Source: an uncultured delta proteobacterium
GTDB lineage: Bacteria; Myxococcota_A; Polyangia; Polyangiales; Polyangiaceae
NCBI GenBank assembly: GCA_903906315.1
Contig: CAIVJW010000219.1
Coordinates: forward strand, 1-64,000
DNA length: 64,000 nucleotides
Direction of reading: 5' to 3'
Part shown: positions 1 to 64,000 of the stretch, piece after piece
Layout of the letters: each line of letters starts with the position of its first letter
Position numbering within the stretch: the first letter of the stretch is position 1
Notes under the pieces: generated by a model
The model's database searches: none
What the model was told of the DNA's origin: nothing
What the model saw: the letters and a program-made list of their open reading frames with translations, nothing else
Position numbers and translations under genes: made by a program

Positions 1-1
1 G

Positions 2-112
2 GCGAGGCAGGCCGACGGCAACGACGCGGAGGGACGGAGCGGCGCTGCGGGCCGCGCGAAGGCGGCCTCGCCCGCCAAGAAGGCGGAGCCGACGACTGCG
101 GCCGGCTTCTGA
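2..112 (+). CDS. C-terminal end of an unidentified Ala/Lys-rich protein (partial)
   Basis: An open frame enters from the left edge and stops at TGA 110-112. The 36 visible residues are rich in Ala, Gly, Arg and Lys (ending KKAEPTTAAGF) and look like a basic low-complexity tail. No domain is visible, so the product cannot be named. The 67 bases to the next gene hold no clear terminator. The frame choice rests only on being the one that is open to the edge and has protein-like composition. Confidence 0.4.
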   Translation, partial: ARQADGNDAEGRSGAAGRAKAASPAKKAEPTTAAGF

Positions 113-179
113 CCGCGAGCGTCGGGGGCGCTGCGCACCGCGCTTTCCAGCGCCCGCGCGGGCCTCTATCCTCGCGGTG

Positions 180-1949
180 ATGCGCCGTCGCCTGCTCCTG
201 GGCCTCGTTCCCTGCCTCCCGCTCTTCGCGCTCGCCGCGTCGTGCGCAGGCGGGGGCGACGAGCCGGTTTCCATCGGGCTCGTGCTGCGAGCGCCCGCGG
301 GGCTGCTCGCGCAGGCGACGGCCGTCAAGCTGAGCGTGTTCGACGCGAGCAAGGCGAAGTGCCTGCCCACGGGCCACGTGAGCGCGATCCCCGCCGGCGC
401 GCAGAGCTTCGCGCTGCAGAAGACGGGCTGCGCCGCAGGCGTGGGCTGGTGCAAGGAGATCGCCCTCGAGAAGGACGGCAGCAGCAAGATGTTCGCCGTC
501 CTCGCCAGCAACGCGGCGGGCACGCTCGCCGAGGGCTGCGCGGTCGCGACGATCAACCAGGACCCGCTGCAGGTCGACATCAAGGTGGAGCGCTACCTGT
601 CCCCTGCGTGCTGCGGCAACGGCAAGCTCGAGCCGACCGAGCAGTGCGACCCGGGAGCCTCGAACGACGGGGCGTGCCCCGGCATGACGGCGGACGCGGT
701 GTGCGCCGCCGACTGCACCTCCGTCGAGATCCCCGTCGATCGCCAGCCGAGCGACAAGCCGCCGGCCGCAGGGACCAAGTCGCAGCTCGCGATGGCGTTC
801 TGCCCGGGCGCCGCCGACAAGAAGCTCCAGAACGGGCTGCGCGCGGTCTTCGCCGACACGGCTGCCGGCACGAGCGGCGGCGGGGACGTCGCGATCCGCG
901 CGTTCGATCAGGGGCTGTTTCCGCTGAACGATCTCTCGCTCATCCTTCCGGAGCCGCACCCCGTGCCGCTGCTTTGCTCGGACGCGAAGGCGACGAAGGG
1001 ATCGGTCAACGCCCAGAAGGCGCCGTCGATCACGCCCATCGGGACCGACCTCGTCGCGGTCGTCTACCTGAGCGACGAGCTCACGGCCACGCACGACGAC
1101 GTGTTCATGAGCGTCCAGGGGATCGATGGTTGCGCGGAGAAGGCGCCCGTCCGCGTGAACGGCACCTCCGGCGCGTCGTCGCCCGACGTCGCGGCCGGGG
1201 GCCAGCCCGGCACGGGGCTCGTGGTGTGGACGCGCGCGGGGCAGGTGGTCGGGCGACTGATCGCAAGAACGACGGACCCCTCCGGAACGGCGACGCTGAC
1301 GCCGCAAGGCCCCGGCGACGTCGCGATCGCGGCGAACGGCGCGCAGGCTCACGTCGCGGGCTCGGCGAGCGGCTGGGTCGTCGTCTATCAGGGCGCTGGT
1401 AGCGGCGACGGGGACGGCATCTTCGTGCGCATGGTGTCGTCGGGCGGCATCGTGGGCCCGGAGGTGCGCGTCAACACGGTGACCGACGGTTTGCAGGAGC
1501 AGCCCGACGTCGCCATGCTCGGCGACGGGCGGTTCGTCATCGTGTGGCGGAGCGCAGGCGACGTCTGGGTCCAGCGGTTCGACGCCGCGGGCGCGGCGGC
1601 CCCGAGCGATCAGGACGCGCCGCTCAACACCGTCGTCGAGGGCGAACAGGCGCACCCGGTCGTGGCGGCGTCGGGCGACCTCGGCGCCTTCTACGCCGCC
1701 GCGTGGGAGACCGATCGGTCGGGCAACGGGGCGATCGCGGCGCGATTCGTCGGGGGCGACGCCGGCTTCGGGTTCAACAGCGTCTCGGGGCAGAACGACG
1801 AGTTCGAAGCGTCGGTTCCCGGCGTGAACGGCGCGCGGAAGCTGCCCGCCGTTGCGGTGGGCGGTGGCGGCTTCGTGGCGGTCGGATGGCAGGACGAGTC
1901 CGCCGCGCAGCCCGGGGTCGTGGTGCGACGCTTCCCGCTGCCGCTGTAA
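180..1949 (+). CDS. Secreted Cys-rich lipoprotein with DUF4215-like motif
   Basis: A 589-residue predicted lipoprotein. The N-terminus has an Arg-rich start, a hydrophobic stretch and a lipobox ending LAASC near residue 22, so it should be exported and lipidated. Around residues 140-170 lies a Cys-rich segment starting CCGNGKLEPTEQCDPG, the pattern of the DUF4215/Myxococcus Cys-rich repeat. The remaining 400 residues contain repeated short strands with Val-Val-W and DVA motifs, suggestive of a beta-propeller-like surface domain; this is inference. ATG 180 is preferred over GTG 177, which abuts it. No catalytic motif was seen. It is probably a cell-surface protein of unknown role. Confidence 0.75.
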   Translation: MRRRLLLGLVPCLPLFALAASCAGGGDEPVSIGLVLRAPAGLLAQATAVKLSVFDASKAKCLPTGHVSAIPAGAQSFALQKTGCAAGVGWCKEIALEKDGSSKMFAVLASNAAGTLAEGCAVATINQDPLQVDIKVERYLSPACCGNGKLEPTEQCDPGASNDGACPGMTADAVCAADCTSVEIPVDRQPSDKPPAAGTKSQLAMAFCPGAADKKLQNGLRAVFADTAAGTSGGGDVAIRAFDQGLFPLNDLSLILPEPHPVPLLCSDAKATKGSVNAQKAPSITPIGTDLVAVVYLSDELTATHDDVFMSVQGIDGCAEKAPVRVNGTSGASSPDVAAGGQPGTGLVVWTRAGQVVGRLIARTTDPSGTATLTPQGPGDVAIAANGAQAHVAGSASGWVVVYQGAGSGDGDGIFVRMVSSGGIVGPEVRVNTVTDGLQEQPDVAMLGDGRFVIVWRSAGDVWVQRFDAAGAAAPSDQDAPLNTVVEGEQAHPVVAASGDLGAFYAAAWETDRSGNGAIAARFVGGDAGFGFNSVSGQNDEFEASVPGVNGARKLPAVAVGGGGFVAVGWQDESAAQPGVVVRRFPLPL

Positions 1950-2096
1950 CCGACGGGGAGCACGCCCCGGCGCCCCGCCGAAGGGGCTTCGGGCGGCTTC
2001 GCTCCGCGCAGCGCTTCGTCGGTCACGACCGCATCGGACGGCGCTGGCGACCGGCGGACCGCGGGAGGCGCGACCGGCCGCGCCATCGCTCGAGCG

Positions 2097-2558
2097 TCAC
2101 GTTCCCGGGGGCGGTGTCGGCTCGTCGCGGAGGTAGGCGATCGAGTGGATGGCGTCGACCAGCAGCTCGCGGTCCTCGATCGCGAGATCATCGAAGCGGA
2201 TCCCCATGCCCGGGTTCGGCGTCTCGCGGACCGCGTCGATCCGGTTGACCCACTGCACGGTGCCGCGCACGACGAAGGGATCGCAGCCCTCGCGGGGGGC
2301 GAAGCGCAGCGTGAGCGCGGTGCCGACCGGCAACGGCTCGATCGTCCGCACGAAGATACCAAGCTCGGAGATGTTCGTGATGGCCGCGTAGAGGAACGTG
2401 TCCTCCGTCGCGCAGTCGACCGACCAGGTGACCTCGACGCGCTCGACGAAGCGGCGGCTCGAGCCTGGGGCGGAGGTGGGCGCGTCGTCCGCGCGATAGC
2501 CGCTCGGCAAGCTGCCGTCCGTGGCTCGGCCGGGAACGTCGCGTCCACGCGCGGTCAT
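2097..2558 (-). CDS. PilZ-domain protein
   Basis: A 153-residue protein whose core matches PilZ domains of the type abundant in myxobacteria. It has an Arg-rich entry (RRFVERVEVTW), a strand ending ITNISELGIFVRT that corresponds to the D/NxSxxG c-di-GMP motif, then the LPVGTALTLRF and GTVQWVN strands and a C-terminal helix. The NISELG form keeps Asn, Ser and Gly, so nucleotide binding is possible. The Pro/Ala-rich N-terminus looks disordered. ATG 2558 is chosen; an in-frame GTG at 2582 would add eight residues, but an AGGAG sequence lies between the two. It is convergent with the preceding lipoprotein gene. Its partner is unknown. Confidence 0.8.
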   Translation of the reverse strand: MTARGRDVPGRATDGSLPSGYRADDAPTSAPGSSRRFVERVEVTWSVDCATEDTFLYAAITNISELGIFVRTIEPLPVGTALTLRFAPREGCDPFVVRGTVQWVNRIDAVRETPNPGMGIRFDDLAIEDRELLVDAIHSIAYLRDEPTPPPGT

Positions 2559-2657
2559 GCGGACGGAGCTAACTCCTTTCACGACGGGCGTCGAGCGCGG
2601 GCCCTCTACGCTGGCGAATCGCCGCGGAGGCCCGGAACGGCCCCTCGGCGAGCGACG

Positions 2658-5225
2658 TCAGCGGACGCGGAGCATGCCGCCCATCACTCGGTTCTCGTGG
2701 TTCTCTCCGCGCGACACGCGCAGGCGCGTCTCGCCGCTGAAGAAGCCGAAGTAGACCCCGTAGTCGCCGGGGGTGAAGTTGGGCTCGAGCTGGAACTCGT
2801 GGTCGTCGACGACGACGTCGCCGACCTGCCAGTGGCCCATCGCGTACTTGCCCTCGAGCACCGAGTGGTCGCCGTTGTAGCGGCGCTGGAAGCCGTCGAT
2901 GTGCAGGAACGCCTTCCAGCTCCCGGTGACCGGCTTCACCACGCGGTAGTACGTGCGCATCTGGTAGGCGGTGAGGGGCACGACGCTGTCGACGACGCGG
3001 CCGGACTTGTCGGCGACGTCCCAGCCGAGGACCTCGAGCTGGTCCTCGAACGCCGCGTCGACCTGGTGCGTGAGCTGCGGGGCTTCGTCGAGCACGATCG
3101 ATGCGAGGGGGTTCTGGTTCCTGGCGTCGCCGAGCTGGCTCGAGACGAGCAAGATCTGGCTCGATCGGCCATCGAGGACGGGCACGTTGCCGAGGTGCTT
3201 GCGGCGGTGCTGCGAGTTCAAGCGCGGGAGGTCCTCGGCCCGGACGACGAGCCACCGGCGTTCGCCGGGGCGCTCGAGCAGCCAGTCGCTCGCGCGCTCG
3301 GGATCGGTGAACGAGGCGACTTCGGCGCCGTAGTAGTAGGCGGCGGCGCGCGTTCGCACGCCGAGGAGCGCGAGGGGCTCGCTGCCCGTCTTGAGGCGCG
3401 CGAAGGACTCGAAGACCTCTTTCGGCGAGAGCTGCGCGGCGAGCGCCGGGTGGTACCACGCGGCGAGCGTGCCGCCGCCGAGCAGCGCCGCCGCGAGCGT
3501 GAACGCGGCGCGGGGCAGCCGCGTGGCGCCCACGAGGGCGCGGAAGCCGTCGCGCACGAGCCAGAGCAGGACGGGCGCGACGGCGAGGGCGAGCGGCATC
3601 GCCCACCAGGCGTTGAGAGCGACGCCGTTCAGCTCGCGCGGGAGCTTCTCGACGGGCGCCCAGCCGACGCGACGGCCGACGAGCAGCATCGCGCCGAGGC
3701 CCACGAACGCGGCCTCCACGACGATCAGCACGAAGAGCAGGTTGCCCGACGCGATCTGCCCGAGCTCACGCGCACCCTCGAGGTAGTCCTCGCGGCGAGC
3801 CGCGAGCCACGCGCGGGCGCGATCGCGGATGCCACCGGCGTCGTCCGCAGGCTGCGCCTCGAACCACGAGAAGGCCGTCACGCCGGCGAACGAGACCAGG
3901 ACCAGCTGCATCGCCGTCTTGGCGGGCCCCTCGAACGACTTCGGGAACGTCGGCTTGTCGACCGAGAATACGGCGAAGGCCTTCTCCGGGAGCTGAACCA
4001 GATCGCGGTAGAGCACGAAGGCGAGCACCGCGCAGCCGAGGGCGAGCGCGCGGGACGGGGGCGCGCCTCGCTCTAGGTCGAGGACGGCGAGGGCCGCGAC
4101 GGCGGCGAGGAGACCGACGCCACAGAAGGGAACGGCGCCCGCGTAGGGGCCGAGCAGGGCGTGGACGCCGAAGGCGACGCCCGCGCCGACCACGAGCGCG
4201 ACGCGCAGCGCGGCCTCTCGATCGCGTGCCGAGGGAGGCGCCTCGACGGGCGCGCGGAGGAGCCGACCGAACGCGAAGGGCAGGAACGCGCTCCACGGGA
4301 AGAGCGCGTGCCCGAGCTGGCGGATCGTCAGGTCGAACGTCGCCTCGGTCGGGACCTTCTTCAGCAGCGCGACGCCGAGCGCGCGCGGCAGCGGCGCGTC
4401 GGGCGCGGTGCGGAACAGCACGCGCAGGCCGAGCGCGACGGCCACGACGCCGACCGCGAGCGCGAGACCGCCGACGGCATCGCGCACCACCGCGCCGGAC
4501 GGCGCCTGGTCGCGAGGCGCGTCGGCGAGCCGCAGCACGCCCCACGCGATGCCGACCGCGAGCGCCGGCGTCGCGACGCCCAGCAAGAGGCCGCGCGACA
4601 GGTAGCCGATGACGAGGCCGAGGAGGCCGATCGCGAGCCAAAGCGCGCGCGGTCCGAGCCCGACCGCGTCGTCGCCGGAGTCGTCGAACGCGGCGCCCGC
4701 GAGGCCGGCGAACGCCATCGTGACGCCCGCCATCGTCACGGCATCGCCGAGCATCGTGCGCGCTTGCATGAAGTAGAGCGGCATCGTGACGAGGGCGATC
4801 ACGCCGTAGAGGCCCGCCCGGCGATCGACGAGCCGCGCGAGCAACGCGTAAAGCGCGGCGGCGCCCAAGAAGGCGAAGACGGCGAGCGGCAGGCGGCCGG
4901 TCCAGTCGCGCAGCCCGAGGAGCCGGAACGAGAGCGCCATCGCGGTGAACGGCAGCTCGCCCATCTTGAGGTCGGTGAGCGTCGGCAGCGAGTTGACCGC
5001 GCCGGGCAGCTCGAGCCCACCGGCGCCGAGCTTCTGGACCGCGATGCGCCGGGCGAGGTCGGCCGTGTCGAGCTCGTACGGGTCCCACACGCCGCTCTTC
5101 GGGAGGAACGGGAACAGCACGAGCGCCGCGATCGCGAGCGCGAGCGCGCCGACCCAGCGCCCCCCCGCGACCTGCGCCGGCGCCTCGCTGCCCGCGCCGG
5201 AGCGCCCCTCGTCGTCGGCTGCCAT
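2658..5225 (-). CDS. GT39/ArnT-like integral membrane glycosyltransferase
   Basis: An 855-residue polytopic membrane protein. After a cytoplasmic tail and first membrane helix, residues 45-60 read VWDPYELDTADLARRIA, the acidic first periplasmic loop typical of lipid-linked sugar glycosyltransferases of the PMT/ArnT (GT39/GT83) group. About a dozen hydrophobic segments follow to residue 620, then a soluble periplasmic domain of about 230 residues with WLVV and beta-rich segments. It is expected to move a sugar from a polyprenyl-phosphate donor to an envelope acceptor; the acceptor is unknown. Start ATG 5225 is chosen because the first membrane segment follows shortly after; the open frame continues upstream as low-complexity shadow. 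It is divergent from asd. Confidence 0.82.
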   Translation of the reverse strand: MAADDEGRSGAGSEAPAQVAGGRWVGALALAIAALVLFPFLPKSGVWDPYELDTADLARRIAVQKLGAGGLELPGAVNSLPTLTDLKMGELPFTAMALSFRLLGLRDWTGRLPLAVFAFLGAAALYALLARLVDRRAGLYGVIALVTMPLYFMQARTMLGDAVTMAGVTMAFAGLAGAAFDDSGDDAVGLGPRALWLAIGLLGLVIGYLSRGLLLGVATPALAVGIAWGVLRLADAPRDQAPSGAVVRDAVGGLALAVGVVAVALGLRVLFRTAPDAPLPRALGVALLKKVPTEATFDLTIRQLGHALFPWSAFLPFAFGRLLRAPVEAPPSARDREAALRVALVVGAGVAFGVHALLGPYAGAVPFCGVGLLAAVAALAVLDLERGAPPSRALALGCAVLAFVLYRDLVQLPEKAFAVFSVDKPTFPKSFEGPAKTAMQLVLVSFAGVTAFSWFEAQPADDAGGIRDRARAWLAARREDYLEGARELGQIASGNLLFVLIVVEAAFVGLGAMLLVGRRVGWAPVEKLPRELNGVALNAWWAMPLALAVAPVLLWLVRDGFRALVGATRLPRAAFTLAAALLGGGTLAAWYHPALAAQLSPKEVFESFARLKTGSEPLALLGVRTRAAAYYYGAEVASFTDPERASDWLLERPGERRWLVVRAEDLPRLNSQHRRKHLGNVPVLDGRSSQILLVSSQLGDARNQNPLASIVLDEAPQLTHQVDAAFEDQLEVLGWDVADKSGRVVDSVVPLTAYQMRTYYRVVKPVTGSWKAFLHIDGFQRRYNGDHSVLEGKYAMGHWQVGDVVVDDHEFQLEPNFTPGDYGVYFGFFSGETRLRVSRGENHENRVMGGMLRVR

Positions 5226-5444
5226 TGCGGGCGTCTTTACCGCGCTGCCGAGGCGATGGCCACGGCGGAGCGCGGCCCCGAGGCGCGCTGCGGCGAGGCC
5301 GCGCTCGCGCGCAACGCGCGGGACGTCGCGCCCGGCCGCCGCAGCGTCGAGGCCCACGCAGGTCACCCCGCCGGCCGGCCGCGCGCCTCGCGGGCGCCGC
5401 CGAAAGATGGCGCCGCGGAGCCCTTCGGCTAGAAAAGGGATCCC

Positions 5445-6557
5445 ATGAAGCGAGTCGGGCTCGTCGGTTGGCGCGGGATGGTGGGATCGGTCCTCATGGA
5501 CCGCATGCGGGCGGAGCGGGACTTCGACCTGTTCGAGCCGGTGTTCTTCTCGACCTCGCAGGTCGGCGGCGTCGGGCCCGACGTGGGCGGCGGACCGCGC
5601 CCGCTGCTCGATGGGCGCGACGTCGACGCGCTCCGCGCCATGGACGCGGTCGTTTCGTGCCAGGGCGGCGACTACACCACGGAGATCCACCCTCGCCTGC
5701 GGTCCGCAGGCTGGTCGGGGCACTGGATCGACGCGGCGTCGACGCTGCGCATGAAGAGCGACGCGATCATCGTGCTCGACCCGGTCAACCTCGGCGTCAT
5801 CCGCGACGGCCTGCGCCGCGGCGTGCGCGATCTCATCGGCGGCAACTGCACCGTTTCGCTCATGCTGATGGGCCTCGGCGCGCTGTTCGAGCGCGGGCTC
5901 GTCGAGTGGATGACGGCCATGACGTACCAGGCCGCATCGGGCGCTGGCGCCCAGAACATGCGGGAGCTGCTCGTGCAGATGGGCCGCGCGCACAGCGCCG
6001 CCGCGGGCCTCCTCGCCGATCCCGCGTCGGCGATCCTCGACATCGACCTCGACGTGACCGCCGCGCTGCGCGACCCGGCCTTTCCGACGGCGCAGTTCGG
6101 CGTGCCGCTCGCCGGCAGCCTGATCCCCTGGATCGACAAGGACCTCGGCAACGGCCAGAGCCGCGAAGAGTGGAAGGGCCAGGCCGAAGCCAACAAGATC
6201 CTCGGGCGCGAGGCCGATCCGGTGCCGGTCGATGGCCTGTGCGTGCGCGTCGGCGCGATGCGGTGCCACAGCCAGGCGCTCACCATCAAGCTCGCGAGGA
6301 GCGTTCCGGTGGACGAGATCGAGGGGATGCTCGCGGCCGCGCACCCGTGGGTGAAGGTCGTCCCCAACCGCCGCGAGGACACGCTGCGCGAGCTCACGCC
6401 CACCGCGGTCTCGGGCTCGCTGACCGTGCCGGTCGGGCGCCTGCGCAAGCTCTCGATGGGCGACGAATACCTCGCGGCGTTCACCGTCGGCGATCAGCTG
6501 CTCTGGGGCGCCGCCGAGCCGCTCCGGCGCGTGCTGCGCATCGTGATCGAAGGCTGA
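5445..6557 (+). CDS. asd: Aspartate-semialdehyde dehydrogenase
   Basis: A 370-residue Asd of the long proteobacterial type (E. coli-like, about 367 residues). It makes aspartate semialdehyde from aspartyl phosphate with NADPH, feeding lysine/diaminopimelate, threonine and methionine synthesis. The N-terminal NADP fold begins [12 protein letters not shown]. The catalytic cysteine is Cys135 in GGNCTVSLM, and the acid-base histidine is His275 in [10 protein letters not shown]. Length and motif positions agree with the family. ATG 5445 follows a 219-base region shared with the divergent glycosyltransferase gene. No other lysine-pathway gene is adjacent. Confidence 0.96.
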
Positions 6558-6641
6558 GCGGCCGGGCGGCGGCAGCGCCGTTCGGGGGCGCGAGCTCGGG
6601 GAATGGCACGGTCGCGGCCGGACCGAGCGGCTCGTCGGTCG

Positions 6642-7655
6642 CTACGTCGGCCGGCGGGGAGGCGCCGCCGAGCGGGGCGCGACCGACTTGGGCGCGTGAC
6701 GCGCGAACCGCTCGAGGCGCTCGCGATCGAGGGGATCGAGCTCGCCGAGCTCGACACCGCACGCGATCTCGCCGACGCCGCGGACGATGCGCCGGACGAC
6801 CCCCGCGCAGCAGACCGGGGCCTCGCCGGGGAGACGGATCTCGACGGCCGCGAACGGCGTCCCCTGGGCGAGATCGGCGTCCGCGGTCGGCTCCATCTCG
6901 AACAGCAGACCGCCCGCGCTGACGTCGAGCAGGCGGCGAACGCGGGCGCGCGCCGGATCGCGGGCGACGACCACGACCGACCCGGCCGGGACGACGGCGC
7001 GCTGATGCCTGCGCTTTCCGAGCAGCTCGCGCTCGCGACGCGCGACGGCGCGGAACAGGCGCTCTCGCGCGGCCTCGTTCTTCGGGATGAGCTCGATGCC
7101 GACGCGCGCGTGCTGGGCCGCTTCGCCGCCGATCGGGCGCACGTAGCGAATGATGCAGGGGGCGACGACGACGTCCTCGCCAGGGAGGCGCACCTGCACG
7201 TTCTCCAGCCGCATCCCAGGCCGCAAGTCGCCGTCCGTCGAGCGATCGATCGTCGCGCCCACACCGCCACCGCTGACGTCGACGAGCGTGAGGAGCCGCG
7301 TCCTGCCCTCCTCGACGATCACGATCTCGCTGCCGGGCTCCGTCGGCACGCGGTAGTACTCGCGCCGCTGCAGCCGCGTGACCAGCGCGGGGGGCGACAG
7401 CCGCAGGAGTCGGCCGCCCCGCCCGCCGCCGCTCGCGGGGACCACATCGGTGGAGATCGTGAGCGGCACGCCGTCCACCACGCACTCGAGCTCGACCTCG
7501 CGGACCTGCGAGAACCGCTCCGGCCCGCGGCGATCGACGTCCAGATCGACCAGGAGCTCGCCGTCGGTCGTCACGTCGCGCAGGACGCCGCGAGCGAGCG
7601 GCTGACCATCGCCATAGATGAGCACGCGAGCGCGCCGCATCGCCGCCGTCTGCAT
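6642..7655 (-). CDS. YcgR-like protein with two PilZ domains
   Basis: A 337-residue protein with an N-terminal beta-barrel-like segment (residues 1-95) followed by two tandem PilZ domains. The first has RREYYR (RxxxR) and DVSGGG (DxSxxG) motifs; the second has RRHQR and DVSAGG. Both c-di-GMP signatures are therefore complete, so it should bind the messenger at two sites. The N-terminal part resembles the YcgR-N/PilZN module, which suggests a flagellum- or motility-type effector, though the target is unknown. ATG 7655 is preferred; GTG 7676 is in frame seven codons upstream. It is convergent with asd and divergent from era. Confidence 0.82.
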   Translation of the reverse strand: MQTAAMRRARVLIYGDGQPLARGVLRDVTTDGELLVDLDVDRRGPERFSQVREVELECVVDGVPLTISTDVVPASGGGRGGRLLRLSPPALVTRLQRREYYRVPTEPGSEIVIVEEGRTRLLTLVDVSGGGVGATIDRSTDGDLRPGMRLENVQVRLPGEDVVVAPCIIRYVRPIGGEAAQHARVGIELIPKNEAARERLFRAVARRERELLGKRRHQRAVVPAGSVVVVARDPARARVRRLLDVSAGGLLFEMEPTADADLAQGTPFAAVEIRLPGEAPVCCAGVVRRIVRGVGEIACGVELGELDPLDRERLERFARHAPKSVAPRSAAPPRRPT

Positions 7656-7830
7656 CAGCGGGCCGACCTCGCTCACCAAAACCGTCGCTTTCGCCCCGAA
7701 CACGCGGCGCGGAGTGTACCGGACTTGGGCTCCAATTCGCCACCCTGCCGCGCGCCAAACGCGTCTTCGCGACCCTGACCGGCGGCCCGCGCGGTTGTGG
7801 CCCTGGCATCCGTCTGCTATCCGCCGCGCC

Positions 7831-9522
7831 ATGAGCACGCGATCCGGAGCCAAGGGACCGCGCCGCCCGCCGAAGACCGGCGGAGGTGGCGCACCGCACG
7901 AGCGCGAGGCCGCGACCGGGCCGAAAGCGCCGCGCAGCAGGCCCGGCGAAGCGCGCAGGAAGGGCGCGAAGCCCGCTGCGGCGGGGGCCTCCGAACGGCG
8001 CGGGAGCGCGGCGGAGCGACGCCAGGGTCCGCGCGACGCGAAGCGGCCCCCGGTGGCGGCGTCGAGCGGGACGCGGAAGGAGGGACGGGACGGCAAGGAA
8101 ACGAGTGGTCGCGAGGAGCGCAGCACACCGGCGCGACCGCCGCGCGGGGAACGCGATCGACCCGGGCTCACGCGCGGCGAGCGTGCGCAGCCGACTCGCG
8201 GCGAGCGTGCGCAGCCGACTCGCGGCGAGCGACCGGGGAAGCCAGGGCCGCAGGCGGCCGCCGCCGCGAAGCCGTCGACGCCGCCGGCCGCAGGCCCGAA
8301 GCAGCCGCCGCCCCCGCCGCGGCCCAAGCCCAAGAAGGAGCCGAGGCCCCTGCCCTCTGGCCCGCCTCGCACCGGATCGGTCGCGCTCATCGGTCGTCCG
8401 AACGTCGGCAAGTCGACGCTGCTCAACGCGGCGCTCGGGCAGCCCCTCGCGGCCGTGTCGCACACGCCGCAGACGACGCGCACCGCGCTGCTCGGCGTGC
8501 TGCACCATGGGTCCGCAGAGATCGCGCTGCTCGACACGCCCGGCCTGCACCGGCCGCGGACCGAGCTCGGCCGCGTGATGAACGAGGCCGCGCGCGAGGC
8601 GACGCGGGGCGCCGACGTCGTCGTGTTCGTCGCCGAGATCCCGAAGACCGAGATCCTCGAGCGCGCCGCCGAGCGCGCGACGAGCGCCGCCCCCGCGCGC
8701 GTTCACCCGGGCGACGTGACGCTGCTCGCCGACCTGCCGAAGGGCGTGCCGGCGATCCTCGTCCTCAACAAGGTCGACCGCGTCCGCAACAAGGGCCTCA
8801 TCCTGCCCACGCTGATCGCCTTCCAGGGCCTCCACGACTTCGCGGCGATCGTGCCGATCTCCGCGCTGCGCGAGGACGGCGTAGCGATGGTGCTCGACGA
8901 GATCGCCAAGGTGCTGCCCGAGGGCGCCTGGCGCTACGGCGAGGACGACGTCACCGACAAGCCGGTGCGCTTCTTCGCCGCCGAGTACGTGCGCGAGCAG
9001 ATCCTGCGCGCGACGCAGGACGAGGTGCCGCACGCGACGGCGGTCGGCATCGAGCAGTTCGTCGAGCCGGCCGGCCGCGGCGCCGTGCAGATCGATGCGA
9101 CGATCCACGTCGAGCGGCACGGGCAGAAGAAGATCCTGGTCGGCGCGGGCGGCGCGATGCTCAAGCGCGTCGGCACCGCGGCGCGCCTGCGGATCGAGGA
9201 GCTCGTCGGCCGCAAGGTCAACCTCAAGCTCTGGGTGCGCGTGACGACGAACTGGCGCGACTCGGCGAGGCAGATCGAGGAGCTCGGCTACGGAGTGACC
9301 TCGGTCGACGCGCCCGACGTGATGCTGCTCGCCGAGCTCGACGCCGAGGGCGAAGGCGACGCCGAGGGCGATGACGACACGACGCCCGGCGCCGCGACCC
9401 CGAGACCGGCGACCGCCGACCTCGACGCGGACGACGAAGACGACGACCTCGACGACGAGGACGGCGAAGACGCAGATGATGACGACCTCGGCGACGACGA
9501 GGACGCGGAGGACGAACAATGA
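7831..9522 (+). CDS. era: Era-family GTPase with long basic N-tail and acidic C-tail
   Basis: A 563-residue Era, nearly twice the usual 300. Residues 1-180 are a Lys/Arg/Pro/Ala-rich, probably disordered extension with an internal octapeptide repeat. The GTPase domain follows with GRPNVGKST (G1), TPQTTRT (G2), DTPGLH (G3) and NKVD (G4), then the KH RNA-binding domain with the conserved QKKILVGAGG segment. The last 55 residues are almost entirely Asp/Glu. Era helps mature 16S rRNA and assemble the 30S subunit. Its stop overlaps the start of der (ATGA), so the two are translationally coupled. ATG 7831 is the only start close to the coding composition. The tails are the oddity. Confidence 0.92.
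   Translation: MSTRSGAKGPRRPPKTGGGGAPHEREAATGPKAPRSRPGEARRKGAKPAAAGASERRGSAAERRQGPRDAKRPPVAASSGTRKEGRDGKETSGREERSTPARPPRGERDRPGLTRGERAQPTRGERAQPTRGERPGKPGPQAAAAAKPSTPPAAGPKQPPPPPRPKPKKEPRPLPSGPPRTGSVALIGRPNVGKSTLLNAALGQPLAAVSHTPQTTRTALLGVLHHGSAEIALLDTPGLHRPRTELGRVMNEAAREATRGADVVVFVAEIPKTEILERAAERATSAAPARVHPGDVTLLADLPKGVPAILVLNKVDRVRNKGLILPTLIAFQGLHDFAAIVPISALREDGVAMVLDEIAKVLPEGAWRYGEDDVTDKPVRFFAAEYVREQILRATQDEVPHATAVGIEQFVEPAGRGAVQIDATIHVERHGQKKILVGAGGAMLKRVGTAARLRIEELVGRKVNLKLWVRVTTNWRDSARQIEELGYGVTSVDAPDVMLLAELDAEGEGDAEGDDDTTPGAATPRPATADLDADDEDDDLDDEDGEDADDDDLGDDEDAEDEQ
8173..8231 (+). repeat. 24-bp tandem repeat inside era
   Basis: Two perfect copies of a 24-base unit (8173-8196 and 8197-8220) and an 11-base partial third copy. 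It encodes TRGERAQP repeated in the basic N-terminal tail of the Era protein. The unit length is a multiple of three, so copy-number change would keep the frame. Confidence 0.9.
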
Positions 9523-10877
9523 GCGCGATCGTCGCCCTGGTGGGCCGGCCGAACGTCGGCAAATCGACCCTTTTCAATCGCCTGGTGGGGCGCAAGGAGG
9601 CCATCGTCCACGACGAGCCCGGCGTCACGCGCGACCGGCACTACGGTCTGGCCACGTCGCACAACCGCACCTACAACCTGGTCGATACGGGCGGCTTCGA
9701 CCCCGAAGGCGACGACGCGATCCAGCGCGGCATCCGCCGCCAGGTCGAGATCGCGGTCAGCGAGGCCGACGTGATCGTCTGCGTGCTGGACGCGATGACG
9801 CCGGCCGGCGCCGCGGAGCACGCGGAGATCGACCTCCTGCGCCGCTCGAACAAGCCCGTCATCTACGTCGCCAACAAGAGCGACTCGCAGCGCCAGGAGA
9901 CCGAGGCGGCCGACCTCTATCGCCTCGGTGTCGAGAAGATCATCGCCATCAGCGCGCTGCATGGCCGGCGCATCGAGGAGCTCGAGAGCGCGATCGTGCG
10001 GGCGCTGCCCCCGGAAGCGAACGAGCCCGCCGAGCCCAACGGCGAGGACCCGATCCGCGTCGCGGTGATCGGGCGCCCCAACGCGGGCAAGTCGTCGCTG
10101 GTCAACCGACTCTTGGGCCAGGACCGGCTGATCGTCGACGATACGCCGGGCACGACGCGCGACACCATCGACACGCTCGTCGAGCGCGGCGGCCGCAAGT
10201 TCCTGCTCATCGACACCGCGGGCATCCGCCGCAAGTCGAAGGTCGGCAGGGAAGGCAGCGTCGTCGAGGCGGTGAGCGTGCTCCACGCGATCCGCGCGAT
10301 GGAGCGCTGCGAGGTCGTCCTCCTGCTCTGCGACGCGCCCGAGGGGGTGGCCGAGCAGGACGCCAAGATCCTCGGCCTCGCGGTCGATCGCGGCCGCGCC
10401 GTGGTCGTCGCGCTGAACAAGATCGACGCGCTCGACAAGAGGGGCCTCACGGCCGCGAACGCGACCGCCGACGACAAGCTCACGTTCGTCCCGTGGGCGC
10501 CGCGCGTCCAGGTCAGCGCGAAGACCGGCCGCGGCGTCAGCACGCTGCTCGAGACGGTCGCGCGCGTCGCCGAGGCCTACCGAAAGCGCGTCGGCACCGG
10601 CGAGCTCAACCGCTTCTTCGAGCAGACCCTGGCCACCAAGCCCCCCCCGACCTCGGGCGGCAAGGCGCCGCGCCTCTACTTCATCACGCAGGCGGAGACC
10701 CGCCCGCCCCTCTTCGTCGTCATGGCGAGCGACCCCGAGAAGCTCCACTTCAGCTACCAGCGCTACGTCATGAACAAGCTCCGCGAGGCCTTCGGCTTCG
10801 AGGGCGTGCCCGTGCGGGTGAAGTACAAGCCGCGCCGACGGGCCGACCGAGGGGCCGCCGTGAGGGGCGGAAACTGA
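9519..10877 (+). CDS. der: Ribosome biogenesis GTPase Der (EngA)
   Basis: A 452-residue tandem-GTPase protein. The first G domain begins at residue 3 with GRPNVGKSTLF and DTGGF. The second starts near residue 186 with GRPNAGKSSLV, DTAGIRRKS and NKID. A KH-like domain follows (FEQTLATKPPP...KLHFSYQRYVMN). Der acts in 50S assembly. ATG 9519 overlaps the era stop by four bases, giving an era-der operon, an arrangement that puts a 30S and a 50S assembly GTPase in one unit. The short C-terminal basic tail is normal for the family. Confidence 0.97.
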   Translation: MSAIVALVGRPNVGKSTLFNRLVGRKEAIVHDEPGVTRDRHYGLATSHNRTYNLVDTGGFDPEGDDAIQRGIRRQVEIAVSEADVIVCVLDAMTPAGAAEHAEIDLLRRSNKPVIYVANKSDSQRQETEAADLYRLGVEKIIAISALHGRRIEELESAIVRALPPEANEPAEPNGEDPIRVAVIGRPNAGKSSLVNRLLGQDRLIVDDTPGTTRDTIDTLVERGGRKFLLIDTAGIRRKSKVGREGSVVEAVSVLHAIRAMERCEVVLLLCDAPEGVAEQDAKILGLAVDRGRAVVVALNKIDALDKRGLTAANATADDKLTFVPWAPRVQVSAKTGRGVSTLLETVARVAEAYRKRVGTGELNRFFEQTLATKPPPTSGGKAPRLYFITQAETRPPLFVVMASDPEKLHFSYQRYVMNKLREAFGFEGVPVRVKYKPRRRADRGAAVRGGN

Positions 10878-10889
10878 AGTGACGCCGCG

Positions 10890-10933
10890 CCTCGTGGCGT
10901 GGGCGCGCGAAGACGCGCGTCCGCGCCACGAGG
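10890..10933. terminator. Long GC-rich hairpin between convergent genes
   Basis: Arms CCTCGTGGCG and CGCCACGAGG enclose a second pairing block (GGGCGCGC with GCGCGTCC) around a six-base loop. Counting one G-T wobble in each block junction, the stem is about 19 pairs. No T-run follows on either strand, so it is not a classical intrinsic terminator. Its position just after der and before the end of the convergent ATPase gene suggests bidirectional termination or 3'-end protection. Confidence 0.55.
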
Positions 10934-10997
10934 TGACGAGCTGTCGCCCGGCCCCAGGTCGGGCCGGCGCGCGGGAGCGGCCGGGTGCGAGCCGGCC

Positions 10998-12170
10998 TCA
11001 GACCGGCGCGAGCACGTCCGCGATCTTCGACAGCGCCGAGACGTCGTGGATGTCGAACGGGTACGCGGGCACGTCGATGCGCAGCGAGCCCTCGGCCGCC
11101 TCGTCTTCGAACGACGCCTCGAGCGCGAGGAGGTGCAGCGCGTCCATCTTGCCCTGACGGCTCTCCTCATCGGCCGCGCGCTTCAGGCGGTCGGCCGCTC
11201 CCGCGCCGAGGTCGAGACCGCGCGCGCTCATCGATCGAAAGATGTGGGTCTCGTCGGGCACGTCGCCGTAGACCGGGTGCACCCGGTTCACGACGAACGC
11301 ATCGCGCCGCATCTTCTGCTCGCGCAGCCGCTCCGCGAAGAAGAGCACCTCGCGCACGCTCAGGGGGTCGGGCGTCGTGACGAGCACGTAGGCCACGTCG
11401 GGCCCGCGCAGCGCGCTCGCGACCTCGTCGGCGCGCTTGCGCCAGCCGCCGAAGAGCGCGTTGATTTCGGTCACGAAGGACGCGATCTGCTCCAGGAACC
11501 CGGCGCCCGTGAGCTTGCCGATGCCGCGCAGCACGGCCGCGGCGCCCTTCGCGAGCAGGTTCAGGCTGAGCTTGCCGGACCCCTGGATGGCCTGCACGAA
11601 CCAGCGCATCGCCTGGCTGTCGATGGCGCCGATGAGGCGCTCGGGTGCGTCGAGGAAGTCGAGCGCGTTCGCCGTCGGGGGCGTGTCGAGCAGGATGAGG
11701 TCGTAGGCCGGATCGGCCTTCACGGCGTGGAGCTTCTCCATCGCCATGTACTCCTGCGTGCCGGCGAGGGACGTGGAGATGTACTTGTAGAGGACGTTGC
11801 CGAGGATCTGGTCGCGCTTCTCGCGGGTCGGCGCGAGCTCGTGGACGAGCTGGTCGAAGGTGCTCTTCGTGTCGAGCATCATCACGGTGAGCGACCCCGG
11901 GACGCGCACGCCCATGCGCTCGAAGAGCGCCGGGTCGACGCGCTGCGCCTCGGACTTCATCGCCTCGAGGCCGAGGCTCTGCGACAGGCGCCGCGCGGGA
12001 TCGATCGTGAGGCAGAGGACGCGCTTGCCCCGACGTGCAGCGGCCAGGCCGAGCGCCGCCGTGGTCGTGGTCTTGCCGACGCCGCCGCAGCCGACGACCA
12101 GGATCACCCGGCGCGACTCGAGCAGCGGTCCGAGGCCTCCGAGCTTGTGCGGCGAGGTCGCGTGCGTCAC
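10998..12170 (-). CDS. ArsA/Get3-family ATPase
   Basis: A 390-residue single-domain member of the ArsA/Get3 SIMIBI ATPases. The deviant P-loop is VVGCGGVGKTTTT near residue 22, followed by CLTIDPARRLSQSLG (switch region) and LILLDTPPTANALDF (switch II). The C-terminal half contains RDAFVVNRVHP, typical of the family. Such proteins either power arsenite pumps or handle tail-anchored or other cargo; no arsB, arsR or acr3 gene is near, so an arsenic role is unsupported. GTG 12170 is the chosen start; another in-frame GTG lies just upstream. It lies 68 bases after a roadblock-like gene on the same strand, probably in one unit. Confidence 0.85.
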   Translation of the reverse strand: MTHATSPHKLGGLGPLLESRRVILVVGCGGVGKTTTTAALGLAAARRGKRVLCLTIDPARRLSQSLGLEAMKSEAQRVDPALFERMGVRVPGSLTVMMLDTKSTFDQLVHELAPTREKRDQILGNVLYKYISTSLAGTQEYMAMEKLHAVKADPAYDLILLDTPPTANALDFLDAPERLIGAIDSQAMRWFVQAIQGSGKLSLNLLAKGAAAVLRGIGKLTGAGFLEQIASFVTEINALFGGWRKRADEVASALRGPDVAYVLVTTPDPLSVREVLFFAERLREQKMRRDAFVVNRVHPVYGDVPDETHIFRSMSARGLDLGAGAADRLKRAADEESRQGKMDALHLLALEASFEDEAAEGSLRIDVPAYPFDIHDVSALSKIADVLAPV

Positions 12171-12238
12171 GTGGCTGGCTTCTAGCACAACGCCGCCGGC
12201 CCTCGCAGGCCGTCCGGCGGCGCCGCCGGCCGCGCCCC

Positions 12239-12628
12239 TTACGCAGCCGCGCCGATCCCGAGGATCCGCTGGCAGCCCTCGAGCGCCCTGGCGAACGTCT
12301 CGGCTCGGCCACCCTGCCCGCCGCGGCCGCAGAGCAGGACCTCGACGCCGTCGACGGCCACGGCGTGCACGAGAACCTCGCCCGAAAGCGCGGCGAGCCT
12401 CGTGCCGACCGTCGCGTTCGCGACCTCGGGGCGCGCCAGCAGCGGCGCGTACGCGGCGAGCTCCTCGCAGACGGGCCAGGCGCCCGCGCCTGCGACCAGG
12501 CAGCCGGAGTCGTCGACCAGCACCAGCGCCTCGAGGCCCGCCTCCGCGCGGCTCGTGGACAGCTGGTAGTGGAGCGCGGTGATCGGATCCTCGCTGCGCC
12601 GGAGTCGGCGATCCTCGGGTGCGGACAT
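12239..12628 (-). CDS. Roadblock/LC7-like small protein
   Basis: A 129-residue protein with the alpha/beta pattern of roadblock/LC7 (MglB-like) domains: a helix (ALHYQLSTSRAEAG), a strand with LVLVDDSGCLVAGAG, a helix CEELAAYAPLLA and a terminal strand-helix. In myxobacteria such proteins often partner Ras-like GTPases in polarity or motility. No MglA-like GTPase is adjacent; the next gene on this strand is the ArsA/Get3-like ATPase, which could be the partner by inference. ATG 12628 is the only good start. It is divergent from the tyrosine phosphatase gene. Confidence 0.6.
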   Translation of the reverse strand: MSAPEDRRLRRSEDPITALHYQLSTSRAEAGLEALVLVDDSGCLVAGAGAWPVCEELAAYAPLLARPEVANATVGTRLAALSGEVLVHAVAVDGVEVLLCGRGGQGGRAETFARALEGCQRILGIGAAA

Positions 12629-12773
12629 CGTCGTCAATGAAGCCTCCGTGTGACCGAAGGATCGCGCCACACGGCGGCGCCGGCCAACTTTGCGCGCCCC
12701 ACGCCGAGGCGCGCCGAGGATCGACGCCCCGCGCTGAATGCGCCGCCGCGGGCCGGCACCGGATGAATCTGAT

Positions 12774-13514
12774 ATGGTCCGCCCGCGCATGCGCGGCTTC
12801 ATCGATCTGCATTGCCACTGGGTGGCCGGTGTCGACGACGGCGCCGAGACGACCGCGGACAGCCTCGCAATGCTCACGGAGCTGCACCGGATTGGCTTCG
12901 ACGCCGTCGTCGGCACCCCCCATATGCGGCCGGGGATGTTCGACAACGACGCGGCCGGCCTCACGGCGGCGTTCGACGCCACGCGCGCGGCGCTCGCGGG
13001 CGCCCCCGGCCTGCCGACGCTCTCGCTCTCGTCGGAGCACTTCTTCGACGACCAGGTCTTCCGCCGCCTCGTCGACGGCGCCGCGCTCCCCTACCCGGGC
13101 GGCCACGCGGCGCTCGTCGAGTTCCCCGCGCGCGCCTTCCCGATGCGCGTCGCGGAGCGGTTCTTCGATCTGCGCATGAAGGGGCTGCGTCCCGTGCTCG
13201 CGCACCCGGAGCGCTACGAGAGCGTGTGGAAAAGCCCGAAGGTCGTCGAGCCGCTGCTCGACGGCGGCGCGGTGCTGCTCCTCGACGTCGCGGCGCTCGT
13301 CGGCAAGTACGGCCGCGCGCCGCGCAAGGCCGCGGAGGCGCTGCTCGAGGGGGGCTACTACTACGCCGCGTGCAGCGACGCGCACGGGGTGAAGGACGTA
13401 TCGGACGTGGAGAAGGGCATCGTGGCGCTCTACGACAGGATGGGGACCGAGGACGCGAGCTTCCTGCTCAGCGACGGCCCTCGCGGCATCCTCGAGGGCA
13501 CCGTCGAGGAATGA
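12774..13514 (+). CDS. PHP-family tyrosine-protein phosphatase (CpsB/YwqE type)
   Basis: A 246-residue PHP-fold phosphatase. Metal-binding motifs visible are FIDLHCHWVAGVDDG (HxH and Asp), VVGTPHM, LSSEHFFDD, VLAHPERYE and SDAHGVKD. Length and motif order fit CpsB/YwqE enzymes that dephosphorylate the tyrosine kinases controlling capsule or exopolysaccharide assembly. ATG 12774 and ATG 12789 are both possible; most relatives begin close to the FIDLHCH motif, and a weak GGATGA sequence precedes the first. It leads a + strand run with a UDP-sugar dehydrogenase and a flippase-like protein, supporting a polysaccharide role. Confidence 0.88.
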   Translation: MVRPRMRGFIDLHCHWVAGVDDGAETTADSLAMLTELHRIGFDAVVGTPHMRPGMFDNDAAGLTAAFDATRAALAGAPGLPTLSLSSEHFFDDQVFRRLVDGAALPYPGGHAALVEFPARAFPMRVAERFFDLRMKGLRPVLAHPERYESVWKSPKVVEPLLDGGAVLLLDVAALVGKYGRAPRKAAEALLEGGYYYAACSDAHGVKDVSDVEKGIVALYDRMGTEDASFLLSDGPRGILEGTVEE

Positions 13515-13624
13515 TCGACGCGCCACGAAGCCAATGAGGGAACGCCGGCCGCGAGGCCTGTGACGGCCGCGAGGCCAACCGACGAATCAGGCTCGGCGAG
13601 AGCCGACGAACAGAGGAGATCATC

Positions 13625-14926
13625 GTGCAGGAGCTATTGCAGAAGATCGAGGAGCGCCGCGCACGCATCGTCGTGGTGGGCATCGGCTACGTCGGCTTGC
13701 CGCTCGTCGTCGAGTTCGCCAAGGCCGGCTTCCCGGTGGTCGGCTACGACAAGGATCCCGAGAAGGTCCGGCTGCTGGCCCTCGGCGAGTCCTACATCGG
13801 GGACATCCCGTCATCGGAGCTGCGCCCCCTCATCGACTCGGGGCGGCTGACGTCGTCCACCGATCCCGCCGTCATGGACGACGCCGACGCCGTCATCGTG
13901 TGCGTGCCGACGCCGCTCAACAAGACGAAGGACCCGGACATGCGGTTCATCGCCTCGGCGAGCGAGGAGATCGCGGCGCACCAGCACGCGAACATGCTCA
14001 TCGTCCTCGAGTCGACGACCTACCCCGGGACGACCCGCGAGGTGCTGGTCCCGAAGCTCACCCGCGGCCGGTTCGAGCTCGGCAAGGACGTCTTCATCGC
14101 CTTCAGCCCCGAGCGCGTCGACCCGGGCAACGCGACCTACCACACGAAGAACACGCCCAAGGTCATCGGCGGCGCAACGCCCGAGTGCCGCGCGGTCACG
14201 CAGGCGCTCTACGGCGCGATCATCGACACCATCGTGCCCGTCTCGAGCACCGACGCGGCCGAGATGGTCAAGCTGCTCGAGAACACGTTCCGCGCGGTGA
14301 ACATCGGCCTCGTGAACGAGGTCGCGATCATGTCGCGCCGCCTCGGCATCGACGTCTGGGAGGTCATCCGCGCGGCGGCGAGCAAGCCGTTCGGCTTCAT
14401 GCCGTTCTTCCCCGGCCCGGGCCTCGGCGGCCACTGCATCCCGATCGACCCGCTCTACCTCTCGTGGCGCATGCGCACGCTGAAGTACCAGGCGCGCTTC
14501 ATCGAGCTCGCCGACACGATCAACAGCGACATGCCCGAGTACACCGTCTCGCTCGTGCAGGAGGCGCTGAACGCCGCGAAGAAGGCCGCCAACGGCTCCC
14601 GCGTCCTCGTGTCGGGCATCGCCTACAAGCGCGACGTCGCCGACTACCGTGAGTCGCCCGCCTTCGACATCATCACCGGGCTGCAGAAGCTCGGCGCCAC
14701 CGTCGACTACGTCGACCCCTACGTGAAGGAGGTCGACGACCACGGCGTGAACATGCGGTCGGTCTCGACCGACGTCGCCTACGCGGACTACGACGCCGTC
14801 GTCGTCGTCACGGATCACCAGTGCGTCGACTACGCGCGCATGCTGCGCGAGGCGAAGCTCGTCGTCGACGCGCGCGACGTGATGCGCAACGTCGAGGGCG
14901 ACAAGTCCAAGGTCGTCCGGCTCTGA
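13625..14926 (+). CDS. UDP-N-acetylhexosamine / UDP-glucose 6-dehydrogenase (WbpA/WecC-like)
   Basis: A 433-residue nucleotide-sugar dehydrogenase. The Rossmann motif is VVVGIGYVGLPL (residues 16-27), and the catalytic cysteine is Cys271 in GPGLGGHCIPIDP. The STTYPGTT and LENTFRAVNIGLVNE segments and three-domain length match the WbpA/WecC branch that oxidises UDP-GlcNAc or UDP-ManNAc to uronic acids; the exact sugar cannot be fixed by eye. GTG 13625 is well supported by GAGGAG seven bases upstream. The product would supply acidic sugar for capsule, O-antigen or exopolysaccharide. Confidence 0.92.
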   Translation: MQELLQKIEERRARIVVVGIGYVGLPLVVEFAKAGFPVVGYDKDPEKVRLLALGESYIGDIPSSELRPLIDSGRLTSSTDPAVMDDADAVIVCVPTPLNKTKDPDMRFIASASEEIAAHQHANMLIVLESTTYPGTTREVLVPKLTRGRFELGKDVFIAFSPERVDPGNATYHTKNTPKVIGGATPECRAVTQALYGAIIDTIVPVSSTDAAEMVKLLENTFRAVNIGLVNEVAIMSRRLGIDVWEVIRAAASKPFGFMPFFPGPGLGGHCIPIDPLYLSWRMRTLKYQARFIELADTINSDMPEYTVSLVQEALNAAKKAANGSRVLVSGIAYKRDVADYRESPAFDIITGLQKLGATVDYVDPYVKEVDDHGVNMRSVSTDVAYADYDAVVVVTDHQCVDYARMLREAKLVVDARDVMRNVEGDKSKVVRL

Positions 14927-14933
14927 CGCCGCG

Positions 14934-16025
14934 GTGACCGCTCCGGCCGAGGCAGAGCGCTCGCGCGGGTTCGTCGAGCGCCACGGGACGAAGCTCGTCC
15001 TCTCGCTGATCTTCGGCGCGGGTCTCGGCACCATCGCGGCGCGGGGCGGGCTGCCGCTCGTCCCGCCGCGGTCCGCGTTCGCGGGCGTCTCCCTCGGCCT
15101 CGTCGCGCTCTACCCCCTCCTGTTCGGCCTCGCGCAGATCGTCCGCGCGCTGCGCTGGCGACACCTGCTCCGCGCGGTCGGCCACGTCCCGATCCGAGCG
15201 ATCCTCGGCGTCTCGTTCATCGGCTACGCGGCCATCTTGCTCGGCCCCCTGCGCAGCGGCGAGTTCGTGCGCCCGCTGCTCATCTCGCGCCGCGGCGGCG
15301 TCCGGCTGGTCGAGGCCACCGGCACCATCGGCGCCGAGCGCGTCATCGACGGCCTCACCTTGAACGTCGTGCTCTTCGCGGCGCTCCGGCTGGCGACCAC
15401 GCTCGACCCGCTGCCCGATCGCGTGGGCGATCTGCCGGTCTCGGTGCGCGCCGTGCCGGGCGCCGCGTACACCATGCTCGGCGTCTTCATGGCGGCCTTC
15501 GCCGCGATGGCGCTCTTCTACTGGCGGCGAGAGCTCGCGCGCCGCCTCACCTTCGCCGTCCTCGGAGTCTTCTCGAAGCGCGCCGCGGACGCCGTGGCCG
15601 GCACCGTCGAGCGGCTCGCCCAGGGCCTGCGCTTCCTCCCGTCGCCCTCGCACGTCGGGCCGTACCTCGGCGAGACGATCACCTACTGGGGGCTCAACGC
15701 CGTCGGGCTGATGGTGCTCGCGCGCGGCGTCGGGCTCGAGGGCACGACGCTGGCGCAGGCCGCCGTCATCCTCGGCTGCATCGGCATCGGCGTCCTCGTC
15801 CCGAGCGGCCCCGGCTTCTTCGGCGCCTTCCAGCTCTCGATGTTCCTGGCGCTGGCGATGTTCTTCCCCGAGTCCGCGCTGCGAGGGCCCGGCGCGGCGT
15901 TCGTGTTCCTGACCTACACGTTCCAGGTCACGTGGACGCTCCTCGCCGCCCTCGTCGGCGCGCTGCTCTACCGGAGCGCCCCGGTCGTCGAAGAAAACTT
16001 GGCCCAGCCCCCGTCCGCCGGCTAG
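14934..16025 (+). CDS. LPG-synthase-TM / YbhN-like membrane protein
   Basis: A 363-residue membrane protein with about eight hydrophobic segments and the hallmarks of the lysylphosphatidylglycerol synthase transmembrane (UPF0104) family: LRALRWRHLLRAVG, LGPLRSGEFVRPLLI, the GAERVIDG block and VPSGPGFFGAFQ. Family members include flippase-like or lipid-modifying proteins next to polysaccharide genes. GTG 14934 lies seven bases after the dehydrogenase stop, so the genes are probably co-transcribed. Its substrate is unknown; a lipid-linked intermediate is inferred from context. Confidence 0.85.
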   Translation: MTAPAEAERSRGFVERHGTKLVLSLIFGAGLGTIAARGGLPLVPPRSAFAGVSLGLVALYPLLFGLAQIVRALRWRHLLRAVGHVPIRAILGVSFIGYAAILLGPLRSGEFVRPLLISRRGGVRLVEATGTIGAERVIDGLTLNVVLFAALRLATTLDPLPDRVGDLPVSVRAVPGAAYTMLGVFMAAFAAMALFYWRRELARRLTFAVLGVFSKRAADAVAGTVERLAQGLRFLPSPSHVGPYLGETITYWGLNAVGLMVLARGVGLEGTTLAQAAVILGCIGIGVLVPSGPGFFGAFQLSMFLALAMFFPESALRGPGAAFVFLTYTFQVTWTLLAALVGALLYRSAPVVEENLAQPPSAG

Positions 16026-16036
16026 CGCTCGGCTCC

Positions 16037-16492
16037 GTGCGCAGACTCCCTCGGATCTTCTTCGCCCTCACGCTCGCGGCCGCCCCGATCGCCCTCGCCC
16101 TGGTGGTATCGGACGCCGGCGCCGCGACACCGTTCGAATCGCAGTACTCGTACGACCAGACCTTCGGGACCGTCGTGCGGCTGCTGCGCCTCGATCTCGG
16201 GGTGAAGATCACCGAGAAGGACCCCGAGGGCGGGTTCGTGACGTTCGACTACACGAGCCCGGAGAGCGGCAAGCGCGTCACGCGAGGCTCGCTCGAGCTC
16301 GTGCGATCCCGGTCCGGCACCCACGTCACCGTCCAGCTGCCCGCGCTGCCGAGCTACCACGAGCAGATGATCGTGGACTCGCTCGCGAAGAAGCTCTTCA
16401 GCGACCACGGCGAGCCGCCTGCGAAGCCGACACCGAAGCCGGCCGATCCCGACGCTGGCGCCGGCGACGCGGGCGACGCGCCCCCCGGCTGA
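16037..16492 (+). CDS. Exported hypothetical protein
   Basis: A 151-residue protein with a clear signal peptide (RRLPRIFFALTLAAAPIALAL then a site near DAGAATPF). The mature part has a helix with TFGTVVRLLRLDLGVKI and strands with EGGFVTFDYTSPESGKR and THVTVQLPALPS, and then a Pro/Asp/Ala tail. GTG 16037 is chosen because it places Arg residues before the hydrophobic core; the longer upstream frame overlaps the previous gene. It follows the flippase-like gene by 11 bases, so it may be the last gene of the polysaccharide run. No family is recognised. Confidence 0.75.
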   Translation: MRRLPRIFFALTLAAAPIALALVVSDAGAATPFESQYSYDQTFGTVVRLLRLDLGVKITEKDPEGGFVTFDYTSPESGKRVTRGSLELVRSRSGTHVTVQLPALPSYHEQMIVDSLAKKLFSDHGEPPAKPTPKPADPDAGAGDAGDAPPG

Positions 16493-16499
16493 GGGAGCG

Positions 16500-17048
16500 C
16501 TAGCCGGCGTCGGCCCCGCAAACGTCCTGACAGGAGTCCGCCTGGCACTTCGACAGGACCGGCGAGCATTCGCTGCAATCCTTCGTGATGCGGGGAGCGC
16601 ACGTGGAGAAGCAGCCGGCCGAGTCGCCGCCGCCGGCGAGGCAGCCGCACTGACAGCGCTGGAAGTCCTCGCACGAGCCCGCGTAGTGGCCCGTGGCCCA
16701 GCCGGGCCCGAAGCACACCGCGACGACCGCCCCGCAGCTCGTCGACATGCACGTCGCGCAGGCGCCGGCCGGGTCCCCGAACGGGCTCGCCTGGGCGGCC
16801 GCGGGGCACCCTCCACCGACGCCCCAGCCGCCGAAGCCGCCCGCGGCGGTCGCCGTGCCGGTCGTCGCGCCGCCTCCGCCGAGAGCGCCGCCAGCCCCCG
16901 TCCCGGTGGTCGTGAACGTTGCCGTCGAGCCGTCCGATGCGGTCGTGCCGGCGGGTTCGGTGGTGGTGGTCGATCCGCACGCGACGACGACGGCGAGCGT
17001 CGAGGCCAGCGCGAGGAGGAGCGGGTTCGTTCGAGCTCGTGGAGCCAC
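16500..17048 (-). CDS. Cys-rich lipoprotein with Gly/Thr linker
   Basis: A 182-residue lipoprotein with a lipobox ending VVVAC near residue 24. A Thr/Gly/Ala linker (residues 25-75) leads to a Cys-rich domain with about 17 cysteines in CxxC and CxxxC spacings (GACATCMSTSCG, CEDFQRCQCGC). GTG 17048 is chosen since AGGAGG lies five bases upstream; an in-frame ATG at 17066 would place that ribosome site inside the gene. The Cys-rich part is likely a disulfide-stabilised surface domain; function unknown. It is convergent with the exported protein, only seven bases apart. Confidence 0.75.
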   Translation of the reverse strand: MAPRARTNPLLLALASTLAVVVACGSTTTTEPAGTTASDGSTATFTTTGTGAGGALGGGGATTGTATAAGGFGGWGVGGGCPAAAQASPFGDPAGACATCMSTSCGAVVAVCFGPGWATGHYAGSCEDFQRCQCGCLAGGGDSAGCFSTCAPRITKDCSECSPVLSKCQADSCQDVCGADAG

Positions 17049-17096
17049 GCTCCCTCCTACCACCATCGGGCAGAGGAGGGAGCCCCGAGCGTGCGG

Positions 17097-17708
17097 TCAG
17101 TGCGACGTCAGGCTCGCCAGCTCGGCCCGCAGCTCGTCGACGATCTCGGCGTCCCAGCCGTCGGCGAGGGCGTCGATCATGGCGCCGAAGTACCAGAGCG
17201 AGCCCTCGCGCGGGGCCTTGAAGCGGCTCCACACCGAGGCGCCGACCGACCGGCGGCGCAGGTCGCGCGCCACCGTCTGCAGGTTGTGGAGCTTGTCGGC
17301 GGCCACGACGAGCTTCACGTCCGCCGGAGCGGCGCGCACGTGCGCGACGTGCGCCTCCTTGCGCGCGCGCCAGGGCGGCTTCGGGTGCTCCACCGTGTCC
17401 GTGCAGGCCTCGACGATCGCCGCGACCTTCGCACCGAAGCGCTCCTCGATCTCGGCCGCGGTGACGCCCGCGTCCTCCATCGCGTCGTGGAGCAGGCCGG
17501 CGATCGCCTGGTCCTCGTCGCCGCCGTACTCGCCGACGAGCGACGCGACCGCGATCACGTGCGTCACGTACGGCACGCCGTTGCCCTTGCGGGCCTGCGC
17601 CTCGTGGCACGCGTTCGCGAAGGCCAGCGCCTGCGCGAACCGCGCGCCGTACGTGTGCGCGGGCAGATCGTGGGTCGGCCTCGCGGGGCGCTCCTCGAGG
17701 CCGCTCAC
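17097..17708 (-). CDS. HD-domain (SpoT/MESH1-like) hydrolase
   Basis: A 203-residue HD phosphohydrolase resembling the (p)ppGpp hydrolase domain of RelA/SpoT and MESH1 proteins. Visible residues are the His of CHEAQARKG, the His of YVTHV, the HD of GLLHDAMEDAG and the DKLHNL motif, in the expected order. GTG 17708 overlaps the boxB stop (GTGA), so it is translationally coupled to the benzoyl-CoA genes and is probably the third gene of boxC-boxB. Whether it hydrolyses ppGpp or another nucleotide is not known. Its presence in a box operon is unusual to me. Confidence 0.82.
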   Translation of the reverse strand: MSGLEERPARPTHDLPAHTYGARFAQALAFANACHEAQARKGNGVPYVTHVIAVASLVGEYGGDEDQAIAGLLHDAMEDAGVTAAEIEERFGAKVAAIVEACTDTVEHPKPPWRARKEAHVAHVRAAPADVKLVVAADKLHNLQTVARDLRRRSVGASVWSRFKAPREGSLWYFGAMIDALADGWDAEIVDELRAELASLTSH

Positions 17709-19137
17709 GGGTGCCGCCGCACGTACTCGAACTCGACCGGCTTGCCCTTGATGCCGTGCGGGGGCGGCTGAAGCCAGTTTGCCATCTGGTTCGCCTCGTA
17801 GACGGGCTTCGACATCAGGCTCTGCAGGTAGGCCTCGTCGGCCTCGCTCGGCAGCCACTGGTGCTTGCGCGCCTCCCACTCGTCCTTCGTGAGCGGGTTG
17901 CCCTCCACGTCGAAGTGCATGCCGGCGTGGATGCCCGTGCGGCGGTGAAAGCGCCGGCTCGGGAGCTTGATCTGGAACGAGACGCCCGCCTCCGCGATGG
18001 CCTTGTTCCACTTGTCGACGCCGCGCTGCGAGTCCTCGACGTACTCGTCGCGGAGCACCTCGTTCATCGCGTTGCGGAGGGGCACCTCCTCGCCGCGGAA
18101 CGTCGGGCGACCGCCTTCGCCGATCACCGGCACCTGCATCGCATAGCCCACGTCGAGCGCCTTGTGGTCGGGGTAGCTGTCCTCCTTCGCGCGGCCCTTG
18201 AGGCTGTTGGCGAAGAAGCTGGCCGCGTTCGACGAGATCTCGCCGCCGAAGAGGTCGAGCGAGCACGAGTACCAGAAGTTGACGTACCTCTGGATCGTGG
18301 CGAGGTCGATGCCGCCCTCGGCTCGGGCGTCTTCGCGCTTGTTCTGCTTCATCAGCTCGCAGGTGCGCTTCACCACGCGCAGCACGCCGGTCTCGCCGAC
18401 GAACATGTGGTGCGCCTCCTCGGTCAGCATGAACCGCGTCGTCCTCGCGAGCGGGTCGAAGCCGCTCTCCGCGAGCGCGAGCAGCTGGTATTTGCCGTCG
18501 CGGTCGGTGAAGTACGTGAACATGAAGAACGAGAGCCAGTTGGTGCAAGGCTCGTTGAACGCGCCGAGGATGCGCGGCTTGTCCGGGTTGCCGCTGCGGC
18601 GCTCGAGGAGACCTTCGGCCTCTTCACGCCCGTCGCGCCCGAAGTAGCTGTGGAGCAGGTAGACCATCGCCCAGAGGTGCCGGCCCTCCTCGACGTTCAC
18701 CTGGAACAGGTTGCGCAAGTCGTAGAGCGACGGGCACGTCTTGCCGAGGAGGCGCTGCTGCTCGACGCTCGCGGGCTCGGTGTCGCCCTGCGTGACGATG
18801 AGGCGGCGCAGCATGTTCCTCATCTCGCCGGGCACGGTCTGCCAGACGGGCTCGCCCATGAAGTCGCCGAAGCCGATCTTGCGATCGGGCACCGGGTCCG
18901 TGAGGAAGATGCCCCAGCGGTACTCGGGCATCTTCACGTAGTCGAAGTGCGCCCAGCCCTCGTGGTCCACGCTGATGGCCGTGCGGAGGTAGACGTCGTC
19001 CTCCTGAAAGCCCTCGGGGCCCATCTGCTTCCACCACTCGACGTAGCGCGGCTGCCACGCCTCGAGGGCGCGCTGCAGCTTCTTGTCGTCGCCGAGGTGG
19101 ACGTTGTTCGGGATGCGGTCGGAATTGACGACGGAGC

Positions 19138-19141
<4 letters not shown>
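17705..19141 (-). CDS. boxB: Benzoyl-CoA 2,3-epoxidase, di-iron subunit
   Basis: A 478-residue BoxB. Together with the reductase BoxA it epoxidises benzoyl-CoA with O2 and NADPH in aerobic aromatic degradation. Di-iron ligand motifs EEGRH (NVEEGRHLWAMV) and TEEAHH (MLTEEAHHMFVGE) are present, as are MPEYRWGIF and NEPCTNWLSFFMFTYF, conserved in the family. Length is normal for BoxB (about 475). ATG 19141 overlaps the boxC stop (ATGA). No boxA is found in this window, so the electron-transfer subunit must be encoded elsewhere or replaced. Confidence 0.95.
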
Positions 19142-20856
<1,715 letters not shown>

Positions 20857-20877
20857 TCGAGCGGGGCGAGGTCAAGC

Positions 20878-20919
20878 AATATAGTTCTTGTCGCGCACTG
20901 CATCATGCAACATATTGCA
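20878..20919. promoter_or_regulatory. Divergent box promoters with three TGCA operator-like motifs
   Basis: In the 68-base boxC/boxR gap, TGCA occurs at 20899, 20906 and 20916. A TATATT -10-like box for boxC lies on the minus strand at 20878-20883. For boxR, TTGTCG (20888-20893) and CATATT (20911-20916) are 17 bases apart. The TGCA motifs sit over the boxR promoter core and just upstream of the boxC -10. BzdR/BoxR regulators are known to bind TGCA-containing repeats, so this is a probable BoxR operator. Confidence 0.7.
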
Positions 20920-20924
20920 CCTCG

Positions 20925-21734
20925 ATGGCCGTTCGCCCGACGGATCGCGGTTCGGCGAGGGGCCCGCTGCTCGAGCAGCTCGCGGCGAACGTGCGCGCGC
21001 GGCGCAAGGCCAGGGCGCTGACGCTGCGCGAGCTCGGCGAGGCGGCGGGGGTGAGCGAGCGCTTCCTCGTGCTGATCGAGTCGGGGCGAGCGAACATCTC
21101 GGTCGGCAAGCTCGACGACGTCGCGCGCGCGCTCGGCGCGACGGCCGCGGGCCTGCTCACCGAGGACGGCGCCGGCCACGACGCGGCCACGCCGGGCCCC
21201 CTCGTGGCGCTGCTCGGCCTGCGCGGGTCGGGCAAGAGCGCCATCGGCGCGCGCGCGGCGGCGCGACTCGGCCTGCCCTTCATCGAGCTCGACGAGCTCG
21301 TCGCGGCGCGCGCAGGGATGAGCCTCACGGAGCTGTTCGAGCTGCACGGCGGCGACTACTACCGGCGCCTCGAGCGCGAGGAGGTGCTGCGCCTCGTCGA
21401 CGCGGGCGCGACGGGCTTGCTCGCCACGGGCGGCGGGCTCGTCGCGGACCACGAGACGTTCGGCCGGCTGCGCGGCGCGGCGCTGACGATCTGGCTGCGG
21501 GCCCGACCGGAGGACCACTACGCGCGGGTGCTCGCGCAGGGCGACACGCGGCCGGCCGCCAACCGCGAGGACGCGATGCGCGAGCTGCGCGCGCTGCTCC
21601 GGGCGCGGCGGGCGCTGTACGAGCGGGCCGACCACGTCGTCGACACCTCCGCGCTGGGCCTCGAGCGCTCCGTGGAGAGGGTCGTGCGCTTGGCGCGCGA
21701 GGCCTGTGCTAAGACGCGAGCGCCCGCGTCCTGA
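20925..21734 (+). CDS. boxR: BoxR/BzdR-type regulator (HTH plus shikimate-kinase-like domain)
   Basis: A 269-residue regulator. Residues 17-75 are an XRE helix-turn-helix (LTLRELGEAAGVSERFL, ESGRANISVGKL). Residues 91-260 are a shikimate-kinase-like domain with Walker A GLRGSGKS at 98-105 and GGG near 170. This fusion is characteristic of BzdR and BoxR, repressors of anaerobic and aerobic benzoyl-CoA operons that sense benzoyl-CoA with the kinase-like domain. ATG 20925 lies just after three TGCA motifs, implying autoregulation and a very short leader. Divergent position from boxC fits. Confidence 0.93.
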   Translation: MAVRPTDRGSARGPLLEQLAANVRARRKARALTLRELGEAAGVSERFLVLIESGRANISVGKLDDVARALGATAAGLLTEDGAGHDAATPGPLVALLGLRGSGKSAIGARAAARLGLPFIELDELVAARAGMSLTELFELHGGDYYRRLEREEVLRLVDAGATGLLATGGGLVADHETFGRLRGAALTIWLRARPEDHYARVLAQGDTRPAANREDAMRELRALLRARRALYERADHVVDTSALGLERSVERVVRLAREACAKTRAPAS

Positions 21735-21808
21735 GCTGCCCCTGCGTCGGGGACCGCCCTCGACGGGCCCTCCAAAAACCTGGCGCCGCAGGCGGCCCCA
21801 ACCCCACC

Positions 21809-23260
21809 ATGCCCAGGCTCAAGGTCCTCTTCGTCGCCTCGGAGTGCGTGCCCTTCGCCAAGACGGGAGGCCTCGCCGACGTGGTCGGCGCGCTCCCCCG
21901 AGCGCTCGCCGATCACGGCCACGACGTGCGCGTCGTGCTCCCGCGCTACCGAGCGGCCCGGCGCCACCCCGCCGACAAGCTCGACGCGATGGTCGGCGTG
22001 CCCCTCGGCGGCGGCACGGCGTGGTCGGCGGTCTGGACGGCCCACATGGGCACGAGCTCGGCGCGCGCGTACCTGCTCGAGCACGACCGCCTCTTCGACC
22101 GCGACGGCATCTACGACGACGCGCACGGGGAGTTCGGCGACAACCTCTCGCGGTTCACGTTCCTTTCGCGGGGCGCGATCGAGCTCTGCCGCATGCTCGA
22201 CTTCCGGCCGGACGTCATCCACGTCCACGACTGGCAAGCGTCGCTCGTGCCGCTCTACCTCGACACGATCGAGGCCGGGTCGCCCATCGCGGACGCCGCG
22301 ACGGTGCTGACCCTGCACAACATGGGCTACCAGGGGGGGTTCGACCCCGCGGGGCTGTCGCAGACGGGGCTCGGCTGGGACGACTACGCGCGCGACCTCG
22401 AGCGCGGCGGGCGCATCAACCTGCTGCGCGCCGGGATCCGGCGGTCGACGGTGGTCTCGACCGTGTCGCCCCGCTACGCGAGCGAGATCCAGACGCCGGA
22501 GGGCGGCGAGGGCCTCGACGCGGAGGTGCGCGCGCGCGGCGGCGACGTCATCGGCATCCTCAACGGGATCGACGACGCGGCGTGGGACCCGGAGACCGAT
22601 CGGCACCTACCGGCGCACTTCTCCGCGAACGATCCCTCCCGCAAGGAGGAGTGCAAGGCGGCGCTGCAGCGCGAGCTCGGCCTGCCGGAGCGACCGCGCG
22701 TGCCGCTGCTCGGCGTGGTGAGCCGGTTCGCGCACCAGAAGGGCATCGACATCATCGCCGGCACGCTCGAGCGCCTGCTCGTGCGGGACGTTCAGCTCGT
22801 GGTGCTCGGCGCCGGGGAGTCCTGGGCCGAGGAGGTCTTCCGCCGCCTGTCGCGGACGAGCGACTGCGTCCGCGCGCACATCGGGATGAACGAGCCGCTC
22901 GCGCACCGCATCGAGGCGGGCAGCGATCTGTTCCTGATGCCGTCGCGCTACGAGCCCTGCGGGTTGAACCAGCTCTACAGCCAGCGCTACGGGACGCTGC
23001 CGATCGTGCGCGCGGTGGGCGGCCTCGACGACACCGTCGAGAACGGCGCCACCGGCTTCAAGTTCACGGAGCTGTCGTCCGACGGGCTCCTCGCCGCGAT
23101 CGACTGGGCGCTCGGCACGTACCGCAACGCGCCCGCGCAGTTCCGCGCGATGCAGATCCGCGCCATGCGCAAGCCGATGGGCTGGGGGCATGCGTCGCGG
23201 CAGTACGAGGCGCTGTACCGGCTCGCGATGGGGAAGCGACGCGCGCAGCGACGCCGGTAG
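21809..23260 (+). CDS. glgA: Glycogen synthase (GT5)
   Basis: A 483-residue bacterial glycogen synthase, using ADP-glucose (or UDP-glucose) to extend alpha-1,4-glucan. The ADP-glucose motif is KTGGLADVVG near residue 15; VIHVHDWQASLVPLY, LTLHNMGYQG, the GILNGID segment, RFAHQKGIDI and PSRYEPCGLNQ with GGLDDTV follow, all in family order. Length is normal. ATG 21809 is 74 bases after boxR, and the two need not be linked. No glgB/glgC/glgP lies nearby. The conserved PSRYEPCG donor-site glutamate is kept. Confidence 0.96.
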   Translation: MPRLKVLFVASECVPFAKTGGLADVVGALPRALADHGHDVRVVLPRYRAARRHPADKLDAMVGVPLGGGTAWSAVWTAHMGTSSARAYLLEHDRLFDRDGIYDDAHGEFGDNLSRFTFLSRGAIELCRMLDFRPDVIHVHDWQASLVPLYLDTIEAGSPIADAATVLTLHNMGYQGGFDPAGLSQTGLGWDDYARDLERGGRINLLRAGIRRSTVVSTVSPRYASEIQTPEGGEGLDAEVRARGGDVIGILNGIDDAAWDPETDRHLPAHFSANDPSRKEECKAALQRELGLPERPRVPLLGVVSRFAHQKGIDIIAGTLERLLVRDVQLVVLGAGESWAEEVFRRLSRTSDCVRAHIGMNEPLAHRIEAGSDLFLMPSRYEPCGLNQLYSQRYGTLPIVRAVGGLDDTVENGATGFKFTELSSDGLLAAIDWALGTYRNAPAQFRAMQIRAMRKPMGWGHASRQYEALYRLAMGKRRAQRRR

Positions 23261-23380
23261 TCGGCAGCTCCGCCGGGTGCCGCGATCGGCACCAAACGCC
23301 GGGCGCCTTGGCTGCGCAGACACGATGGCAGCGCAAGCGGCCGCGAACCGCGCGATCCTCGTGAGGAGAGGTGGACGCGC

Positions 23381-23421
23381 CACGGGCCGCCCCTCGCGAA
23401 CGGCGAGGACGACGGCCCGTG
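23381..23421. terminator. Hairpin between convergent glgA and lipoprotein genes
   Basis: Outer arms CACGGGCCG (23381-23389) and CGGCCCGTG (23413-23421) enclose an inner stem CCTCGC/GCGAGG. There is no T-run on either side. Its place nine bases beyond the end of the minus-strand gene and after glgA suggests a bidirectional factor-assisted terminator. Confidence 0.5.
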
Positions 23422-23429
23422 CGGATCCC

Positions 23430-24635
23430 TCAGTGCGCGGCGGGTGCGGCGCTCGCGGCGGGCGCGGCCGAGCCGGCAGCGGGCGCGCCGCTCGCGACGG
23501 CGGCGGCGGCCTGCTCGGCCTGGGCCTTCGCCATCATCACGCGCGAGAGGGCGCGCTGCTTGGCCTCGACCAGGTTCACGAAGGTGGACACGAGCTTCAT
23601 GTGCGCGTCCGGATCGAGGCCCTTCTCGACCTTGGGCGCGACCTCGGTCGCGATCTTGAGGAAGTCCTCCGCCGGCGGCGAGACGACCTTCGACCAGGGG
23701 TCGGCAGCGTCCTTCGCGGCGCGCGCCTTGAGCGGCTCGACGCTCTTCTCGAGCTTCGCCAGCGCAGCCTTGTACGCGACGGGATCGGCCTTGCGGGTGG
23801 CGACCGCGAGCATCACGGAGCGCGCGTCCTCGAAGGCGGCCGAGGCTTCCTTCTGGCCCTCCTCCATCTTGCTCGTGTCGACCGGGTGCTCCTTGCGCCA
23901 GCCCGCGACGGCGACGCCGAGCTTCTCGGACAGATCGTCGAGCTTCGCGAAGCCGTCCTTGAGCTTCTTGTGGAGCTCCTTGCCCTTGGCGAACTTGTCG
24001 CCGTCGTAGTCCTTGCGCGTGTAGTAGGCGGTCGCGTTCGCGATGTCCTTCGACAGCTCGATCGCGTAGTCCGAGAAGCCGCCGAGCGCGGCGTCGACCT
24101 CGGGCATCGCGGGCTCCTTCAGGCCGCGGGCGACGCTGCACGCGCGCGCGTTGCGCTCGTGCGGCGGGCGCGGGAAGAAGTCGCCGCCGGGGCGCGGCAT
24201 GCGGAGCGCGCCGACGCCGATCGATCCGGCGGGCGCCGCGGAGGGGGCCGCGGACGGGGCGGGCGCGGCGGAAGGCGCGCCCGAGGCCGCAGCGCCGGGA
24301 GGCGGCGTCGCGGGGCCGCCGAAGCTCGGGATCTTGCCGGGCCCGGGCTCGGCGCCGCCGAGGCTGCCGAGGTACGCGTCGCGCGCCTCGCGGAGCGAGA
24401 GCGTGCCGAAGTAGCAGACGTCGACCCGGTACTCCTTCATCACCGCCGAATCGATGCGGGGGACGGCCATCGGCTGGCGGACGTTGAGCTTGCCCCGGGC
24501 CGGCAAGGAAGCAGTGGCGAGGCCCGAAGCGCGCGGCTCCGGCGAAGCCTTGGGCGGATCGTCCTTCTTGCAGCCGACCGCGGTCACGGCGACGGCGAGG
24601 AGCCCGAGCGAAGCGAACGTGCGAAGCGAGACCAT
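23430..24635 (-). CDS. DUF3829 (YiiG-like) lipoprotein
   Basis: A 401-residue lipoprotein; lipobox TAVGC near residue 22. A Pro/Ala/Ser-rich stretch (residues 80-145) precedes a long helical domain that resembles the DUF3829/YiiG family: LNAYNxxI-like helices such as AIELSKDIANATAYYTRK and the final LVSTFVNLVEAKQRAL. The C-terminal 35 residues are Ala-rich. ATG 24635 has GGAGG seven bases upstream. The family has no known biochemical role. It is divergent from an unidentified gene and convergent with glgA. Confidence 0.75.
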   Translation of the reverse strand: MVSLRTFASLGLLAVAVTAVGCKKDDPPKASPEPRASGLATASLPARGKLNVRQPMAVPRIDSAVMKEYRVDVCYFGTLSLREARDAYLGSLGGAEPGPGKIPSFGGPATPPPGAAASGAPSAAPAPSAAPSAAPAGSIGVGALRMPRPGGDFFPRPPHERNARACSVARGLKEPAMPEVDAALGGFSDYAIELSKDIANATAYYTRKDYDGDKFAKGKELHKKLKDGFAKLDDLSEKLGVAVAGWRKEHPVDTSKMEEGQKEASAAFEDARSVMLAVATRKADPVAYKAALAKLEKSVEPLKARAAKDAADPWSKVVSPPAEDFLKIATEVAPKVEKGLDPDAHMKLVSTFVNLVEAKQRALSRVMMAKAQAEQAAAAVASGAPAAGSAAPAASAAPAAH

Positions 24636-24837
24636 CGATGCCTCCAAAGAATGTGGTCGCAAGGCGGCTCGGCCTCGAAGGCCGGGTCGAGCCGCGGTCG
24701 GCGCGCATGATGCCCTACCGAACGTCGGTTGCAAGCTCCTGGGCCCGAGAACGCCGGGGCGAGCGGTGGTATGAGCCGTGAGGCGGGACGCCACGCTGCC
24801 TCGGAGCGCGTCGATCGCATCACCGCGAGGGACCACC

Positions 24838-25608
24838 ATGCCGAACTTCCGACTGCTCGGGCTCGAGAAGCTGACCATCACCGACGAGGCGTCGTTCGAG
24901 CACGTGGGGCTCTACCGAGCGCTCCGACAGGTGCTCCGGCGCGATGCGTTCCCGTTCCGCGTGCCCGCGCCGGGCGCGCGCTGGGCGACGTGGGATCGCG
25001 TGCTCTTCCTCAACCTGACGTTCTGGAGCGCGGCCGACGCGACCGACGTGCTGGTCGACGACAGCCTGCCGGCCGACGTCGTCTGCCACGCCGCGTGGCA
25101 CCACCTCGCGCGCACCAAGCTCATCGGGGCCGAGCTGTCCTCGGACGCGCTCTTCCTGGGCGAGGCCATCGCGAGCGCGTTCGACGTCTACCTCGTCGGG
25201 CGGCTGCTCGGCCACTCGCTCGAGTCGGACTTCCTCGCGACGCAGGTGCCCGCGATGTCCGACGTCGCGGTCGCGGCGGGGCTTTCGGAGGAGGGCTTCG
25301 AGGCGCTGCTGGCGGCAATCTCGGCCGACCCCGAGCGCGCCTTCGAGGACCTGCGACAGCTCCTCTTCGACGCCGCGACGTCGCTCGTCGCGTGCGGATC
25401 GCTCGACGAGGCCGCGGAGGCGTTCGCGAAGCTCGACGGGCGCCGCTTCGCGCCCCTCCTCCACCACTTCGAGCTCTCGAACTGGGTGCTCTACGCGCGC
25501 GCCTACGCCAAGACGCTCGCCCCCGACCCGGCGGTGCGCGAGGTCGACGCCGCGCTCCGCGCCGCCCCCGTGTCGCTCGACTGGCTCGAGGCCAGCTGGC
25601 TCGGTTGA
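24838..25608 (+). CDS. Hypothetical protein
   Basis: A 256-residue cytoplasmic protein with no signal peptide or membrane segment. It starts MPNFRLLGLEKLTITDEASFE, cut here to the first residues, and is mainly helical; it has His pairs in CHAAWHHLARTKL and an acidic patch DALFLGEAIASAFDVYL. The HHxxxxK..E arrangement hints at a metal-dependent site, but this is speculative. ATG 24838 follows AGGGA by eight bases. Codon use matches neighbours, so it is very likely real. No family recognised. It is followed by recN. Confidence 0.7.
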   Translation: MPNFRLLGLEKLTITDEASFEHVGLYRALRQVLRRDAFPFRVPAPGARWATWDRVLFLNLTFWSAADATDVLVDDSLPADVVCHAAWHHLARTKLIGAELSSDALFLGEAIASAFDVYLVGRLLGHSLESDFLATQVPAMSDVAVAAGLSEEGFEALLAAISADPERAFEDLRQLLFDAATSLVACGSLDEAAEAFAKLDGRRFAPLLHHFELSNWVLYARAYAKTLAPDPAVREVDAALRAAPVSLDWLEASWLG

Positions 25609-25713
25609 CCGGCGACGGACGCGGGGCCCAAGCCGGCCCCACGGACGACGTCTGTCCGCGAGGTGACATCCTCGGTTGAGGCTGCGCGCGGATCCCCTAT
25701 CCTCCCCCACCCC

Positions 25714-27414
25714 ATGCTGGTCGCCCTCCGCGTCAAGAACTTCATCTTGATGGAATCGCTCGAGCTACAGCTCGAGCCTGGCTTCAACGTCCTCACCGGC
25801 GAGACCGGCGCGGGGAAGTCGATCGTCGTCGGCGCGCTCTCGCTCGTGCTCGGCGGGCGCGCGAGCGCCGACGCGATCCGCCCCGGCGCCGCCGAGGCGG
25901 AGATCGAGGCGCTCTTCGACGTGCGCGGCTCCGAGCGGGTGAAGGCCGCACTCGAGGCTGCGGGCGCCCCGTTCGACGGCGAGCTCTGCGTGCGCCGCGT
26001 CGTGCAGGCCAGCGGTCGCTCGCGGGCGTACCTGAACGGCCGCCTCTGCGCCGCGGGAGAGCTCGTGGCCCTGGCGGGCGAGCTCGCGGACGTCGCGTCG
26101 CAGCACGAGAGCGTCGCGCTGACCGACCCGTCGACCCACCTCGGCTACCTCGACCGCTTCGGCAAGCTGCTCGGCGAGCGCGCCGCCCTGGGGGTCGAGG
26201 TCGAGCGCGTCGAGGCCGTCGCCTCCGCGCTCGCGGAGGCCCGGAAGCTCGAGCAGGGCCGCGGAGAGCGCGAGGCGTTCCTCACGTTCCAGCTGAAGAG
26301 CATCGACGCGCTCGAGCCGCGCCCGGGCGAGCTCGACGAGCTCGACGCCGAGCGCAGCCGCCTGCGGCACGCCGACCGGCTGCACGAGATCACGAGCCGC
26401 GCGGCGAGCCGCATCGACGACGGCGACGCGCCCATCGCCGACGAGCTCGCGAAGCTGGCGAAGGAGGTCGCCGCGGCCGCCGCGCTCGACGCGACGCTGG
26501 AGGGCCCGGCGCGCGCGCTCGACGCGGCGTACAACGAGCTGCGCGAGGTAGGCCGCGAGCTCGGCCGCTACGCGCAGCGCACGGAGGCCGATCCGGCGCG
26601 CCTGGCCGAGGTCGAGGAGCGCATGTTCCGGCTCGAGGGGCTCGCCCGCACGCACGGCCCGACGCTCGACGACGTCATCGCCGCGCGCGCGCGCCTCGCC
26701 GCCGATCTCGACGAGCTCTCCGGCATGGGCAGCCGCATCGCCGAGCTCGAGCGGGAGCTCGCGGCGGTCCACGAGGTCGCGGCGACGCAGGCCCGCGAGC
26801 TCTCGAAGCGCCGCAAGCAGGCCGCGGACAAGCTCGGCGCGTCGATCTCGACGGAGCTCGCCGATCTCGGCATGGGCGGCGCGCGCGTCGTCGTCGACGT
26901 GGCCGCGCTCGGCGGCGGCGGCGGCGAGCTCGCGGTCGACGGCGCGCGCCTCGGCCGCGACGGCATCGACAAGGTCGAGTTCCTCATCTCGCCGAACAAG
27001 GGCATCGACCCGCGCCCGCTGCGCCGCATCGCCTCCGGCGGCGAGCTCTCGCGGGCGCTGCTCGCCCTCAAGCGCGTGCTCGCCGAGGGCGGCCCCGCCG
27101 GCCTCTACGTGTTCGACGAGGTCGACGCGGGCGTCGGCGGCGCGGTCGCCGACAAGATCGGCCGCGCCATCGCCGACGTCGCGCGACACCACCAGGTGCT
27201 GTGCATCACGCACCTCGCGCCGATCGCGGCGTTCGCCGACGCGCACTACGTCGTGAGCAAGCAGAGCGCCGGGACGGTCACGACGAGCGCCGTGCGCCGC
27301 GTCGAGAAGAAGGAGCGCACGCAGGAGGTCGCCCGCATGCTCTCCGGCGCGAAGGTCACCGACGCCGCCCTGAAGGCGGCGACCGAGCTCATCCGCTCCG
27401 CCCACGCCAGCTAG
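25714..27414 (+). CDS. recN: DNA repair ATPase RecN
   Basis: A 566-residue SMC-like protein for double-strand break repair. Walker A is GETGAGKS near residue 32, two coiled-coil stretches span about 150-350, and the ABC signature is ASGGELSRALLALK, followed by Walker B YVFDEVDAGVGG and the D-loop region. Length fits RecN. ATG 25714 is chosen; upstream in-frame starts would add a low-complexity leader. No SOS-like box was recognised upstream. It is convergent with map. Confidence 0.96.
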   Translation: MLVALRVKNFILMESLELQLEPGFNVLTGETGAGKSIVVGALSLVLGGRASADAIRPGAAEAEIEALFDVRGSERVKAALEAAGAPFDGELCVRRVVQASGRSRAYLNGRLCAAGELVALAGELADVASQHESVALTDPSTHLGYLDRFGKLLGERAALGVEVERVEAVASALAEARKLEQGRGEREAFLTFQLKSIDALEPRPGELDELDAERSRLRHADRLHEITSRAASRIDDGDAPIADELAKLAKEVAAAAALDATLEGPARALDAAYNELREVGRELGRYAQRTEADPARLAEVEERMFRLEGLARTHGPTLDDVIAARARLAADLDELSGMGSRIAELERELAAVHEVAATQARELSKRRKQAADKLGASISTELADLGMGGARVVVDVAALGGGGGELAVDGARLGRDGIDKVEFLISPNKGIDPRPLRRIASGGELSRALLALKRVLAEGGPAGLYVFDEVDAGVGGAVADKIGRAIADVARHHQVLCITHLAPIAAFADAHYVVSKQSAGTVTTSAVRRVEKKERTQEVARMLSGAKVTDAALKAATELIRSAHAS

Positions 27415-27440
27415 CGTCGCAGGGGCCGAAACCGCGGCGG

Positions 27441-28259
27441 TCAGGCGCGCACAGCGACCGCGGCGGCGAACGGGTCCGGGTAGATCTCGCTGCCCGTGAG
27501 CGCGCGGCTCCGGTGCGTGAGGACGTCGCACCCCGTCTTCGTGACGACCAGCGTGTGCTCGAACTGCGCGGACAGCGCGCGGTCGGCGGTGAGCACCGTC
27601 CACTTGTCCGAGAGGATCTCCACGTCGTAGTCGCCGAGGTTTATCATCGGCTCGATCGTGAAGCACATGCCCGCGCGCAAGCGCAGGCCCTGGCCGCGCT
27701 TTCCGACGTGCGACACCTGCGGCGCCTCGTGGAAGGCGCGACCGATGCCGTGACCGACGAACGCGCGGACCACCGAGCACCCCTCGCCCTCGGCGAACTG
27801 CTGGATCGCCGCGCCGAGGTCACCGAGGCGCGCGCCTTCGCGGACCTCGGCGATGCCGAGCGCGAGCGCGCGGCGAGCGACCTCGGTGACGTGACGAGCC
27901 TCCTTCGTCGGCGTGCCGACGTAGAACGTGGCCGAGGTGTCGCCGTAGAAGCCCTTGTAGATCGTGGTGACGTCGACGTTGACGATGTCGCCCGGGGCGA
28001 GCGCGCGCGGCCCCGGGATGCCGTGGCACACGACCTCGTTGATCGACGTGCAGACGCTCTTCGGGAAGCCGTGGTAGTTCAGCGGCGCGGGCCAGCCGCC
28101 GCGCTTGACGGTGTCGTCGTGGACGAAGACGTTGATGTCGTCCGTCGTCAGGCCGGGGCGGAGAATCTCGCCGACCGCGAGGAGCGTCTCCGCGGCCATC
28201 TGGCTGGCGACACGGATGCCCTCGACCTCGCGGACGGTCTTGATGGAAACGTTGCTCAC
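27441..28259 (-). CDS. map: Methionine aminopeptidase, type I
   Basis: A 272-residue MetAP that removes N-terminal Met from nascent proteins. Metal ligands appear in order: the Asp of VNVDVTT, the Asp of FYGDTSAT, the His of VGHGIGR, the Glu of TIEPMI and the Glu of QFEHTLV. The substrate His lies in NYHGFPKS. Length is standard for type I enzymes without an insert. GTG 28259 is the start. A lipoprotein gene ends 31 bases upstream on the same strand. No secY or infA neighbours are here, so this may be a second copy in the genome (inference). Confidence 0.96.
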   Translation of the reverse strand: MSNVSIKTVREVEGIRVASQMAAETLLAVGEILRPGLTTDDINVFVHDDTVKRGGWPAPLNYHGFPKSVCTSINEVVCHGIPGPRALAPGDIVNVDVTTIYKGFYGDTSATFYVGTPTKEARHVTEVARRALALGIAEVREGARLGDLGAAIQQFAEGEGCSVVRAFVGHGIGRAFHEAPQVSHVGKRGQGLRLRAGMCFTIEPMINLGDYDVEILSDKWTVLTADRALSAQFEHTLVVTKTGCDVLTHRSRALTGSEIYPDPFAAAVAVRA

Positions 28260-28290
28260 GAGCCTCTCTCGCGCGACGGTCGCGCCTCGA

Positions 28291-28890
28291 TCACCGGGAA
28301 AGCTCGGCGATCATCACGGCCTCTTTGACCGCGGCCGCCAGCTCCGGCGTGTCCGCGGAGAGGTGAAAATGGAGCTCCGGCTCGCCGTCCGTGCTCGCGT
28401 AGCGCTGGACGAAGGCGACGAAGGTGAGCCCCCGGAGCCGGCTGTCGAAGGCCTTGGCGAGCGCGTAGCCGCGGGCCTGGGGCTTGATGTTCAGCTCGAA
28501 GCTCGTGTCCCGCACGCGGGGCGTGGCGAGCGCGGGAAGCTGCGCCTGGATGACGAGGTGGAACGACACGTCGTCGCCGATCTTGTCGACGGTGACGGTC
28601 TGGACGCGGACGCGCCCGACGAAGTCGGCCGTCTGTGCGCGCTCGCGGAGGAGCGGATCGCTGCGCGCGCTGGACGCGTCGAGCGAGAGGCCGAGCGCGG
28701 CCGGGTCGATGTCGTCGTCGAAGAGATCGACGGCGCGAGCCTCCCAGCGGACGAGCGGCCGATCGGCGGGGGTCCTCGCCGACCAGCCCGCGTCGCAGCC
28801 GACCGCGGGCGCGACCGCGAGCAGGACCGCGAGGACGCACCGGGCCGCCGGCGCCCGGCGTGGAGAGGCGGACAACATGAAGGATTTCAT
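28291..28890 (-). CDS. Hypothetical lipoprotein
   Basis: A 199-residue lipoprotein with lipobox PAVGC near residue 32 (ATG 28890 start) or 28 (ATG 28878). The mature part has a DDDIDPAALG acidic segment and alternating strands (VRVQTVTVDKIGDDVSFHLV, DTSFELNIKPQ), suggesting a compact beta-sandwich. No catalytic motif was seen. It lies upstream of map on the same strand and could be co-transcribed. Family not recognised. Confidence 0.7.
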   Translation of the reverse strand: MKSFMLSASPRRAPAARCVLAVLLAVAPAVGCDAGWSARTPADRPLVRWEARAVDLFDDDIDPAALGLSLDASSARSDPLLRERAQTADFVGRVRVQTVTVDKIGDDVSFHLVIQAQLPALATPRVRDTSFELNIKPQARGYALAKAFDSRLRGLTFVAFVQRYASTDGEPELHFHLSADTPELAAAVKEAVMIAELSR

Positions 28891-29143
28891 CGGGAACGCG
28901 AGCCTCGCAGGGGATTAGCACGTCACGCGCGGCGCGTCAGGCTCGCGCGCCCCCGCAGCGGCGGGCTCCGTTCCATCGAATCGCGGCGCGCGCCGTCCAA
29001 CGCCCCGTGGATGCGAACGCGGCTCGGATTCTTTCGCCGGGTGAGGACCCCGGTGGTAGGTTCCGGGCGATCCGTGAGCGCCTTCGGCGCCACGAAAGGC
29101 CCTGGCGCCCGACCCGGGCGCGAACCGGCCGGAGGTAGGACCG

Positions 29144-30022
29144 ATGAACGCGAACAGGCTTTTTGGTGCGGTCCTTTCGGCGGGGCTCTGCCTCGGTGCG
29201 ATGACGCACACGAGCGACGCCCTCGCGGACAAGAGCGGCAAGCCCGCCAAGAAGGAGGCGGCCCCCGCTCCGCCCGTCGATCCCCCCGACACGAAGAAGC
29301 CGATCGTGATGCCGCTCGCCGGCATCACCTGGGGCATGAGCCAGAAGCAGGTCTTCGAGGCGATCGATCGGGTGCTCGACGAGGCCTACCGGCCGCTCTA
29401 CGGCAAGGTCTCGCCGGGCGTGAAGATGAAGGCGCTCGACGCCGCGCTCGCCGAGGACAAGGACCAGTTCCGTCGCAGCCGCATCGACTTCGGCAAGCTG
29501 CCGACGGGCGTCGACGCGACGCCGCTCCGGGGCGAGTACACCTACCTGAACAAGGAGTTCATGCTCGAGCTGACCCGCGAGGGCGCCTCGAAGCACTTCT
29601 TCTTCATCCAGGACAAGCTCTGGAAGATCCTCGACGACGTGAAGCTGAGCGAGCGGAGCGTGCTCGGCGCCACGTACCAGGACGCCGTCGCCAAGCTCGC
29701 GACGACGTACGGCGTGCCGGGCCGCGTGCTCGGCGCCGACTACGAGAAGGGCCGCGCGAGCACCGAGGTCGACTGGAAGGACGCCACGACGCACCTCCGG
29801 GCCATCCAGCGCTCCGACACCGCGCTCTCGCTCGGGTACGAGGACATTGCCACGCTCGGCCTCCTGGCCACGCTGCGCACCGCCAAGCCGGAGAAGGACG
29901 ACGGCGTCGACCCGGCGGTGGCCGCGATCATGCGCAAGGGCGGCGACGACAAGGGTGGCCCTCCCAAGAAGGAGGAGCCGAGCAAGGAACCGAAGAAGGA
30001 CGGACGGAAGCCGCGCCCGTAG
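29144..30022 (+). CDS. Exported hypothetical protein with charged tail
   Basis: A 292-residue exported protein. Residues 1-28 form a signal peptide ending near DALADK. Residues 55-230 have a pattern seen in domains with an ITWGMSQKQVFEAID start, in which a GMS/GMT turn begins a repeat of helix and strands; this resembles short periplasmic repeats found in proteobacterial outer-membrane-associated proteins, though no family can be named. The last 50 residues are Lys/Pro/Glu-rich. ATG 29144 has GGAGG six to seven bases upstream. It is followed by a hairpin with T-rich tail. Confidence 0.75.
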   Translation: MNANRLFGAVLSAGLCLGAMTHTSDALADKSGKPAKKEAAPAPPVDPPDTKKPIVMPLAGITWGMSQKQVFEAIDRVLDEAYRPLYGKVSPGVKMKALDAALAEDKDQFRRSRIDFGKLPTGVDATPLRGEYTYLNKEFMLELTREGASKHFFFIQDKLWKILDDVKLSERSVLGATYQDAVAKLATTYGVPGRVLGADYEKGRASTEVDWKDATTHLRAIQRSDTALSLGYEDIATLGLLATLRTAKPEKDDGVDPAVAAIMRKGGDDKGGPPKKEEPSKEPKKDGRKPRP

Positions 30023-30050
30023 GGACGCGACGCCGGTCGGTCGAGCGGGT

Positions 30051-30082
30051 CGGGCCTCCGGGTCCGGCCCGTTCGTGTTTTG
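30051..30082 (+). terminator. Intrinsic-like terminator after exported protein
   Basis: CGGGCC (30051-30056) pairs with GGCCCG (30066-30071) around a nine-base loop and is followed by TTCGTGTTTTG. The T-run is imperfect, but position 29 bases after the stop codon fits. Confidence 0.5.
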
Positions 30083-30128
30083 TGAACGCGCTCGCGGCCA
30101 GGGCGCCAGGCGCCTGGGGGCCCGGCGG

Positions 30129-30392
30129 TCAGACGAGCGAGGCGCCCTCGGGGATGCGCACGCCGGTGGTCACGAAGACCTTGGCGTTCGGCGCGAGGGC
30201 GTGGACGGCGGGCTCGATGACGCTGCGGGTGGTCAGCGTGACGCCGGGGCAGCCGGAGCATGTACCCGACAGGTGCAACGTGACCTGGTCGGGCTCGATG
30301 CCGACGACGTGGAGCTCGCCGCCGTCGGCGCGCACGAGCGGCGCGATCACGTCGCGGCAGAGCGTGAGCAGCTGGTCAATCGTCGCAGGCAT
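30129..30392 (-). CDS. NifU C-terminal-domain (Nfu-type) protein
   Basis: An 87-residue stand-alone NifU/Nfu domain. The Fe-S binding pair is Cys45 and Cys48 in SGTCSGCPG, and the preceding VRADGGELHVV and ITLHLSG-like strands match the family. It should act as a Fe-S carrier or assembly scaffold. Its start at ATG 30392 lies inside the end of the M15 peptidase gene (17-base overlap), so expression may be coupled to it, although the functions are unrelated. No iscS/sufBCD gene is nearby. Confidence 0.85.
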   Translation of the reverse strand: MPATIDQLLTLCRDVIAPLVRADGGELHVVGIEPDQVTLHLSGTCSGCPGVTLTTRSVIEPAVHALAPNAKVFVTTGVRIPEGASLV

Positions 30393-32430
30393 CCAGTGTC
30401 CGTCCGTCGGGGCGTCGGGGGGAGCGAGGGCGACGGGCCCCCGCGTCGGCGCGTCGCGCCGAGCTCGCGCGTCGACGCACGCCGACGCCGAACAGGAGGC
30501 ACGTTAGCACGGCCACGAGCGACGAGGACGAAGCCTGGCGCGATCCCGGCAGGGCGCAACCACAACCGCCCCCCGGGTCGGCGGGCGCCTCGTCCGCTCC
30601 GTGGCCGGAGAGCCCCGACGACGGGTCGCCTTCGGGGGCCGCACCGCCCTCGCCGCCTTCGCCGGGCGCGCCGCCCGCTCCGCCGCCGCCGGACGTCGCG
30701 TCGTCACCGACGCGCAGGTAGTCGAGCTCGACCTTGCCCGGGCCAGAGTCGAAGGGGCGGAAGCGGAGCTTGGTGATGGTGCCGGTCCAGCCGGCGACCG
30801 CCGATGCATCGACCACGAGCTCGTGGAACTGGCCGTCCGCGGGCACGTCGAGCGGGATCACCTTGTCCTCACCCATCGTCGGCGATGCGTCGGTCGCGAA
30901 GTCGAGGCGCGAGGCGCCCGTGCCCCCGCTGCGCCGCGCGCGGAGCGACACGAACGGGCGGGCCGCGGCGGGAAAGGAGGTGTCGGGGCCGATCGCCGCG
31001 GGGCCCGGCGCGTCCGCGTCGAGGACGAGCACCTTGCCCTGCGCGTCCGGCGTGAGGGTGGCGCCCCCCTCGGCCGTGAAGCCCTCGAGGACGCCGCCGT
31101 CCCACTCCCAGCGCGTGTGGCTGTACACGTCGAGGGCGCCGCGCGCCTCGAGCACGCCGCCGCCGGACGTCTGCGAGCCGTCGTTCGTGGGCGCGTCGCC
31201 GAAGCCGGCCTGGTGGTACCGGTCGTCGACGTCGGCGACCCAGAACCGGACCTCCGGGGCTGCGGAGAGGCCGATCGAGTACTGAGCCGCGGAGAACGTG
31301 AGCGTGACGCGCTTGGTCTCGCCGGGCGAGAGCTGCCCGAGCTTCAGGGTGAACGAGGAGCCCGGAGGCGTGCCGTGCGGCGGGTTGTCGGGGCTCGAGC
31401 TCGCGTCGTTCTCGGTGAACGTGCCCGGATGCTGCCAGTCGCTCTCGACCAGGTAGTCGATGGACGCGATCCAGGGCGATCCCACCGAGACGCCGACGTT
31501 CACGACCTTCGCGGCGGAGTCGCCCTGGTTCAGGACCGAGAGGGCCGCGTGGTGGACCTCGCCCTCGAACGCGTCGGGGACGCCCTTCGAGCCGTGATCG
31601 CCGAAGAAGTCCTTCGCGTCGAGCAGCGAGAGAGAGGGCCAGACGTCCGGGGCCCCGGCGGGCGGCGGGCCGCCGCAATTGGCACCCTTCGCGAAGCCCC
31701 CGGCGGGCGACTTCTCGATGCGCGCCTGCGTCTGCGGGCCATAGACGCCGTCCTCGTCGATCGGGTCTCCGGGGTTGTTCGAGTTCCAGAGCTGCTGGAA
31801 GGCGAGAACGTCCGTGCCCTTGTGAACGACCGCGTCCGGCCCGGCGTAGTCGAAATGCACCGGATCGGCGCCGCCGTACCATTGAAAGCCCTCGGCCTCG
31901 AGCGCGGCCTGCCAGGTGCCGTGCTCGGAGACGTCGAGGGCGAGGCCGGTCTCGTGGTTCGAGTTGCCGGGCTTGGCGGCGAGGCCGATGCCGCACTGCT
32001 GGTTCTGGTACCAGCGATAGAGCATGTACTGCTGCACCACCGTGCGGAGCATCGAGTTGACCGTCATGGTCGTCCCGGGGTGCTTCTTCGCCGCGGCCAC
32101 GAAGGCGTCGCGCGCCGGCTGCTCGAGGTAGGCGAAGACGGCCGCGCCGAAGTCCACGTTCGGCTGGGCCGGGACCGCGACATACGCGCCGGGAGTGGCG
32201 CAGTCGGCCTGCTCGACGACCTGCTGGGCGAGGGCCTTCACGCTCGCGGTGGAGCAACCGTTCTGCACGGCCTCGGCGACGGTCTCGGCCTGAATGGCCT
32301 CGCCGACCGGCTCGGGGCCGTCGGGCTCCCCTCCCGGCGCGCCCCCGCAGCCCGAGAGCGCGAGCGCGGCGACGAGGGCCTGGACGGCGCCGGTCCGCCG
32401 GTCAATCGAGCGTCTTGCAGTCGGCCGCAC
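30376..32430 (-). CDS. Secreted M15 (VanY-like) D,D-carboxypeptidase-family protein with MYXO-CTERM-like tail
   Basis: A 684-residue exported protein. The N-terminus carries a lipobox (ALSGC, Cys28). The M15 peptidase core shows NSNHETGLALDV (His159, Asp166) and ADPVHFDY (Asp189, His192), the zinc and catalytic residues of VanY-like D-Ala-D-Ala carboxypeptidases. A PG_binding-like segment FQQLWNSNNPGDP...DGVYGPQT follows (residues 210-240), then two beta-sandwich domains. The end has GGGCGCALPGS, a hydrophobic helix and an Arg cluster, matching MYXO-CTERM, followed by an extra basic tail of about 25 residues. GTG 32430 overlaps the upstream gene by 29 bases. Peptidoglycan is the likely substrate. 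Confidence 0.82.
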   Translation of the reverse strand: MRPTARRSIDRRTGAVQALVAALALSGCGGAPGGEPDGPEPVGEAIQAETVAEAVQNGCSTASVKALAQQVVEQADCATPGAYVAVPAQPNVDFGAAVFAYLEQPARDAFVAAAKKHPGTTMTVNSMLRTVVQQYMLYRWYQNQQCGIGLAAKPGNSNHETGLALDVSEHGTWQAALEAEGFQWYGGADPVHFDYAGPDAVVHKGTDVLAFQQLWNSNNPGDPIDEDGVYGPQTQARIEKSPAGGFAKGANCGGPPPAGAPDVWPSLSLLDAKDFFGDHGSKGVPDAFEGEVHHAALSVLNQGDSAAKVVNVGVSVGSPWIASIDYLVESDWQHPGTFTENDASSSPDNPPHGTPPGSSFTLKLGQLSPGETKRVTLTFSAAQYSIGLSAAPEVRFWVADVDDRYHQAGFGDAPTNDGSQTSGGGVLEARGALDVYSHTRWEWDGGVLEGFTAEGGATLTPDAQGKVLVLDADAPGPAAIGPDTSFPAAARPFVSLRARRSGGTGASRLDFATDASPTMGEDKVIPLDVPADGQFHELVVDASAVAGWTGTITKLRFRPFDSGPGKVELDYLRVGDDATSGGGGAGGAPGEGGEGGAAPEGDPSSGLSGHGADEAPADPGGGCGCALPGSRQASSSSLVAVLTCLLFGVGVRRRASSARRADAGARRPRSPRRPDGRTLDACDD

Positions 32431-33319
32431 AGCCGTCTCCTCCCTGGGTGTTGCCGTCGTCGCACGCCTCGCCGCCGTCGACGACGCCGTCGCCGCAGAA
32501 TGGAATGGTGCAGTCGGTGCGGCACGCGGAGGCCGCCCCGAGCGAGGTGATGGTGACCGGCTGATCGAGCGCGAGGTCGTGGCGCAGCTCGTCCGAGTCG
32601 ACCCACACGAAGCGCAAGATACCCTGCAGGAAGGTGGGAGTGACCGTCACGGACCACGCGCCCGGGAACGGCAGGCCCGAGAGGACGCCCCCGTCGGAGC
32701 TGTGGATGAAGTGCCAGTCTCCGCGAGCGGTCGTGGGCGAGTCCTTGAAGAGCTCCTGGGCGTCGTCATCCGCGACGGAGACGAAGGTCGCCTCCGGCAG
32801 GCCCTCGAACGACATGCGGGCGCGCCCCTCGGGCTGGTCCTCGCCGCTCGTGATCTGGTCGATGCCGTGATTGGCAAACAGGCTGAGCAGGCCCGTCGAG
32901 GTGTCGCGGTAGAGGTAGAGGCGGCTCTCGCCGAGGGCCTCGATCAGGGTGTGGCCGCTGCCGTCCTGGTACGAGTAGAAGAGCGCCGCGTCGCCGACGC
33001 GGTCGAGCGGCCTCACGGCGGCGGAGAAGGCGCCTTGGGCGACGCGGAGCGCGGGGGTGTCGAGGTTCTCGGGGCCGAGATCGCAGTCCTCGCCGGGGCC
33101 GAGGAGGCCGTCGCCGCAGACCGAAGGGAGCTGGCCGCCGGCGCCGCCGGTCGCGACCACGCCGCCCGATCCCCCGTGGCCGCCCGCGCCCTGCCCGCCC
33201 TGGCCCGCGCCGCCCGCCGAGGTCGCGACGGTCACCGCGTCGGCGCCGTACAGGCTCGATCGGCCGCCGCAGCCGATCGCGACGACCGAGGCCACGAAAG
33301 GAGCCAGCCAGCGCTTCAT
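32402..33319 (-). CDS. Lipoprotein with DUF4215 Cys-rich repeats
   Basis: A 305-residue lipoprotein with lipobox VAIGC near residue 16 and a Gly-rich linker. Two DUF4215-type motifs flank the body: CGDGLLGPGEDCDLG near residue 70 and CGDGVVDGGEACDDGN near the end, closing with GCAADC. Between them is a beta-rich domain with FYSYQDGSG and LYLYRDTS. ATG 33319 is preferred since it places the lipobox correctly; an upstream ATG adds an unlikely leader. It is likely displayed on the cell surface; role unknown. It overlaps the M15 peptidase gene and may share its transcript. Confidence 0.8.
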   Translation of the reverse strand: MKRWLAPFVASVVAIGCGGRSSLYGADAVTVATSAGGAGQGGQGAGGHGGSGGVVATGGAGGQLPSVCGDGLLGPGEDCDLGPENLDTPALRVAQGAFSAAVRPLDRVGDAALFYSYQDGSGHTLIEALGESRLYLYRDTSTGLLSLFANHGIDQITSGEDQPEGRARMSFEGLPEATFVSVADDDAQELFKDSPTTARGDWHFIHSSDGGVLSGLPFPGAWSVTVTPTFLQGILRFVWVDSDELRHDLALDQPVTITSLGAASACRTDCTIPFCGDGVVDGGEACDDGNTQGGDGCAADCKTLD

Positions 33320-33387
33320 CGGGGGGATGATACGCGGCGCGCGCGCGGCGCCGACGGACAAATCGCCGGGCCGATCGCGGCGGGCGA

Positions 33388-34242
33388 TCAGATCTCCGAC
33401 ATGATCACGGCGACCCCGGTGTCCGCCGCGAGGTCCGGCGTCCGTGACGCGGCGACGCCGTACATGCGGCCGGTGATCTCGACGCGGCCGCGCCAGGGGG
33501 CGGAGGCCGCCTTGCCGAGGAGGTCGAGCTTCTCGAGCGCCGCGGCGTCGATGTCGGGCGTGAGCGGCGCGCCGTAGACCTTCGCGCCCTTCAGGGCGAA
33601 GGCGTAGAGCAGCGGCGCCGGCCGCCCGCTCTGCTTCGCGGCCTCGACGACGTCGCGCTTCGCGGTCTCCTCGAGGTGGTAGGCGAAGCGGCGAAACGAC
33701 CAGCCGGTCACGAAGAGGCCCTTGAGATCGCCCTTCGGGTCCTTCACCGCGTGCGCGACGACCCAGTTGTGGTCGGGGCCGCTGCGGACGCCACGCATCT
33801 CGGGCATTTCGCCGAAGATCTCGACGACCCCGCTCGACGGGTCGAGGGCCTTCTTCAGGGGCGGGAAGGCCGCGAAGACCGAGTGGTGGGCGAGGAGATC
33901 GGGGTCGGCCTCGCTGCGCTGGACGACGCCGCTCGGGTCGGCGAAGGAGAAGAACGTGCTCTTGGCGACGGCGAGGTCGAGCACGGCCGCGCGCGCGGCG
34001 GCGATGGCGCGCTGGAGCGCGGCCGGGTTCGCCCCGGGGTCGGCGTCGACGAGCCCGCCTAGCTTGGCCGCGCCGATCGGCAGGCCGCGGCGCACCTGCG
34101 CGGCGTCCGCCGTCACGACCGGCACGAGCTTCGCGCAGGCGTCGGCGGCCTTCTGCTCGGAGAGCTTGCCGCCGTCGTCGCAGGCGGAGATCGCGGTGGC
34201 GGCGAGCGCGAGAGCGATCGAAGGGGCGGATAGCGAGCGCAT
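33388..34242 (-). CDS. Periplasmic lipoprotein, possibly Cache-like sensor domain
   Basis: A 284-residue lipoprotein with a lipobox ending AISAC near residue 21. The mature part has a long N-terminal helix (RAIAAARAAVLDLAVAKST), then a PAS/Cache-like alternation: DPSSGVVEIFGEMPEMRG, NWVVAHAVKDPKGDLKGLFVTGWSF, cut into segments here, and a helix. This looks like the extracytoplasmic sensor fold of chemoreceptors, but without a membrane-spanning signalling part. ATG 34242 shares one base with the OmpA gene stop (TGATG). It ends a three-gene operon. The assignment is tentative. Confidence 0.65.
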   Translation of the reverse strand: MRSLSAPSIALALAATAISACDDGGKLSEQKAADACAKLVPVVTADAAQVRRGLPIGAAKLGGLVDADPGANPAALQRAIAAARAAVLDLAVAKSTFFSFADPSGVVQRSEADPDLLAHHSVFAAFPPLKKALDPSSGVVEIFGEMPEMRGVRSGPDHNWVVAHAVKDPKGDLKGLFVTGWSFRRFAYHLEETAKRDVVEAAKQSGRPAPLLYAFALKGAKVYGAPLTPDIDAAALEKLDLLGKAASAPWRGRVEITGRMYGVAASRTPDLAADTGVAVIMSEI

Positions 34243-35444
34243 CAGAAGGCCTCCGGCGTGACGAACACCACCTCGACGCGGGCGTTGCGCGCGCGGTCGC
34301 GGCCCCGCGGGTCGACGACGGGAGCGCGAGCGCCCGCGGCGACGACCTCGACGCGTTCGACCCGCTGGGCGCGCAGGACCTTGGCGACCGCCTCGGCGCG
34401 CGCGGCCCCTTCGGCGCGGTCCTTGTCGGTCGGATCCTTGTCGGTGTGGATCACGACCTCGACCGGGAAGGCCGGGTGCGCGGCGGCGACCCGACCGAGC
34501 GCGGCGAGGCGGGACTCCCCGTCCTTCGTGAGCGACGCGCCCTTCCACGCGCCGCGGATCGTGACCACGACGCCCCGGTCGTCGCGCGACGGGCTCCACG
34601 AGCCGGCCGCGGAGAGCTCGGTCAGCAGCGCGTCGCCGGCGCCGGGCGCCTTGCCCACCGGCGTGCCCGCGCGGCGGGCGAGCGTGAGGGCCGCGAGGCA
34701 CCGCGCGCGCGCCCGGGTGGCGTGGTCGATCGGCGCCGAGCCCTTGGGGGCGGCGAGGTCGGCCTCGAGGCGCAGGGCCTCGGCGCTCGCGGCCTCGAGA
34801 TCGGCGGACGGGTCGGCGGCCTTCGCGGCGGGCGCGGCCGACGCGGGCGGGGCCGACGCGGGCGGCGGCGTGGGCGAGGCGGCGAGGAGCTTCGCGGCGC
34901 CGCAGAGCATGCGGGCCTCGAGCGCGAGCGCGCGCGCGGCGGCGAGGCGAGCCGTCTCGCGGGCCGGGTCCGCGGGGCCGGAGGGCACGACCGCCTGGGC
35001 GTCGCGCGCGACCTTCACCTTGATCTCGATCGCATCCGCCTCGGCCGCGACGCGGAGCTGCTCGCCGTCGAGCGTCGCGGCCTCGGGGTCGAGCGCCGCC
35101 ACCTTGGCCTGCGCGTCGGCGGCACCCTGGTCGGCGCGCGCGATGCGGGCGAGCGCCGCCGCGTGGGCGTAGGCAGCGATGGCGCGCTCGCCGAGGATCT
35201 GCGCGCTGGCGAGGTCGCCCGCGTCCGCCGCGGCGCGCGCCTCGGCGCGGAGCTTCTCCCCGTGCAGGAAGGCCTGCGGCGCGAACGTCCTCGCCTCCAC
35301 GGCGCCGGCCCCCTTGCCCACCTCGTCGGCCTGCGAGAGCACGGCGGGCCTGGGCACCGGCGCGCAGCCGCCGAGGGGCGCCGCGACGGCGACCCCGATC
35401 GCGGCGACGATCGCGGCGCGCGACCAGCGGAGACGCGCGATCAC
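34242..35444 (-). CDS. OmpA/MotB-domain lipoprotein
   Basis: A 400-residue lipoprotein; lipobox PLGGC near residue 26. Residues 45-260 are Ala-rich helices, probably a coiled coil. The C-terminal 110 residues are an OmpA-like peptidoglycan-binding domain: LTKDGESRLAALGRVAAAHP, VEVVIHTDKD, AEAVAKVLRAQRV and RARNARVEVVFV, where RNxRVEV is the diagnostic end. It probably tethers the outer membrane to the cell wall. GTG 35444 overlaps the upstream gene stop (GTGA), and the stop touches the next start, so all three genes are coupled. Confidence 0.85.
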   Translation of the reverse strand: MIARLRWSRAAIVAAIGVAVAAPLGGCAPVPRPAVLSQADEVGKGAGAVEARTFAPQAFLHGEKLRAEARAAADAGDLASAQILGERAIAAYAHAAALARIARADQGAADAQAKVAALDPEAATLDGEQLRVAAEADAIEIKVKVARDAQAVVPSGPADPARETARLAAARALALEARMLCGAAKLLAASPTPPPASAPPASAAPAAKAADPSADLEAASAEALRLEADLAAPKGSAPIDHATRARARCLAALTLARRAGTPVGKAPGAGDALLTELSAAGSWSPSRDDRGVVVTIRGAWKGASLTKDGESRLAALGRVAAAHPAFPVEVVIHTDKDPTDKDRAEGAARAEAVAKVLRAQRVERVEVVAAGARAPVVDPRGRDRARNARVEVVFVTPEAF

Positions 35445-36193
35445 TTGGCCACCTTCTTCTTCGCGGGCGCCTTCGCGGGCTTGCCTGCGCCCCCGGGTCG
35501 ACGTTCGCCGCCCTGCTTCTTCGCGCCGGGCGCGGTGCGCGCGTCCTCCTGATCGGCGGCGGCCTTCGCCGCGTCGCGCGCTTCGGTCTCGGCGCGATCG
35601 AGCTCGGCGGCGGCGCGGGCTCGCCGGGCCTGCGTCTCCGCGAGCAGCGCGCGGGCGCGCTCGACCTGCGCCTCGAGCTTTCGGGCCTTGTGCTGTTCGG
35701 CGCCGGCCGCGTCCTCGGCGGCGACCGCGCGCAGGAGATCGCGCGCCATCTCGGACCACTCGAGCGCGAGCCCCGCGAGCTCACCCGCGTGCTTCACGTC
35801 GCCCGAGGTGCGCGCGCCGCGGGCCCGCTCGAGCGCCTCGCGCGCCCGCCGCACGGGCTCGGCGACCACCTTCGCGGCGCGCCCTTCGGCCCCCGGCAGG
35901 GCCGGGAGCGCGTCCTTCGCGGACGGCGCGGCGCCGGCGGGCTTGCGCTGGTCGAGGTCCTTCACCTTCGCGTCGACGTCGGCGATCACCTTCTCCGCGG
36001 TCGCGCCGTCGCCGGGAGGCGAGGGCGGCGTCGGCGCGGAGGAGATCGGCTCGTGGAGGCCGTGCGCCCGGGCGGGCGCGGCCGCGGAGAGCCCGCAGGC
36101 GAGGACGATCGCGGCCGCCGTCCGGGACGCGAGGCCGGTGCGCCGACCGATCGGCTGCGCGGCGGAGGCCGAGGGAGGGGTCGTGGGACGCAC
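35441..36193 (-). CDS. Exported coiled-coil protein
   Basis: A 250-residue protein with an N-terminal hydrophobic stretch (IVLACGLSAAAPARAHG) that is most likely a signal peptide, although a Cys lies inside it. Residues 60-220 are Lys/Glu/Ala/Arg-rich helices with heptad spacing (ERARALLAETQARRARAAAELDR type), and the end is Lys/Pro-rich. GTG 36193 starts a coupled operon with the OmpA lipoprotein and the Cache-like lipoprotein. The shared helical nature with the OmpA protein suggests the two form a periplasmic complex; this is inference. Confidence 0.65.
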   Translation of the reverse strand: MRPTTPPSASAAQPIGRRTGLASRTAAAIVLACGLSAAAPARAHGLHEPISSAPTPPSPPGDGATAEKVIADVDAKVKDLDQRKPAGAAPSAKDALPALPGAEGRAAKVVAEPVRRAREALERARGARTSGDVKHAGELAGLALEWSEMARDLLRAVAAEDAAGAEQHKARKLEAQVERARALLAETQARRARAAAELDRAETEARDAAKAAADQEDARTAPGAKKQGGERRPGGAGKPAKAPAKKKVAK

Positions 36194-36251
36194 GGACGCG
36201 AGGTAGCAAAGCGCGTCCGCGCGAGCAAGGGCGAGGCCGGAGGCAGCGCGA

Positions 36252-36647
36252 TCAGCGATCGGCGAGCAAGGCGTCGATGGCCGCGTCGATCGCGCGGACG
36301 TCGGCCTCGTCGCCGCCGATGCGCACGACGCGCACGGCGCCGCGGCGGTCGAAGACGAACGTGGTCGGCAGCTCGGCGCCGACGCGCAGCGCGCCGCGCA
36401 CCTGGCCCTCGGCGTCGACGACGTTGGGATAGGTGACGCCGAGCTGCTTCACGAGGTCCTGGACGAGACCGGGATTGTCGTCGGCGGCAATGCCAATCAC
36501 CGAGAAGCCGGCCGACTGCTTGTCTCGAAAGAGGGCCTGGAGGTGCGGCATCTCGGCGAGGCAGGGCTTGCAGCTCGACTGCCACACCTCGACGACGGTG
36601 ACCTTGCCGGGGGTCGGGAGGGAGACCATCGCGCCGTCGAGGGACAT
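36252..36647 (-). CDS. Thioredoxin-like (TlpA/ResA type) protein, start uncertain
   Basis: A 131-residue thioredoxin-fold protein from ATG 36647. The redox pair is Cys26-Cys29 in WQSSCKPC, and the cis-Pro region is LPTTFVFDRRG. It should act as a thiol-disulfide oxidoreductase. The same frame stays open upstream to beyond 36758 and reads FAVALTRTLALPACGAA, a good signal-peptide hydrophobic core with a lipobox at a Cys near 36716. This implies a lipoprotein with a longer N-terminus, but no ATG, GTG or TTG precedes the core closely. Either a rare start is used, or the upstream part is degenerate. Confidence 0.75.
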   Translation of the reverse strand: MSLDGAMVSLPTPGKVTVVEVWQSSCKPCLAEMPHLQALFRDKQSAGFSVIGIAADDNPGLVQDLVKQLGVTYPNVVDAEGQVRGALRVGAELPTTFVFDRRGAVRVVRIGGDEADVRAIDAAIDALLADR

Positions 36648-36851
36648 CTCCTTGCGGGGAGCGGGCGTCTGGGCGACGAGCGGGTGCGGCTCGGTGGAGA
36701 GCGGGGCGGCCCCGCAGGCGGGGAGCGCGAGGGTGCGAGTCAGGGCGACGGCGAACAGGCGGGGCGGCGTCGGGGGCGAAGGTACGGGACGGCGCGGGGC
36801 GGTGCGAAGCGCGGCGCGTGGGGGCGGCGCCTGCGCGGCGTCGCGTCGCAG

Positions 36852-36974
36852 GGCGATCCGTTCGTCGAGGTGTGGCGGCGCGACGGGGAGTCGTGGCGAC
36901 CTGCCGAGTACGGGCCGGGCGAGACGGTGAAGCTCGGGTCGATCGAGGCGGAGCTGAGCGTCGACGAGCTGTAG
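36852..36974 (+). pseudogene. C-terminal remnant of a Uma2 (DUF820) family protein
   Basis: Forty codons ending at TAG 36972-36974 read GDPFVEVWRRDGESW then PAEYGPGETVKLGSIEAELS, ending VDEL. This matches the end of Uma2/DUF820 restriction-like nuclease proteins, whose usual length is near 190. The catalytic PD-(D/E)XK part is absent and the upstream frame is Arg/Gly shadow. It is therefore most likely a truncated remnant. Uma2 genes are abundant in cyanobacteria and some myxobacteria. Confidence 0.5.
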
Positions 36975-37090
36975 GCGCGGGGGGTCGAGGGGCAGGGGGA
37001 CGCGGGCGGGTGCCGCGACCCGGGCCGCGCGATCTGCGACGCGCTCTCTGCCGCCGCGGGCGCCGGAACGCCCGCGCGCGCTCGATCAGG

Positions 37091-37795
37091 TCACTGCTCC
37101 GTGCAGACGAAGTAGCCCTTCGGGAGCAGCTGGCTCGGCTGGCAAACCACCTTTCCGCCCATCATGGGAGGTGGGCACTGGCCAGGATCGGGGTTGCTCG
37201 GGTCGCAGATCACCACGTCCGGCATGTCGCAGGTGTCGCGGCAGGTGACGCGGCGATAATGCGGGTCGTCCGGGCCGCCGTTCTGCGCGCGACGCCCGCA
37301 GCAGATCAGGCCTCCCTGGCAGTCGCTCGGGAGCATGCACTCGATGAGCGTCTCGGAGGACCCCGGACCGCCGCACTGCGCGCCCCCGGGCAGGCAGCTG
37401 CCGTCGCTCGCCAGGTTCGACCAGCAGCACTCCTCGCCCGGAGCGCAGCTGCCGACGGGACCGCACGGCAGCGCGGGCGCGCCGGTGCTCGTGCCGGTGC
37501 TCGTGCCGGTCGACGTCCCCGTGGACGTCCCGGTGCCGGTCGAGGTGCCGGTCCCGGTGCCGGTCGACGTCCCGGTCGACGTCCCGGTGCTCGTGGCGGT
37601 CCCGGTGCCGGTCGATCCGCTCGAAGTGTTCGACGCGGTGGTCGTGGCGACACCGCCTCCGGTGCCCGTCGCGGTGCCAGTCGTCGCGCCGCCTCCCGCG
37701 CCGGAGCTCGTCCCCGCGGGGGAGACGCGATCCACGGTGACGTTGCCACCACAGGCTGCGAGCAAGGCGAAGAGTGCGAGATAAGGCGAACGCAT
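37091..37795 (-). CDS. Lipoprotein with Ser-Thr-Gly repeat linker and Cys-rich domain
   Basis: A 234-residue lipoprotein with lipobox LLAAC near residue 15. Residues 45-105 are a low-complexity linker built from TSTG and GTGT units. A Cys-rich domain follows (CGPVGSCAPGEECCWSN, MLPSDCQGGLICCGR, TCRDTCDMP), with CC pairs typical of disulfide-rich modules seen in myxobacterial surface proteins. ATG 37795 is the start. The linker resembles that of the lipoprotein at 16500. Function unknown; it is likely surface displayed. Confidence 0.78.
   Translation of the reverse strand: MRSPYLALFALLAACGGNVTVDRVSPAGTSSGAGGGATTGTATGTGGGVATTTASNTSSGSTGTGTATSTGTSTGTSTGTGTGTSTGTGTSTGTSTGTSTGTSTGAPALPCGPVGSCAPGEECCWSNLASDGSCLPGGAQCGGPGSSETLIECMLPSDCQGGLICCGRRAQNGGPDDPHYRRVTCRDTCDMPDVVICDPSNPDPGQCPPPMMGGKVVCQPSQLLPKGYFVCTEQ
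37488..37622 (-). repeat. 12-bp-based tandem repeat encoding the TSTG linker
   Basis: About ten degenerate 12-base units made of GTGCTCGTGCCG, GTCGACGTCCCG and GTGCCGGTCGAC variants on the + strand. On the coding (minus) strand they encode Gly/Thr/Ser repeats. Length variation here would remain in frame. Confidence 0.85.
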
Positions 37796-38002
37796 CGAGG
37801 ACTCCGGAGCGACTCGGGTTCGATCGCGCCTCCACGGCGCGGCCCCGGACGCAGGGCGTGATCATGGATCAGGTGGGGGGCACCGCGCACGCGTTCTCTG
37901 CTCCGCGGGGCGAAAGGCGACGTGCGCGGCGAAAGATTCCAGCCGCATTGCGGGGCCGCCGGGGCGCCGCGACGCAGGGCGCCTGATAGAGTGGTCGGCG
38001 CG

Positions 38003-39202
38003 ATGGAGCGCGAGATCCTCCACGTCGACATGGACGCCTTCTTCGCGTCGGTCGAGGAGCTCGACGACCCCTCGCTCCGCGGGCGGCCGGTGCTGGTCGG
38101 CGGAGCCTCGCGGCGCGGCGTGGTCGCGGCGGCGTCGTACGCGGCGCGGCGCTTCGGGGCGCGATCGGCGATGCCCATGGCGGAGGCGATCCGGCGCTGC
38201 CCCGACGCGGTCGTGGTGGCGCCGCGGCGCGAGCGCTACGCGGAGGTGAGCGCGGCCGTGTTCGCGATCTTCCGGCGGTACACGCCGCTCGTGGAGGGGC
38301 TCTCGTTCGACGAGGCGTTCCTCGACGTGACCGCGAGCCGGTCGCTGTTTGGCGACGGCACCTCGATCGCGCGGCGCATCAAGGCCGAGATCCGCGGCGA
38401 GATCGGCCTGACCGCGTCCGCCGGGGTCGCCCCCTGCAAGTTCGCTGCGAAGATCGCGAGCGACCTCGAGAAGCCCGACGGCCTCGTCGTCGTCGAGGGC
38501 GACGTCGCGGCGTTCCTCGCGCCGCTCGCGCTCGAGCGCATGTGGGGAGTCGGCCCGAAGGCCGCCGCGCGCCTGCGTGCGGCCGGCTTCGCCACGATCG
38601 GGGACCTCGCGCGCGCCGATTCGCGGCGGCTCGAGCAGCTGATGGGAGAGAGCTGGGCTCCCCACGTGCAAGGGCTGGCGCGCGGCCTCGACGAGCGGCC
38701 GGTGGATCCCGACCGGGAGGCGGTGTCGATCGGCGCCGAGGAGACCTACGATCGCGACGTCGTCACGCGGCGCGGCCTGGAGCTCTGCCTGCTCGACCAC
38801 GCGGGGCGCGTCGCGCAGCGCCTCGTGCACGAGGGGCTCGCCGGCGACGTCGTGGTCGTGAAGCTGAAGTACGCCGACTTCACGCTGCGCACGCGGAGGA
38901 CCACGCTGCCCGATCCGGTCGCCGACACCGACTCGATCTACGGCGCGGCCCGCGCGCTGCTCTCCCGGTTCGACCTCGCGGCGTCGCGCGACGCGGTCCG
39001 CCCGGTGCGCCTCGTGGGCGTGACGGTCGCCGGGCTCGTGGCCGAGCCGGCCGAGGGGACGCTCTCGCTGTTCGCCGAGGAGCGATCGCCCGAGCGCGGG
39101 CGCAAGCTCGAGGAGGTCGTCTCGAAGATCGCGGACCGCTTCGGCGGGGCCGGCGTCACGCGGGCGGCGCTGCTCGAGCGCGGGGGCAACCCAAGGCGGT
39201 AG
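38003..39202 (+). CDS. dinB: DNA polymerase IV (Y family)
   Basis: A 399-residue translesion polymerase. The N-terminus has HVDMDAFFASVEE (catalytic Asp residues), then the AASYAARRFGARSAMP motif, SFDEAFLDVT (second acidic pair), GVAPCKFAAKIASDLEKPDGL and the helix-hairpin-helix WGVGPKAAARLRAAG. A little-finger domain follows. The C-terminus lacks a clear QL(S/D)LF beta-clamp motif but has TLSLFAEE, which may serve. ATG 38003 is chosen over GTG 37991. No imuA/imuB genes are next to it. Confidence 0.94.
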   Translation: MEREILHVDMDAFFASVEELDDPSLRGRPVLVGGASRRGVVAAASYAARRFGARSAMPMAEAIRRCPDAVVVAPRRERYAEVSAAVFAIFRRYTPLVEGLSFDEAFLDVTASRSLFGDGTSIARRIKAEIRGEIGLTASAGVAPCKFAAKIASDLEKPDGLVVVEGDVAAFLAPLALERMWGVGPKAAARLRAAGFATIGDLARADSRRLEQLMGESWAPHVQGLARGLDERPVDPDREAVSIGAEETYDRDVVTRRGLELCLLDHAGRVAQRLVHEGLAGDVVVVKLKYADFTLRTRRTTLPDPVADTDSIYGAARALLSRFDLAASRDAVRPVRLVGVTVAGLVAEPAEGTLSLFAEERSPERGRKLEEVVSKIADRFGGAGVTRAALLERGGNPRR

Positions 39203-39226
39203 TCAGCGGCGCGTCGGAGTGATTCG

Positions 39227-40912
39227 ATGCCTCCCCAACTCCCCATGCGAACCCTGCCCATTCTCTCGCTCCTCGCGCTCGCGGCGTGCACCAGCGCCGC
39301 TCCCCTCCCGCCCGCGACGCCGGCCGCGCCGCCGCCGGCCGCCACCGCGCCCGTCGCGGCCCCGGCCCCACCGGCCCCGACGGATCCGTTCGCGCTCGAG
39401 GGCGGGCTGCGCGACGAGCCGAACAACCTGATCACGCCCGGGCCGGTGACCGCGAAGCTCGAGAAGGCGCCGAAGGGGATCGCGGCGCCCCCGGCGGTGT
39501 GCGCCGAATACCTGAAGCGCAAGCCCGCGGGGAAGAACGCGTGCGGCAGCTCGGGCAGCGCGATACCGCCGCTCGACACGGCGCTCGCCGAGGCCGACCC
39601 GGTCCGCCGCGACGCGCTGCTCACCGACCTCGAGGGGTGCGCCGCGATCCCGGCCGGCCTGGTGCGCGCGCTGCGGGCCGAGCTCGCGCCGCGCGGCTGC
39701 GGCGACGTGATCATCGAGCCGGTGCTCGCGAAGGCGAGCGACCGCCTCACGCCCGCCGTCCATCACGCCCTCTTCGGCCTCGCGCTCGGAGCGCGCCTGA
39801 CCCGCGCCGTGGTCTCGGCGCCCAAGCTCGCCGCGCCATACGACCGCGCGCGCGTCGCGGCCCACCTGAAGGGGCCGCTGCGCGAGTGGATCGTCGAGCA
39901 GGTCGCCGCGATCGAGGAGATCTCGCGCCACGGGGTGAACCTCGCGCAGTACGGCAAGGGCGTCGTCGCGGTCGAGGCCGGGCTCGCCGAGATGCGCTTC
40001 GTCGAGGCCGTGCGCAGCGGCCCCATCCCCGACGAGTTCCTCAAGGACGCGGAGCTCAAGAACCTGTACTTCGGCGCGCTCGACGAGGCGCTCGAGCCCC
40101 GCAAGGCGCGCGGCCGCGACGCCGCGCTCGTGGGGCTGCGCGAGCTCGCGTCCCTCGGCGTGATCCACGACGATCGCGTCGACCACGCGCGCAAGCTCCT
40201 GAGCGAGCTGTACGGCGGCCGGCGCGTCGACGCGCTCGACGGCCTGCTGCTGCCGGCGCTGCCGCCCGCGCAGCCGACGACGGCCGAGGAGCGCGTCGCG
40301 GCGCGCCTGCCCACGTTCTACGCCGGGATCGTGATCCCGCCGAAGAGCGCGCTCGGGGCCGGGACGCTGCGCGGCCTGCTCGACCGCGGCGTGCCCGCGG
40401 CGGCGCGGATCGAGCTGCGCGAGGCGGCATCGCTGCCGGCCGAGGTGCGCGCGCTCTTCGCCCGCGCGCGGCTCGATCTCGGCCGCCTGTACTGGCGCGC
40501 GTTCGACTTCGATCGCGCCGCCGCGCTCGCCTCCGACGTGGACGGCGGCAAGGGGCGGCCGGCCGACGCGACGATGCTGCTCGCGGTCGCGGCCGGGCTG
40601 CGCGGCGGGCCCGAGGACGTCGCTCAGCTCATGCGGCGCGCGCCCATGGAGGCGCTCGGGATGGGCAAGGTCGCGGCGCTCGACGCCATCGCCGGCGCGA
40701 CGCCGCCCGGGCCGTTCGCCGGGATGGCGGCGTTCGACGCCGCGTACCTCCGCGAGCTCGCGACGCCGCAGGGCGCGGACGCGGCGCATTTCCAGGACGT
40801 CGCGACCCGCTACCGCAAGGCCGCGAGCTTGCTCTCCGACGCGAAGGAGCGCGCGAAGGCCGAGGAGCGCGCGAAGGCGGCCGAGGCGACCGCGGCCGCG
40901 ATCAAGCCGTAG
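39227..40912 (+). CDS. Hypothetical lipoprotein
   Basis: A 561-residue lipoprotein; lipobox LAAC near residue 21, followed by a Pro/Ala-rich linker to residue 52. The mature domain is almost all helical, with TPR-like spacing in places (ELKNLYFGALDEALEPRKARGRD; ARARLDLGRLYWRAFDFDRAA, which reads like one TPR pair). No motif defines a family. The C-terminus is a charged Ala/Lys/Glu helix. ATG 39227 has GGAGTGA nine bases upstream, better than ATG 39245. It lies between dinB and an MBL-fold gene on the same strand with short gaps. Confidence 0.75.
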   Translation: MPPQLPMRTLPILSLLALAACTSAAPLPPATPAAPPPAATAPVAAPAPPAPTDPFALEGGLRDEPNNLITPGPVTAKLEKAPKGIAAPPAVCAEYLKRKPAGKNACGSSGSAIPPLDTALAEADPVRRDALLTDLEGCAAIPAGLVRALRAELAPRGCGDVIIEPVLAKASDRLTPAVHHALFGLALGARLTRAVVSAPKLAAPYDRARVAAHLKGPLREWIVEQVAAIEEISRHGVNLAQYGKGVVAVEAGLAEMRFVEAVRSGPIPDEFLKDAELKNLYFGALDEALEPRKARGRDAALVGLRELASLGVIHDDRVDHARKLLSELYGGRRVDALDGLLLPALPPAQPTTAEERVAARLPTFYAGIVIPPKSALGAGTLRGLLDRGVPAAARIELREAASLPAEVRALFARARLDLGRLYWRAFDFDRAAALASDVDGGKGRPADATMLLAVAAGLRGGPEDVAQLMRRAPMEALGMGKVAALDAIAGATPPGPFAGMAAFDAAYLRELATPQGADAAHFQDVATRYRKAASLLSDAKERAKAEERAKAAEATAAAIKP

Positions 40913-40969
40913 CGCGCGATCGCCGACGCGCGATCGCGCCGCGGGGCGCGTGGTGCTACGCCCCGGCGC

Positions 40970-41908
40970 GTGACCTCGCGCCTCGTGACCATCGACTGCG
41001 ACTACCTCGCGCCCGAGCTCGCCGCCGCGTACCTCCGCATCGAGGGGGACGAGGCGGCGTTCGTCGAAGCGAACACCGCGCGCGCCGTGCCGAAGCTGCT
41101 CGCCGCGCTGGCGCGCGCGGGGCTCGCGCCCGAGCAGGTGCGCTGGGTGATCATCACGCACGTACACCTCGACCACGCCGCGGGCGCGTCGGCGCTGCTC
41201 GCGGCCTGTCCGAACGCGCGGCTCGTCGCCCACCCGCGCGCGGCGCGCCACGCGAAGGCGCCGGGCAAGCTCGTCGCGAGCGCGAAGGCGGTCTACGGCG
41301 AGGCGCGATTCGAGGCGATCTACGGGGCGATCGAGCCGATCGACGCGGCCCGGGTCGACGAGGTCGAGGACGCGGCGACGCGCGATCTCGGGGGCGCGAC
41401 GCTCACGTTCCTGCACACGCGAGGGCACGCGAACCACCACCTCGTCGTGCACGACCCGGCCCGGGGCACGGTCTTCACCGGCGACGCGTTCGGGCTCGTC
41501 TACCCGCGCTTGCAGCGCGCGGGCCGCTTCGCGCTGCCGTCGACGAGCCCCACGGACTTCGACGCGGTCGCCGCGCGAGCGAGCGTCGATCGCGTGCTGG
41601 CGCTCGGGACGCGGAGCGTGTGCCCGACGCACTTCGGCGAGTACGAGGATCGCGAGGCGATCGCGGCGCAGCTGCGTCGGTGGATCGACTTCTCCGAGGC
41701 GCTCGTCGCGGAGGCGCGGGGGCGCGGGCAGGGCGCGGCCGCGGTGAAGCCCGCGATCCGCGCGGCGCTCGACGCGGAGCTCGATCGCGCCGCGGCGGAG
41801 GCCGGGATCGCGCTCGACGAGGGCGATCGGACGCTCCTCGAGCTCGATCTGGACCTCAACGCGCAGGGGCTCGCGCACGCCGCCACGCGGACGGATCGCG
41901 CTTCGTAG
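40970..41908 (+). CDS. MBL-fold metallo-hydrolase
   Basis: A 312-residue metallo-beta-lactamase-fold protein. The motif HVHLDH at residues 64-69 gives three metal ligands plus Asp; later ligands are the His of HTRGHANHH, the Asp of FTGDAFG, and the His of CPTHFGEY. This order is typical of binuclear zinc hydrolases such as glyoxalase II-like and lactonase-like enzymes; the substrate is unknown. An additional 60-residue helical C-terminal tail (from residue 255) may form a lid. GTG 40970 follows the lipoprotein gene by 57 bases. It converges with the cytochrome gene. Confidence 0.85.
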   Translation: MTSRLVTIDCDYLAPELAAAYLRIEGDEAAFVEANTARAVPKLLAALARAGLAPEQVRWVIITHVHLDHAAGASALLAACPNARLVAHPRAARHAKAPGKLVASAKAVYGEARFEAIYGAIEPIDAARVDEVEDAATRDLGGATLTFLHTRGHANHHLVVHDPARGTVFTGDAFGLVYPRLQRAGRFALPSTSPTDFDAVAARASVDRVLALGTRSVCPTHFGEYEDREAIAAQLRRWIDFSEALVAEARGRGQGAAAVKPAIRAALDAELDRAAAEAGIALDEGDRTLLELDLDLNAQGLAHAATRTDRAS

Positions 41909-41923
41909 CGAGCCTCGCGCAGG

Positions 41924-43195
41924 TCACTGCGGCCTGCCCTGCGCGACCCAGCTCTCGACGATCTGCAGCTCCTCGGGCGTCACCGCCGGGAGGCCGAGCG
42001 GCATCCCGCGCACGTTCGGGTCCGGGCGGCCGGCCTCCTCGTCCTGCCGCGCGAGGAGCGATCCGACGAGGCGCGAGGCGCCGTTCGGCTGCGGCGTGAA
42101 CACGCTGCGGCGCTCGCCGTGGTCGTCGAGCGATCCGGCCGCCACGCCGCCGTAGCTGCCGAGGTTCAAGCCGCGCGGCGCGAAGCCGAGGCCGCCCGAG
42201 TTGCCGGGGCCGCCGTCGCCGAGCGCGTAGTCGGGCTCGGAGTGGCAATGGCGGCACGTCTTGCGCAGCACGCGCAGCTCGACCTCCTCGAACGACACGC
42301 GACGCGCGAGGAGCGGGAGCCGCGGCGCGTGCGGGCGCGGCGCCTCGGGCGCGAGCGGCGCGGTGATCAGGTACGCCGCGACGTCCCGGGCCTCGGCCGG
42401 CGTGAGGCCGAGCGACGGCATGACCGTGTCGGGCTTCTGCGCCTTCGGATCGAGCAGCCAGCGCACGAGCTCGGCGGGGCCGAGGCGGTCGCGCGTGAAG
42501 CGCAGATCGGGCGCGAGCGCGACCTGCGTGCGCGGGTCGGGGGCGAACGCCGCGGGGCGCTGGTCGGCGCCGGGCAAGGGCGCCGCGCCCGAGAGCTCGT
42601 GGCAACCGCCGCAGCCGCGCGTCTCGACGAGAGCACGCCCGCGCGCGGGGTCGGCGCCCGCGAGCGACACGGGCGGCGCGGGGTGCGCGTCGCGGGTGAG
42701 GTACGCCGCGACGTCGTGCGCCTCGGCGCGGGTGATGGCGAGGCGCGGCATCGTCGACGCGAGGTGCGGTCGGACGTCGCGCGGGTCGATCAGGAACCGC
42801 TCGATCCACGCCCGCTTCGCGATCGCGCCGATCGACACGAGCGAGGGCACCTCGCGCAGCGTGACCAGGTTGCCCCGCCAGCGCGCGAGCGTGTCCGCGG
42901 GCGCCGAGAAGCGCCCGGCGAGGATGTCCTGATGGCAGCGCACGCAGTGGCGGTCCTGCGCCGCGGCGGCAAAGCCGGTGCCGTCGTGGCAGCGGTTGCA
43001 CTCGAACCGAAGGACGAGCTTCTTGCCACGGTCCGCGTCGCCCGGCGGCGCCGTGTCGTCGTCGGCCTGCGCGCCCGGCGCGGCCTGCGCGACGACCGCG
43101 CTCGCCGCGCCCGTCGCCGGCGCGGGCGCGCGCTCCTCGCCGCCGCACGCCGCGAACTCAGCGGCGGCGACGATCCCGACGACGAGCCGCCTCAT
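41924..43195 (-). CDS. Tetraheme cytochrome c lipoprotein
   Basis: A 423-residue exported cytochrome with lipobox FAACG (Cys17). Four CxxCH heme sites are visible: C66-C69-H70, C84-C87-H88, C195-C198-H199 and C314-C317-H318. The last lies in LRKTCRHCHSEP. Domains are cytochrome c-like, with ALAPDLRFTRDRLGPAELVRWLLDP and TVMPSLGLTPAEARDVAAYL typical of small class I c-type folds. It likely carries electrons in the periplasm or at the outer membrane; terminal acceptor unknown. ATG 43195 lies two bases after the upstream gene stop, so the pair is coupled. Confidence 0.87.
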   Translation of the reverse strand: MRRLVVGIVAAAEFAACGGEERAPAPATGAASAVVAQAAPGAQADDDTAPPGDADRGKKLVLRFECNRCHDGTGFAAAAQDRHCVRCHQDILAGRFSAPADTLARWRGNLVTLREVPSLVSIGAIAKRAWIERFLIDPRDVRPHLASTMPRLAITRAEAHDVAAYLTRDAHPAPPVSLAGADPARGRALVETRGCGGCHELSGAAPLPGADQRPAAFAPDPRTQVALAPDLRFTRDRLGPAELVRWLLDPKAQKPDTVMPSLGLTPAEARDVAAYLITAPLAPEAPRPHAPRLPLLARRVSFEEVELRVLRKTCRHCHSEPDYALGDGGPGNSGGLGFAPRGLNLGSYGGVAAGSLDDHGERRSVFTPQPNGASRLVGSLLARQDEEAGRPDPNVRGMPLGLPAVTPEELQIVESWVAQGRPQ

Positions 43196-43197
43196 GG

Positions 43198-43878
43198 CTA
43201 GCTCGACCGGCCGACCGCGCCGCCGAGCTGGCAGACGCTGGCCGTCCTCGACATGGCCTCGCAGCGCTTGACCGCGGCGTCGCGCCCCGCCGCGTCGCCC
43301 GCATCCTGGCGCAGCCGCGCGAGCGCCGCGTAGGCCTCGGGGCTCGCGATCAGGTCCTTCTCCGCGAGCCCGCCGAGGAGCTTCACGGCCTCGTCCTTGT
43401 GGGGCGCGAGCTTCGACAGCGCCTCGCCGAGATCGCTCTTCACCGCCGGGTCGTTGCTCCGCACCGTGTCGAGCTTGCGCAGCTTCGCCGCCGCCCACTC
43501 GAGGTTCTTGCGCCGATCGCCGTCGGTCTTGCCGCGCCAGGAGCCGAGGATCCCGCCGGGGACGAGCCGATCGATCGCCAGCGCGCCGTCCGACCGCACG
43601 GCGGCGAGCGCGAGCGTGCGCAGCGCGCGCTGCGCGAGCGGATCGCGCCGGGCCACGCCCGACGTCGCCAGGTCCGGGAACATGCGCAGCACGCTGCTCG
43701 CCGCCTCCGCGTGGCGCCCGCGCTGCAGGGCCTTTTCGGCCTGCGCGACGCCCAGGATGCGCGGGTCGACGAGCGGCGCGACCTCCTCGCCGCACGCGCG
43801 CGCGTCGCCTCCCACCGTCGCCACCGCGGCCACCGACAGCCCCCCGAGAACCAGCCCCAGCATCGCGCGCACGTTCAT
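43198..43878 (-). CDS. Exported hypothetical protein coupled to the cytochrome
   Basis: A 226-residue protein with a signal peptide ([19 protein letters not shown] then a site near DARAC). The mature part is helical with TPR-like spacing ([45 protein letters not shown]). ATG 43878 has GGAGG seven bases upstream; a longer frame from 43965 would lose the signal peptide position. It precedes the tetraheme cytochrome by two bases, suggesting an assembly or partner role. Family not recognised. Confidence 0.75.
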
Positions 43879-44073
43879 CGAGTCCTCCGTTCGTTCGCCC
43901 GCCGAGGACGCACCCCCGCCCTGCGACGGCGCCGCATGGGCCCTCGCGCGAACGTTCGCGCCCACCTACGCCCCCCATCGCGGAGGGCCCGGCTTCTGTG
44001 ACAACGCCCGGGCCGCGAGGTTTGCTTCCGCCGCAGGTCGCTCGAACAAAGCGCGACCTCGCGGCGGAAAAAT

Positions 44074-45432
44074 CTACCAGGTGCCGAGCGGGTCCTTGCG
44101 ACGCGGCGCGGGCGCGGCCCTCGGGCGCGAGGTCGCAGCGCCCCGCGGCGCGCGGGAGACAGGCCACGCCCCGGCGGCGGGCGCCGTGACGACCGGCGCG
44201 GCCGACCCCACCACCTCGACCGTCGACGCGTCGGGAGCGTCGGCGAACGCGGGCGCGAGCGTCGGCGCGGTCGGCGCGGCCGTGACCCCGACCGTCGGCG
44301 CGGGGACGGACCGCGCGAGCGCCGCCTCGGGATCTCCCTCGCCCGCGAGCCGCCCGCGCATCGCGACCAGGAGCGTGATCGCCACCGCGAGCGCGCCCGC
44401 GCCGACGCCGAACGCGACGAGCGCCTGGTTCTGCGACGCGCGCGCGGGCCCACCGGCCGCCCTCGACGCCCCGCCGGGCCGACCCGAGTCCGCCGCCCCC
44501 GGCGCGCTCGTGCGCGGCGCGCCGACCACGACGCCGTCGCGCTCGGCCGCGCCCCGCAGCGCATCGGCGAACGCGCGCGCCGAGGCGAAGCGGTCCTCCT
44601 GGCGGAACGACAGCCCGCGATCGATCACCTTCCCCACCGACGGCGGCAGCCCCGGCAGCGCCTTGCCGATCGGCGCGGCCGGCTTGGTCATGGCCGCGAG
44701 CAGCTGCTTCTGCACCGTGGCGGCCTCGTGCACGACGCGGCCCGTGAGCAAGGTGTAGAGCGTCGCGGCCGCAGCCCAGAGATCGGTGCGCGCGTCGACC
44801 TTCTCCCAGTCCCCGAGGGCCTGCTCGGGCGGCATGAAGGCCGGCGTCCCCATGGCATTTCCGGCGCGCGTCGCGCGGCTCTCCACCGGCTCGGCGTCGA
44901 GCTCGCGCAGGCCGGCGATGCCGAAATCGAGCACCTTGACGTGCCCGGTCCGCGTGAGAAAGAGGTTCTCGGGCTTGATGTCGCGGTGGATGATCCCCTC
45001 GTCGTGCGCCGCGCCGAGCACGTCGAGCAGCTGATCGGCGATCGCGAGCACGTCGCCGATCGGAAGGCGCTGGTCGGATCGGCGGTTCGCCCGCGCGTCG
45101 ACCGTCTCGCCCTCGAGCAGCTCCATCACGAGGTAGACCGATCCGTCGTCGGTCTGGTCGTCGTCGAGCACGCGCACGGCGCCGGTGTGGACCACGCGGT
45201 TGGCGACGTAGCCCTCGCGCTGGAAGCGCGCGCGCGCCTCGGCGTCGATGGCCATCTCCGGATGGAGCATCTTGACGGCGCCGAGCGTGCCATTGCGGTG
45301 GGTCGCCGCGTAGACGGCCGCCATGCCGCCGAGGCCGAGGAGCCGGTCGAGCCTCCACTTGTCGCGCAGGACCGTCCCGATGCGCGACTCGGCCCGGCGC
45401 GTCAGGGGATCGCCGGGCGAAGGGGGCGGCAC
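44074..45432 (-). CDS. Eukaryote-like Ser/Thr protein kinase with one membrane segment
   Basis: A 452-residue Hanks-type kinase. The Gly-rich loop is LLGLGGMAAVY (31-41), the ATP lysine is Lys54 in AVKML, the catalytic loop is IIHRDIKPEN (148-156), and DFGIAG (169-174) and MPPEQA (200-205) follow. All catalytic residues are present, so it should be active. A hydrophobic segment at 337-358 anchors it in the membrane, with a Pro/Ala-rich extracytoplasmic tail of 90 residues lacking any PASTA-type domain. GTG 45432 is the start. The upstream 320 bases hold no clear gene. Its targets are unknown. Confidence 0.93.
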   Translation of the reverse strand: MPPPSPGDPLTRRAESRIGTVLRDKWRLDRLLGLGGMAAVYAATHRNGTLGAVKMLHPEMAIDAEARARFQREGYVANRVVHTGAVRVLDDDQTDDGSVYLVMELLEGETVDARANRRSDQRLPIGDVLAIADQLLDVLGAAHDEGIIHRDIKPENLFLTRTGHVKVLDFGIAGLRELDAEPVESRATRAGNAMGTPAFMPPEQALGDWEKVDARTDLWAAAATLYTLLTGRVVHEAATVQKQLLAAMTKPAAPIGKALPGLPPSVGKVIDRGLSFRQEDRFASARAFADALRGAAERDGVVVGAPRTSAPGAADSGRPGGASRAAGGPARASQNQALVAFGVGAGALAVAITLLVAMRGRLAGEGDPEAALARSVPAPTVGVTAAPTAPTLAPAFADAPDASTVEVVGSAAPVVTAPAAGAWPVSRAPRGAATSRPRAAPAPRRKDPLGTW

Positions 45433-45752
45433 GCCTTCATGGTTCGACGTGGGACCGAGCGCGTCAAGGTCACGGCGGGCCCGGCAGCCTCGTACGATTG
45501 CGGAGGCCGCCGAGGACCTCCCGGATCTCGTGCTCGGAGAGGAAGGTGCCCCACGCTTGCGACACCTCGCCGCCGAGCAGAGAGCGCTGCCTCCTCTCCG
45601 CTCATCGCCCGATCAGGCCGAAGCGTGACGCGACCGCGCGCGCCGCGGGGTCGGGCCCTTCAGCCTGGCCCGCGCCGCCGCGGGGATGCGCCCGGGACGG
45701 CCCGCCTCGATCGACGCGAGCGCCCGAGCCGCCTCGCGCGATCGCGCGCCCC
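45433..45752. other. 320-bp gap, possibly degraded coding DNA
   Basis: Between the RTX gene and the kinase gene. On the minus strand one frame reads REAARALASIEAGRPG, a neighbouring frame continues DPAARAVASRFGLIGR before TGA, and beyond the stop the same frame reads RSLLGGEVSQAWGTF and SEHEIREVLGGLRNR. These look protein-like but are broken by a shift and a stop. They may be a decayed gene; the kinase promoter probably lies here too. No terminator hairpin was seen. Confidence 0.35.
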
Positions 45753-47360
45753 TCAGTAGAGCTCGCAGGCCTTCTGCGTCTCGCCCTTGTCGATGACGCA
45801 GATGTCGCCGGATCCGTTGCCGCCGTCGAAGGTGTCGAGGCCGGCCGCGCCGTCGAGGTAGTCGTCGCCGTCCCCGCCGACGAGGAGATCGTCGCCGTCG
45901 TCGCCGTACATCGTGTCGTTGCCGCCGCGACCCGAGATCTTGTCGTTGCCGGCGTGCCCGTAGAACGCATTGTCCCCCTCGTCGCCCACGAGGATGTCGT
46001 CGCCCGACCCGCCGGACGCTGCCTCGACGTTGACGAGGTTGTCGCCCTCGCCCGGCTCGCCGTCGTCGGCCGCGCACGCGCACCCGGGCTTGGCGCAGCC
46101 GGACGCGGCCGCCGTCGCGCACAGCTCGACGTGCACGCCGATCGATCGGTTCTCGTACGTCACGGTGTCGACGCCGGGCCCGCCGTTGATGACGTCGGCG
46201 CCCGAGGCAGCGGCGCCCTCGTCGAAGAGGTCGTCGCCTTCGAGGCCGTCGAGGCGGTCGTCGCCGGGGCCGCCGCGCAGCACGTTGCTGGCCGCGCTGC
46301 CGACGATCACGTCCGGGCCGCTGCCGCCGTAGAGGTTCTCGACCGTCGAGGTCACGTTGTCGCCCTCGCCGGCGAGGCCGTCGTTCGCGACGTCGTCGAG
46401 CGAGATCGACTGCGCGCCCGATCGGCGCGAGGCGTCGAGCGTGTCGACGCCCGATCCGCCGTCGTACGCATCGGCGCCGTCCGCGCCCGAGGGCGCGATG
46501 AACAGGTCGTCGCCAGCGCCCCCGTAGATCGCGTCGTTCGCGGCGCCGCCCTGGATCGCGTCGTTGCCCTCGTCGCCGTGCGCGTCGAGGGGGATCGCCA
46601 GCGCCTCGCCCGTGCCCTTGCCGCCCATCGCGCTGAACGCGTCGCTGCCGGGCCCGAGGCTCAGCGCGAACGCCTCCGCGCCCGCGATCGTCACGTCCGC
46701 CACCTCGTCGTTCGTCACGTCGAGCACCGTGCTCCCGCCCGACGATCCGGCGCGGACGCGGTCGTCGCCGTGGGTGCCGCGCATCGCGAAGAGGTCGCTG
46801 CCGCCGCCGAGGTCGGCGCGGATGCCGCCGGCCGCCGAGAGGATCGTCTCTCCGAACGGGCCGCGCGACAGGTCCAGGATGAAGGTCTCCTCCGCGTCCG
46901 TCCCCGCGAGATCGATCGCGCGCACCGACGCCGTCGTCGCCGGCGTCCCGTCCTTGGACGCGCACGCGACGCCGTTGGCCTGGATGGCGCCGTTCTCGGC
47001 CCACAGCACGACGACCGACACCTCGGCGTCGAGCGTGAGCGTGAGCTTGCGCGTGGCCGGGTCGAAGCCGCCGAAGCAGCCCTTCGGCGCCTTGCCATAG
47101 GGCACCTTCGTGAGGTCGACGCCCTCGTACGCGGGGTCGGGCGGCAGGCCGCCGTCGACCACGACGACCGGCTCGGTCGTGGTGGTGCCGCTCGCGCCGC
47201 CGCTGCCCGAGCCTCCCTGCCCTGCGCCGCCTCGCCCCGCGTCGCCCGCGTCCGCGGGGTCGTCGGCGCCGCCGCCGCCACCGCACGCGGCAGCGACGAT
47301 CGCGACCGTCAACGAGAGACCCAGCGCGCCGAGCGCGCTCCTACCGTGCCTGCGGATCAT
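45753..47360 (-). CDS. RTX-repeat lipoprotein
   Basis: A 535-residue lipoprotein; lipobox IVAAAC near residue 26, followed by a Gly/Ser/Thr linker. The C-terminal half holds RTX calcium-binding nonapeptides: GGAGDDLFI, GGPGDDRLDG, GRGGNDTMYG, DDGDDLLVG and GDGDDYLDG. Before these, residues 80-230 form a beta-rich block with DLAGTDAEETF and VTIAGAEAFALSLG. ATG 47360 has GGAGGG upstream. Calcium probably folds it outside the cell. Its neighbour at 47648 is a paralogue, and both end in a similar GDICVxD segment. No adjacent type I secretion genes exist, so export via Sec/Lol is inferred. Confidence 0.88.
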   Translation of the reverse strand: MIRRHGRSALGALGLSLTVAIVAAACGGGGGADDPADAGDAGRGGAGQGGSGSGGASGTTTTEPVVVVDGGLPPDPAYEGVDLTKVPYGKAPKGCFGGFDPATRKLTLTLDAEVSVVVLWAENGAIQANGVACASKDGTPATTASVRAIDLAGTDAEETFILDLSRGPFGETILSAAGGIRADLGGGSDLFAMRGTHGDDRVRAGSSGGSTVLDVTNDEVADVTIAGAEAFALSLGPGSDAFSAMGGKGTGEALAIPLDAHGDEGNDAIQGGAANDAIYGGAGDDLFIAPSGADGADAYDGGSGVDTLDASRRSGAQSISLDDVANDGLAGEGDNVTSTVENLYGGSGPDVIVGSAASNVLRGGPGDDRLDGLEGDDLFDEGAAASGADVINGGPGVDTVTYENRSIGVHVELCATAAASGCAKPGCACAADDGEPGEGDNLVNVEAASGGSGDDILVGDEGDNAFYGHAGNDKISGRGGNDTMYGDDGDDLLVGGDGDDYLDGAAGLDTFDGGNGSGDICVIDKGETQKACELY

Positions 47361-47535
47361 CGTCCCTCCAGGGTGGACCTCGTGGTGGGTCCGCGCCTCG
47401 CGGTTGCATCCCGCGTGCCCCCCGGAGGGCCCGCGTCGCGTCGCGTACCACGCTCGGCCGCCGATCGAAAACGCTGGCCGTTTGACGGGCCGCCAACGCG
47501 AGCGTCATCCCCTTGGCGGCGGCGATCGAGCCCGC

Positions 47536-47581
47536 ACAAAAAGGCCGCGAGGCCGGCCCCTTTCGGGGAGCGGCCTCGCGG
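47536..47581 (-). terminator. Rho-independent terminator of the larger RTX gene
   Basis: On the minus strand, CCGCGAGGCC pairs with GGCCTCGCGG, and an inner CCCC/GGGG stem closes a GAAA loop. CCTTTTTG follows directly. This is a full intrinsic terminator, 66 bases past the stop codon of the gene at 47648. Confidence 0.85.
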
Positions 47582-47647
47582 TGGCTCTACGTTCTCGGAG
47601 GAGCGGTGGAACGCAGAGCCTCCGGGGTCGTTTGCGGAACGCTGCGG

Positions 47648-49735
47648 CTACAGCTCGCAGCCCGTGGCCGGGGTGGCGTCGGTGCCGTCGACCACGCAGA
47701 TGTCGCCATCGCTCGCGCCACCGATGAGGACGTCGTTGCCAGCGCCGCCTTCGACGTAATCGTCGCCACCACCGCCGTCGCAGGTGTCGTCGCCGTCGTC
47801 GCCGAAGAGCGTGTCGGCACCGGCGCCGCCCGTGATGGTGTCCACGCCGGCCCCGCCCTCGATGGTCACGCCCTGCACGCTGCTCGTGTTGGTCGCGTCC
47901 GCGGAGATGATGTCGTCACCCGCGCCGCCGATGACCCACTCGCAGTTGACGACCTGGTCCGCCTCGATGGGCGTGGCCAGCGTGTCGCCGTCGTCGGCCG
48001 CGGGGCAGCCCTTCTTCGTCACCGCGTCCCACAAGCCCGGCGTGCCCGAGAGCTCGGTCGGGCTGTCGCACAGGGTCACGTTGAGCGCCGTGGTGCCGAG
48101 GTAGTCCCCGTAGTCGACGACGTCGTAGCCCGCGCCGCCGTTCAGCACGTCGTCGCCGGCGCCACCCTGGAGCCGGTCGTCACCGCCCATGCCGCTGATG
48201 ACGTCGTCGCCGTCATTACCGAACAGAGTGTCAGCGTTCGCGCTGCCCGTGATGACGTCGGGACCGGTACCGCCCCACACCGACTGGATGTCGGCCGCGA
48301 TGTTCGCATTCTCGCCGGCGCCGCCGTTGGCCGTCGCATCGCCGTCGTTCGCCTTGCCGTCGATCGACAACGAGAGCGCGGCGCCGCGCGCAGTGAAGCT
48401 GACCGTGTTGGAACCGGCGTTGCCGTTGAGGACGACAAAGCAGTTCGCGGCCGGGACCTCGAGCAAGTCGTCGCCGAGGCCGCCGTTGAGGACGTCGCCG
48501 TACGTGGCGTCGGTGCAGGTCGCGTTCGCAAAGCCGTTGATGACGTCGCCGCCGTCGCCGCCGGTGAGGACGTTCTTCTGGTCGCTGCCGGTGAGGCGGT
48601 CACTGCCGAGGCCGCCCACGATGTTCTCGATGTCGTAGGCCACGTCGTCCAGCTCCACAGGGGTGACGACACCGCCGGGCTGCGTGAAGTAGCCGCTGAC
48701 GGCGGTCGCAGTGAACCGCGACGTGCCGAGGTCGATCGTCTTCGGCCCGATAATCACGGACACCGGCACCTTGGCCTGCCGCAGGGAGTAGTCGACCGTG
48801 TCGACGTAGACGACGCCGGCGCCGTTCTTGTCGCCCGCGATGGTGCCGTTGCCGCCGTAGAAGGTGTCCTTCCCGTCCCCGCTGACCCACGCGAAGGTGA
48901 CGGGGTCGATCACGGCCGCGGGGACCTTGAAGGTGTCCGCGCCGTCGCCGCCGTAGAGGAAGTCGTCCTTGTTGCCGCCGGTGATGATGTCGGCGTCGGC
49001 GCCGCCGTAGACCGTGACGACGGTGGCGAGCGGCCCGATGGTCTTGTCCGCGGTGCCGCCGAACGAGACGATCTCGCTGTTGGCCGTGGGGTAGCCGTTG
49101 AAGGTGTCCGCGCCCGCGCCCATGCTCACAGCGACGGCCTCGGCGCCCTTGACCCGGACGTCGGCGACCTTGTCGCCCGAGAGCTCGGCGTAGAGGAACG
49201 TGTCGGTAGCGCTCGTGCCGAACGTGAGCTTGTCGACGGTCGGCTGGCCGCGGACCATGAACGAATCGGAGCCGGCCCCGCTCAGGTCGATGGCGATGCC
49301 GCCGGTCGCCCCGAAGATCGTCGAGCCGAACGTGCCGGGCTGCAGGTCGAGGATGATCTTGTCGTCCCCGGCGCCGCCGTTGATGGCGATCTTGGTGACG
49401 GTCGTGGTGGTGAGCGCCACGCCGCCCGCGCCCGCCGTGCAGACGTTGCCGTTGACCGCGATCTTGCCGCCCGGCGCGCTGACGACGATCGTGCCGCCGC
49501 CGACCTCGGCCTGGAGCGTCATCGTCTTGACCGCGCCCACCACGACGTAGCCGTAGGTGGCGGCGAGGAAGTTCTGGCAGCCCTTGATGTTGGCGCCGAG
49601 CTCGTTCGCCGCCTGCTCGACGGGGTCCTCACCGGACCCGTTCGAAGTCGGCGTCGTATCGTGAGAGCACGCGCTCGGGGCGAAAACGCCTAGTACGAGC
49701 GCGGTGACAGGGAAAAGGTGGCTCTTTCGAAGCAT
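47648..49735 (-). CDS. Large RTX-repeat lipoprotein
   Basis: A 695-residue lipoprotein with lipobox APSAC near residue 24. It carries several RTX blocks with GGxGxDxL motifs ([60 protein letters not shown]). Between them are [11 protein letters not shown] and [10 protein letters not shown] segments. The end [12 protein letters not shown] resembles the end of its paralogue. ATG 49735 has GGAGG upstream. The 237 bases before it are less GC-rich than the surroundings and probably contain its promoter. A clear terminator isolates it from the smaller RTX gene, so the two are separate units. Confidence 0.9.
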
Positions 49736-49972
49736 TCGTTCCTCCGTTCGTTCGACCCCGGCCGCAATCCAGAGCGTCCGCTTGATTGGCCCTGTAGACG
49801 GACCGAATGCGAACGGCTTGAGGGTGCGAATCGCGGTAAGCAACGACCGTTCCCACGCGGCGATCGTCCCGAGAACATTCGAAGAAGAAACGTCCCTGCT
49901 GGCCTCAAGGGCCGGCGGGGAGCGCCGTCCTGCAAGCCGTGAGGTGCGCGCGGCCAGTACGCCGGGGCACGT

Positions 49973-52363
49973 TCAGCGGGTGCGGAGGAAGCTCGCCTTG
50001 ATGCGCTTGTCGCCGTAGCCAGGGAAGCGGACGGTCACGATCGGGTCGGCGCCCGCGTCGACGGAGACGACGACGCCGGCCTGGAACTTGTCGTGCCAGA
50101 CGCGCCCGCCGGCGCCGAAGCCGCCCTCGTCGCGCGCGTCGGCGGCCTCGGCCTCGCGCTCGACGTAGCGCTCGCCGGGCGCGCGCGGCGCCTCCGCCGA
50201 CGGGCGCGCGGGCGCGGGGCGCGGCTCGACCTGCGCGTGATCGTCGCCTCGGTCCTGCGGGTGGACCCACGCCGCGCGCGGGTTCGTGAGGCTCGAGGGC
50301 TGGCCGAGGCCGGCGAAGCGCCGCGCGCCGCCCTCGAGGCTCGCCGACGCCGTCGCGACCTGGCGCACGGACGACGGCGGCACGTCCGCTAGGAAGCGGC
50401 TCGGCACCCCGTAGCGCGTCTGGCCGAAGATCATCCGGCGCGACGCGTGCGTGATGTAGAGGTGCTCGCGCGCGCGGGTGAGCGCGACGTACGCGAGGCG
50501 GCGCTCCTCCTCGGTGTCCTCGTTGCGCTTCGCGTCGGCGCTGCGAAACGGAAACAGGTCCTCTTCCATGCCCGTGATGAACACGCTGTGGAACTCGAGG
50601 CCCTTGGCGGCGTGCACCGTCATCAGCGCGACGCGCGGCGTCTCCTCGAGCGAGTCGACGTCGGCGGCGAGCGTCACGCGCTCGAGGTAGCCGGCGAGCG
50701 TGCCGACCTGCCCGCCTGCGGCCGCTTCCTCCTCGTAGTCGGCGATCGACCCGACGAGCTCCTGGAGGTTCTGCAGCCGCGCCTCGGCCTCGACGCTCTC
50801 GTCGGCCTGCAGCACGCGCTGGTAGCCCGATCGCTCGAGCACCTCCTGCGCCAGCACGCTCGGCGGCGCCGTGCGCGCCTCGCGCATGAGCGCCTGCAGG
50901 AGGTCGTTGAACGCGAGCAGGCTCTTCTTCGCGGGGCCCGACGCGCCCTGCGCGTGCGGCACGAGCGCGTCGAAGAGCGACGCGCCGAGCGCGTCCGCGG
51001 TGTGCACGAGGCGCTCGACGGTCGTGTCGCCGATCTTGCGGGCGGGCACGTTGATGATGCGCAGGAGGTCGACGTCGCTGCGCGGGTTCTCGAGGACGCG
51101 CAGGTACGAGAGCAGGTCCTTCACCTCGGCGCGGTCGAAGAACTTGGTGCCGCCGATGATCTGGTAGGGCACGTTCTCCGCGCGCATCACCTCCTCGAGC
51201 ACGCGCGACTGGGCGTGCACGCGGTAGAAGACGGCGATGTCGCGCGGGGAGACGCCGCGCGCGACGCTCTCGCGGATCCGCTCGACGACCCACGCGGCCT
51301 CGTCGTGCTCGTTGGCGGCCGCGACGACCTGCACGGGCTCGCCGTCCTTGCGCGCGGTCCACAGCTCCTTCGGCTCGCGGTCGCGCGCGGGGCGGATCAC
51401 GCCGAGCGCGCTGCGCACGACGTGGCCGGTCGATCGGTAGTTCTGCTCGAGCTTGACCACCTTCGCGTCGGGGAAATCGCGGCGGAAGCCCCGGATGTTG
51501 CGCACGTCGGCGCCGCGCCACCGGTAGATGCTCTGGTCGTCGTCGCCGACGACGCAGAGGTTGCCGTGGTCGGCGACGAGCGCGCGGAGCAGCCGGTACT
51601 GCGAGACGTTGACGTCCTGAAACTCGTCGACGAGCACGTAGCGGAAGCGGCGGCGCAGGTCCGCGCCCGCGACGCTCTCGGCGTCCTCGGCGAGGCGCAT
51701 GACCTTGAGGATGAGGTCCTCGAAGTCGACCGCGTTGGCCGACGTGAGGTGGCGCTCGTAGGCGACGAAGCACTTCGCGACGGCGTCGTCGACCCAGCCG
51801 TCGGGCTCGTACTCGGCCGCGGTGCGCCCCTCCTGCTTCTCCTTGTGGATGCGCGCGAGGATCTGGCGGGGCGGGTAGCGCTTGTCGTCGAGCTCGAGCT
51901 CGCGCAGGACGCGCGTCATCACGGCGCGCTGGTCGGCGTCGTCGTAGATGATGAAGCTGCGCGTGAGCCCGGCCGACTCGTGGTGCTGCCGGAGGATGCG
52001 CGCGCAGACGGCGTGGAACGTGCCGATCCAGAGATCGCGCGTCAGGTCGGCGCCGATGAGGCCCTCGAGGCGGTGCTTCATCTCGCCCGCGGCCCGGTTC
52101 GTGAACGTCACGCCGAGGATGCGGTACGGCGGCACGCGGTGGCACGCGACGAGGTTCGCGACGCGGAACGTGATGACGCGCGTCTTGCCGCTGCCCGCGC
52201 CGGCGAAGACGAGCAGCGGCCCGTCGACGTGGCCGGCCGCCTGCGCCTGCGGCTCGTTCAGCTCGGCGAGCGGCGCGCCGGCGGGGGCGGCCGTCCCCTC
52301 GGATCCGTCGTCCGGCGAGGCGACCGCGTCGCCCTCGGTCCATCGCGAAGGGGGTACGTTCAC
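49973..52363 (-). CDS. UvrD/PcrA-type superfamily 1 DNA helicase
   Basis: A 796-residue 3'-5' helicase. Motif I is AGAGSGKT (54-61), motif Ia GVTFTNRAAGEMK, motif II LVDEFQDVN, motif III DDQSIYRWRGAD, motif IV QNYRS, motif V TVHAAKGLEF and motif VI YVALTRARE. It should act in mismatch or excision repair and in removing RecA. The last 60 residues (after a Pro/Ala linker) read VWHDKFQAGVVVSVDAG and RFPGYGDKRIKASFL, the C-terminal Tudor-like domain of PcrA that binds RNA polymerase. GTG 52363 is the start. The product is closer to PcrA by that domain. Confidence 0.93.
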   Translation of the reverse strand: MNVPPSRWTEGDAVASPDDGSEGTAAPAGAPLAELNEPQAQAAGHVDGPLLVFAGAGSGKTRVITFRVANLVACHRVPPYRILGVTFTNRAAGEMKHRLEGLIGADLTRDLWIGTFHAVCARILRQHHESAGLTRSFIIYDDADQRAVMTRVLRELELDDKRYPPRQILARIHKEKQEGRTAAEYEPDGWVDDAVAKCFVAYERHLTSANAVDFEDLILKVMRLAEDAESVAGADLRRRFRYVLVDEFQDVNVSQYRLLRALVADHGNLCVVGDDDQSIYRWRGADVRNIRGFRRDFPDAKVVKLEQNYRSTGHVVRSALGVIRPARDREPKELWTARKDGEPVQVVAAANEHDEAAWVVERIRESVARGVSPRDIAVFYRVHAQSRVLEEVMRAENVPYQIIGGTKFFDRAEVKDLLSYLRVLENPRSDVDLLRIINVPARKIGDTTVERLVHTADALGASLFDALVPHAQGASGPAKKSLLAFNDLLQALMREARTAPPSVLAQEVLERSGYQRVLQADESVEAEARLQNLQELVGSIADYEEEAAAGGQVGTLAGYLERVTLAADVDSLEETPRVALMTVHAAKGLEFHSVFITGMEEDLFPFRSADAKRNEDTEEERRLAYVALTRAREHLYITHASRRMIFGQTRYGVPSRFLADVPPSSVRQVATASASLEGGARRFAGLGQPSSLTNPRAAWVHPQDRGDDHAQVEPRPAPARPSAEAPRAPGERYVEREAEAADARDEGGFGAGGRVWHDKFQAGVVVSVDAGADPIVTVRFPGYGDKRIKASFLRTR

Positions 52364-52666
52364 GCGCGGGAGCTAGCACGGCGTGCGGCGGAGCGGGAGG
52401 CCCCGACCCGCCGCCGGAGCGGGGTGCGCGCGGCCCAATGCCCGGTGTGCGGCCGGGATCGGATCGATCCGATCCGGGCAGCGCCGGGCTTCTTGGCGGC
52501 CCCGCGCCGGCATTCAGGCCAGTGCGGCTCTCTCCTGGGGAGAAGGGCTCGGGTGAGGGCCACGGTTCGGCAACCCGCGACGTCGGGGATCCGGAGGGCT
52601 TTTCGGCGAGGGTCGAGCTCGGGGAGCGCGCCGCGCGAACCTGTCGTACGCTGCGGCCCACTGGCC
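52364..52666. promoter_or_regulatory. Divergent 303-bp region with a 20-bp perfect palindrome
   Basis: The region separates pcrA-like and PPOX-family genes. Positions 52456-52475 are a perfect palindrome (GGATCGGATC and its complement); with one mismatch the symmetry extends to 52452-52479. The centre is 52465/52466, 102 bases from the helicase start. Such dyads often bind a dimeric regulator. Nothing else of note was seen; no ORF with credible coding character spans the region. Confidence 0.6.
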
Positions 52667-53113
52667 ATGACCCCGAACGAACTCCTGATCACGCTCGATC
52701 GCCTCCTCGAGGACGCCAAGACCGGCGTGCTCACGACCCTCGGCCCCGACGGACGCCCGCGGCTCCGCTGGATGACCCCGCGCCGCATCAAGGGCCGACC
52801 GCGCTGCCTCTACACGGTGAGCGAGGCCCACGCGGAGAAGGTCGCCGAGATCCAGGCCGACCCGCGGGTCGCCTGGCTCGTGCAGCCGTCGTCGCTGCGC
52901 GAGGTCCTGACGTTCGACGGGCGCGCCACCGTCATCGACGACCCCTCGCTGCTGCAGGAGTTCCTCGAGGCGGTCGGCAAGGACCTCTTCATGGTCTGGC
53001 ACCTGCACCCGGCCCCGACCCGCCCGCACTTCGTCGTGATCGAGACGGAGCTCGATCGCGGCACCCGGCTCGACGCCCGGACGGGGGAGATCCAGAGCGT
53101 CACGTTCGGTTGA
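52667..53113 (+). CDS. Pyridoxamine 5'-phosphate oxidase-family (general stress protein 26-like) protein
   Basis: A 148-residue split-barrel flavin-binding-fold protein. It begins with an alpha helix (ELLITLDRLLEDAKTG) and then VLTTLGPDGRPRLRWM, the first strands of the PPOX fold, RCLYTVSEAHAEKVAEI and VAWLVQPSSLREVLTFDG. The size and order fit the stress protein 26 group, which may bind FMN or heme. The substrate is unknown. ATG 52667 is preferred; longer upstream frames are shadow of the helicase gene. It faces away from that gene across a palindromic region. Confidence 0.82.
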   Translation: MTPNELLITLDRLLEDAKTGVLTTLGPDGRPRLRWMTPRRIKGRPRCLYTVSEAHAEKVAEIQADPRVAWLVQPSSLREVLTFDGRATVIDDPSLLQEFLEAVGKDLFMVWHLHPAPTRPHFVVIETELDRGTRLDARTGEIQSVTFG

Positions 53114-53177
53114 GCGGCCCCGCGCCGCGCCCGGCGCGCTCTGGTAGGCTGGCGGCCGTACGCGGAGGCGTCGCGCG

Positions 53178-55019
53178 ATGACCATCGGCCGGAGACGAAA
53201 AGCCCTCATTTCTCCGGTCGAATCGATCCGAGCGCTGATCGCGATCGGCGCCCTCGCGGCCGCGACCGAGGCCGGCTGCGGGTCGACGATGACGACCACG
53301 TCCGCCGACGAGGGAGCCGGCGTCGGCGGCTACGACGGCAGCGCGTGCTCGGGCAGCCGCACGCGCTGCAGCGCCGCCTGCGTCGACCTCGCGAAGGACC
53401 ACGACAACTGCGGCGACTGCGGCCAGGCGTGCAAGGCAGGCGAGGCCTGCTCGGGCGGGGCGTGCGCCGTCTCGTGCGGCGGCGGCACGCTCGTTTGCGC
53501 CGACGGGTGCGTCGACGCGCTCCACGACCCGGCCCACTGCGGCGCGTGCGACAAGGCCTGCGGCGAGGGCGAGGTCTGCTCGCAAGGGTCCTGCGCGTTC
53601 ACCTGCGGCGGCGGCACGACCAAGTGCTCGGGGCCGTCGGGCGCGCTCTGCGTCGACCTCCTCCACGACCCGCACAGCTGCGGCGCGTGCGGCGCGGCCT
53701 GCGCGGCGGGCGAGGTCTGCGACGCGGGCGCGTGCGGCCTCTCCTGCGGCGGCGGCACGACGAAGTGCGGCGCGGCCTGCGTCGACCTCGCGTCGGACCC
53801 GGGCAACTGCGGGGCCTGCGGCACGGTCTGCGACGCGGGCGCCGGGCAGGTGTGCTCGGGCGCGACCTGCTCGGTCACCTGCGGCCCGGGCACGACGCTC
53901 TGCGGACCGGCGTGCATCGACCCGATGGTCGACCCCGGCAACTGCGGCGCGTGCGGCAAGGCCTGCGGCAAGGGGTCGGCGTGCGCGGGGGGCGCGTGCC
54001 TGCCGGCGTGCACCGGCGGCGCCGTGCTCTGCGGCGGATCCTGCAAGGACGTCGCGAACGACCCGAAGAACTGCGGCGGCTGCGGCGTCGCGTGCGCCGC
54101 CGGGGAGGTCTGCAGCGCGGCGACGTGCGGCGTCGTCTGCGGCGGCGGCACGACGAAATGCGGGGACGCCTGCGTCGCGCTCGGCAACGACCCGAAGAAC
54201 TGCGGCGCGTGCGGCGCCGCCTGCGACGCGGGCTACGCCTGCACGAACGGCGCGTGCGTGCTCGTGTGCGGCCTCGGCACCACCAACTGCGGCGGCGCGT
54301 GCGTCGACCTCCTCAACGACCCGACCCAGTGCGGTGCGTGCGGCGTGACCTGCCCGGCCGGCCAGGTCTGCAGCGCGGGGTCGTGCCAGCTCGTCTGCGG
54401 CGCCGGCACCGTGGCCTGCGGCGGGTCGTGCGTGAGCGTCGCCGACGACCCGCAGAACTGCGGCGCGTGCGGCGCGGCCTGCGCCGCCGGCGACGCCTGC
54501 GTCAGCGGCCAGTGCAAGGCGCTCGCGGCGTACTGGGCGGCCGGGGTGCAGACGGACGTGCCCGTCGCCAAGCTCGCCGGCTGGGCGCTCTGCCACCAGG
54601 ACACCTACGGCGCGGCCGGCACCTCGATTGGCAATCTCCTCGCGGGCTGCGACAAGGCGAAGATCCTCCTCGCGTGTCGCCCGACCGGCGCGGGCACGCT
54701 CACCGTGCTGGCGATGGCGCCCCGATCCGACGTCACCTTCGACACGGGCACCGACGACACCCCCCACGACGCGAACGGCGTCGGCTGGTACTTCTCGACC
54801 GACTGGTCCTGGGGCTTCGCGCCGCAGGGCGACGCCGTGACGCGCAGCTCGTGCGACACGACCGCGTCGAGCTTCGACGGCTTCGCCGGCGCCCACAAGG
54901 ATCAGCGCCTCTGCTGGCACACCGGCGGATCCTCGCTCGCGGTCGGCTGGCGCTGCGGCGCGACGGACAGCCTCAATGGCGACGTCGGCTGGGAGCGGCT
55001 GGTCTACCACTCGGATTGA
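53178..55019 (+). CDS. Exported protein with nine Cys-rich tandem repeats and a Trp-rich C-domain
   Basis: A 613-residue protein. The N-terminus (RALIAIGALAAATEAGC) is a signal peptide with a lipobox-like EAGC near residue 34. Residues 57-450 are nine repeats of about 43 residues, each with eight to ten cysteines in the pattern CGGGTTKCG..CVDL..DPxNCGACG..C..G..C..G.C, like a row of disulfide-bonded knots. Residues 465-613 form a separate domain with LAGWALCHQDTY and GWYFSTDWSWGFA, Trp/Tyr-rich and possibly carbohydrate-binding. It is probably a rod-like surface protein. ATG 53178. Its repeat unit is close to DUF4215-unrelated Cys-rich modules common in myxobacteria. Confidence 0.82.
   Translation: MTIGRRRKALISPVESIRALIAIGALAAATEAGCGSTMTTTSADEGAGVGGYDGSACSGSRTRCSAACVDLAKDHDNCGDCGQACKAGEACSGGACAVSCGGGTLVCADGCVDALHDPAHCGACDKACGEGEVCSQGSCAFTCGGGTTKCSGPSGALCVDLLHDPHSCGACGAACAAGEVCDAGACGLSCGGGTTKCGAACVDLASDPGNCGACGTVCDAGAGQVCSGATCSVTCGPGTTLCGPACIDPMVDPGNCGACGKACGKGSACAGGACLPACTGGAVLCGGSCKDVANDPKNCGGCGVACAAGEVCSAATCGVVCGGGTTKCGDACVALGNDPKNCGACGAACDAGYACTNGACVLVCGLGTTNCGGACVDLLNDPTQCGACGVTCPAGQVCSAGSCQLVCGAGTVACGGSCVSVADDPQNCGACGAACAAGDACVSGQCKALAAYWAAGVQTDVPVAKLAGWALCHQDTYGAAGTSIGNLLAGCDKAKILLACRPTGAGTLTVLAMAPRSDVTFDTGTDDTPHDANGVGWYFSTDWSWGFAPQGDAVTRSSCDTTASSFDGFAGAHKDQRLCWHTGGSSLAVGWRCGATDSLNGDVGWERLVYHSD
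53343..54528 (+). repeat. Nine tandem Cys-rich protein repeats (about 129 bp each)
   Basis: Nine in-frame units of about 129 bases, each encoding the CGGGTxxC...CVDL...NCGACG...C module. Nucleotide similarity is high between adjacent units, with repeated CAACTGCGGCGCGTGCGGC-like stretches, so recombination could change the copy number. Confidence 0.85.
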
Positions 55020-55134
55020 CGCACCGCCGGCCGCCGGCCCGAGCGCGGCGCCGGAGCCCGCCCCGTGGCGCCCGCCTTTTCTCCTTGCTGGGCCCGCGGG
55101 CGGGGCGGCATACTCGGCCCCAAGGCAAGCCTCA

Positions 55135-56613
55135 ATGCGCATCTGCATCCTGTCCTCCTCCTACCAGCACAGCACCGCTCCGTTTGCCGATCTCGACCCG
55201 CTGCCCGACCCGGCCCGCTACGCCCCCGATCACGACTGGGTCCATGAGCCGCTCCACAAGGCCACCTCGATTCCGCGCGTCCGCGCGCTCTCCCACCAGG
55301 GCTTCGACGTCTTCCTGAACCTGTGCGACGGCGCCTGGGACGAGGACCGCGCGGGCATCGAAGTGCCGCAGACGCTCGAGCGCCTCGGGCAGGCCTTCAC
55401 CGGCGCCGGCGCCTCGTTCTACGAGCCGAGCCGCGACGTGATGAAGCGAGTGTGCCACTACGCGGGCATCGAGACCCCGGGCTTCCTGTTCGCCGATCGC
55501 GCCGCCGACGCCGATCGCGCCGCCGACACGCTCCGATTCCCCATGATCGTGAAGCACCCGTCGAGCTACAACAGCGTCGGCATGCGCAGGGACGCCCGGT
55601 GCGAGACGCCCGCCGCGCTCCGCGAGCTCGTCCTGCGCAACGTCTCGGCGTACGGCGGCGCCCTCGTCGAGGAGTTCATCGAAGGCCGCGAGTTCACCGT
55701 CCTCGCGGCCGAGCCCGCCCCGGGCGAGCCCGAGCCGCGCGCGTACACGCCAGTCGAGTTCCTCTTCCCGCCCGGCGAGACGTTCAAGCACTTCGACCTC
55801 AAGTGGGTCGACTACCAGCGGATGTCGACCGAGCCCGTCGCCGACGAGGGCCTCGCCCGCCGCCTGCGCGAGGACTCGCGGCGCTTCTTCGCGGCGCTCG
55901 GCGGCACGGGCTACGGCCGCTGCGATCTGCGCATGGACGCGAGCGGGCGCCTCTTCATGCTCGAGATCAACCCCAACTGCTCGATCTTCTACCCGCCCGA
56001 CGCCTTCGGCAGCGCGGACCTCATCCTCGCGAGATCCCCGGGCAGACACCGGGGCTTCCTCGACCACCTCCTCGACTGCGCGCTGCGGCGGCGCGACGCG
56101 GCGCGGCCGACCACCGGAGTCCGGTACGACCCCGCACGCGGGTACGGCCTCGTCGCGCTCACCGCGCTGCCGGCGGGGGCCGTCGTCCAGGCAGGCGAGG
56201 AGCGCGCCCATCACCTCGTCACTCGTCGTCACGTCGACCGGCGCTGGGACGCCCAGAAGCAGCGCTGGTTCCGCCAGTACGCCTGGCCGCTCACCGACGA
56301 GGTCCACGCGATGTGGTCCGACCGCCCCGAGGACTGGCAGCCCATCAACCACGCCTGCGACCCGAGCTGCTGGCTCGACGGCCTCGCGCTCGTCACGCGC
56401 CGACCCGTCGCCGCCGGCGAGGCCCTCACAGTCGACTACGCCACGTTCTGCGGACCGGACACGGAGCCGTTCCCCTGCGACTGCCAGGCTCCGAGCTGCC
56501 GCGGCGTGATCCGCGGCAGCGACCACCTCTCCCCGGCGCTGGCCCCCTACGGCGATCACGTGAGCGACTACGTCCGACGCGCGCGGGCGGCGGCGGGGCT
56601 CGGCGGCGCGTGA
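55135..56613 (+). CDS. ATP-grasp ligase fused to a SET methyltransferase domain
   Basis: A 492-residue bifunctional protein. Residues 1-320 are a D-Ala-D-Ala-ligase-like ATP-grasp domain: NLCDGA (62-67), the ATP-lysine region MIVKHP (Lys140), VEEFIEGREFT (178-187) and RCDLRMDASG with LEINPN (Asp264, Glu277, Asn279, Asn281) for ATP and Mg2+. Residues 328-465 are a SET domain: GYGLVALTALPAG, INHACDPS (404-411), GEALTVDY (428-435) and a post-SET cluster Cys448-x-Cys450-x4-Cys455. An ATP-driven amide ligase and an AdoMet-dependent methyltransferase are therefore joined in one chain. ATG 55135 is chosen. The product is unknown; the next SET gene overlaps it by four bases. Confidence 0.9.
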   Translation: MRICILSSSYQHSTAPFADLDPLPDPARYAPDHDWVHEPLHKATSIPRVRALSHQGFDVFLNLCDGAWDEDRAGIEVPQTLERLGQAFTGAGASFYEPSRDVMKRVCHYAGIETPGFLFADRAADADRAADTLRFPMIVKHPSSYNSVGMRRDARCETPAALRELVLRNVSAYGGALVEEFIEGREFTVLAAEPAPGEPEPRAYTPVEFLFPPGETFKHFDLKWVDYQRMSTEPVADEGLARRLREDSRRFFAALGGTGYGRCDLRMDASGRLFMLEINPNCSIFYPPDAFGSADLILARSPGRHRGFLDHLLDCALRRRDAARPTTGVRYDPARGYGLVALTALPAGAVVQAGEERAHHLVTRRHVDRRWDAQKQRWFRQYAWPLTDEVHAMWSDRPEDWQPINHACDPSCWLDGLALVTRRPVAAGEALTVDYATFCGPDTEPFPCDCQAPSCRGVIRGSDHLSPALAPYGDHVSDYVRRARAAAGLGGA

Positions 56614-57182
56614 CGTCCGGCGAGGTCGGCCTCTCCCTGTCCGACGATCGCTTCGGGGTCCTCGCCGTCGGTCCGGACCACCGCCGCCTCTTCGTCCGCG
56701 TGGCCGTGGCCCGCGGCGAGGTGCTCGCGCCCTTCCGCGTGGCAGTTCGGGTCGGCGCGCCGCACCGCCACACGCTGCAGATAGCCGATCACGATCACGG
56801 GATCCTCGCGCCGCCGGAGCTCCGCTTCGTCGATCACCATTGCAGCCCGAGCGCCTTCTTCGACGTCGCCCTGCGCCAGTTGATTGCCCTGGTCGACCTC
56901 GCGCCGGGCGCGCCGGTCACGGCGTTCTACCCGGCTACCGAGTGGGCCATGGCCGAGCGCTTCGAGTGCCGCTGCGGCGCCCCGGGCTGCCTCGGCCTCG
57001 TCGGCGGCGCCTCGGAGCTTGCCCCGGACGTCCTCGCGCGCCACCGCCTGAGCCCCCACGTGGCGCGCCGGCTCGCCGCGCGGCTGAGCTCCACGGCTGT
57101 GACCGCGGCGACGGAGTCCGCCGAGGCGTGCGGCAAGGCCGACGAGAGCCCGGCGAACCGGGTGGAGGATCCCATCGGGTGA
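56610..57182 (+). CDS. Stand-alone SET-domain protein
   Basis: A 190-residue SET-domain protein. Motifs are FVDHHCSPS (73-81, in place of the usual NHxCxPN), GAPVTAFYPATEW (catalytic-Tyr candidate Tyr107) and the post-SET cluster Cys120-x-Cys122-x4-Cys127 in FECRCGAPGCLG. The N-terminal strand FGVLAVGPDHRRLFVRVAVARG replaces the usual SET-N half. GTG 56610 overlaps the ATP-grasp-SET stop (GTGA), so the two proteins are made together. Possible substrates are the product of the ligases or the ligases themselves; this is inference. The substitution of Asn by Asp/His in the motif may change activity. Confidence 0.8.
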   Translation: MTSGEVGLSLSDDRFGVLAVGPDHRRLFVRVAVARGEVLAPFRVAVRVGAPHRHTLQIADHDHGILAPPELRFVDHHCSPSAFFDVALRQLIALVDLAPGAPVTAFYPATEWAMAERFECRCGAPGCLGLVGGASELAPDVLARHRLSPHVARRLAARLSSTAVTAATESAEACGKADESPANRVEDPIG

Positions 57183-57329
57183 CGCGATCGGCGCGCGATC
57201 GCCCGGAAGGCTGTGCCCGCTCCCGCGCCATGCGGCCAGGGCGATCCGCAGCGAGCCTTTCGCCGGCCTTTCGTGGCCGCCGCGATCACGCCCGCACGCT
57301 CCACCCGCCGAGAACCCCCGGCAGCGGCG

Positions 57330-58499
57330 CTACAGCGGTCGCGCGGCGAGCTCCAGGCTGAGCTGGGCGGGCCTGGCCGGCGCCGAGGCGCGCGGTCGCC
57401 CGCGCCGCTGCGAGGGCCGCGCCGGCGCCTCGGCCGGGCCACCGCGGCGGCCGCGCCCATGGTCGAGGATGGCGCGGATCATCGTCGCGAACGGGATCCC
57501 CGAGAGTCGACAGATGTTGCCCGTGGACGAGTCGGCCGCCGTCCCGAGGCCGCAGTTCGCGTTCACCTCGAGGACGAGGAGCTCGCCGTCCTCGGCCTCG
57601 CGGAGGTCGACGCGCGCGTATCCATTGCCCCCGAGCGCCCGATAGGCCTTCTCGGCCAGCCGCGCGGCACGGCCCGCGGTCGCGCGGTCCGGTCGCCCGT
57701 AGAGGAAGAAGGGCTCGTCGCCGAGCTCCGGAATGCGCTGATCCGGAGAGTAGGTATCGTACACCTCGAAATGGAGGAACCGCTGCTCGGGCGGCAGCCG
57801 GGCGTTGTACGCCCGCTCGACCGGCGGAAAGGCCACCGGGGCGTGCGCCGGCCCGACGACCAGGACGGTGAGCTCGCGACCGTCGAGGAACGGCTCGACG
57901 AAGATGGCGCCGTGCGCGACGGACGGGTCGTGGCCCCCGCCCCGCAGCCACTCCACCTGCGCGCGGAGCTCGGCCGGCGTCTCCACCCTCGACCGGCAGT
58001 TGATTCCCAGGCTCGCGGCCGAGATCTCGGGCTTGACCATCAGCGGGAAGCCGATCGACTCCGCGTCGGCGACGTCCGCCGAGCCGCGAAGCTCGAGCCA
58101 CGCGGCGGTCGGGATCCGGCCGCGGCGCATCGCGCGCTTCATCCGCAGCTTCGAGGTCGAAAGCTCGTAGAACGCGGCGTCCGCGCCGGTGAAGTCGCGC
58201 CCCTGCGCCTCGAGCGCCCGCACCACCGAGAGGCCCGGGAACCCGTCGCCGTCGTCCTCGGCGCCGTCGCAGAGGTTCAGGAACAAAGTGCCCGGAGGGT
58301 GCGCCTCGAGCCGCCGCACGACGTGCCTCGGGTGCGCGGGGTCGAGCACGACGGGCTCCCAGACCCAGGGGAGGCCGAGGTCACGGAACCAGCCGCCGAC
58401 CTCCGCGCGAAACGCGGCCGAGCCGTACGAGGGGCTCTCGGGCCTGCCATCGATGAGCCGATAGGGCGCGATCACGACGACGGGGTCGGCCGGGATCAC
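57330..58499 (-). CDS. D-Ala-D-Ala ligase-like ATP-grasp enzyme (second of pair)
   Basis: A 389-residue ATP-grasp enzyme. Motifs: NLCDGA (75-80), VKPEISAASLGI with Lys156, FVEPFLDGRELT with Glu202, and ARVDLREAEDGELLVLEVNAN with Asp298, Glu311, Asn313 and Asn315 (shown here in parts). It lacks the large inserts of true Ddl but keeps its full metal/ATP apparatus, so it should join a carboxylate to an amine or hydroxyl group through an acyl phosphate. The last 35 residues are Arg/Pro/Ala-rich. GTG 58499 overlaps the stop of the preceding ligase (GTGA). It converges with the SET gene. Confidence 0.88.
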   Translation of the reverse strand: MIPADPVVVIAPYRLIDGRPESPSYGSAAFRAEVGGWFRDLGLPWVWEPVVLDPAHPRHVVRRLEAHPPGTLFLNLCDGAEDDGDGFPGLSVVRALEAQGRDFTGADAAFYELSTSKLRMKRAMRRGRIPTAAWLELRGSADVADAESIGFPLMVKPEISAASLGINCRSRVETPAELRAQVEWLRGGGHDPSVAHGAIFVEPFLDGRELTVLVVGPAHAPVAFPPVERAYNARLPPEQRFLHFEVYDTYSPDQRIPELGDEPFFLYGRPDRATAGRAARLAEKAYRALGGNGYARVDLREAEDGELLVLEVNANCGLGTAADSSTGNICRLSGIPFATMIRAILDHGRGRRGGPAEAPARPSQRRGRPRASAPARPAQLSLELAARPL

Positions 58500-59587
58500 G
58501 AGACCCCCGCGCGCGCGCGGCGCCGCGCCGTGGCGAGGATGCGGTCGATGACGGCGCCCATCGTGTCCACGTGGGTGCGCAGGATCTGGCCGGTGTAGCT
58601 CCCGCCGTCGAACGAGAGCCCGCAGTTCGCGTTCACCTCGAGCACGAAGAGCTCGCCTGTCGCCGCGTCCTCGCGCAGGTCGACGCGGGCGTAGCCGGTG
58701 CCGGACACCGCCCGGAAGGCGCCCGCCGCGATCGGCTCGATCCGACGCTGCACCTCGGGCGACACCTTGCCAATCGCGCAGTACTCCGAGCCGGCGGGAG
58801 GCGGCGACTCCTCGTCGAACTCCTCGAGGTAGCGCTCGTGCGTGAGGAAGCGCTCCTCGGGCGGGAGCGCCGGGTGGAACAGGCGCTCGGCGGCGGTGAA
58901 CACCTCGGGGGCGCCCGGGCGATCGAAGACGAACGCGGTGTACTCGGGGCCGGCGACGAACCGCTCGACGAACCAGCCGCCGGCGCGGCCCGGGTGGCGC
59001 TGATCGAGCCTCCGCCACTCGGCATCCAGCGCGTCGACGCCGTCCACGCGCGAGCGGAGCCCGATCCCGAGGCTGGCCGCGGAGACGTCGGGCTTGATGA
59101 TCAGCGGGAAGCCGAGGCGACCGCAGTGTTCGAGGACCTCGCGCGGATCGCCCTCGAGCGCGCGGAACGCCGCCGTCGGAATGCCCGCGTCGACGAACCG
59201 GGCCTTCATCGCGAGCTTCGAGGTCGACAGTCGGTAGAACCCCCCGTCGGCGCCCGTGAACGCGACGCCGGCCGCCTCGAGCGCGAGGACGACCGAGAGC
59301 CCGGGGATCCCGTCGTCCTCGGCGCCGTCGCAGAGGTTGAACGCAATGGTGTCGCGCGCCCGGGCGAGCTCGCCGAGGCGCGCGACGACGCTCGGGATGC
59401 GCGTCTCGGCGGGACCTTCGAGGCAGACCGGCTGCCAGACCCAGTCGCACCCGATCGGCTCGAACCACTCCGGCACCTCCGCGCGGAACGCGGGGTAGTC
59501 GTACTCGGAGCTCGAGAGGCGGTCGTCCTTCCAGGCGTACGGGACGAGGACGACGACGAGCGGTCGTCCGCCGTGAGACGTGGGCAC
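58496..59587 (-). CDS. D-Ala-D-Ala ligase-like ATP-grasp enzyme (first of pair)
   Basis: A 363-residue ATP-grasp enzyme, paralogous to its neighbour. Motifs: NLCDGA (84-89), PLIIKPDVSAASLGI with Lys165, WFVERFVAG with Glu208, and RVDLRED...LFVLEVNANCG with Asp303, Glu317, Asn319 and Asn321. GTG 59587 has GAGG nine bases upstream and is followed by a frame in step with the preceding motif, so the longer upstream frame is rejected. It leads a two-gene operon opposite the ATP-grasp-SET pair. Substrates are unknown; a dipeptide-like product or a peptide chain is plausible. Confidence 0.88.
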   Translation of the reverse strand: MPTSHGGRPLVVVLVPYAWKDDRLSSSEYDYPAFRAEVPEWFEPIGCDWVWQPVCLEGPAETRIPSVVARLGELARARDTIAFNLCDGAEDDGIPGLSVVLALEAAGVAFTGADGGFYRLSTSKLAMKARFVDAGIPTAAFRALEGDPREVLEHCGRLGFPLIIKPDVSAASLGIGLRSRVDGVDALDAEWRRLDQRHPGRAGGWFVERFVAGPEYTAFVFDRPGAPEVFTAAERLFHPALPPEERFLTHERYLEEFDEESPPPAGSEYCAIGKVSPEVQRRIEPIAAGAFRAVSGTGYARVDLREDAATGELFVLEVNANCGLSFDGGSYTGQILRTHVDTMGAVIDRILATARRRARAGVS

Positions 59588-59980
59588 GGGACCTCGCGCG
59601 AAGTGGGGGGCGAGACCTCGGGTAGCACGAAATGCCGCCCCGGATCCCCGCGGATCGCGGCGGCGACGCCCTTCGTTCGGCCACGGGCGTCGCGCCTCTC
59701 CCCGCCGCGCGACGAGGGCGCCGGCCGAGAGGCGCCGGGTCGCGCGGGCGCCGCGGCCGGGAGGCGCGCCCACTTCGTCGCGAATCGGCGGCGAAGCCCG
59801 TCGACGATTGACGGCGCGCGCCCCCCGTTCGTACGGTGCCGACGCACTTTTCCGGTGGATCGCCCTGGACCGGTGGATCGACACCTCACCACAGGCACCC
59901 ACCTCGTTCCTGCCGATTCCGCCCCCTCGCGCGGTGGCCCGAACCCTGCTCACGCCGCGCGCCGAACCCTGGAGGACCCC
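59588..59980. other. 393-bp divergent region with an 11-bp direct repeat
   Basis: Lies between the ATP-grasp operon and the caspase-like lipoprotein gene. CCGGTGGATCG occurs at 59852-59862 and 59870-59880, starts 18 bases apart, 101 bases from the lipoprotein start. Open frames here are Arg/Pro-rich shadows; no precursor-like small ORF with a ribosome site was found. It probably holds two divergent promoters. Confidence 0.45.
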
Positions 59981-61606
59981 GTGACCAATCTGCTGCGACC
60001 GAGCTCCCTCGCCCTGCTCCTCACGACCCTCGCCGCCGGCGTGGGCTGCGGCTCCGCCGACGACGGCTCGGGCACGACGCCGCAGACGGGTGACGAGGAC
60101 GACCTCACCAGCGTGACCGCGCGCGAGCGCGCCCTCACGTTCGACGGCTACGTCTACCTGCCGACGACGGCGACCGACTCGACCATCCTGGCGGCCGTCA
60201 AGCGCCAGAACAAGTCGGCCTTCGGCGCCCTGCGCAACGCCGAGATCAGCGCGAACAACCGCGAGCTCGCCGAGATCGACGCCAAGGCGTTCGTCAAGGA
60301 GACGGTCTCGGTCGTCGACCCGTCGAACCCGGCCGCGGCGAAGAAGCCGATGCTCCGCGTGCGCTACCGCTACACCGACCGCGCGCTCGTGCCGGTCTCG
60401 ATGGCCAAGCGCAGCGCCGTCGGCATGGCCGTCCTCCACGGCGACTACCAGGCGCAGAGCAAGCGCATCCTGCAGGAGTGCACCGAGAACTCGGCCCACG
60501 ACCAGGAGTTCGAGGGATCCATCTGGTACGTGTTCAACCCGACGCTCTCCGGCTGCCAGGAGGCGATGTCCGCCGAGCAGCAGAAGATCGACGAGGCGCG
60601 CGCCAAGCTCGCGAACCCGGACACCGAGGTCGTCGCGGCCGAGACGACGCGCCTCTACCTCCCGATCACCGCGAAGCTCGAGTCGACCAAGACGTCGACC
60701 GCGAAGACCTACCCCGAGTACGACCGCCTCTGGAGCGGCGGCGTGGAGGCCGGCAAGCTCAAGGTCGCCATCGTGTCGGGCGTGATGGCCGACTGGGCCG
60801 CCGGCGACAAGCCGGAGCTAGCCAACGACATCGGCTACCACATGTTCTACCAGATGGTCGACGAGATCGGCCGCGTGGTGCCGGGCCTGCAGCTCACGGG
60901 CACGGACGGCGCCGACCTCACGACCTTCACCGTGAACGGCAAGACCGTGAAGGGCGTGACCTGGGCCGACCTGACGAAGTGGGAGCTCTCGGGATCGGGC
61001 TGGCCCGCTGAGATCGCGTCGGCGGCCGACCGCGACGCGCTCAAGAAGCTCGTCGCCAACACCATGGCGCACCACTGGATCACCTTCGAGCGCAAGGCGA
61101 GCGTGAAGCTCGGCACCGACGCGGCGAAGGACGTCACCGTCGTCATCAACACGTACTACGGCGCCGAGACGGACGACGCGCCGCACCGCAAGGCGCTCTC
61201 GTCGAACGACGTGGTCGTCTACAACGGCCACTCGTACATCGGCTGGGGCCCGCTCGACCCGAGCCGCTACTCCGCCTCGACCTTCCCGAAGTCGTACCAG
61301 CTGTTCTTCTTCAACAGCTGCGTGTCCTTCAACTACTACGAGAAGGACTTCTTCAAGATGAAGGGCGGCACCGAGAACCTCGACATGATCACGAACGGCC
61401 TCGAGAGCCCCGTCTACGGGTCCGGGCCGGTCGTCGGCCGCATGGTCGGCGCGATCGTGTCGGGCAAGGCGGTCTCGTACAAGGACATCCTCGTCAAGGG
61501 CGCGCAGTACACCGAGCACGGCCAGGACGCGCTCCGCGTCGTCGACGGCGAGCTCGACAACACCTACAAGCCGTCGAAGAAGGCGCTCACCGTCACGTTC
61601 AAGTGA
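59981..61606 (+). CDS. Lipoprotein with putative caspase/gingipain-like His-Cys dyad
   Basis: A 541-residue lipoprotein; lipobox GVGC near Cys23. Residues 40-250 are a helical/beta region. In the C-terminal half, VVVYNGHSYIGWG (His417) and LFFFNSCVSFNYYEKDFF (Cys447) form the His-then-Cys pair in the position expected for caspase-fold (CD clan) peptidases such as C25 gingipain and C14. The segment between holds DPSRY and no other motif. This is only a motif-level resemblance. GTG 59981 has GGAGG five bases upstream. It would act outside the cell. It is adjacent to the ATP-grasp/SET locus but need not be linked. Confidence 0.72.
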   Translation: MTNLLRPSSLALLLTTLAAGVGCGSADDGSGTTPQTGDEDDLTSVTARERALTFDGYVYLPTTATDSTILAAVKRQNKSAFGALRNAEISANNRELAEIDAKAFVKETVSVVDPSNPAAAKKPMLRVRYRYTDRALVPVSMAKRSAVGMAVLHGDYQAQSKRILQECTENSAHDQEFEGSIWYVFNPTLSGCQEAMSAEQQKIDEARAKLANPDTEVVAAETTRLYLPITAKLESTKTSTAKTYPEYDRLWSGGVEAGKLKVAIVSGVMADWAAGDKPELANDIGYHMFYQMVDEIGRVVPGLQLTGTDGADLTTFTVNGKTVKGVTWADLTKWELSGSGWPAEIASAADRDALKKLVANTMAHHWITFERKASVKLGTDAAKDVTVVINTYYGAETDDAPHRKALSSNDVVVYNGHSYIGWGPLDPSRYSASTFPKSYQLFFFNSCVSFNYYEKDFFKMKGGTENLDMITNGLESPVYGSGPVVGRMVGAIVSGKAVSYKDILVKGAQYTEHGQDALRVVDGELDNTYKPSKKALTVTFK

Positions 61607-61706
61607 CCGCCGGCCGGACGCCCGCCGGCGCGCGCCCCGTGCGCAGCCGGCGGGGTTCGGTTACCATGGCGTGACGCGGCATTCTTCCCCACCCGCGTCG
61701 ACCGTG

Positions 61707-62612
61707 ATGCCCGCTTCCTCCGCTTTGGCTCGCGCCGCTCTGGCGGCCTCCACGATCCTCGTGACCGCGCTCCTCGCGGCGCCCGCCGGCGCGTTCTGCC
61801 GCAGCACGACGTGCACGGGCGACTGCCCGCGCGACGAGAACGGCTGCAAGACGACCGGCAAGCCGGTGACGTGGCCGGGCCTCTGCGTCGGCTTCAGCAT
61901 CCAGAAGGACCTGACCTTCGATCTCGCGCCGGACCGCGTGCGCGCCGCCATCGAGGACGCCTTCGCCGCGTGGTCGGACCTCGACTGCGGCGGCGGCCAG
62001 GCCAGCCTCGCGTTCAGCGAGCTCGCGGACGTGACGTGCCACCGCACGGAGTACTCGACCACCGATCCCAACGCGAACGTGATCCTCTTTCAGGACACGA
62101 AGTGGACGTACGGCGGCCAGAACGACACCCTGGCGAAGACCACGGTCACGTTCGACCACGAGACGGGCGAGGTGCTCGACGCGGACATCGAGGTCAACCA
62201 CGCGTACAACGAGCTGACCGTGGCCGAGGACAACGTCGTGTACGATCTGCGATCGATCATGACGCACGAGATCGGCCACTTCATCGGCCTCGATCACACG
62301 CCCGACACGGAGGCGACGATGTTCGCCGGCTACGACGAGGGCCAGATCGATCAGCGCACGCCCGAGGCGGACGACGTCGCCGCGGCCTGCGCCGCCTACC
62401 CGCAGGGGCGGCGCGGCGTGTGCGATCCGACGCCGCGCAACGGCTTCGGGCGAGAGTGCGCCGGGGCGGTGACGACGGGCGGCGGCGCCGCGGACGCCCC
62501 GGCGGCCGGGTGCGCGGCGGCCGAGACGCGAGGGCGGGACGGCGCGGCAGGGCTCCTCGGGGTCGGGCTCGCGCTGGCGATGACGATGGCGAGGAGGAGG
62601 CGAACGCGATGA
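61707..62612 (+). CDS. M10-type (matrixin) metalloprotease with MYXO-CTERM-like tail
   Basis: A 301-residue exported protease. The zinc site is THEIGHFIGLDH (His187, Glu188, His191, His197), followed by a Met-turn region near Met205, as in metzincins of the matrixin group. Cysteines in the N-terminal part (CRSTTCTGDCPRDENGC) may form a Cys-switch-like or disulfide cap. The C-terminus has AGCAAAETRG, a hydrophobic helix and RRRRTR, matching MYXO-CTERM. The signal peptide ends near AGAFC. ATG 61707 is chosen; GTG 61671 is in frame upstream. Its stop overlaps the next gene (ATGA). Confidence 0.88.
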   Translation: MPASSALARAALAASTILVTALLAAPAGAFCRSTTCTGDCPRDENGCKTTGKPVTWPGLCVGFSIQKDLTFDLAPDRVRAAIEDAFAAWSDLDCGGGQASLAFSELADVTCHRTEYSTTDPNANVILFQDTKWTYGGQNDTLAKTTVTFDHETGEVLDADIEVNHAYNELTVAEDNVVYDLRSIMTHEIGHFIGLDHTPDTEATMFAGYDEGQIDQRTPEADDVAAACAAYPQGRRGVCDPTPRNGFGRECAGAVTTGGGAADAPAAGCAAAETRGRDGAAGLLGVGLALAMTMARRRRTR

Positions 62613-63550
62613 GGAAGGGGCTCCGCACGATCGGCGACCGGGCACGCGCGGGATCCGCGCTGGCGGCGATCGCGATGCTCGTCGCGGCGTTCGGCGCCGG
62701 GCCGGCCGCCTGCAAGAAGGCCGACGAGGCCGGCGCGGCGACGGCCAAGCTCTGCGACGCGGGCGAGAACATCTTCTGCCGCTGTCCGGGCGGCGCGGCC
62801 GGCACCAAGCAGTGCAAGGCCGACGGGATGAGCTTCGACTCCTGCGTCGGGCGCGACGGCCCCTGCGCGCCCCCGAGCACGACGATCTGCGAGGCCGGCG
62901 AGACGATCTACTGCCAGTGCGCGAGCGGCGAGGACGGCCTCAAGACGTGCAGCGGCGACGGGCTCGGCTTCGGCGACTGCTCGGACAAGGGAGGGTCGTG
63001 CGAGACGGGCGGCGCCGGCGGCGGCGGTACGGGCGGCGGCGGGCAGGGCGGAGCGGCCACGGGCGGCGGCGGACAGGGTGGCGCGGCCACGGGCACGGGC
63101 GCGTACCTCGAGGCCTGCGCGAAGGGCACGGACTGCGCGAGCGGCGTCTGCCCGATGGGCTACTGCACCAAGGACTGCGCGCAGCCCGCGGAGTGCAAGG
63201 TCGACGACAAGTGGGTCGCGGACTGCATCGCGTTCTCGGGCGTTCAGGTCTGCATGCCGATCTGCCTCGGCGCGAACGACTGCGCGGTCTATGGCTATCC
63301 CAGCGACTGCGGCTTCACGAACTCGGTCGACGGCGTGCCCGACACGGTCTGCGCCGACTGGCAGGCCGACCTCAAGCTTCCCCCGGACGGGGTGACGTGC
63401 GGATCCGATCTCGACTGCAACCTGGGCCACGCGGGGATGCAGCGCATTTGCATGTTCCAGAAGTGCGGCGAGGGGTGCTACGTCCCCGAGGACTGCCCAC
63501 AAGGGATGACCTGCTCGGGCCAGGGTGGCAACCCTGGAACGTGCAACTAG
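62609..63550 (+). CDS. Cys-rich lipoprotein coupled to the metalloprotease
   Basis: A 313-residue lipoprotein with lipobox GPAAC near residue 35. Two related modules ([14 protein letters not shown] and [14 protein letters not shown]) precede a Gly-rich linker ([15 protein letters not shown]) and a second Cys-rich part with CVPED-type motifs ([15 protein letters not shown]). ATG 62609 overlaps the protease stop (ATGA), so it is co-translated and may be a surface partner or inhibitor of it; this is inference. The CxCP pattern recalls disulfide-rich surface modules seen elsewhere in the window. Confidence 0.82.
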
Positions 63551-63575
63551 CGCGCGACGCGCCGGGAGCCGGACG

Positions 63576-64000
63576 ATGACGACGAGACGAACGACCCGGT
63601 GCGCCCCCCTCGCCCGCGCCCTGTCCATCGCGCTCGCGGGCGCCGCGATCACGCTGCTTTCGGCCGCGGGCTGCGGCAGCGCCGAGGCGCCCGGCGCGAC
63701 GGGCGGCGGGACGCTCGGCGGCGGGACGGGCAGCACCACGGGAGCCGGCGGCGGCGCCGGACAGGGCGTGTGCGGCAATGGCCTGCTCGAGGGCGTCGAG
63801 CCGTGCGACGACGGCAACGCCGACGACTCGGACGGCTGCACGACGACGTGCGAGCTCGTGCGCTGCGGCGACGGGCTCGTGCAGGGCGTCGAGCAGTGCG
63901 ACGACGGCAACTACGACGACTCCGACGCCTGCGTCACCGGCTGCGTGAACGCGACGTGCGGCGACGGGCTCGTCCAGCAGGGTGTCGAGGACTGCGACGA
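63576..64000 (+). CDS. Lipoprotein with DUF4215 Cys-rich repeats (partial, runs off the window)
   Basis: At least 141 residues from ATG 63576, cut by the window end. Signal and lipobox (LSAAGC) lead to a Gly/Thr linker and tandem DUF4215-type repeats: [32 protein letters not shown] and [15 protein letters not shown] (each about 31 residues). Such repeats may mediate surface binding. The gene is 25 bases after the previous stop and probably belongs to the same transcript. The C-terminus is not visible. Confidence 0.85.

Follow-up and report, generated by a model that had tools for sequence, protein, structure and literature searches.

An ATP-grasp ligase fused to a SET methyltransferase domain (P1) is encoded in the window, the 64,000-nucleotide stretch of DNA analyzed here, together with a second SET protein (P2) and two further ATP-grasp ligases (P3 and P4), and the ATP-grasp–SET module is real and widespread. 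Its parts are known, a D-Ala-D-Ala ligase (Ddl) fold and a BurB-like SET domain; the bifunctional enzyme and its set of partners appear to be new. The cluster probably specifies a short pathway whose product is a small methylated conjugate derived from amino acids, a dipeptide or short peptide, that would be exported in some taxa. The methyl group of the conjugate is perhaps carried as a sulfonium.

Table 1. Features of the ATP-grasp–SET cluster, in window coordinates
Feature	Coordinates	Strand	Evidence
P1, ATP-grasp ligase (aa 1-320) and SET domain (aa 321-492)	55135..56613	+	domain searches, 64-locus orthologues
NLCDG motif of P1 (NLC[DE]G in relatives)	55318..55332	+	sequence
P1 SET domain: NHxCDP, DYATF, post-SET CxCx4C (cysteines 56476-56499)	56095..56610	+	
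P2, stand-alone BurB-like SET methyltransferase	56610..57182	+	PDB match, profile, fold, tree
GTGA overlap, P1 stop/P2 start	56610..56613	+	
P2 post-SET CxCx4C	56967..56990	+	
P3, ATP-grasp ligase, cluster-linked clade	57330..58499	-	Pfam, ligase tree
P4, ATP-grasp ligase, same clade as P3, 47% identical to P3	58496..59587	-	
GTGA overlap, P4 stop/P3 start	58496..58499	-	

The translations of all four reading frames lacked internal stops, and the layout given in a preliminary description of the sequence, four genes in two convergent pairs with a GTGA overlap in each, was confirmed, both overlaps being located (Table 1). P1 has 492 residues and P2 has 190. The NLCDGA motif that the same description called unusual is indeed present in P1, P3 and P4; however, NLCDG or NLCEG is usual for this group of ligases and was also seen in some unrelated tandem ligases. 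Among these ligases NLC[DE]G is ordinary, and it does not mark the cluster. The upstream neighbor encodes a STIG1-like repeat protein, with a UvrD-type helicase further upstream, and downstream lie one unassigned protein and a matrixin-like protein, all unrelated to the cluster. A search of the window for structured RNA gave no Rfam match.

Pfam searches matched P1 to Dala_Dala_lig_C (4.8e-13) and SET (1.5e-7), and Dala_Dala_lig_C was also matched by the paralogues P3 (5.1e-17) and P4 (1.2e-11). In the AlphaFold2 model of P1 (pLDDT 92.7, pTM 0.88), the ligase part superposed on D-Ala-D-Ala ligases with a Z score of 30.7 and an rmsd of 2.5 over 297 residues; the Ddl-type fold is assigned by this structure model for P1 and by Pfam for P3 and P4. 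An alignment of 46 homologues showed that K104, K140, E180, E186, K223, R262 and D264 of P1 are invariant and that E277 and N279 are nearly so. The ATP, Mg and transition-state residues that P1 shares, along with the fold, with Ddl enzymes (DdlA/DdlB, VanA-type) are intact. The complete ATP/Mg2+ residues reported earlier for all the ligases were thus recovered for P1 in the alignment, and for P3 and P4 by eye only. P1 differs from Ddl in the amine-binding N-terminal loop and in its C-terminal SET fusion, and because this loop differs, the donor and acceptor of the P1 ligase are not readable.

The possibility was considered that the ligases are housekeeping Ddl paralogues. The curated Ddl models TIGR01205 and NF002378, with cutoffs of 245.65 and 243 bits, respectively, gave scores of 60 and 66 bits for P1, 65 and 74 bits for P3, and 59 and 60 bits for P4. 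Furthermore, the genome carries two true Ddl elsewhere and P1, P3 and P4 are therefore not housekeeping copies, so this candidate was rejected. A related possibility is that peptidoglycan precursors receive an altered D-Ala-D-X terminus from these ligases, as the Ddl fold and the membership of VanA/VanB-type ligases in the same superfamily would allow. However, the scores are far under every curated Ddl/Van cutoff and no VanH/VanX-like partners recur, making this cell-wall variant very improbable. We know of no role of a SET methyltransferase in peptidoglycan D-Ala-D-X termini.

P2 alone had no match in Pfam or NCBIfam. Comparison with PDB sequences identified BurB at 2.9e-14, and the AlphaFold2 model of P2 (pLDDT 91.0), which has a SET-domain fold, had BurB as its top structural match (Z 14.8, 131 residues, rmsd 3.0), followed by the histone methyltransferase ASH1L (Z 11.6). 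A profile of P2-type SET domains gave 6.6e-30 for BurB, compared with 9.4e-13 for the best histone enzyme. The nearest characterized relative of P2 is, by sequence, profile and predicted fold, BurB. BurB is a SET enzyme that makes S-methylmethionine from free methionine (PMC12542666, PMC7496086); it works by proximity and desolvation, its Tyr124 can be replaced by Phe with retention of more than 60% of the activity (Y124F), and it acts together with the decarboxylase BurI. Like P2, BurB/MSMT (PDB 9l4t, 9l4v) is a small single-domain SET protein with a post-SET CxCx4C, and the two share the Q-x5-H and Y...E positions.

The SET motifs (NHxCxP, the SET tyrosine and the post-SET cysteines) are present in both P1 and P2, P1 being over the Pfam cutoff and P2 below Pfam detection. 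The post-SET CxCx4C described earlier for both domains corresponds to C448, C450 and C455 in P1 and C120, C122 and C127 in P2. These cysteines are invariant, as are H406 and C408 in the 46 homologues of P1 and Q57, H63, H76, C78, Y107 and E111 in 32 P2-type homologues, where Q57, H63, Y107 and E111 match the aligned BurB residues. Two pocket positions are different: W112 of P2, found in 28 of the 32 rows, replaces D129 of BurB, and E116 replaces R133. Because of these differences methionine is only the best guess for the substrate of P2 and may not be the substrate. The alignments point to strong constraint on P1 and the P2-type proteins, and degraded paralogues, a possibility raised in the preliminary description, were rejected on the invariance of the catalytic residues. 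The lysine-N methylation expected there of the SET domains was not borne out, P2 grouping with an enzyme that S-methylates free methionine. The fused SET domain of P1 is ambiguous, its sequence profiles pointing to BurB and MLL alike. Its Y435 is nearly invariant, with His in three rows and Phe in one, and these natural replacements fit a BurB-type mechanism better than a lysine-methyltransferase one.

The MLL match of the P1 SET domain speaks for a rival reading in which the cluster modifies proteins instead, the ATP-grasp enzymes adding amino acids to a protein in the manner of tubulin tyrosine ligases and RimK, and the SET domains methylating protein lysines to give a tag. A precedent for this domain combination is the eukaryotic, catalytically inactive TTLL12, in which SET-like and TTL (ATP-grasp-like) domains are joined (PMC3520985) and which was the sole published protein of this kind in the open-access literature searched. 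However, the SET-like domain of TTLL12 is N-terminal and related to SETD3/4/6 rather than BurB, its ligase is TTL-type and its critical residues are missing, whereas the ligase part of P1 is Ddl-like and not TTL/RimK-like. The kinship of P2 with BurB and the His or Phe at position 435 in 4 of the 46 P1 homologues also sit more easily with small-molecule methylation than with lysine methyltransferases. A protein substrate is compatible with the shared adjacency of the genes; nevertheless, the tag proposed in the preliminary description, while possible, is not favored and we regard it as unlikely.

For the favored small conjugate, we infer the substrates, the choice of S- over N-methylation, the order of reactions, the product and its export as follows. 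Each ATP-grasp enzyme would convert a carboxylate and ATP to an acyl phosphate, and capture by an amine would give an amide, in the manner of D-Ala-D-Ala ligase. P1 would join one pair, with P3 and P4 adding further residues or producing variants. SAM-dependent methylation by the SET domains would target a heteroatom of the same building blocks or of the product. P2 probably shares the proximity-and-desolvation chemistry of BurB and S-methylates a free amino acid, while the fused SET domain of P1 would methylate the substrate or product of its own ligase. Mycosporine-like amino acids and bacilysin-type dipeptides are made by compact clusters that combine Ddl-like ATP-grasp amide formation with a tailoring methyltransferase. 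To our knowledge no SET-domain methyltransferase takes part in those pathways, and the ATP-grasp–SET loci differ from them in that no other core biosynthetic gene recurs.

A single scan of GTDB contigs yielded 80 loci, 64 of them with ATP-grasp–SET fusions. These occur in at least 13 named phyla (Acidobacteriota, Gemmatimonadota, Myxococcota, Chlorobiota, Bacteroidota, Planctomycetota, Pseudomonadota, Actinomycetota, Chloroflexota, Rhodothermota, Methylomirabilota, Zixibacteria and Verrucomicrobiota), although most are in metagenome bins and single phylum assignments may be wrong. Isolates are among the carriers, namely Chlorobium ferrooxidans DSM 13031 and Hyalangium versicolor H56D21. Over much of their length the fusion proteins are 47-63% identical to P1 in most phyla and 32-42% identical in a Bacteroidota-type branch, and their spread over the phyla at these identities suggests horizontal transfer. 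Since the arrangement recurs across phyla, it is not due to chance. The recurring adjacency in distant phyla that the preliminary description proposed to look for was therefore found, the genes do co-occur elsewhere, and its idea of a compact ligation-plus-methylation system gains support from the recurrence, the fusion and the intact catalytic residues. Overall, the earlier interpretation is upheld in part. The five-domain set as a whole is not obligatory; what recurs is the ATP-grasp–SET core, often with a second SET, and P3/P4-type ligases are confined to some lineages.

An extra SET gene within 3 kb was found at 32 of the 64 fusion loci and at 1 of 15 loci with a SET-less ligase, where the single neighbor was a weak match (Fisher p=0.0027, indicative only, as related loci are not fully independent); half of the fusions thus lack a second SET nearby. 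Among 290 genomes of the class, six besides the source genome carry full-length relatives of P1, with a divergent SET part at L101, and another six carry ligase relatives that lack a SET domain. Plasmids gave only ligase-domain matches below 35% identity, none of which spans the fusion. A role in anti-phage defense was rejected, as no PADLOC family was matched.

A search of 5.39 million mostly open-access papers found no description of combined ATP-grasp and SET genes in bacteria, in agreement with the earlier statement that no characterized pathway with this gene set is known. Nearly all SET domains are viewed as protein-lysine methyltransferases, BurB/MSMT being the exception. The conservation of ATP-grasp–SET in 13 phyla, isolates included, points to widespread small-molecule chemistry by SET domains, and the fusion offers a self-contained ligase–methyltransferase that is directly testable. 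It is possible, though we advance it tentatively, that ATP-grasp–SET(–SET) proteins are unrecognized bifunctional enzymes, spread horizontally through at least 13 phyla, that make methylated, perhaps sulfonium, non-ribosomal peptides for export, and that SET is a general bacterial small-molecule methyltransferase fold.

The gene order around the fusion varies. In 11 loci (L137, L138, L139, L142, L143, L148, L150, L164, L166, L182 and L184) a single open reading frame of about 640-810 residues encodes ATP-grasp–SET–SET, the P2 counterpart being fused to that of P1 in, for example, L138, L139 and L143; in the window type a separate SET gene lies beside the fusion. Bacteroidota operons have the order SET, ATP-grasp, ATP-grasp–SET, and those of Gemmatimonadota, Verrucomicrobiota and a Vicinamibacterales bin have ATP-grasp, ATP-grasp–SET without the leading SET. 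The Sandaracinaceae bin G257 (L100/L188) has the same five domains as the window locus, in a different order. The Chlorobiaceae operon consists of SET, ATP-grasp–SET, an MsbA-like ABC exporter and a third SET, and a Methylococcales bin has the first three of these genes. The exporter is operonic in seven Chlorobiaceae loci and in L151, a more distant ABC gene lies alongside in the planctomycete locus L142, and no exporter adjoins the window locus. The operonic exporter of the Chlorobi and the Methylococcales bin would export the product.

Adjacent MsbA/HlyB-like exporters would also be expected if the ATP-grasp and SET enzymes modified a ribosomal precursor peptide, as in RiPP pathways. However, 14 regions from Chlorobi, Methylococcales, Bacteroidota and Planctomycetota shared no small upstream reading frame (short peptides placed elsewhere could escape such a search), the exporter has no Pfam peptidase domain and the ligase is of the Ddl-like and not the graspetide-like kind, so that a RiPP-like system is improbable. 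Alternatively, P2 could be a methionine S-methyltransferase for DMSP-type osmolyte synthesis, the ligases using S-methylmethionine or DMSP as a building block. The kinship of P2 with BurB is consistent with this, and the related stand-alone SET gene L110 adjoins a PLP decarboxylase, much as BurB works with BurI. However, the partners of BurB/MSMT in DMSP synthesis are a decarboxylase, a transaminase and a dehydrogenase, none of which recurs at the ATP-grasp–SET loci, whereas P2 is partnered by an ATP-grasp ligase. Together with the altered pocket of P2, this leaves the osmolyte role unlikely. Other neighbors (decarboxylase, aldo-keto reductase, SDR, PALP) were sporadic only. That no other enzyme recurs suggests that the module, read as the source of a small conjugate, draws on common metabolites.

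Phylogenetic trees were employed to relate the domains to one another. The ligase-fused SET domains formed one group (SH-aLRT 99), and a second (99) comprised P2, the second SET domains of the triple fusions and the separate neighboring SET proteins of Chlorobi and Bacteroidota. The closest neighbor of P2 in the tree was the second SET domain of L139 (90); the P1-P2 pair is therefore the triple fusion in two-gene form. In the ligase tree the P1-type (100), the P3/P4-type (SH-aLRT 99) and the ordinary myxobacterial tandem ligases were all separate, and the candidate that P3 and P4 are such an ordinary tandem pair was rejected. All 14 other sampled members of the P3/P4 clade adjoin ATP-grasp–SET fusions, in Bacteroidota, Gemmatimonadota, Acidobacteriota, Verrucomicrobiota and another myxobacterium. 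P1 of the window belongs to a fusion branch usually without P3/P4-type ligases, and the P3/P4 clade otherwise adjoins the other branch; the association of two fusion lineages with one clade of partner ligases argues for a functional link. Only 3 of the 290 class genomes contained a strong relative of P4, namely the source genome, G257 (within its cluster) and G207 (at the edge of a contig), and in two of the three the P4-type ligase lies inside such a cluster.

The SET tyrosine of P1, the ATP-grasp ligase fused to a SET domain, lies within a DYATF motif and is not conserved in all of its homologues. Three myxobacterial fusions (L024, L098 and L099) have DHAT instead of DYAT, a replacement of the tyrosine by histidine, and the P1 homologue of L172 has phenylalanine at this position. 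Among the fusion loci, the ATP-grasp-SET gene of Bacteroidota is followed by a half-transporter without an ATPase domain. Two further loci carry a tandem duplication, in which a copy whose SET domain matches weakly stands ahead of an intact ATP-grasp-SET-SET gene. The gene just upstream of P1 encodes STIG1-like repeats; STIG1 is a plant-type family name, here in a bacterial genome.

Features of the window and of loci (L) found in the genome scans
Feature	Location
Cysteine-rich protein, seven STIG1-like repeats	53178-55019 (window)
ABC_membrane_3 (PF13748) half-transporter	L187:9530-10420; equivalents in L186, L190, L193, L216
Tandem duplication	L164:6708-9920; L166:6711-9920
Tandem Ddl-like ATP-grasp pairs	L026, L029-L034, L036, L043, L127, L129, L130, L134, L135
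PLP decarboxylase (diaminopimelate/ornithine-type), BurB-like SET gene directly downstream	L110:1731-4336

Paired tandem genes for other Ddl-like ATP-grasp proteins, without SET genes, were common in the same class, and in the ligase tree these pairs fell into separate clades.

Stand-alone SET genes resembling BurB, which S-methylates free methionine, were found in other settings. The pair at L110 possibly represents a pathway for S-methyl amino acid decarboxylation; an unassigned 288-aa protein is encoded downstream of its SET gene. In several same-class genomes (family f18), an MsbA-like ABC exporter adjoins such a gene at L113, L114, L116, L118 and L119, and no ligase gene was found near these five pairs. 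The L118 exporter carries a C-terminal cyclic-nucleotide-binding domain.

What the first reader, a model, noticed from the sequence alone, without database searches (positions are those of the whole stretch)
55135..56613. Single chain joining an amide ligase to a SET methyltransferase
Residues 1-320 carry a Ddl-like ATP-grasp with Lys140, Asp264, Glu277 and Asn279; residues 328-465 carry SET motifs NHACDPS, GEALTVDY and a CxCx4C. The join has no frameshift or internal stop. A ligase-methyltransferase fusion suggests substrate hand-over, for example a Lys-containing acceptor ligated and then methylated. The start and end motifs are intact, so this is not a chimera of fragments.
Basis: partly seen in the sequence, partly recalled or inferred. 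Interest (0 to 1): 0.8.

Follow-up and report, generated by a model that had tools for sequence, protein, structure and literature searches.

The report
ATP-grasp ligase fused to SET methyltransferase
A myxobacterial gene really does join an amide-bond-forming enzyme and a methyl-transferring enzyme in one protein; the same fusion is conserved in at least ten bacterial phyla, often beside a second methyltransferase, extra ligases and an exporter, so it is probably the core of an undescribed small-molecule pathway rather than a histone-type protein methyltransferase.

Summary
Window 55135-56613(+) encodes one 492-aa chain: a D-Ala-D-Ala-ligase-fold ATP-grasp (1-324) joined to a SET domain (328-465). 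It is neither a chimera nor a sequencing error. I found 52 non-redundant fusions in at least 10 phyla. The SET domains form one clade (100/97), the two halves co-diverge (Mantel 0.74, 0/2000 permutations), and the junction is 18 residues in 43 of 48. The ATP/Mg residues are near-invariant; SET His406, Cys408 and the zinc cysteines are invariant, and Tyr435 is kept in 92%. AlphaFold2 gives pLDDT 94, pTM 0.89.

A second SET gene (56610-57182, overlapping GTGA) is the detached third domain of a 640-aa ATP-grasp-SET-SET chain in relatives. Two divergent ATP-grasp paralogues follow. In Bacteroidota and Alphaproteobacteria the same parts sit together with an ABC transporter; Gemmatimonadota keep ligase plus fusion.

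The second SET is closest to BurB, which S-methylates free methionine, not to histone methyltransferases. The best reading is therefore a small-molecule pathway: amino-acid-type building blocks methylated and amide-ligated, product probably exported. The Lys-acceptor idea is unsupported; substrates are unknown. I found no published description in the open-access library searched.

The parts
55135..56613 (+). ATP-grasp-SET fusion gene (A1-SET1), 492 aa
   Evidence: single ORF; Pfam PF07478 + PF00856; AF2 pLDDT 94.2, pTM 0.89; 52 fused homologues
55135..56106 (+). Ddl-fold ATP-grasp domain, residues 1-324; ATP/Mg residues K104, K140, E179, E186, R262, D264, E277, N279
   Evidence: VIA-align Z 31.0, rmsd 2.4 A over 296 residues to S. 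aureus Ddl 7u9k; residues 96-100% conserved
56116..56529 (+). SET1 domain, residues 328-465; H406, C408, Y435 and post-SET C448/C450/C455
   Evidence: PF00856 above cut-off; H406, C408 and the three Cys 52/52, Y435 48/52; clade support 100/97
56610..57182 (+). SET2 gene, 190 aa, GTG start overlapping the fusion's TGA; BurB-like SET with HTLQI and YPATEW motifs
   Evidence: PDB profile search top hit BurB 3.6e-26; Foldseek/VIA top hit BurB, Z 14.8 vs 11.4 for the next entry; equals the third domain of 640-aa homologues
57330..58499 (-). ATP-grasp paralogue A2, 389 aa
   Evidence: PF07478 5e-17 (scanned as 57333-58496); same family as the ligase beside the fusion in Bacteroidota and Gemmatimonadota
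58496..59587 (-). ATP-grasp paralogue A3, 363 aa, overlapping A2 by 4 bases
   Evidence: PF07478 9.8e-12 (scanned as 58499-59500); 47% identical to A2; family found in only 3 of 377 Myxococcota genomes at E<=1e-40

Best explanation
The gene encodes a bifunctional biosynthetic enzyme. The Ddl-fold ATP-grasp half activates a carboxylate as acyl phosphate and joins it to an amine (fold and ATP/Mg residues shown; ligation inferred). The SET half transfers a methyl group from S-adenosylmethionine (fold and cofactor-site residues shown; activity inferred). With SET2, a BurB-like SET enzyme, and the two neighbouring ATP-grasp ligases it forms a compact pathway that builds a small methylated amide from amino-acid-type units, which in other lineages is probably exported by an adjacent ABC or MFS transporter. 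S-methylmethionine made by SET2 as a building block is the most specific version and only a hypothesis.
For: Single-ORF fusion in 52 non-redundant proteins from at least 10 phyla. Cofactor-site residues of both halves conserved. One origin and co-divergence: SET1 clade 100/97, Mantel r 0.736 with 0/2000 permutations, constant 18-aa junction in 43/48. Recurrent partners: SET2 and A2/A3-type ligase directly upstream of the fusion in ten Bacteroidota loci, an ABC_membrane_3 gene just downstream in most, ABC exporters in Alphaproteobacteria (L103, L106, L108), an MFS gene in Solirubrobacterales (L060, L063). SET1 and SET2 are parts of one 640-aa chain in L037, L038, L039, L042, L053, L065. SET2 closest to BurB by sequence and fold; one SET2-clade gene (L186) lies beside a PLP decarboxylase, as burB pairs with the decarboxylase BurI in DMSP synthesis (PMC7496086). 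Control: an ordinary bacterial SET (L033) finds MLL1 first and BurB is not in its top 60.
Against: No substrate, product or activity is shown. SET1's affinity to BurB is weak (profile 6.8e-16 versus 3.2e-15 for MLL1; single sequence 2.1e-7 versus 3.2e-5), and in the tree SET1 sits nearer to other uncharacterised bacterial SETs than to BurB. SET2-BurB grouping has only 96/70 support. Many fusions in Myxococcota, including close relatives, have no SET2, ligase or exporter beside them, and no exporter was recognised beside the window cassette among the genes scanned.
Confidence: 0.55

Rival explanations
1. Protein-modifying enzyme: the ATP-grasp half adds an amino acid to a protein or peptide, as tubulin-tyrosine-ligase-like enzymes do, and the SET half methylates a lysine of that target.
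For: The best-known SET domains methylate protein lysines; human TTLL12 also combines a SET-like and an ATP-grasp ligase domain (PMC3520985); SET1's profile score for MLL1 is close to its score for BurB; many fusion genes are solitary.
Against: The ATP-grasp half is of D-Ala-D-Ala-ligase type, an amino-acid ligase fold; SET2 is BurB-like; exporters are recurrent neighbours.
Confidence: 0.2
2. Biosynthesis or modification of a ribosomal peptide (graspetide-like), with the ligase closing amide links and SET methylating side chains.
For: ATP-grasp plus ABC transporter plus tailoring methyltransferase is a usual graspetide layout (general knowledge; PMC8939145 was only listed, not read).
Against: No conserved small ORF within 1.5 kb of 17 cassettes; the only recurring ones were minus-strand ORFs shared by pairs of loci. 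The ATP-grasp is Ddl-like over its whole length.
Confidence: 0.07
3. The fusion is a degenerate pairing: the ligase works, while SET is retained for structure or binding.
For: Tyr435 is His in 3 and Phe in 1 of 52 proteins; about 28 orthologues lack SET altogether, so SET is dispensable for the ligase. In BurB Tyr124Phe keeps over 60% of its activity (PMC12542666), so that Tyr is no firm marker.
Against: His406, Cys408 and three Cys are invariant in 52 proteins and Tyr435 is kept in 48 of 52, which a purely structural relic would not need.
Confidence: 0.12

Closest known systems
D-alanine-D-alanine ligase (Ddl, PF07478)
   Same: Fold over residues 1-324 (Z 31, rmsd 2.4 A, 19-24% identity), ATP and Mg residues conserved.
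   Different: Scores 66 against a curated cut-off of 243; the Gly-Met-Thr-x-x-Ser type segment after the Mg-binding Asn (Ddl side from general knowledge) is replaced by NCSIFYPPDAFGSADLI, so the second substrate is probably not D-Ala; carries a C-terminal SET.
BurB / MSMT, SET-domain methionine S-methyltransferase (9l4t, 9l4v)
   Same: SET2 (and, weakly, SET1) match it first among solved structures; SET2 shares the HTLQI and Y-x-x-TE segments around the substrate pocket.
   Different: BurB is a single-domain enzyme paired with a decarboxylase (PMC7496086); none of the neighbours scanned here is one, and ATP-grasp ligases are present instead. Substrate untested.
TTLL12 (eukaryotic SET-like plus TTL ATP-grasp protein)
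   Same: Also one chain with a SET-like and an ATP-grasp ligase domain (PMC3520985).
   Different: Opposite domain order, different ATP-grasp family, SET most like SETD3/4/6, and it lacks critical residues; here both active sites are conserved. I take it as convergent.
L-amino-acid and dipeptide ligases of the ATP-grasp class (BacD, RizA type)
   Same: Would work alike: ATP-grasp joining free amino acids in small peptides (general knowledge).
   Different: No direct sequence comparison made; I know of no SET domain in that group.

Membership tests
D-alanine-D-alanine ligase | Ddl / ATP-grasp fold | tested here: met
   VIA-align Z 31.0 to 7u9k, 296 residues aligned; PF07478 above cut-off
D-alanine-D-alanine ligase | ATP- and Mg-binding Lys/Glu/Arg/Asp/Glu/Asn | tested here: met
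   K104, K140, E179, E186, R262, D264, E277, N279 conserved in 96-100% of 52 fusions
D-alanine-D-alanine ligase | Curated Ddl model score | tested here: not met
   66.1 bits versus 243 (NF002378) and 60.4 versus 245.65 (TIGR01205)
D-alanine-D-alanine ligase | Ligation of D-Ala to D-Ala | not testable with these tools
   needs enzymology
SET-domain methyltransferase superfamily | SET domain over curated cut-off | tested here: met
   PF00856 32.2 bits versus 22.4
SET-domain methyltransferase superfamily | NHxC motif, catalytic-position Tyr, post-SET Cys | tested here: met
   H406 and C408 100%, Y435 92%, C448/C450/C455 100% in 52 proteins; N405 in 37 of 52
BurB-type methionine S-methyltransferase (SET2) | Closest relationship to BurB rather than to histone methyltransferases | tested here: met
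   3.6e-26 versus 1.4e-10; Z 14.8 versus 11.4; tree 96/70; control SET behaves otherwise
BurB-type methionine S-methyltransferase (SET2) | Genomic pairing with an S-methylmethionine decarboxylase | tested here: not met
   none among the scanned genes between 52667 and 62609; seen only with other SETs such as L186, L192, L194
BurB-type methionine S-methyltransferase (SET2) | S-methylation of methionine | not testable with these tools
   needs enzymology
BurB-type methionine S-methyltransferase (SET1) | Closest relationship to BurB | tested here: inconclusive
   best SET hit in PDB but margin over MLL1 small; separate clade in the tree
Histone/protein lysine methyltransferase | Lysine N-methylation of protein | not testable with these tools
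   no substrate information
Graspetide system | Conserved precursor peptide next to the ATP-grasp gene | tested here: not met
   no conserved small ORF within 1.5 kb of 17 cassettes of related loci
Known anti-phage defence system | Match to a PADLOC model | tested here: not met
   no match for the fusion, SET2, A2, A3 or the 59981 gene

The most novel reading that the evidence does not exclude
An undescribed, widely shared pathway class in which Ddl-type ATP-grasp ligases and two SET methyltransferases, at least one of them BurB-related, in one or two chains, make and export small sulfonium- or N-methyl-bearing peptides, with SET domains as standard tailoring enzymes of bacterial small-molecule assembly.
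Probability: 0.3. Interest if true: 0.82.

Novelty: new variant of a known kind. Interest (0 to 1): 0.62.

Why it matters
SET domains are thought of as protein (histone) methylating enzymes; [quoted passage not shown] This fusion puts a SET domain in the same chain as an amide ligase across at least ten phyla, with a BurB-like SET, more ligases and transporters as repeated neighbours. If the small-molecule reading holds, it opens a family of uncharacterised metabolites, shows the fusion is an old and stable two-step catalyst, and warns that 'protein-lysine N-methyltransferase' labels on bacterial SET genes may often be wrong.

Tried and rejected
Frameshift, assembly error or chimera: rejected, many independent single-ORF homologues. 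Recurrent independent fusion: rejected for SET1 (one clade, constant junction, co-divergence). Ligase-only forms as the ancestral state: disfavoured, because fused forms lie on both sides of the deepest A1 split and about 10 changes suffice (quick tree; branch support moderate). Ribosomal precursor peptide: none found. Anti-phage defence: no PADLOC match. A Streptomyces plasmid SET hit (L201) gave no useful context. Literature: searches combining ATP-grasp, SET domain, D-Ala-D-Ala ligase, gene cluster and ABC transporter returned no description of this fusion; a review of bacterial SET proteins has no mention of ligase or ATP-grasp. The library is open-access only, so an earlier description elsewhere, for instance in the 2009 amidoligase survey of Iyer and Aravind (from memory, not checked), cannot be excluded.

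Full report
What is there. Window 55135-56613(+) is one open frame of 492 codons, called as one gene by a codon-usage finder. Pfam finds Dala_Dala_lig_C at residues 127-280 and SET at 336-435, both above cut-off. The next gene starts within the fusion's last codons (GTG at 56610 overlapping TGA at 56611-56613) and encodes a 190-aa protein, SET2. It has no Pfam match at E<=1 on its own, but its homologues do. Then come two ATP-grasp genes on the other strand, 57330-58499 and 58496-59587, overlapping by four bases and 47% identical to each other.

Is the fusion real. Searches of related genomes and of the GTDB genome collection gave the same architecture many times. After gene calling and removal of near-copies there are 52 fused proteins. 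Record titles place them in Myxococcota, Chloroflexota, Acidobacteriota, Planctomycetota, Gemmatimonadota, Bacteroidota, Pseudomonadota, Actinomycetota, Zixiibacteriota and Methylomirabilota. Most are metagenome-assembled, but one lies on a single 11.4-Mb contig (G031). In a 377-genome sample of the phylum, 11 genomes have the fusion at E<1e-150, so it is uncommon there.

How old is the join. The SET1 domains form one clade (100/97). Distances between ATP-grasp halves track distances between SET halves (Spearman 0.736, none of 2000 permutations as high; 0.377 and again 0/2000 without the deepest clade). The stretch between the last ligase helix and the SET core is 18 residues in 43 of 48. Ligase-only orthologues are scattered inside the fused tree (10 changes), so loss of SET is the simpler account. 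In several relatives (L037, L038, L039, L042, L053, L065) the chain goes on into a second SET, about 640 aa in all; the window's SET2 gene groups with those third domains (86/83 with L039). The window therefore appears to hold a split form of a three-domain enzyme.

Are both halves competent. In 52 fusions K104, K140, S147, E179, E186, R262, D264, E277 and N279 of the ligase are 96-100% conserved. In SET1 H406, C408, C448, C450 and C455 are invariant, and Tyr435 is kept in 48 of 52. The AlphaFold2 model is confident across both domains (pLDDT 94.2, pTM 0.89). The ligase half superposes on D-Ala-D-Ala ligases (Z 31, 2.4 A over 296 residues). It is not a true Ddl: it scores 66 bits against a cut-off of 243, and the segment after the Mg-binding Asn differs.

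What the SET domains resemble. The SET2 profile finds BurB first among all solved structures (3.6e-26; next, MLL1, 1.4e-10). The SET2 model gives the same order (Foldseek; VIA Z 14.8 against 11.4 for ASH1L). BurB converts free methionine to S-methylmethionine; its Tyr124Phe mutant keeps over 60% activity (PMC12542666; PMC7496086). As a control, an ordinary bacterial SET from a related genome (L033) finds MLL1 first (4.5e-24) with no BurB among its best 60. Related SET genes in Myxococcota (L186, L192, L194) lie next to ornithine/diaminopimelate-type decarboxylases, the pairing seen for burB and the decarboxylase burI; L192 is a close BurB homologue (2e-49). For SET1 itself BurB is also the best SET hit, but the margin over MLL1 is small and the tree does not join them.

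Context elsewhere. In ten Bacteroidota loci the order is SET2, A2/A3-type ligase, fusion, in most followed by an ABC_membrane_3 gene. Alphaproteobacteria have SET2, ABC exporter, two ligases, fusion (L108), or exporter, SET2, fusion (L106), or exporter, ligase, A1 cut by the contig end (L103). Gemmatimonadota have ligase plus fusion (L074, L076, L078). Solirubrobacterales have SET, fusion, MFS gene. An exporter 39% identical to that of L108 also lies beside a SET2-like gene in L187. The A3-type ligase is rare in Myxococcota (3 of 377 genomes). No conserved small ORF accompanies 17 cassettes.

Mechanism. Shown: architecture, conservation, fold, linkage. Inferred: the ligase makes an acyl phosphate from one amino-acid-type substrate and condenses it with another; SET1 and SET2 methylate substrate or product from AdoMet; a transporter exports the product where one is present. 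The order of steps, the identity of the amino acids and direct hand-over between sites are not known. Methionine S-methylation by SET2 is the most specific testable guess. A lysine acceptor has no support here.

Novelty. I found no paper describing the fusion in the library held. TTLL12 combines similar domains in eukaryotes with another order and lost residues. I rate it a new variant of a known kind, a small-molecule ligase with methyltransferase tailoring, with the unusual feature that the methyltransferase is a SET domain.

Noticed in passing
L192:6566-8332, L194:4682-6463, L186:1731-3443: SET genes directly beside PLP decarboxylases in Myxococcota genomes; L192 is a close BurB homologue (2e-49), so burB-burI-like DMSP-route gene pairs seem to occur in this phylum.
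   Followed up: partly
L112:6869-9901 (also L113, L114, L115; L089:5539-7806): Ddl-like ATP-grasp genes next to a lysine 2,3-aminomutase-type radical SAM gene; in L112-L115 a tandem ATP-grasp pair follows it. Suggests beta-amino-acid peptide pathways.
   Followed up: partly
L030:8666-13612, L031:626-5438, L032:5699-10288: About 700-aa proteins with two ATP-grasp domains repeatedly lie head to head with a UvrD-type helicase in the window's family.
   Followed up: no
L053:6455-10358 (same in L092): Acidobacterial array of small SET, ATP-grasp-SET, ATP-grasp-SET-SET and small SET genes in tandem.
   Followed up: no
window 53178-55019: Cys-rich protein with nine stretches matching the plant STIG1 family (PF04885, 1.4e-41), immediately upstream of the fusion.
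   Followed up: no
window 59981-61606: 541-aa putative lipoprotein with no Pfam, NCBIfam or PADLOC match, divergent from the ligase pair.
   Followed up: no
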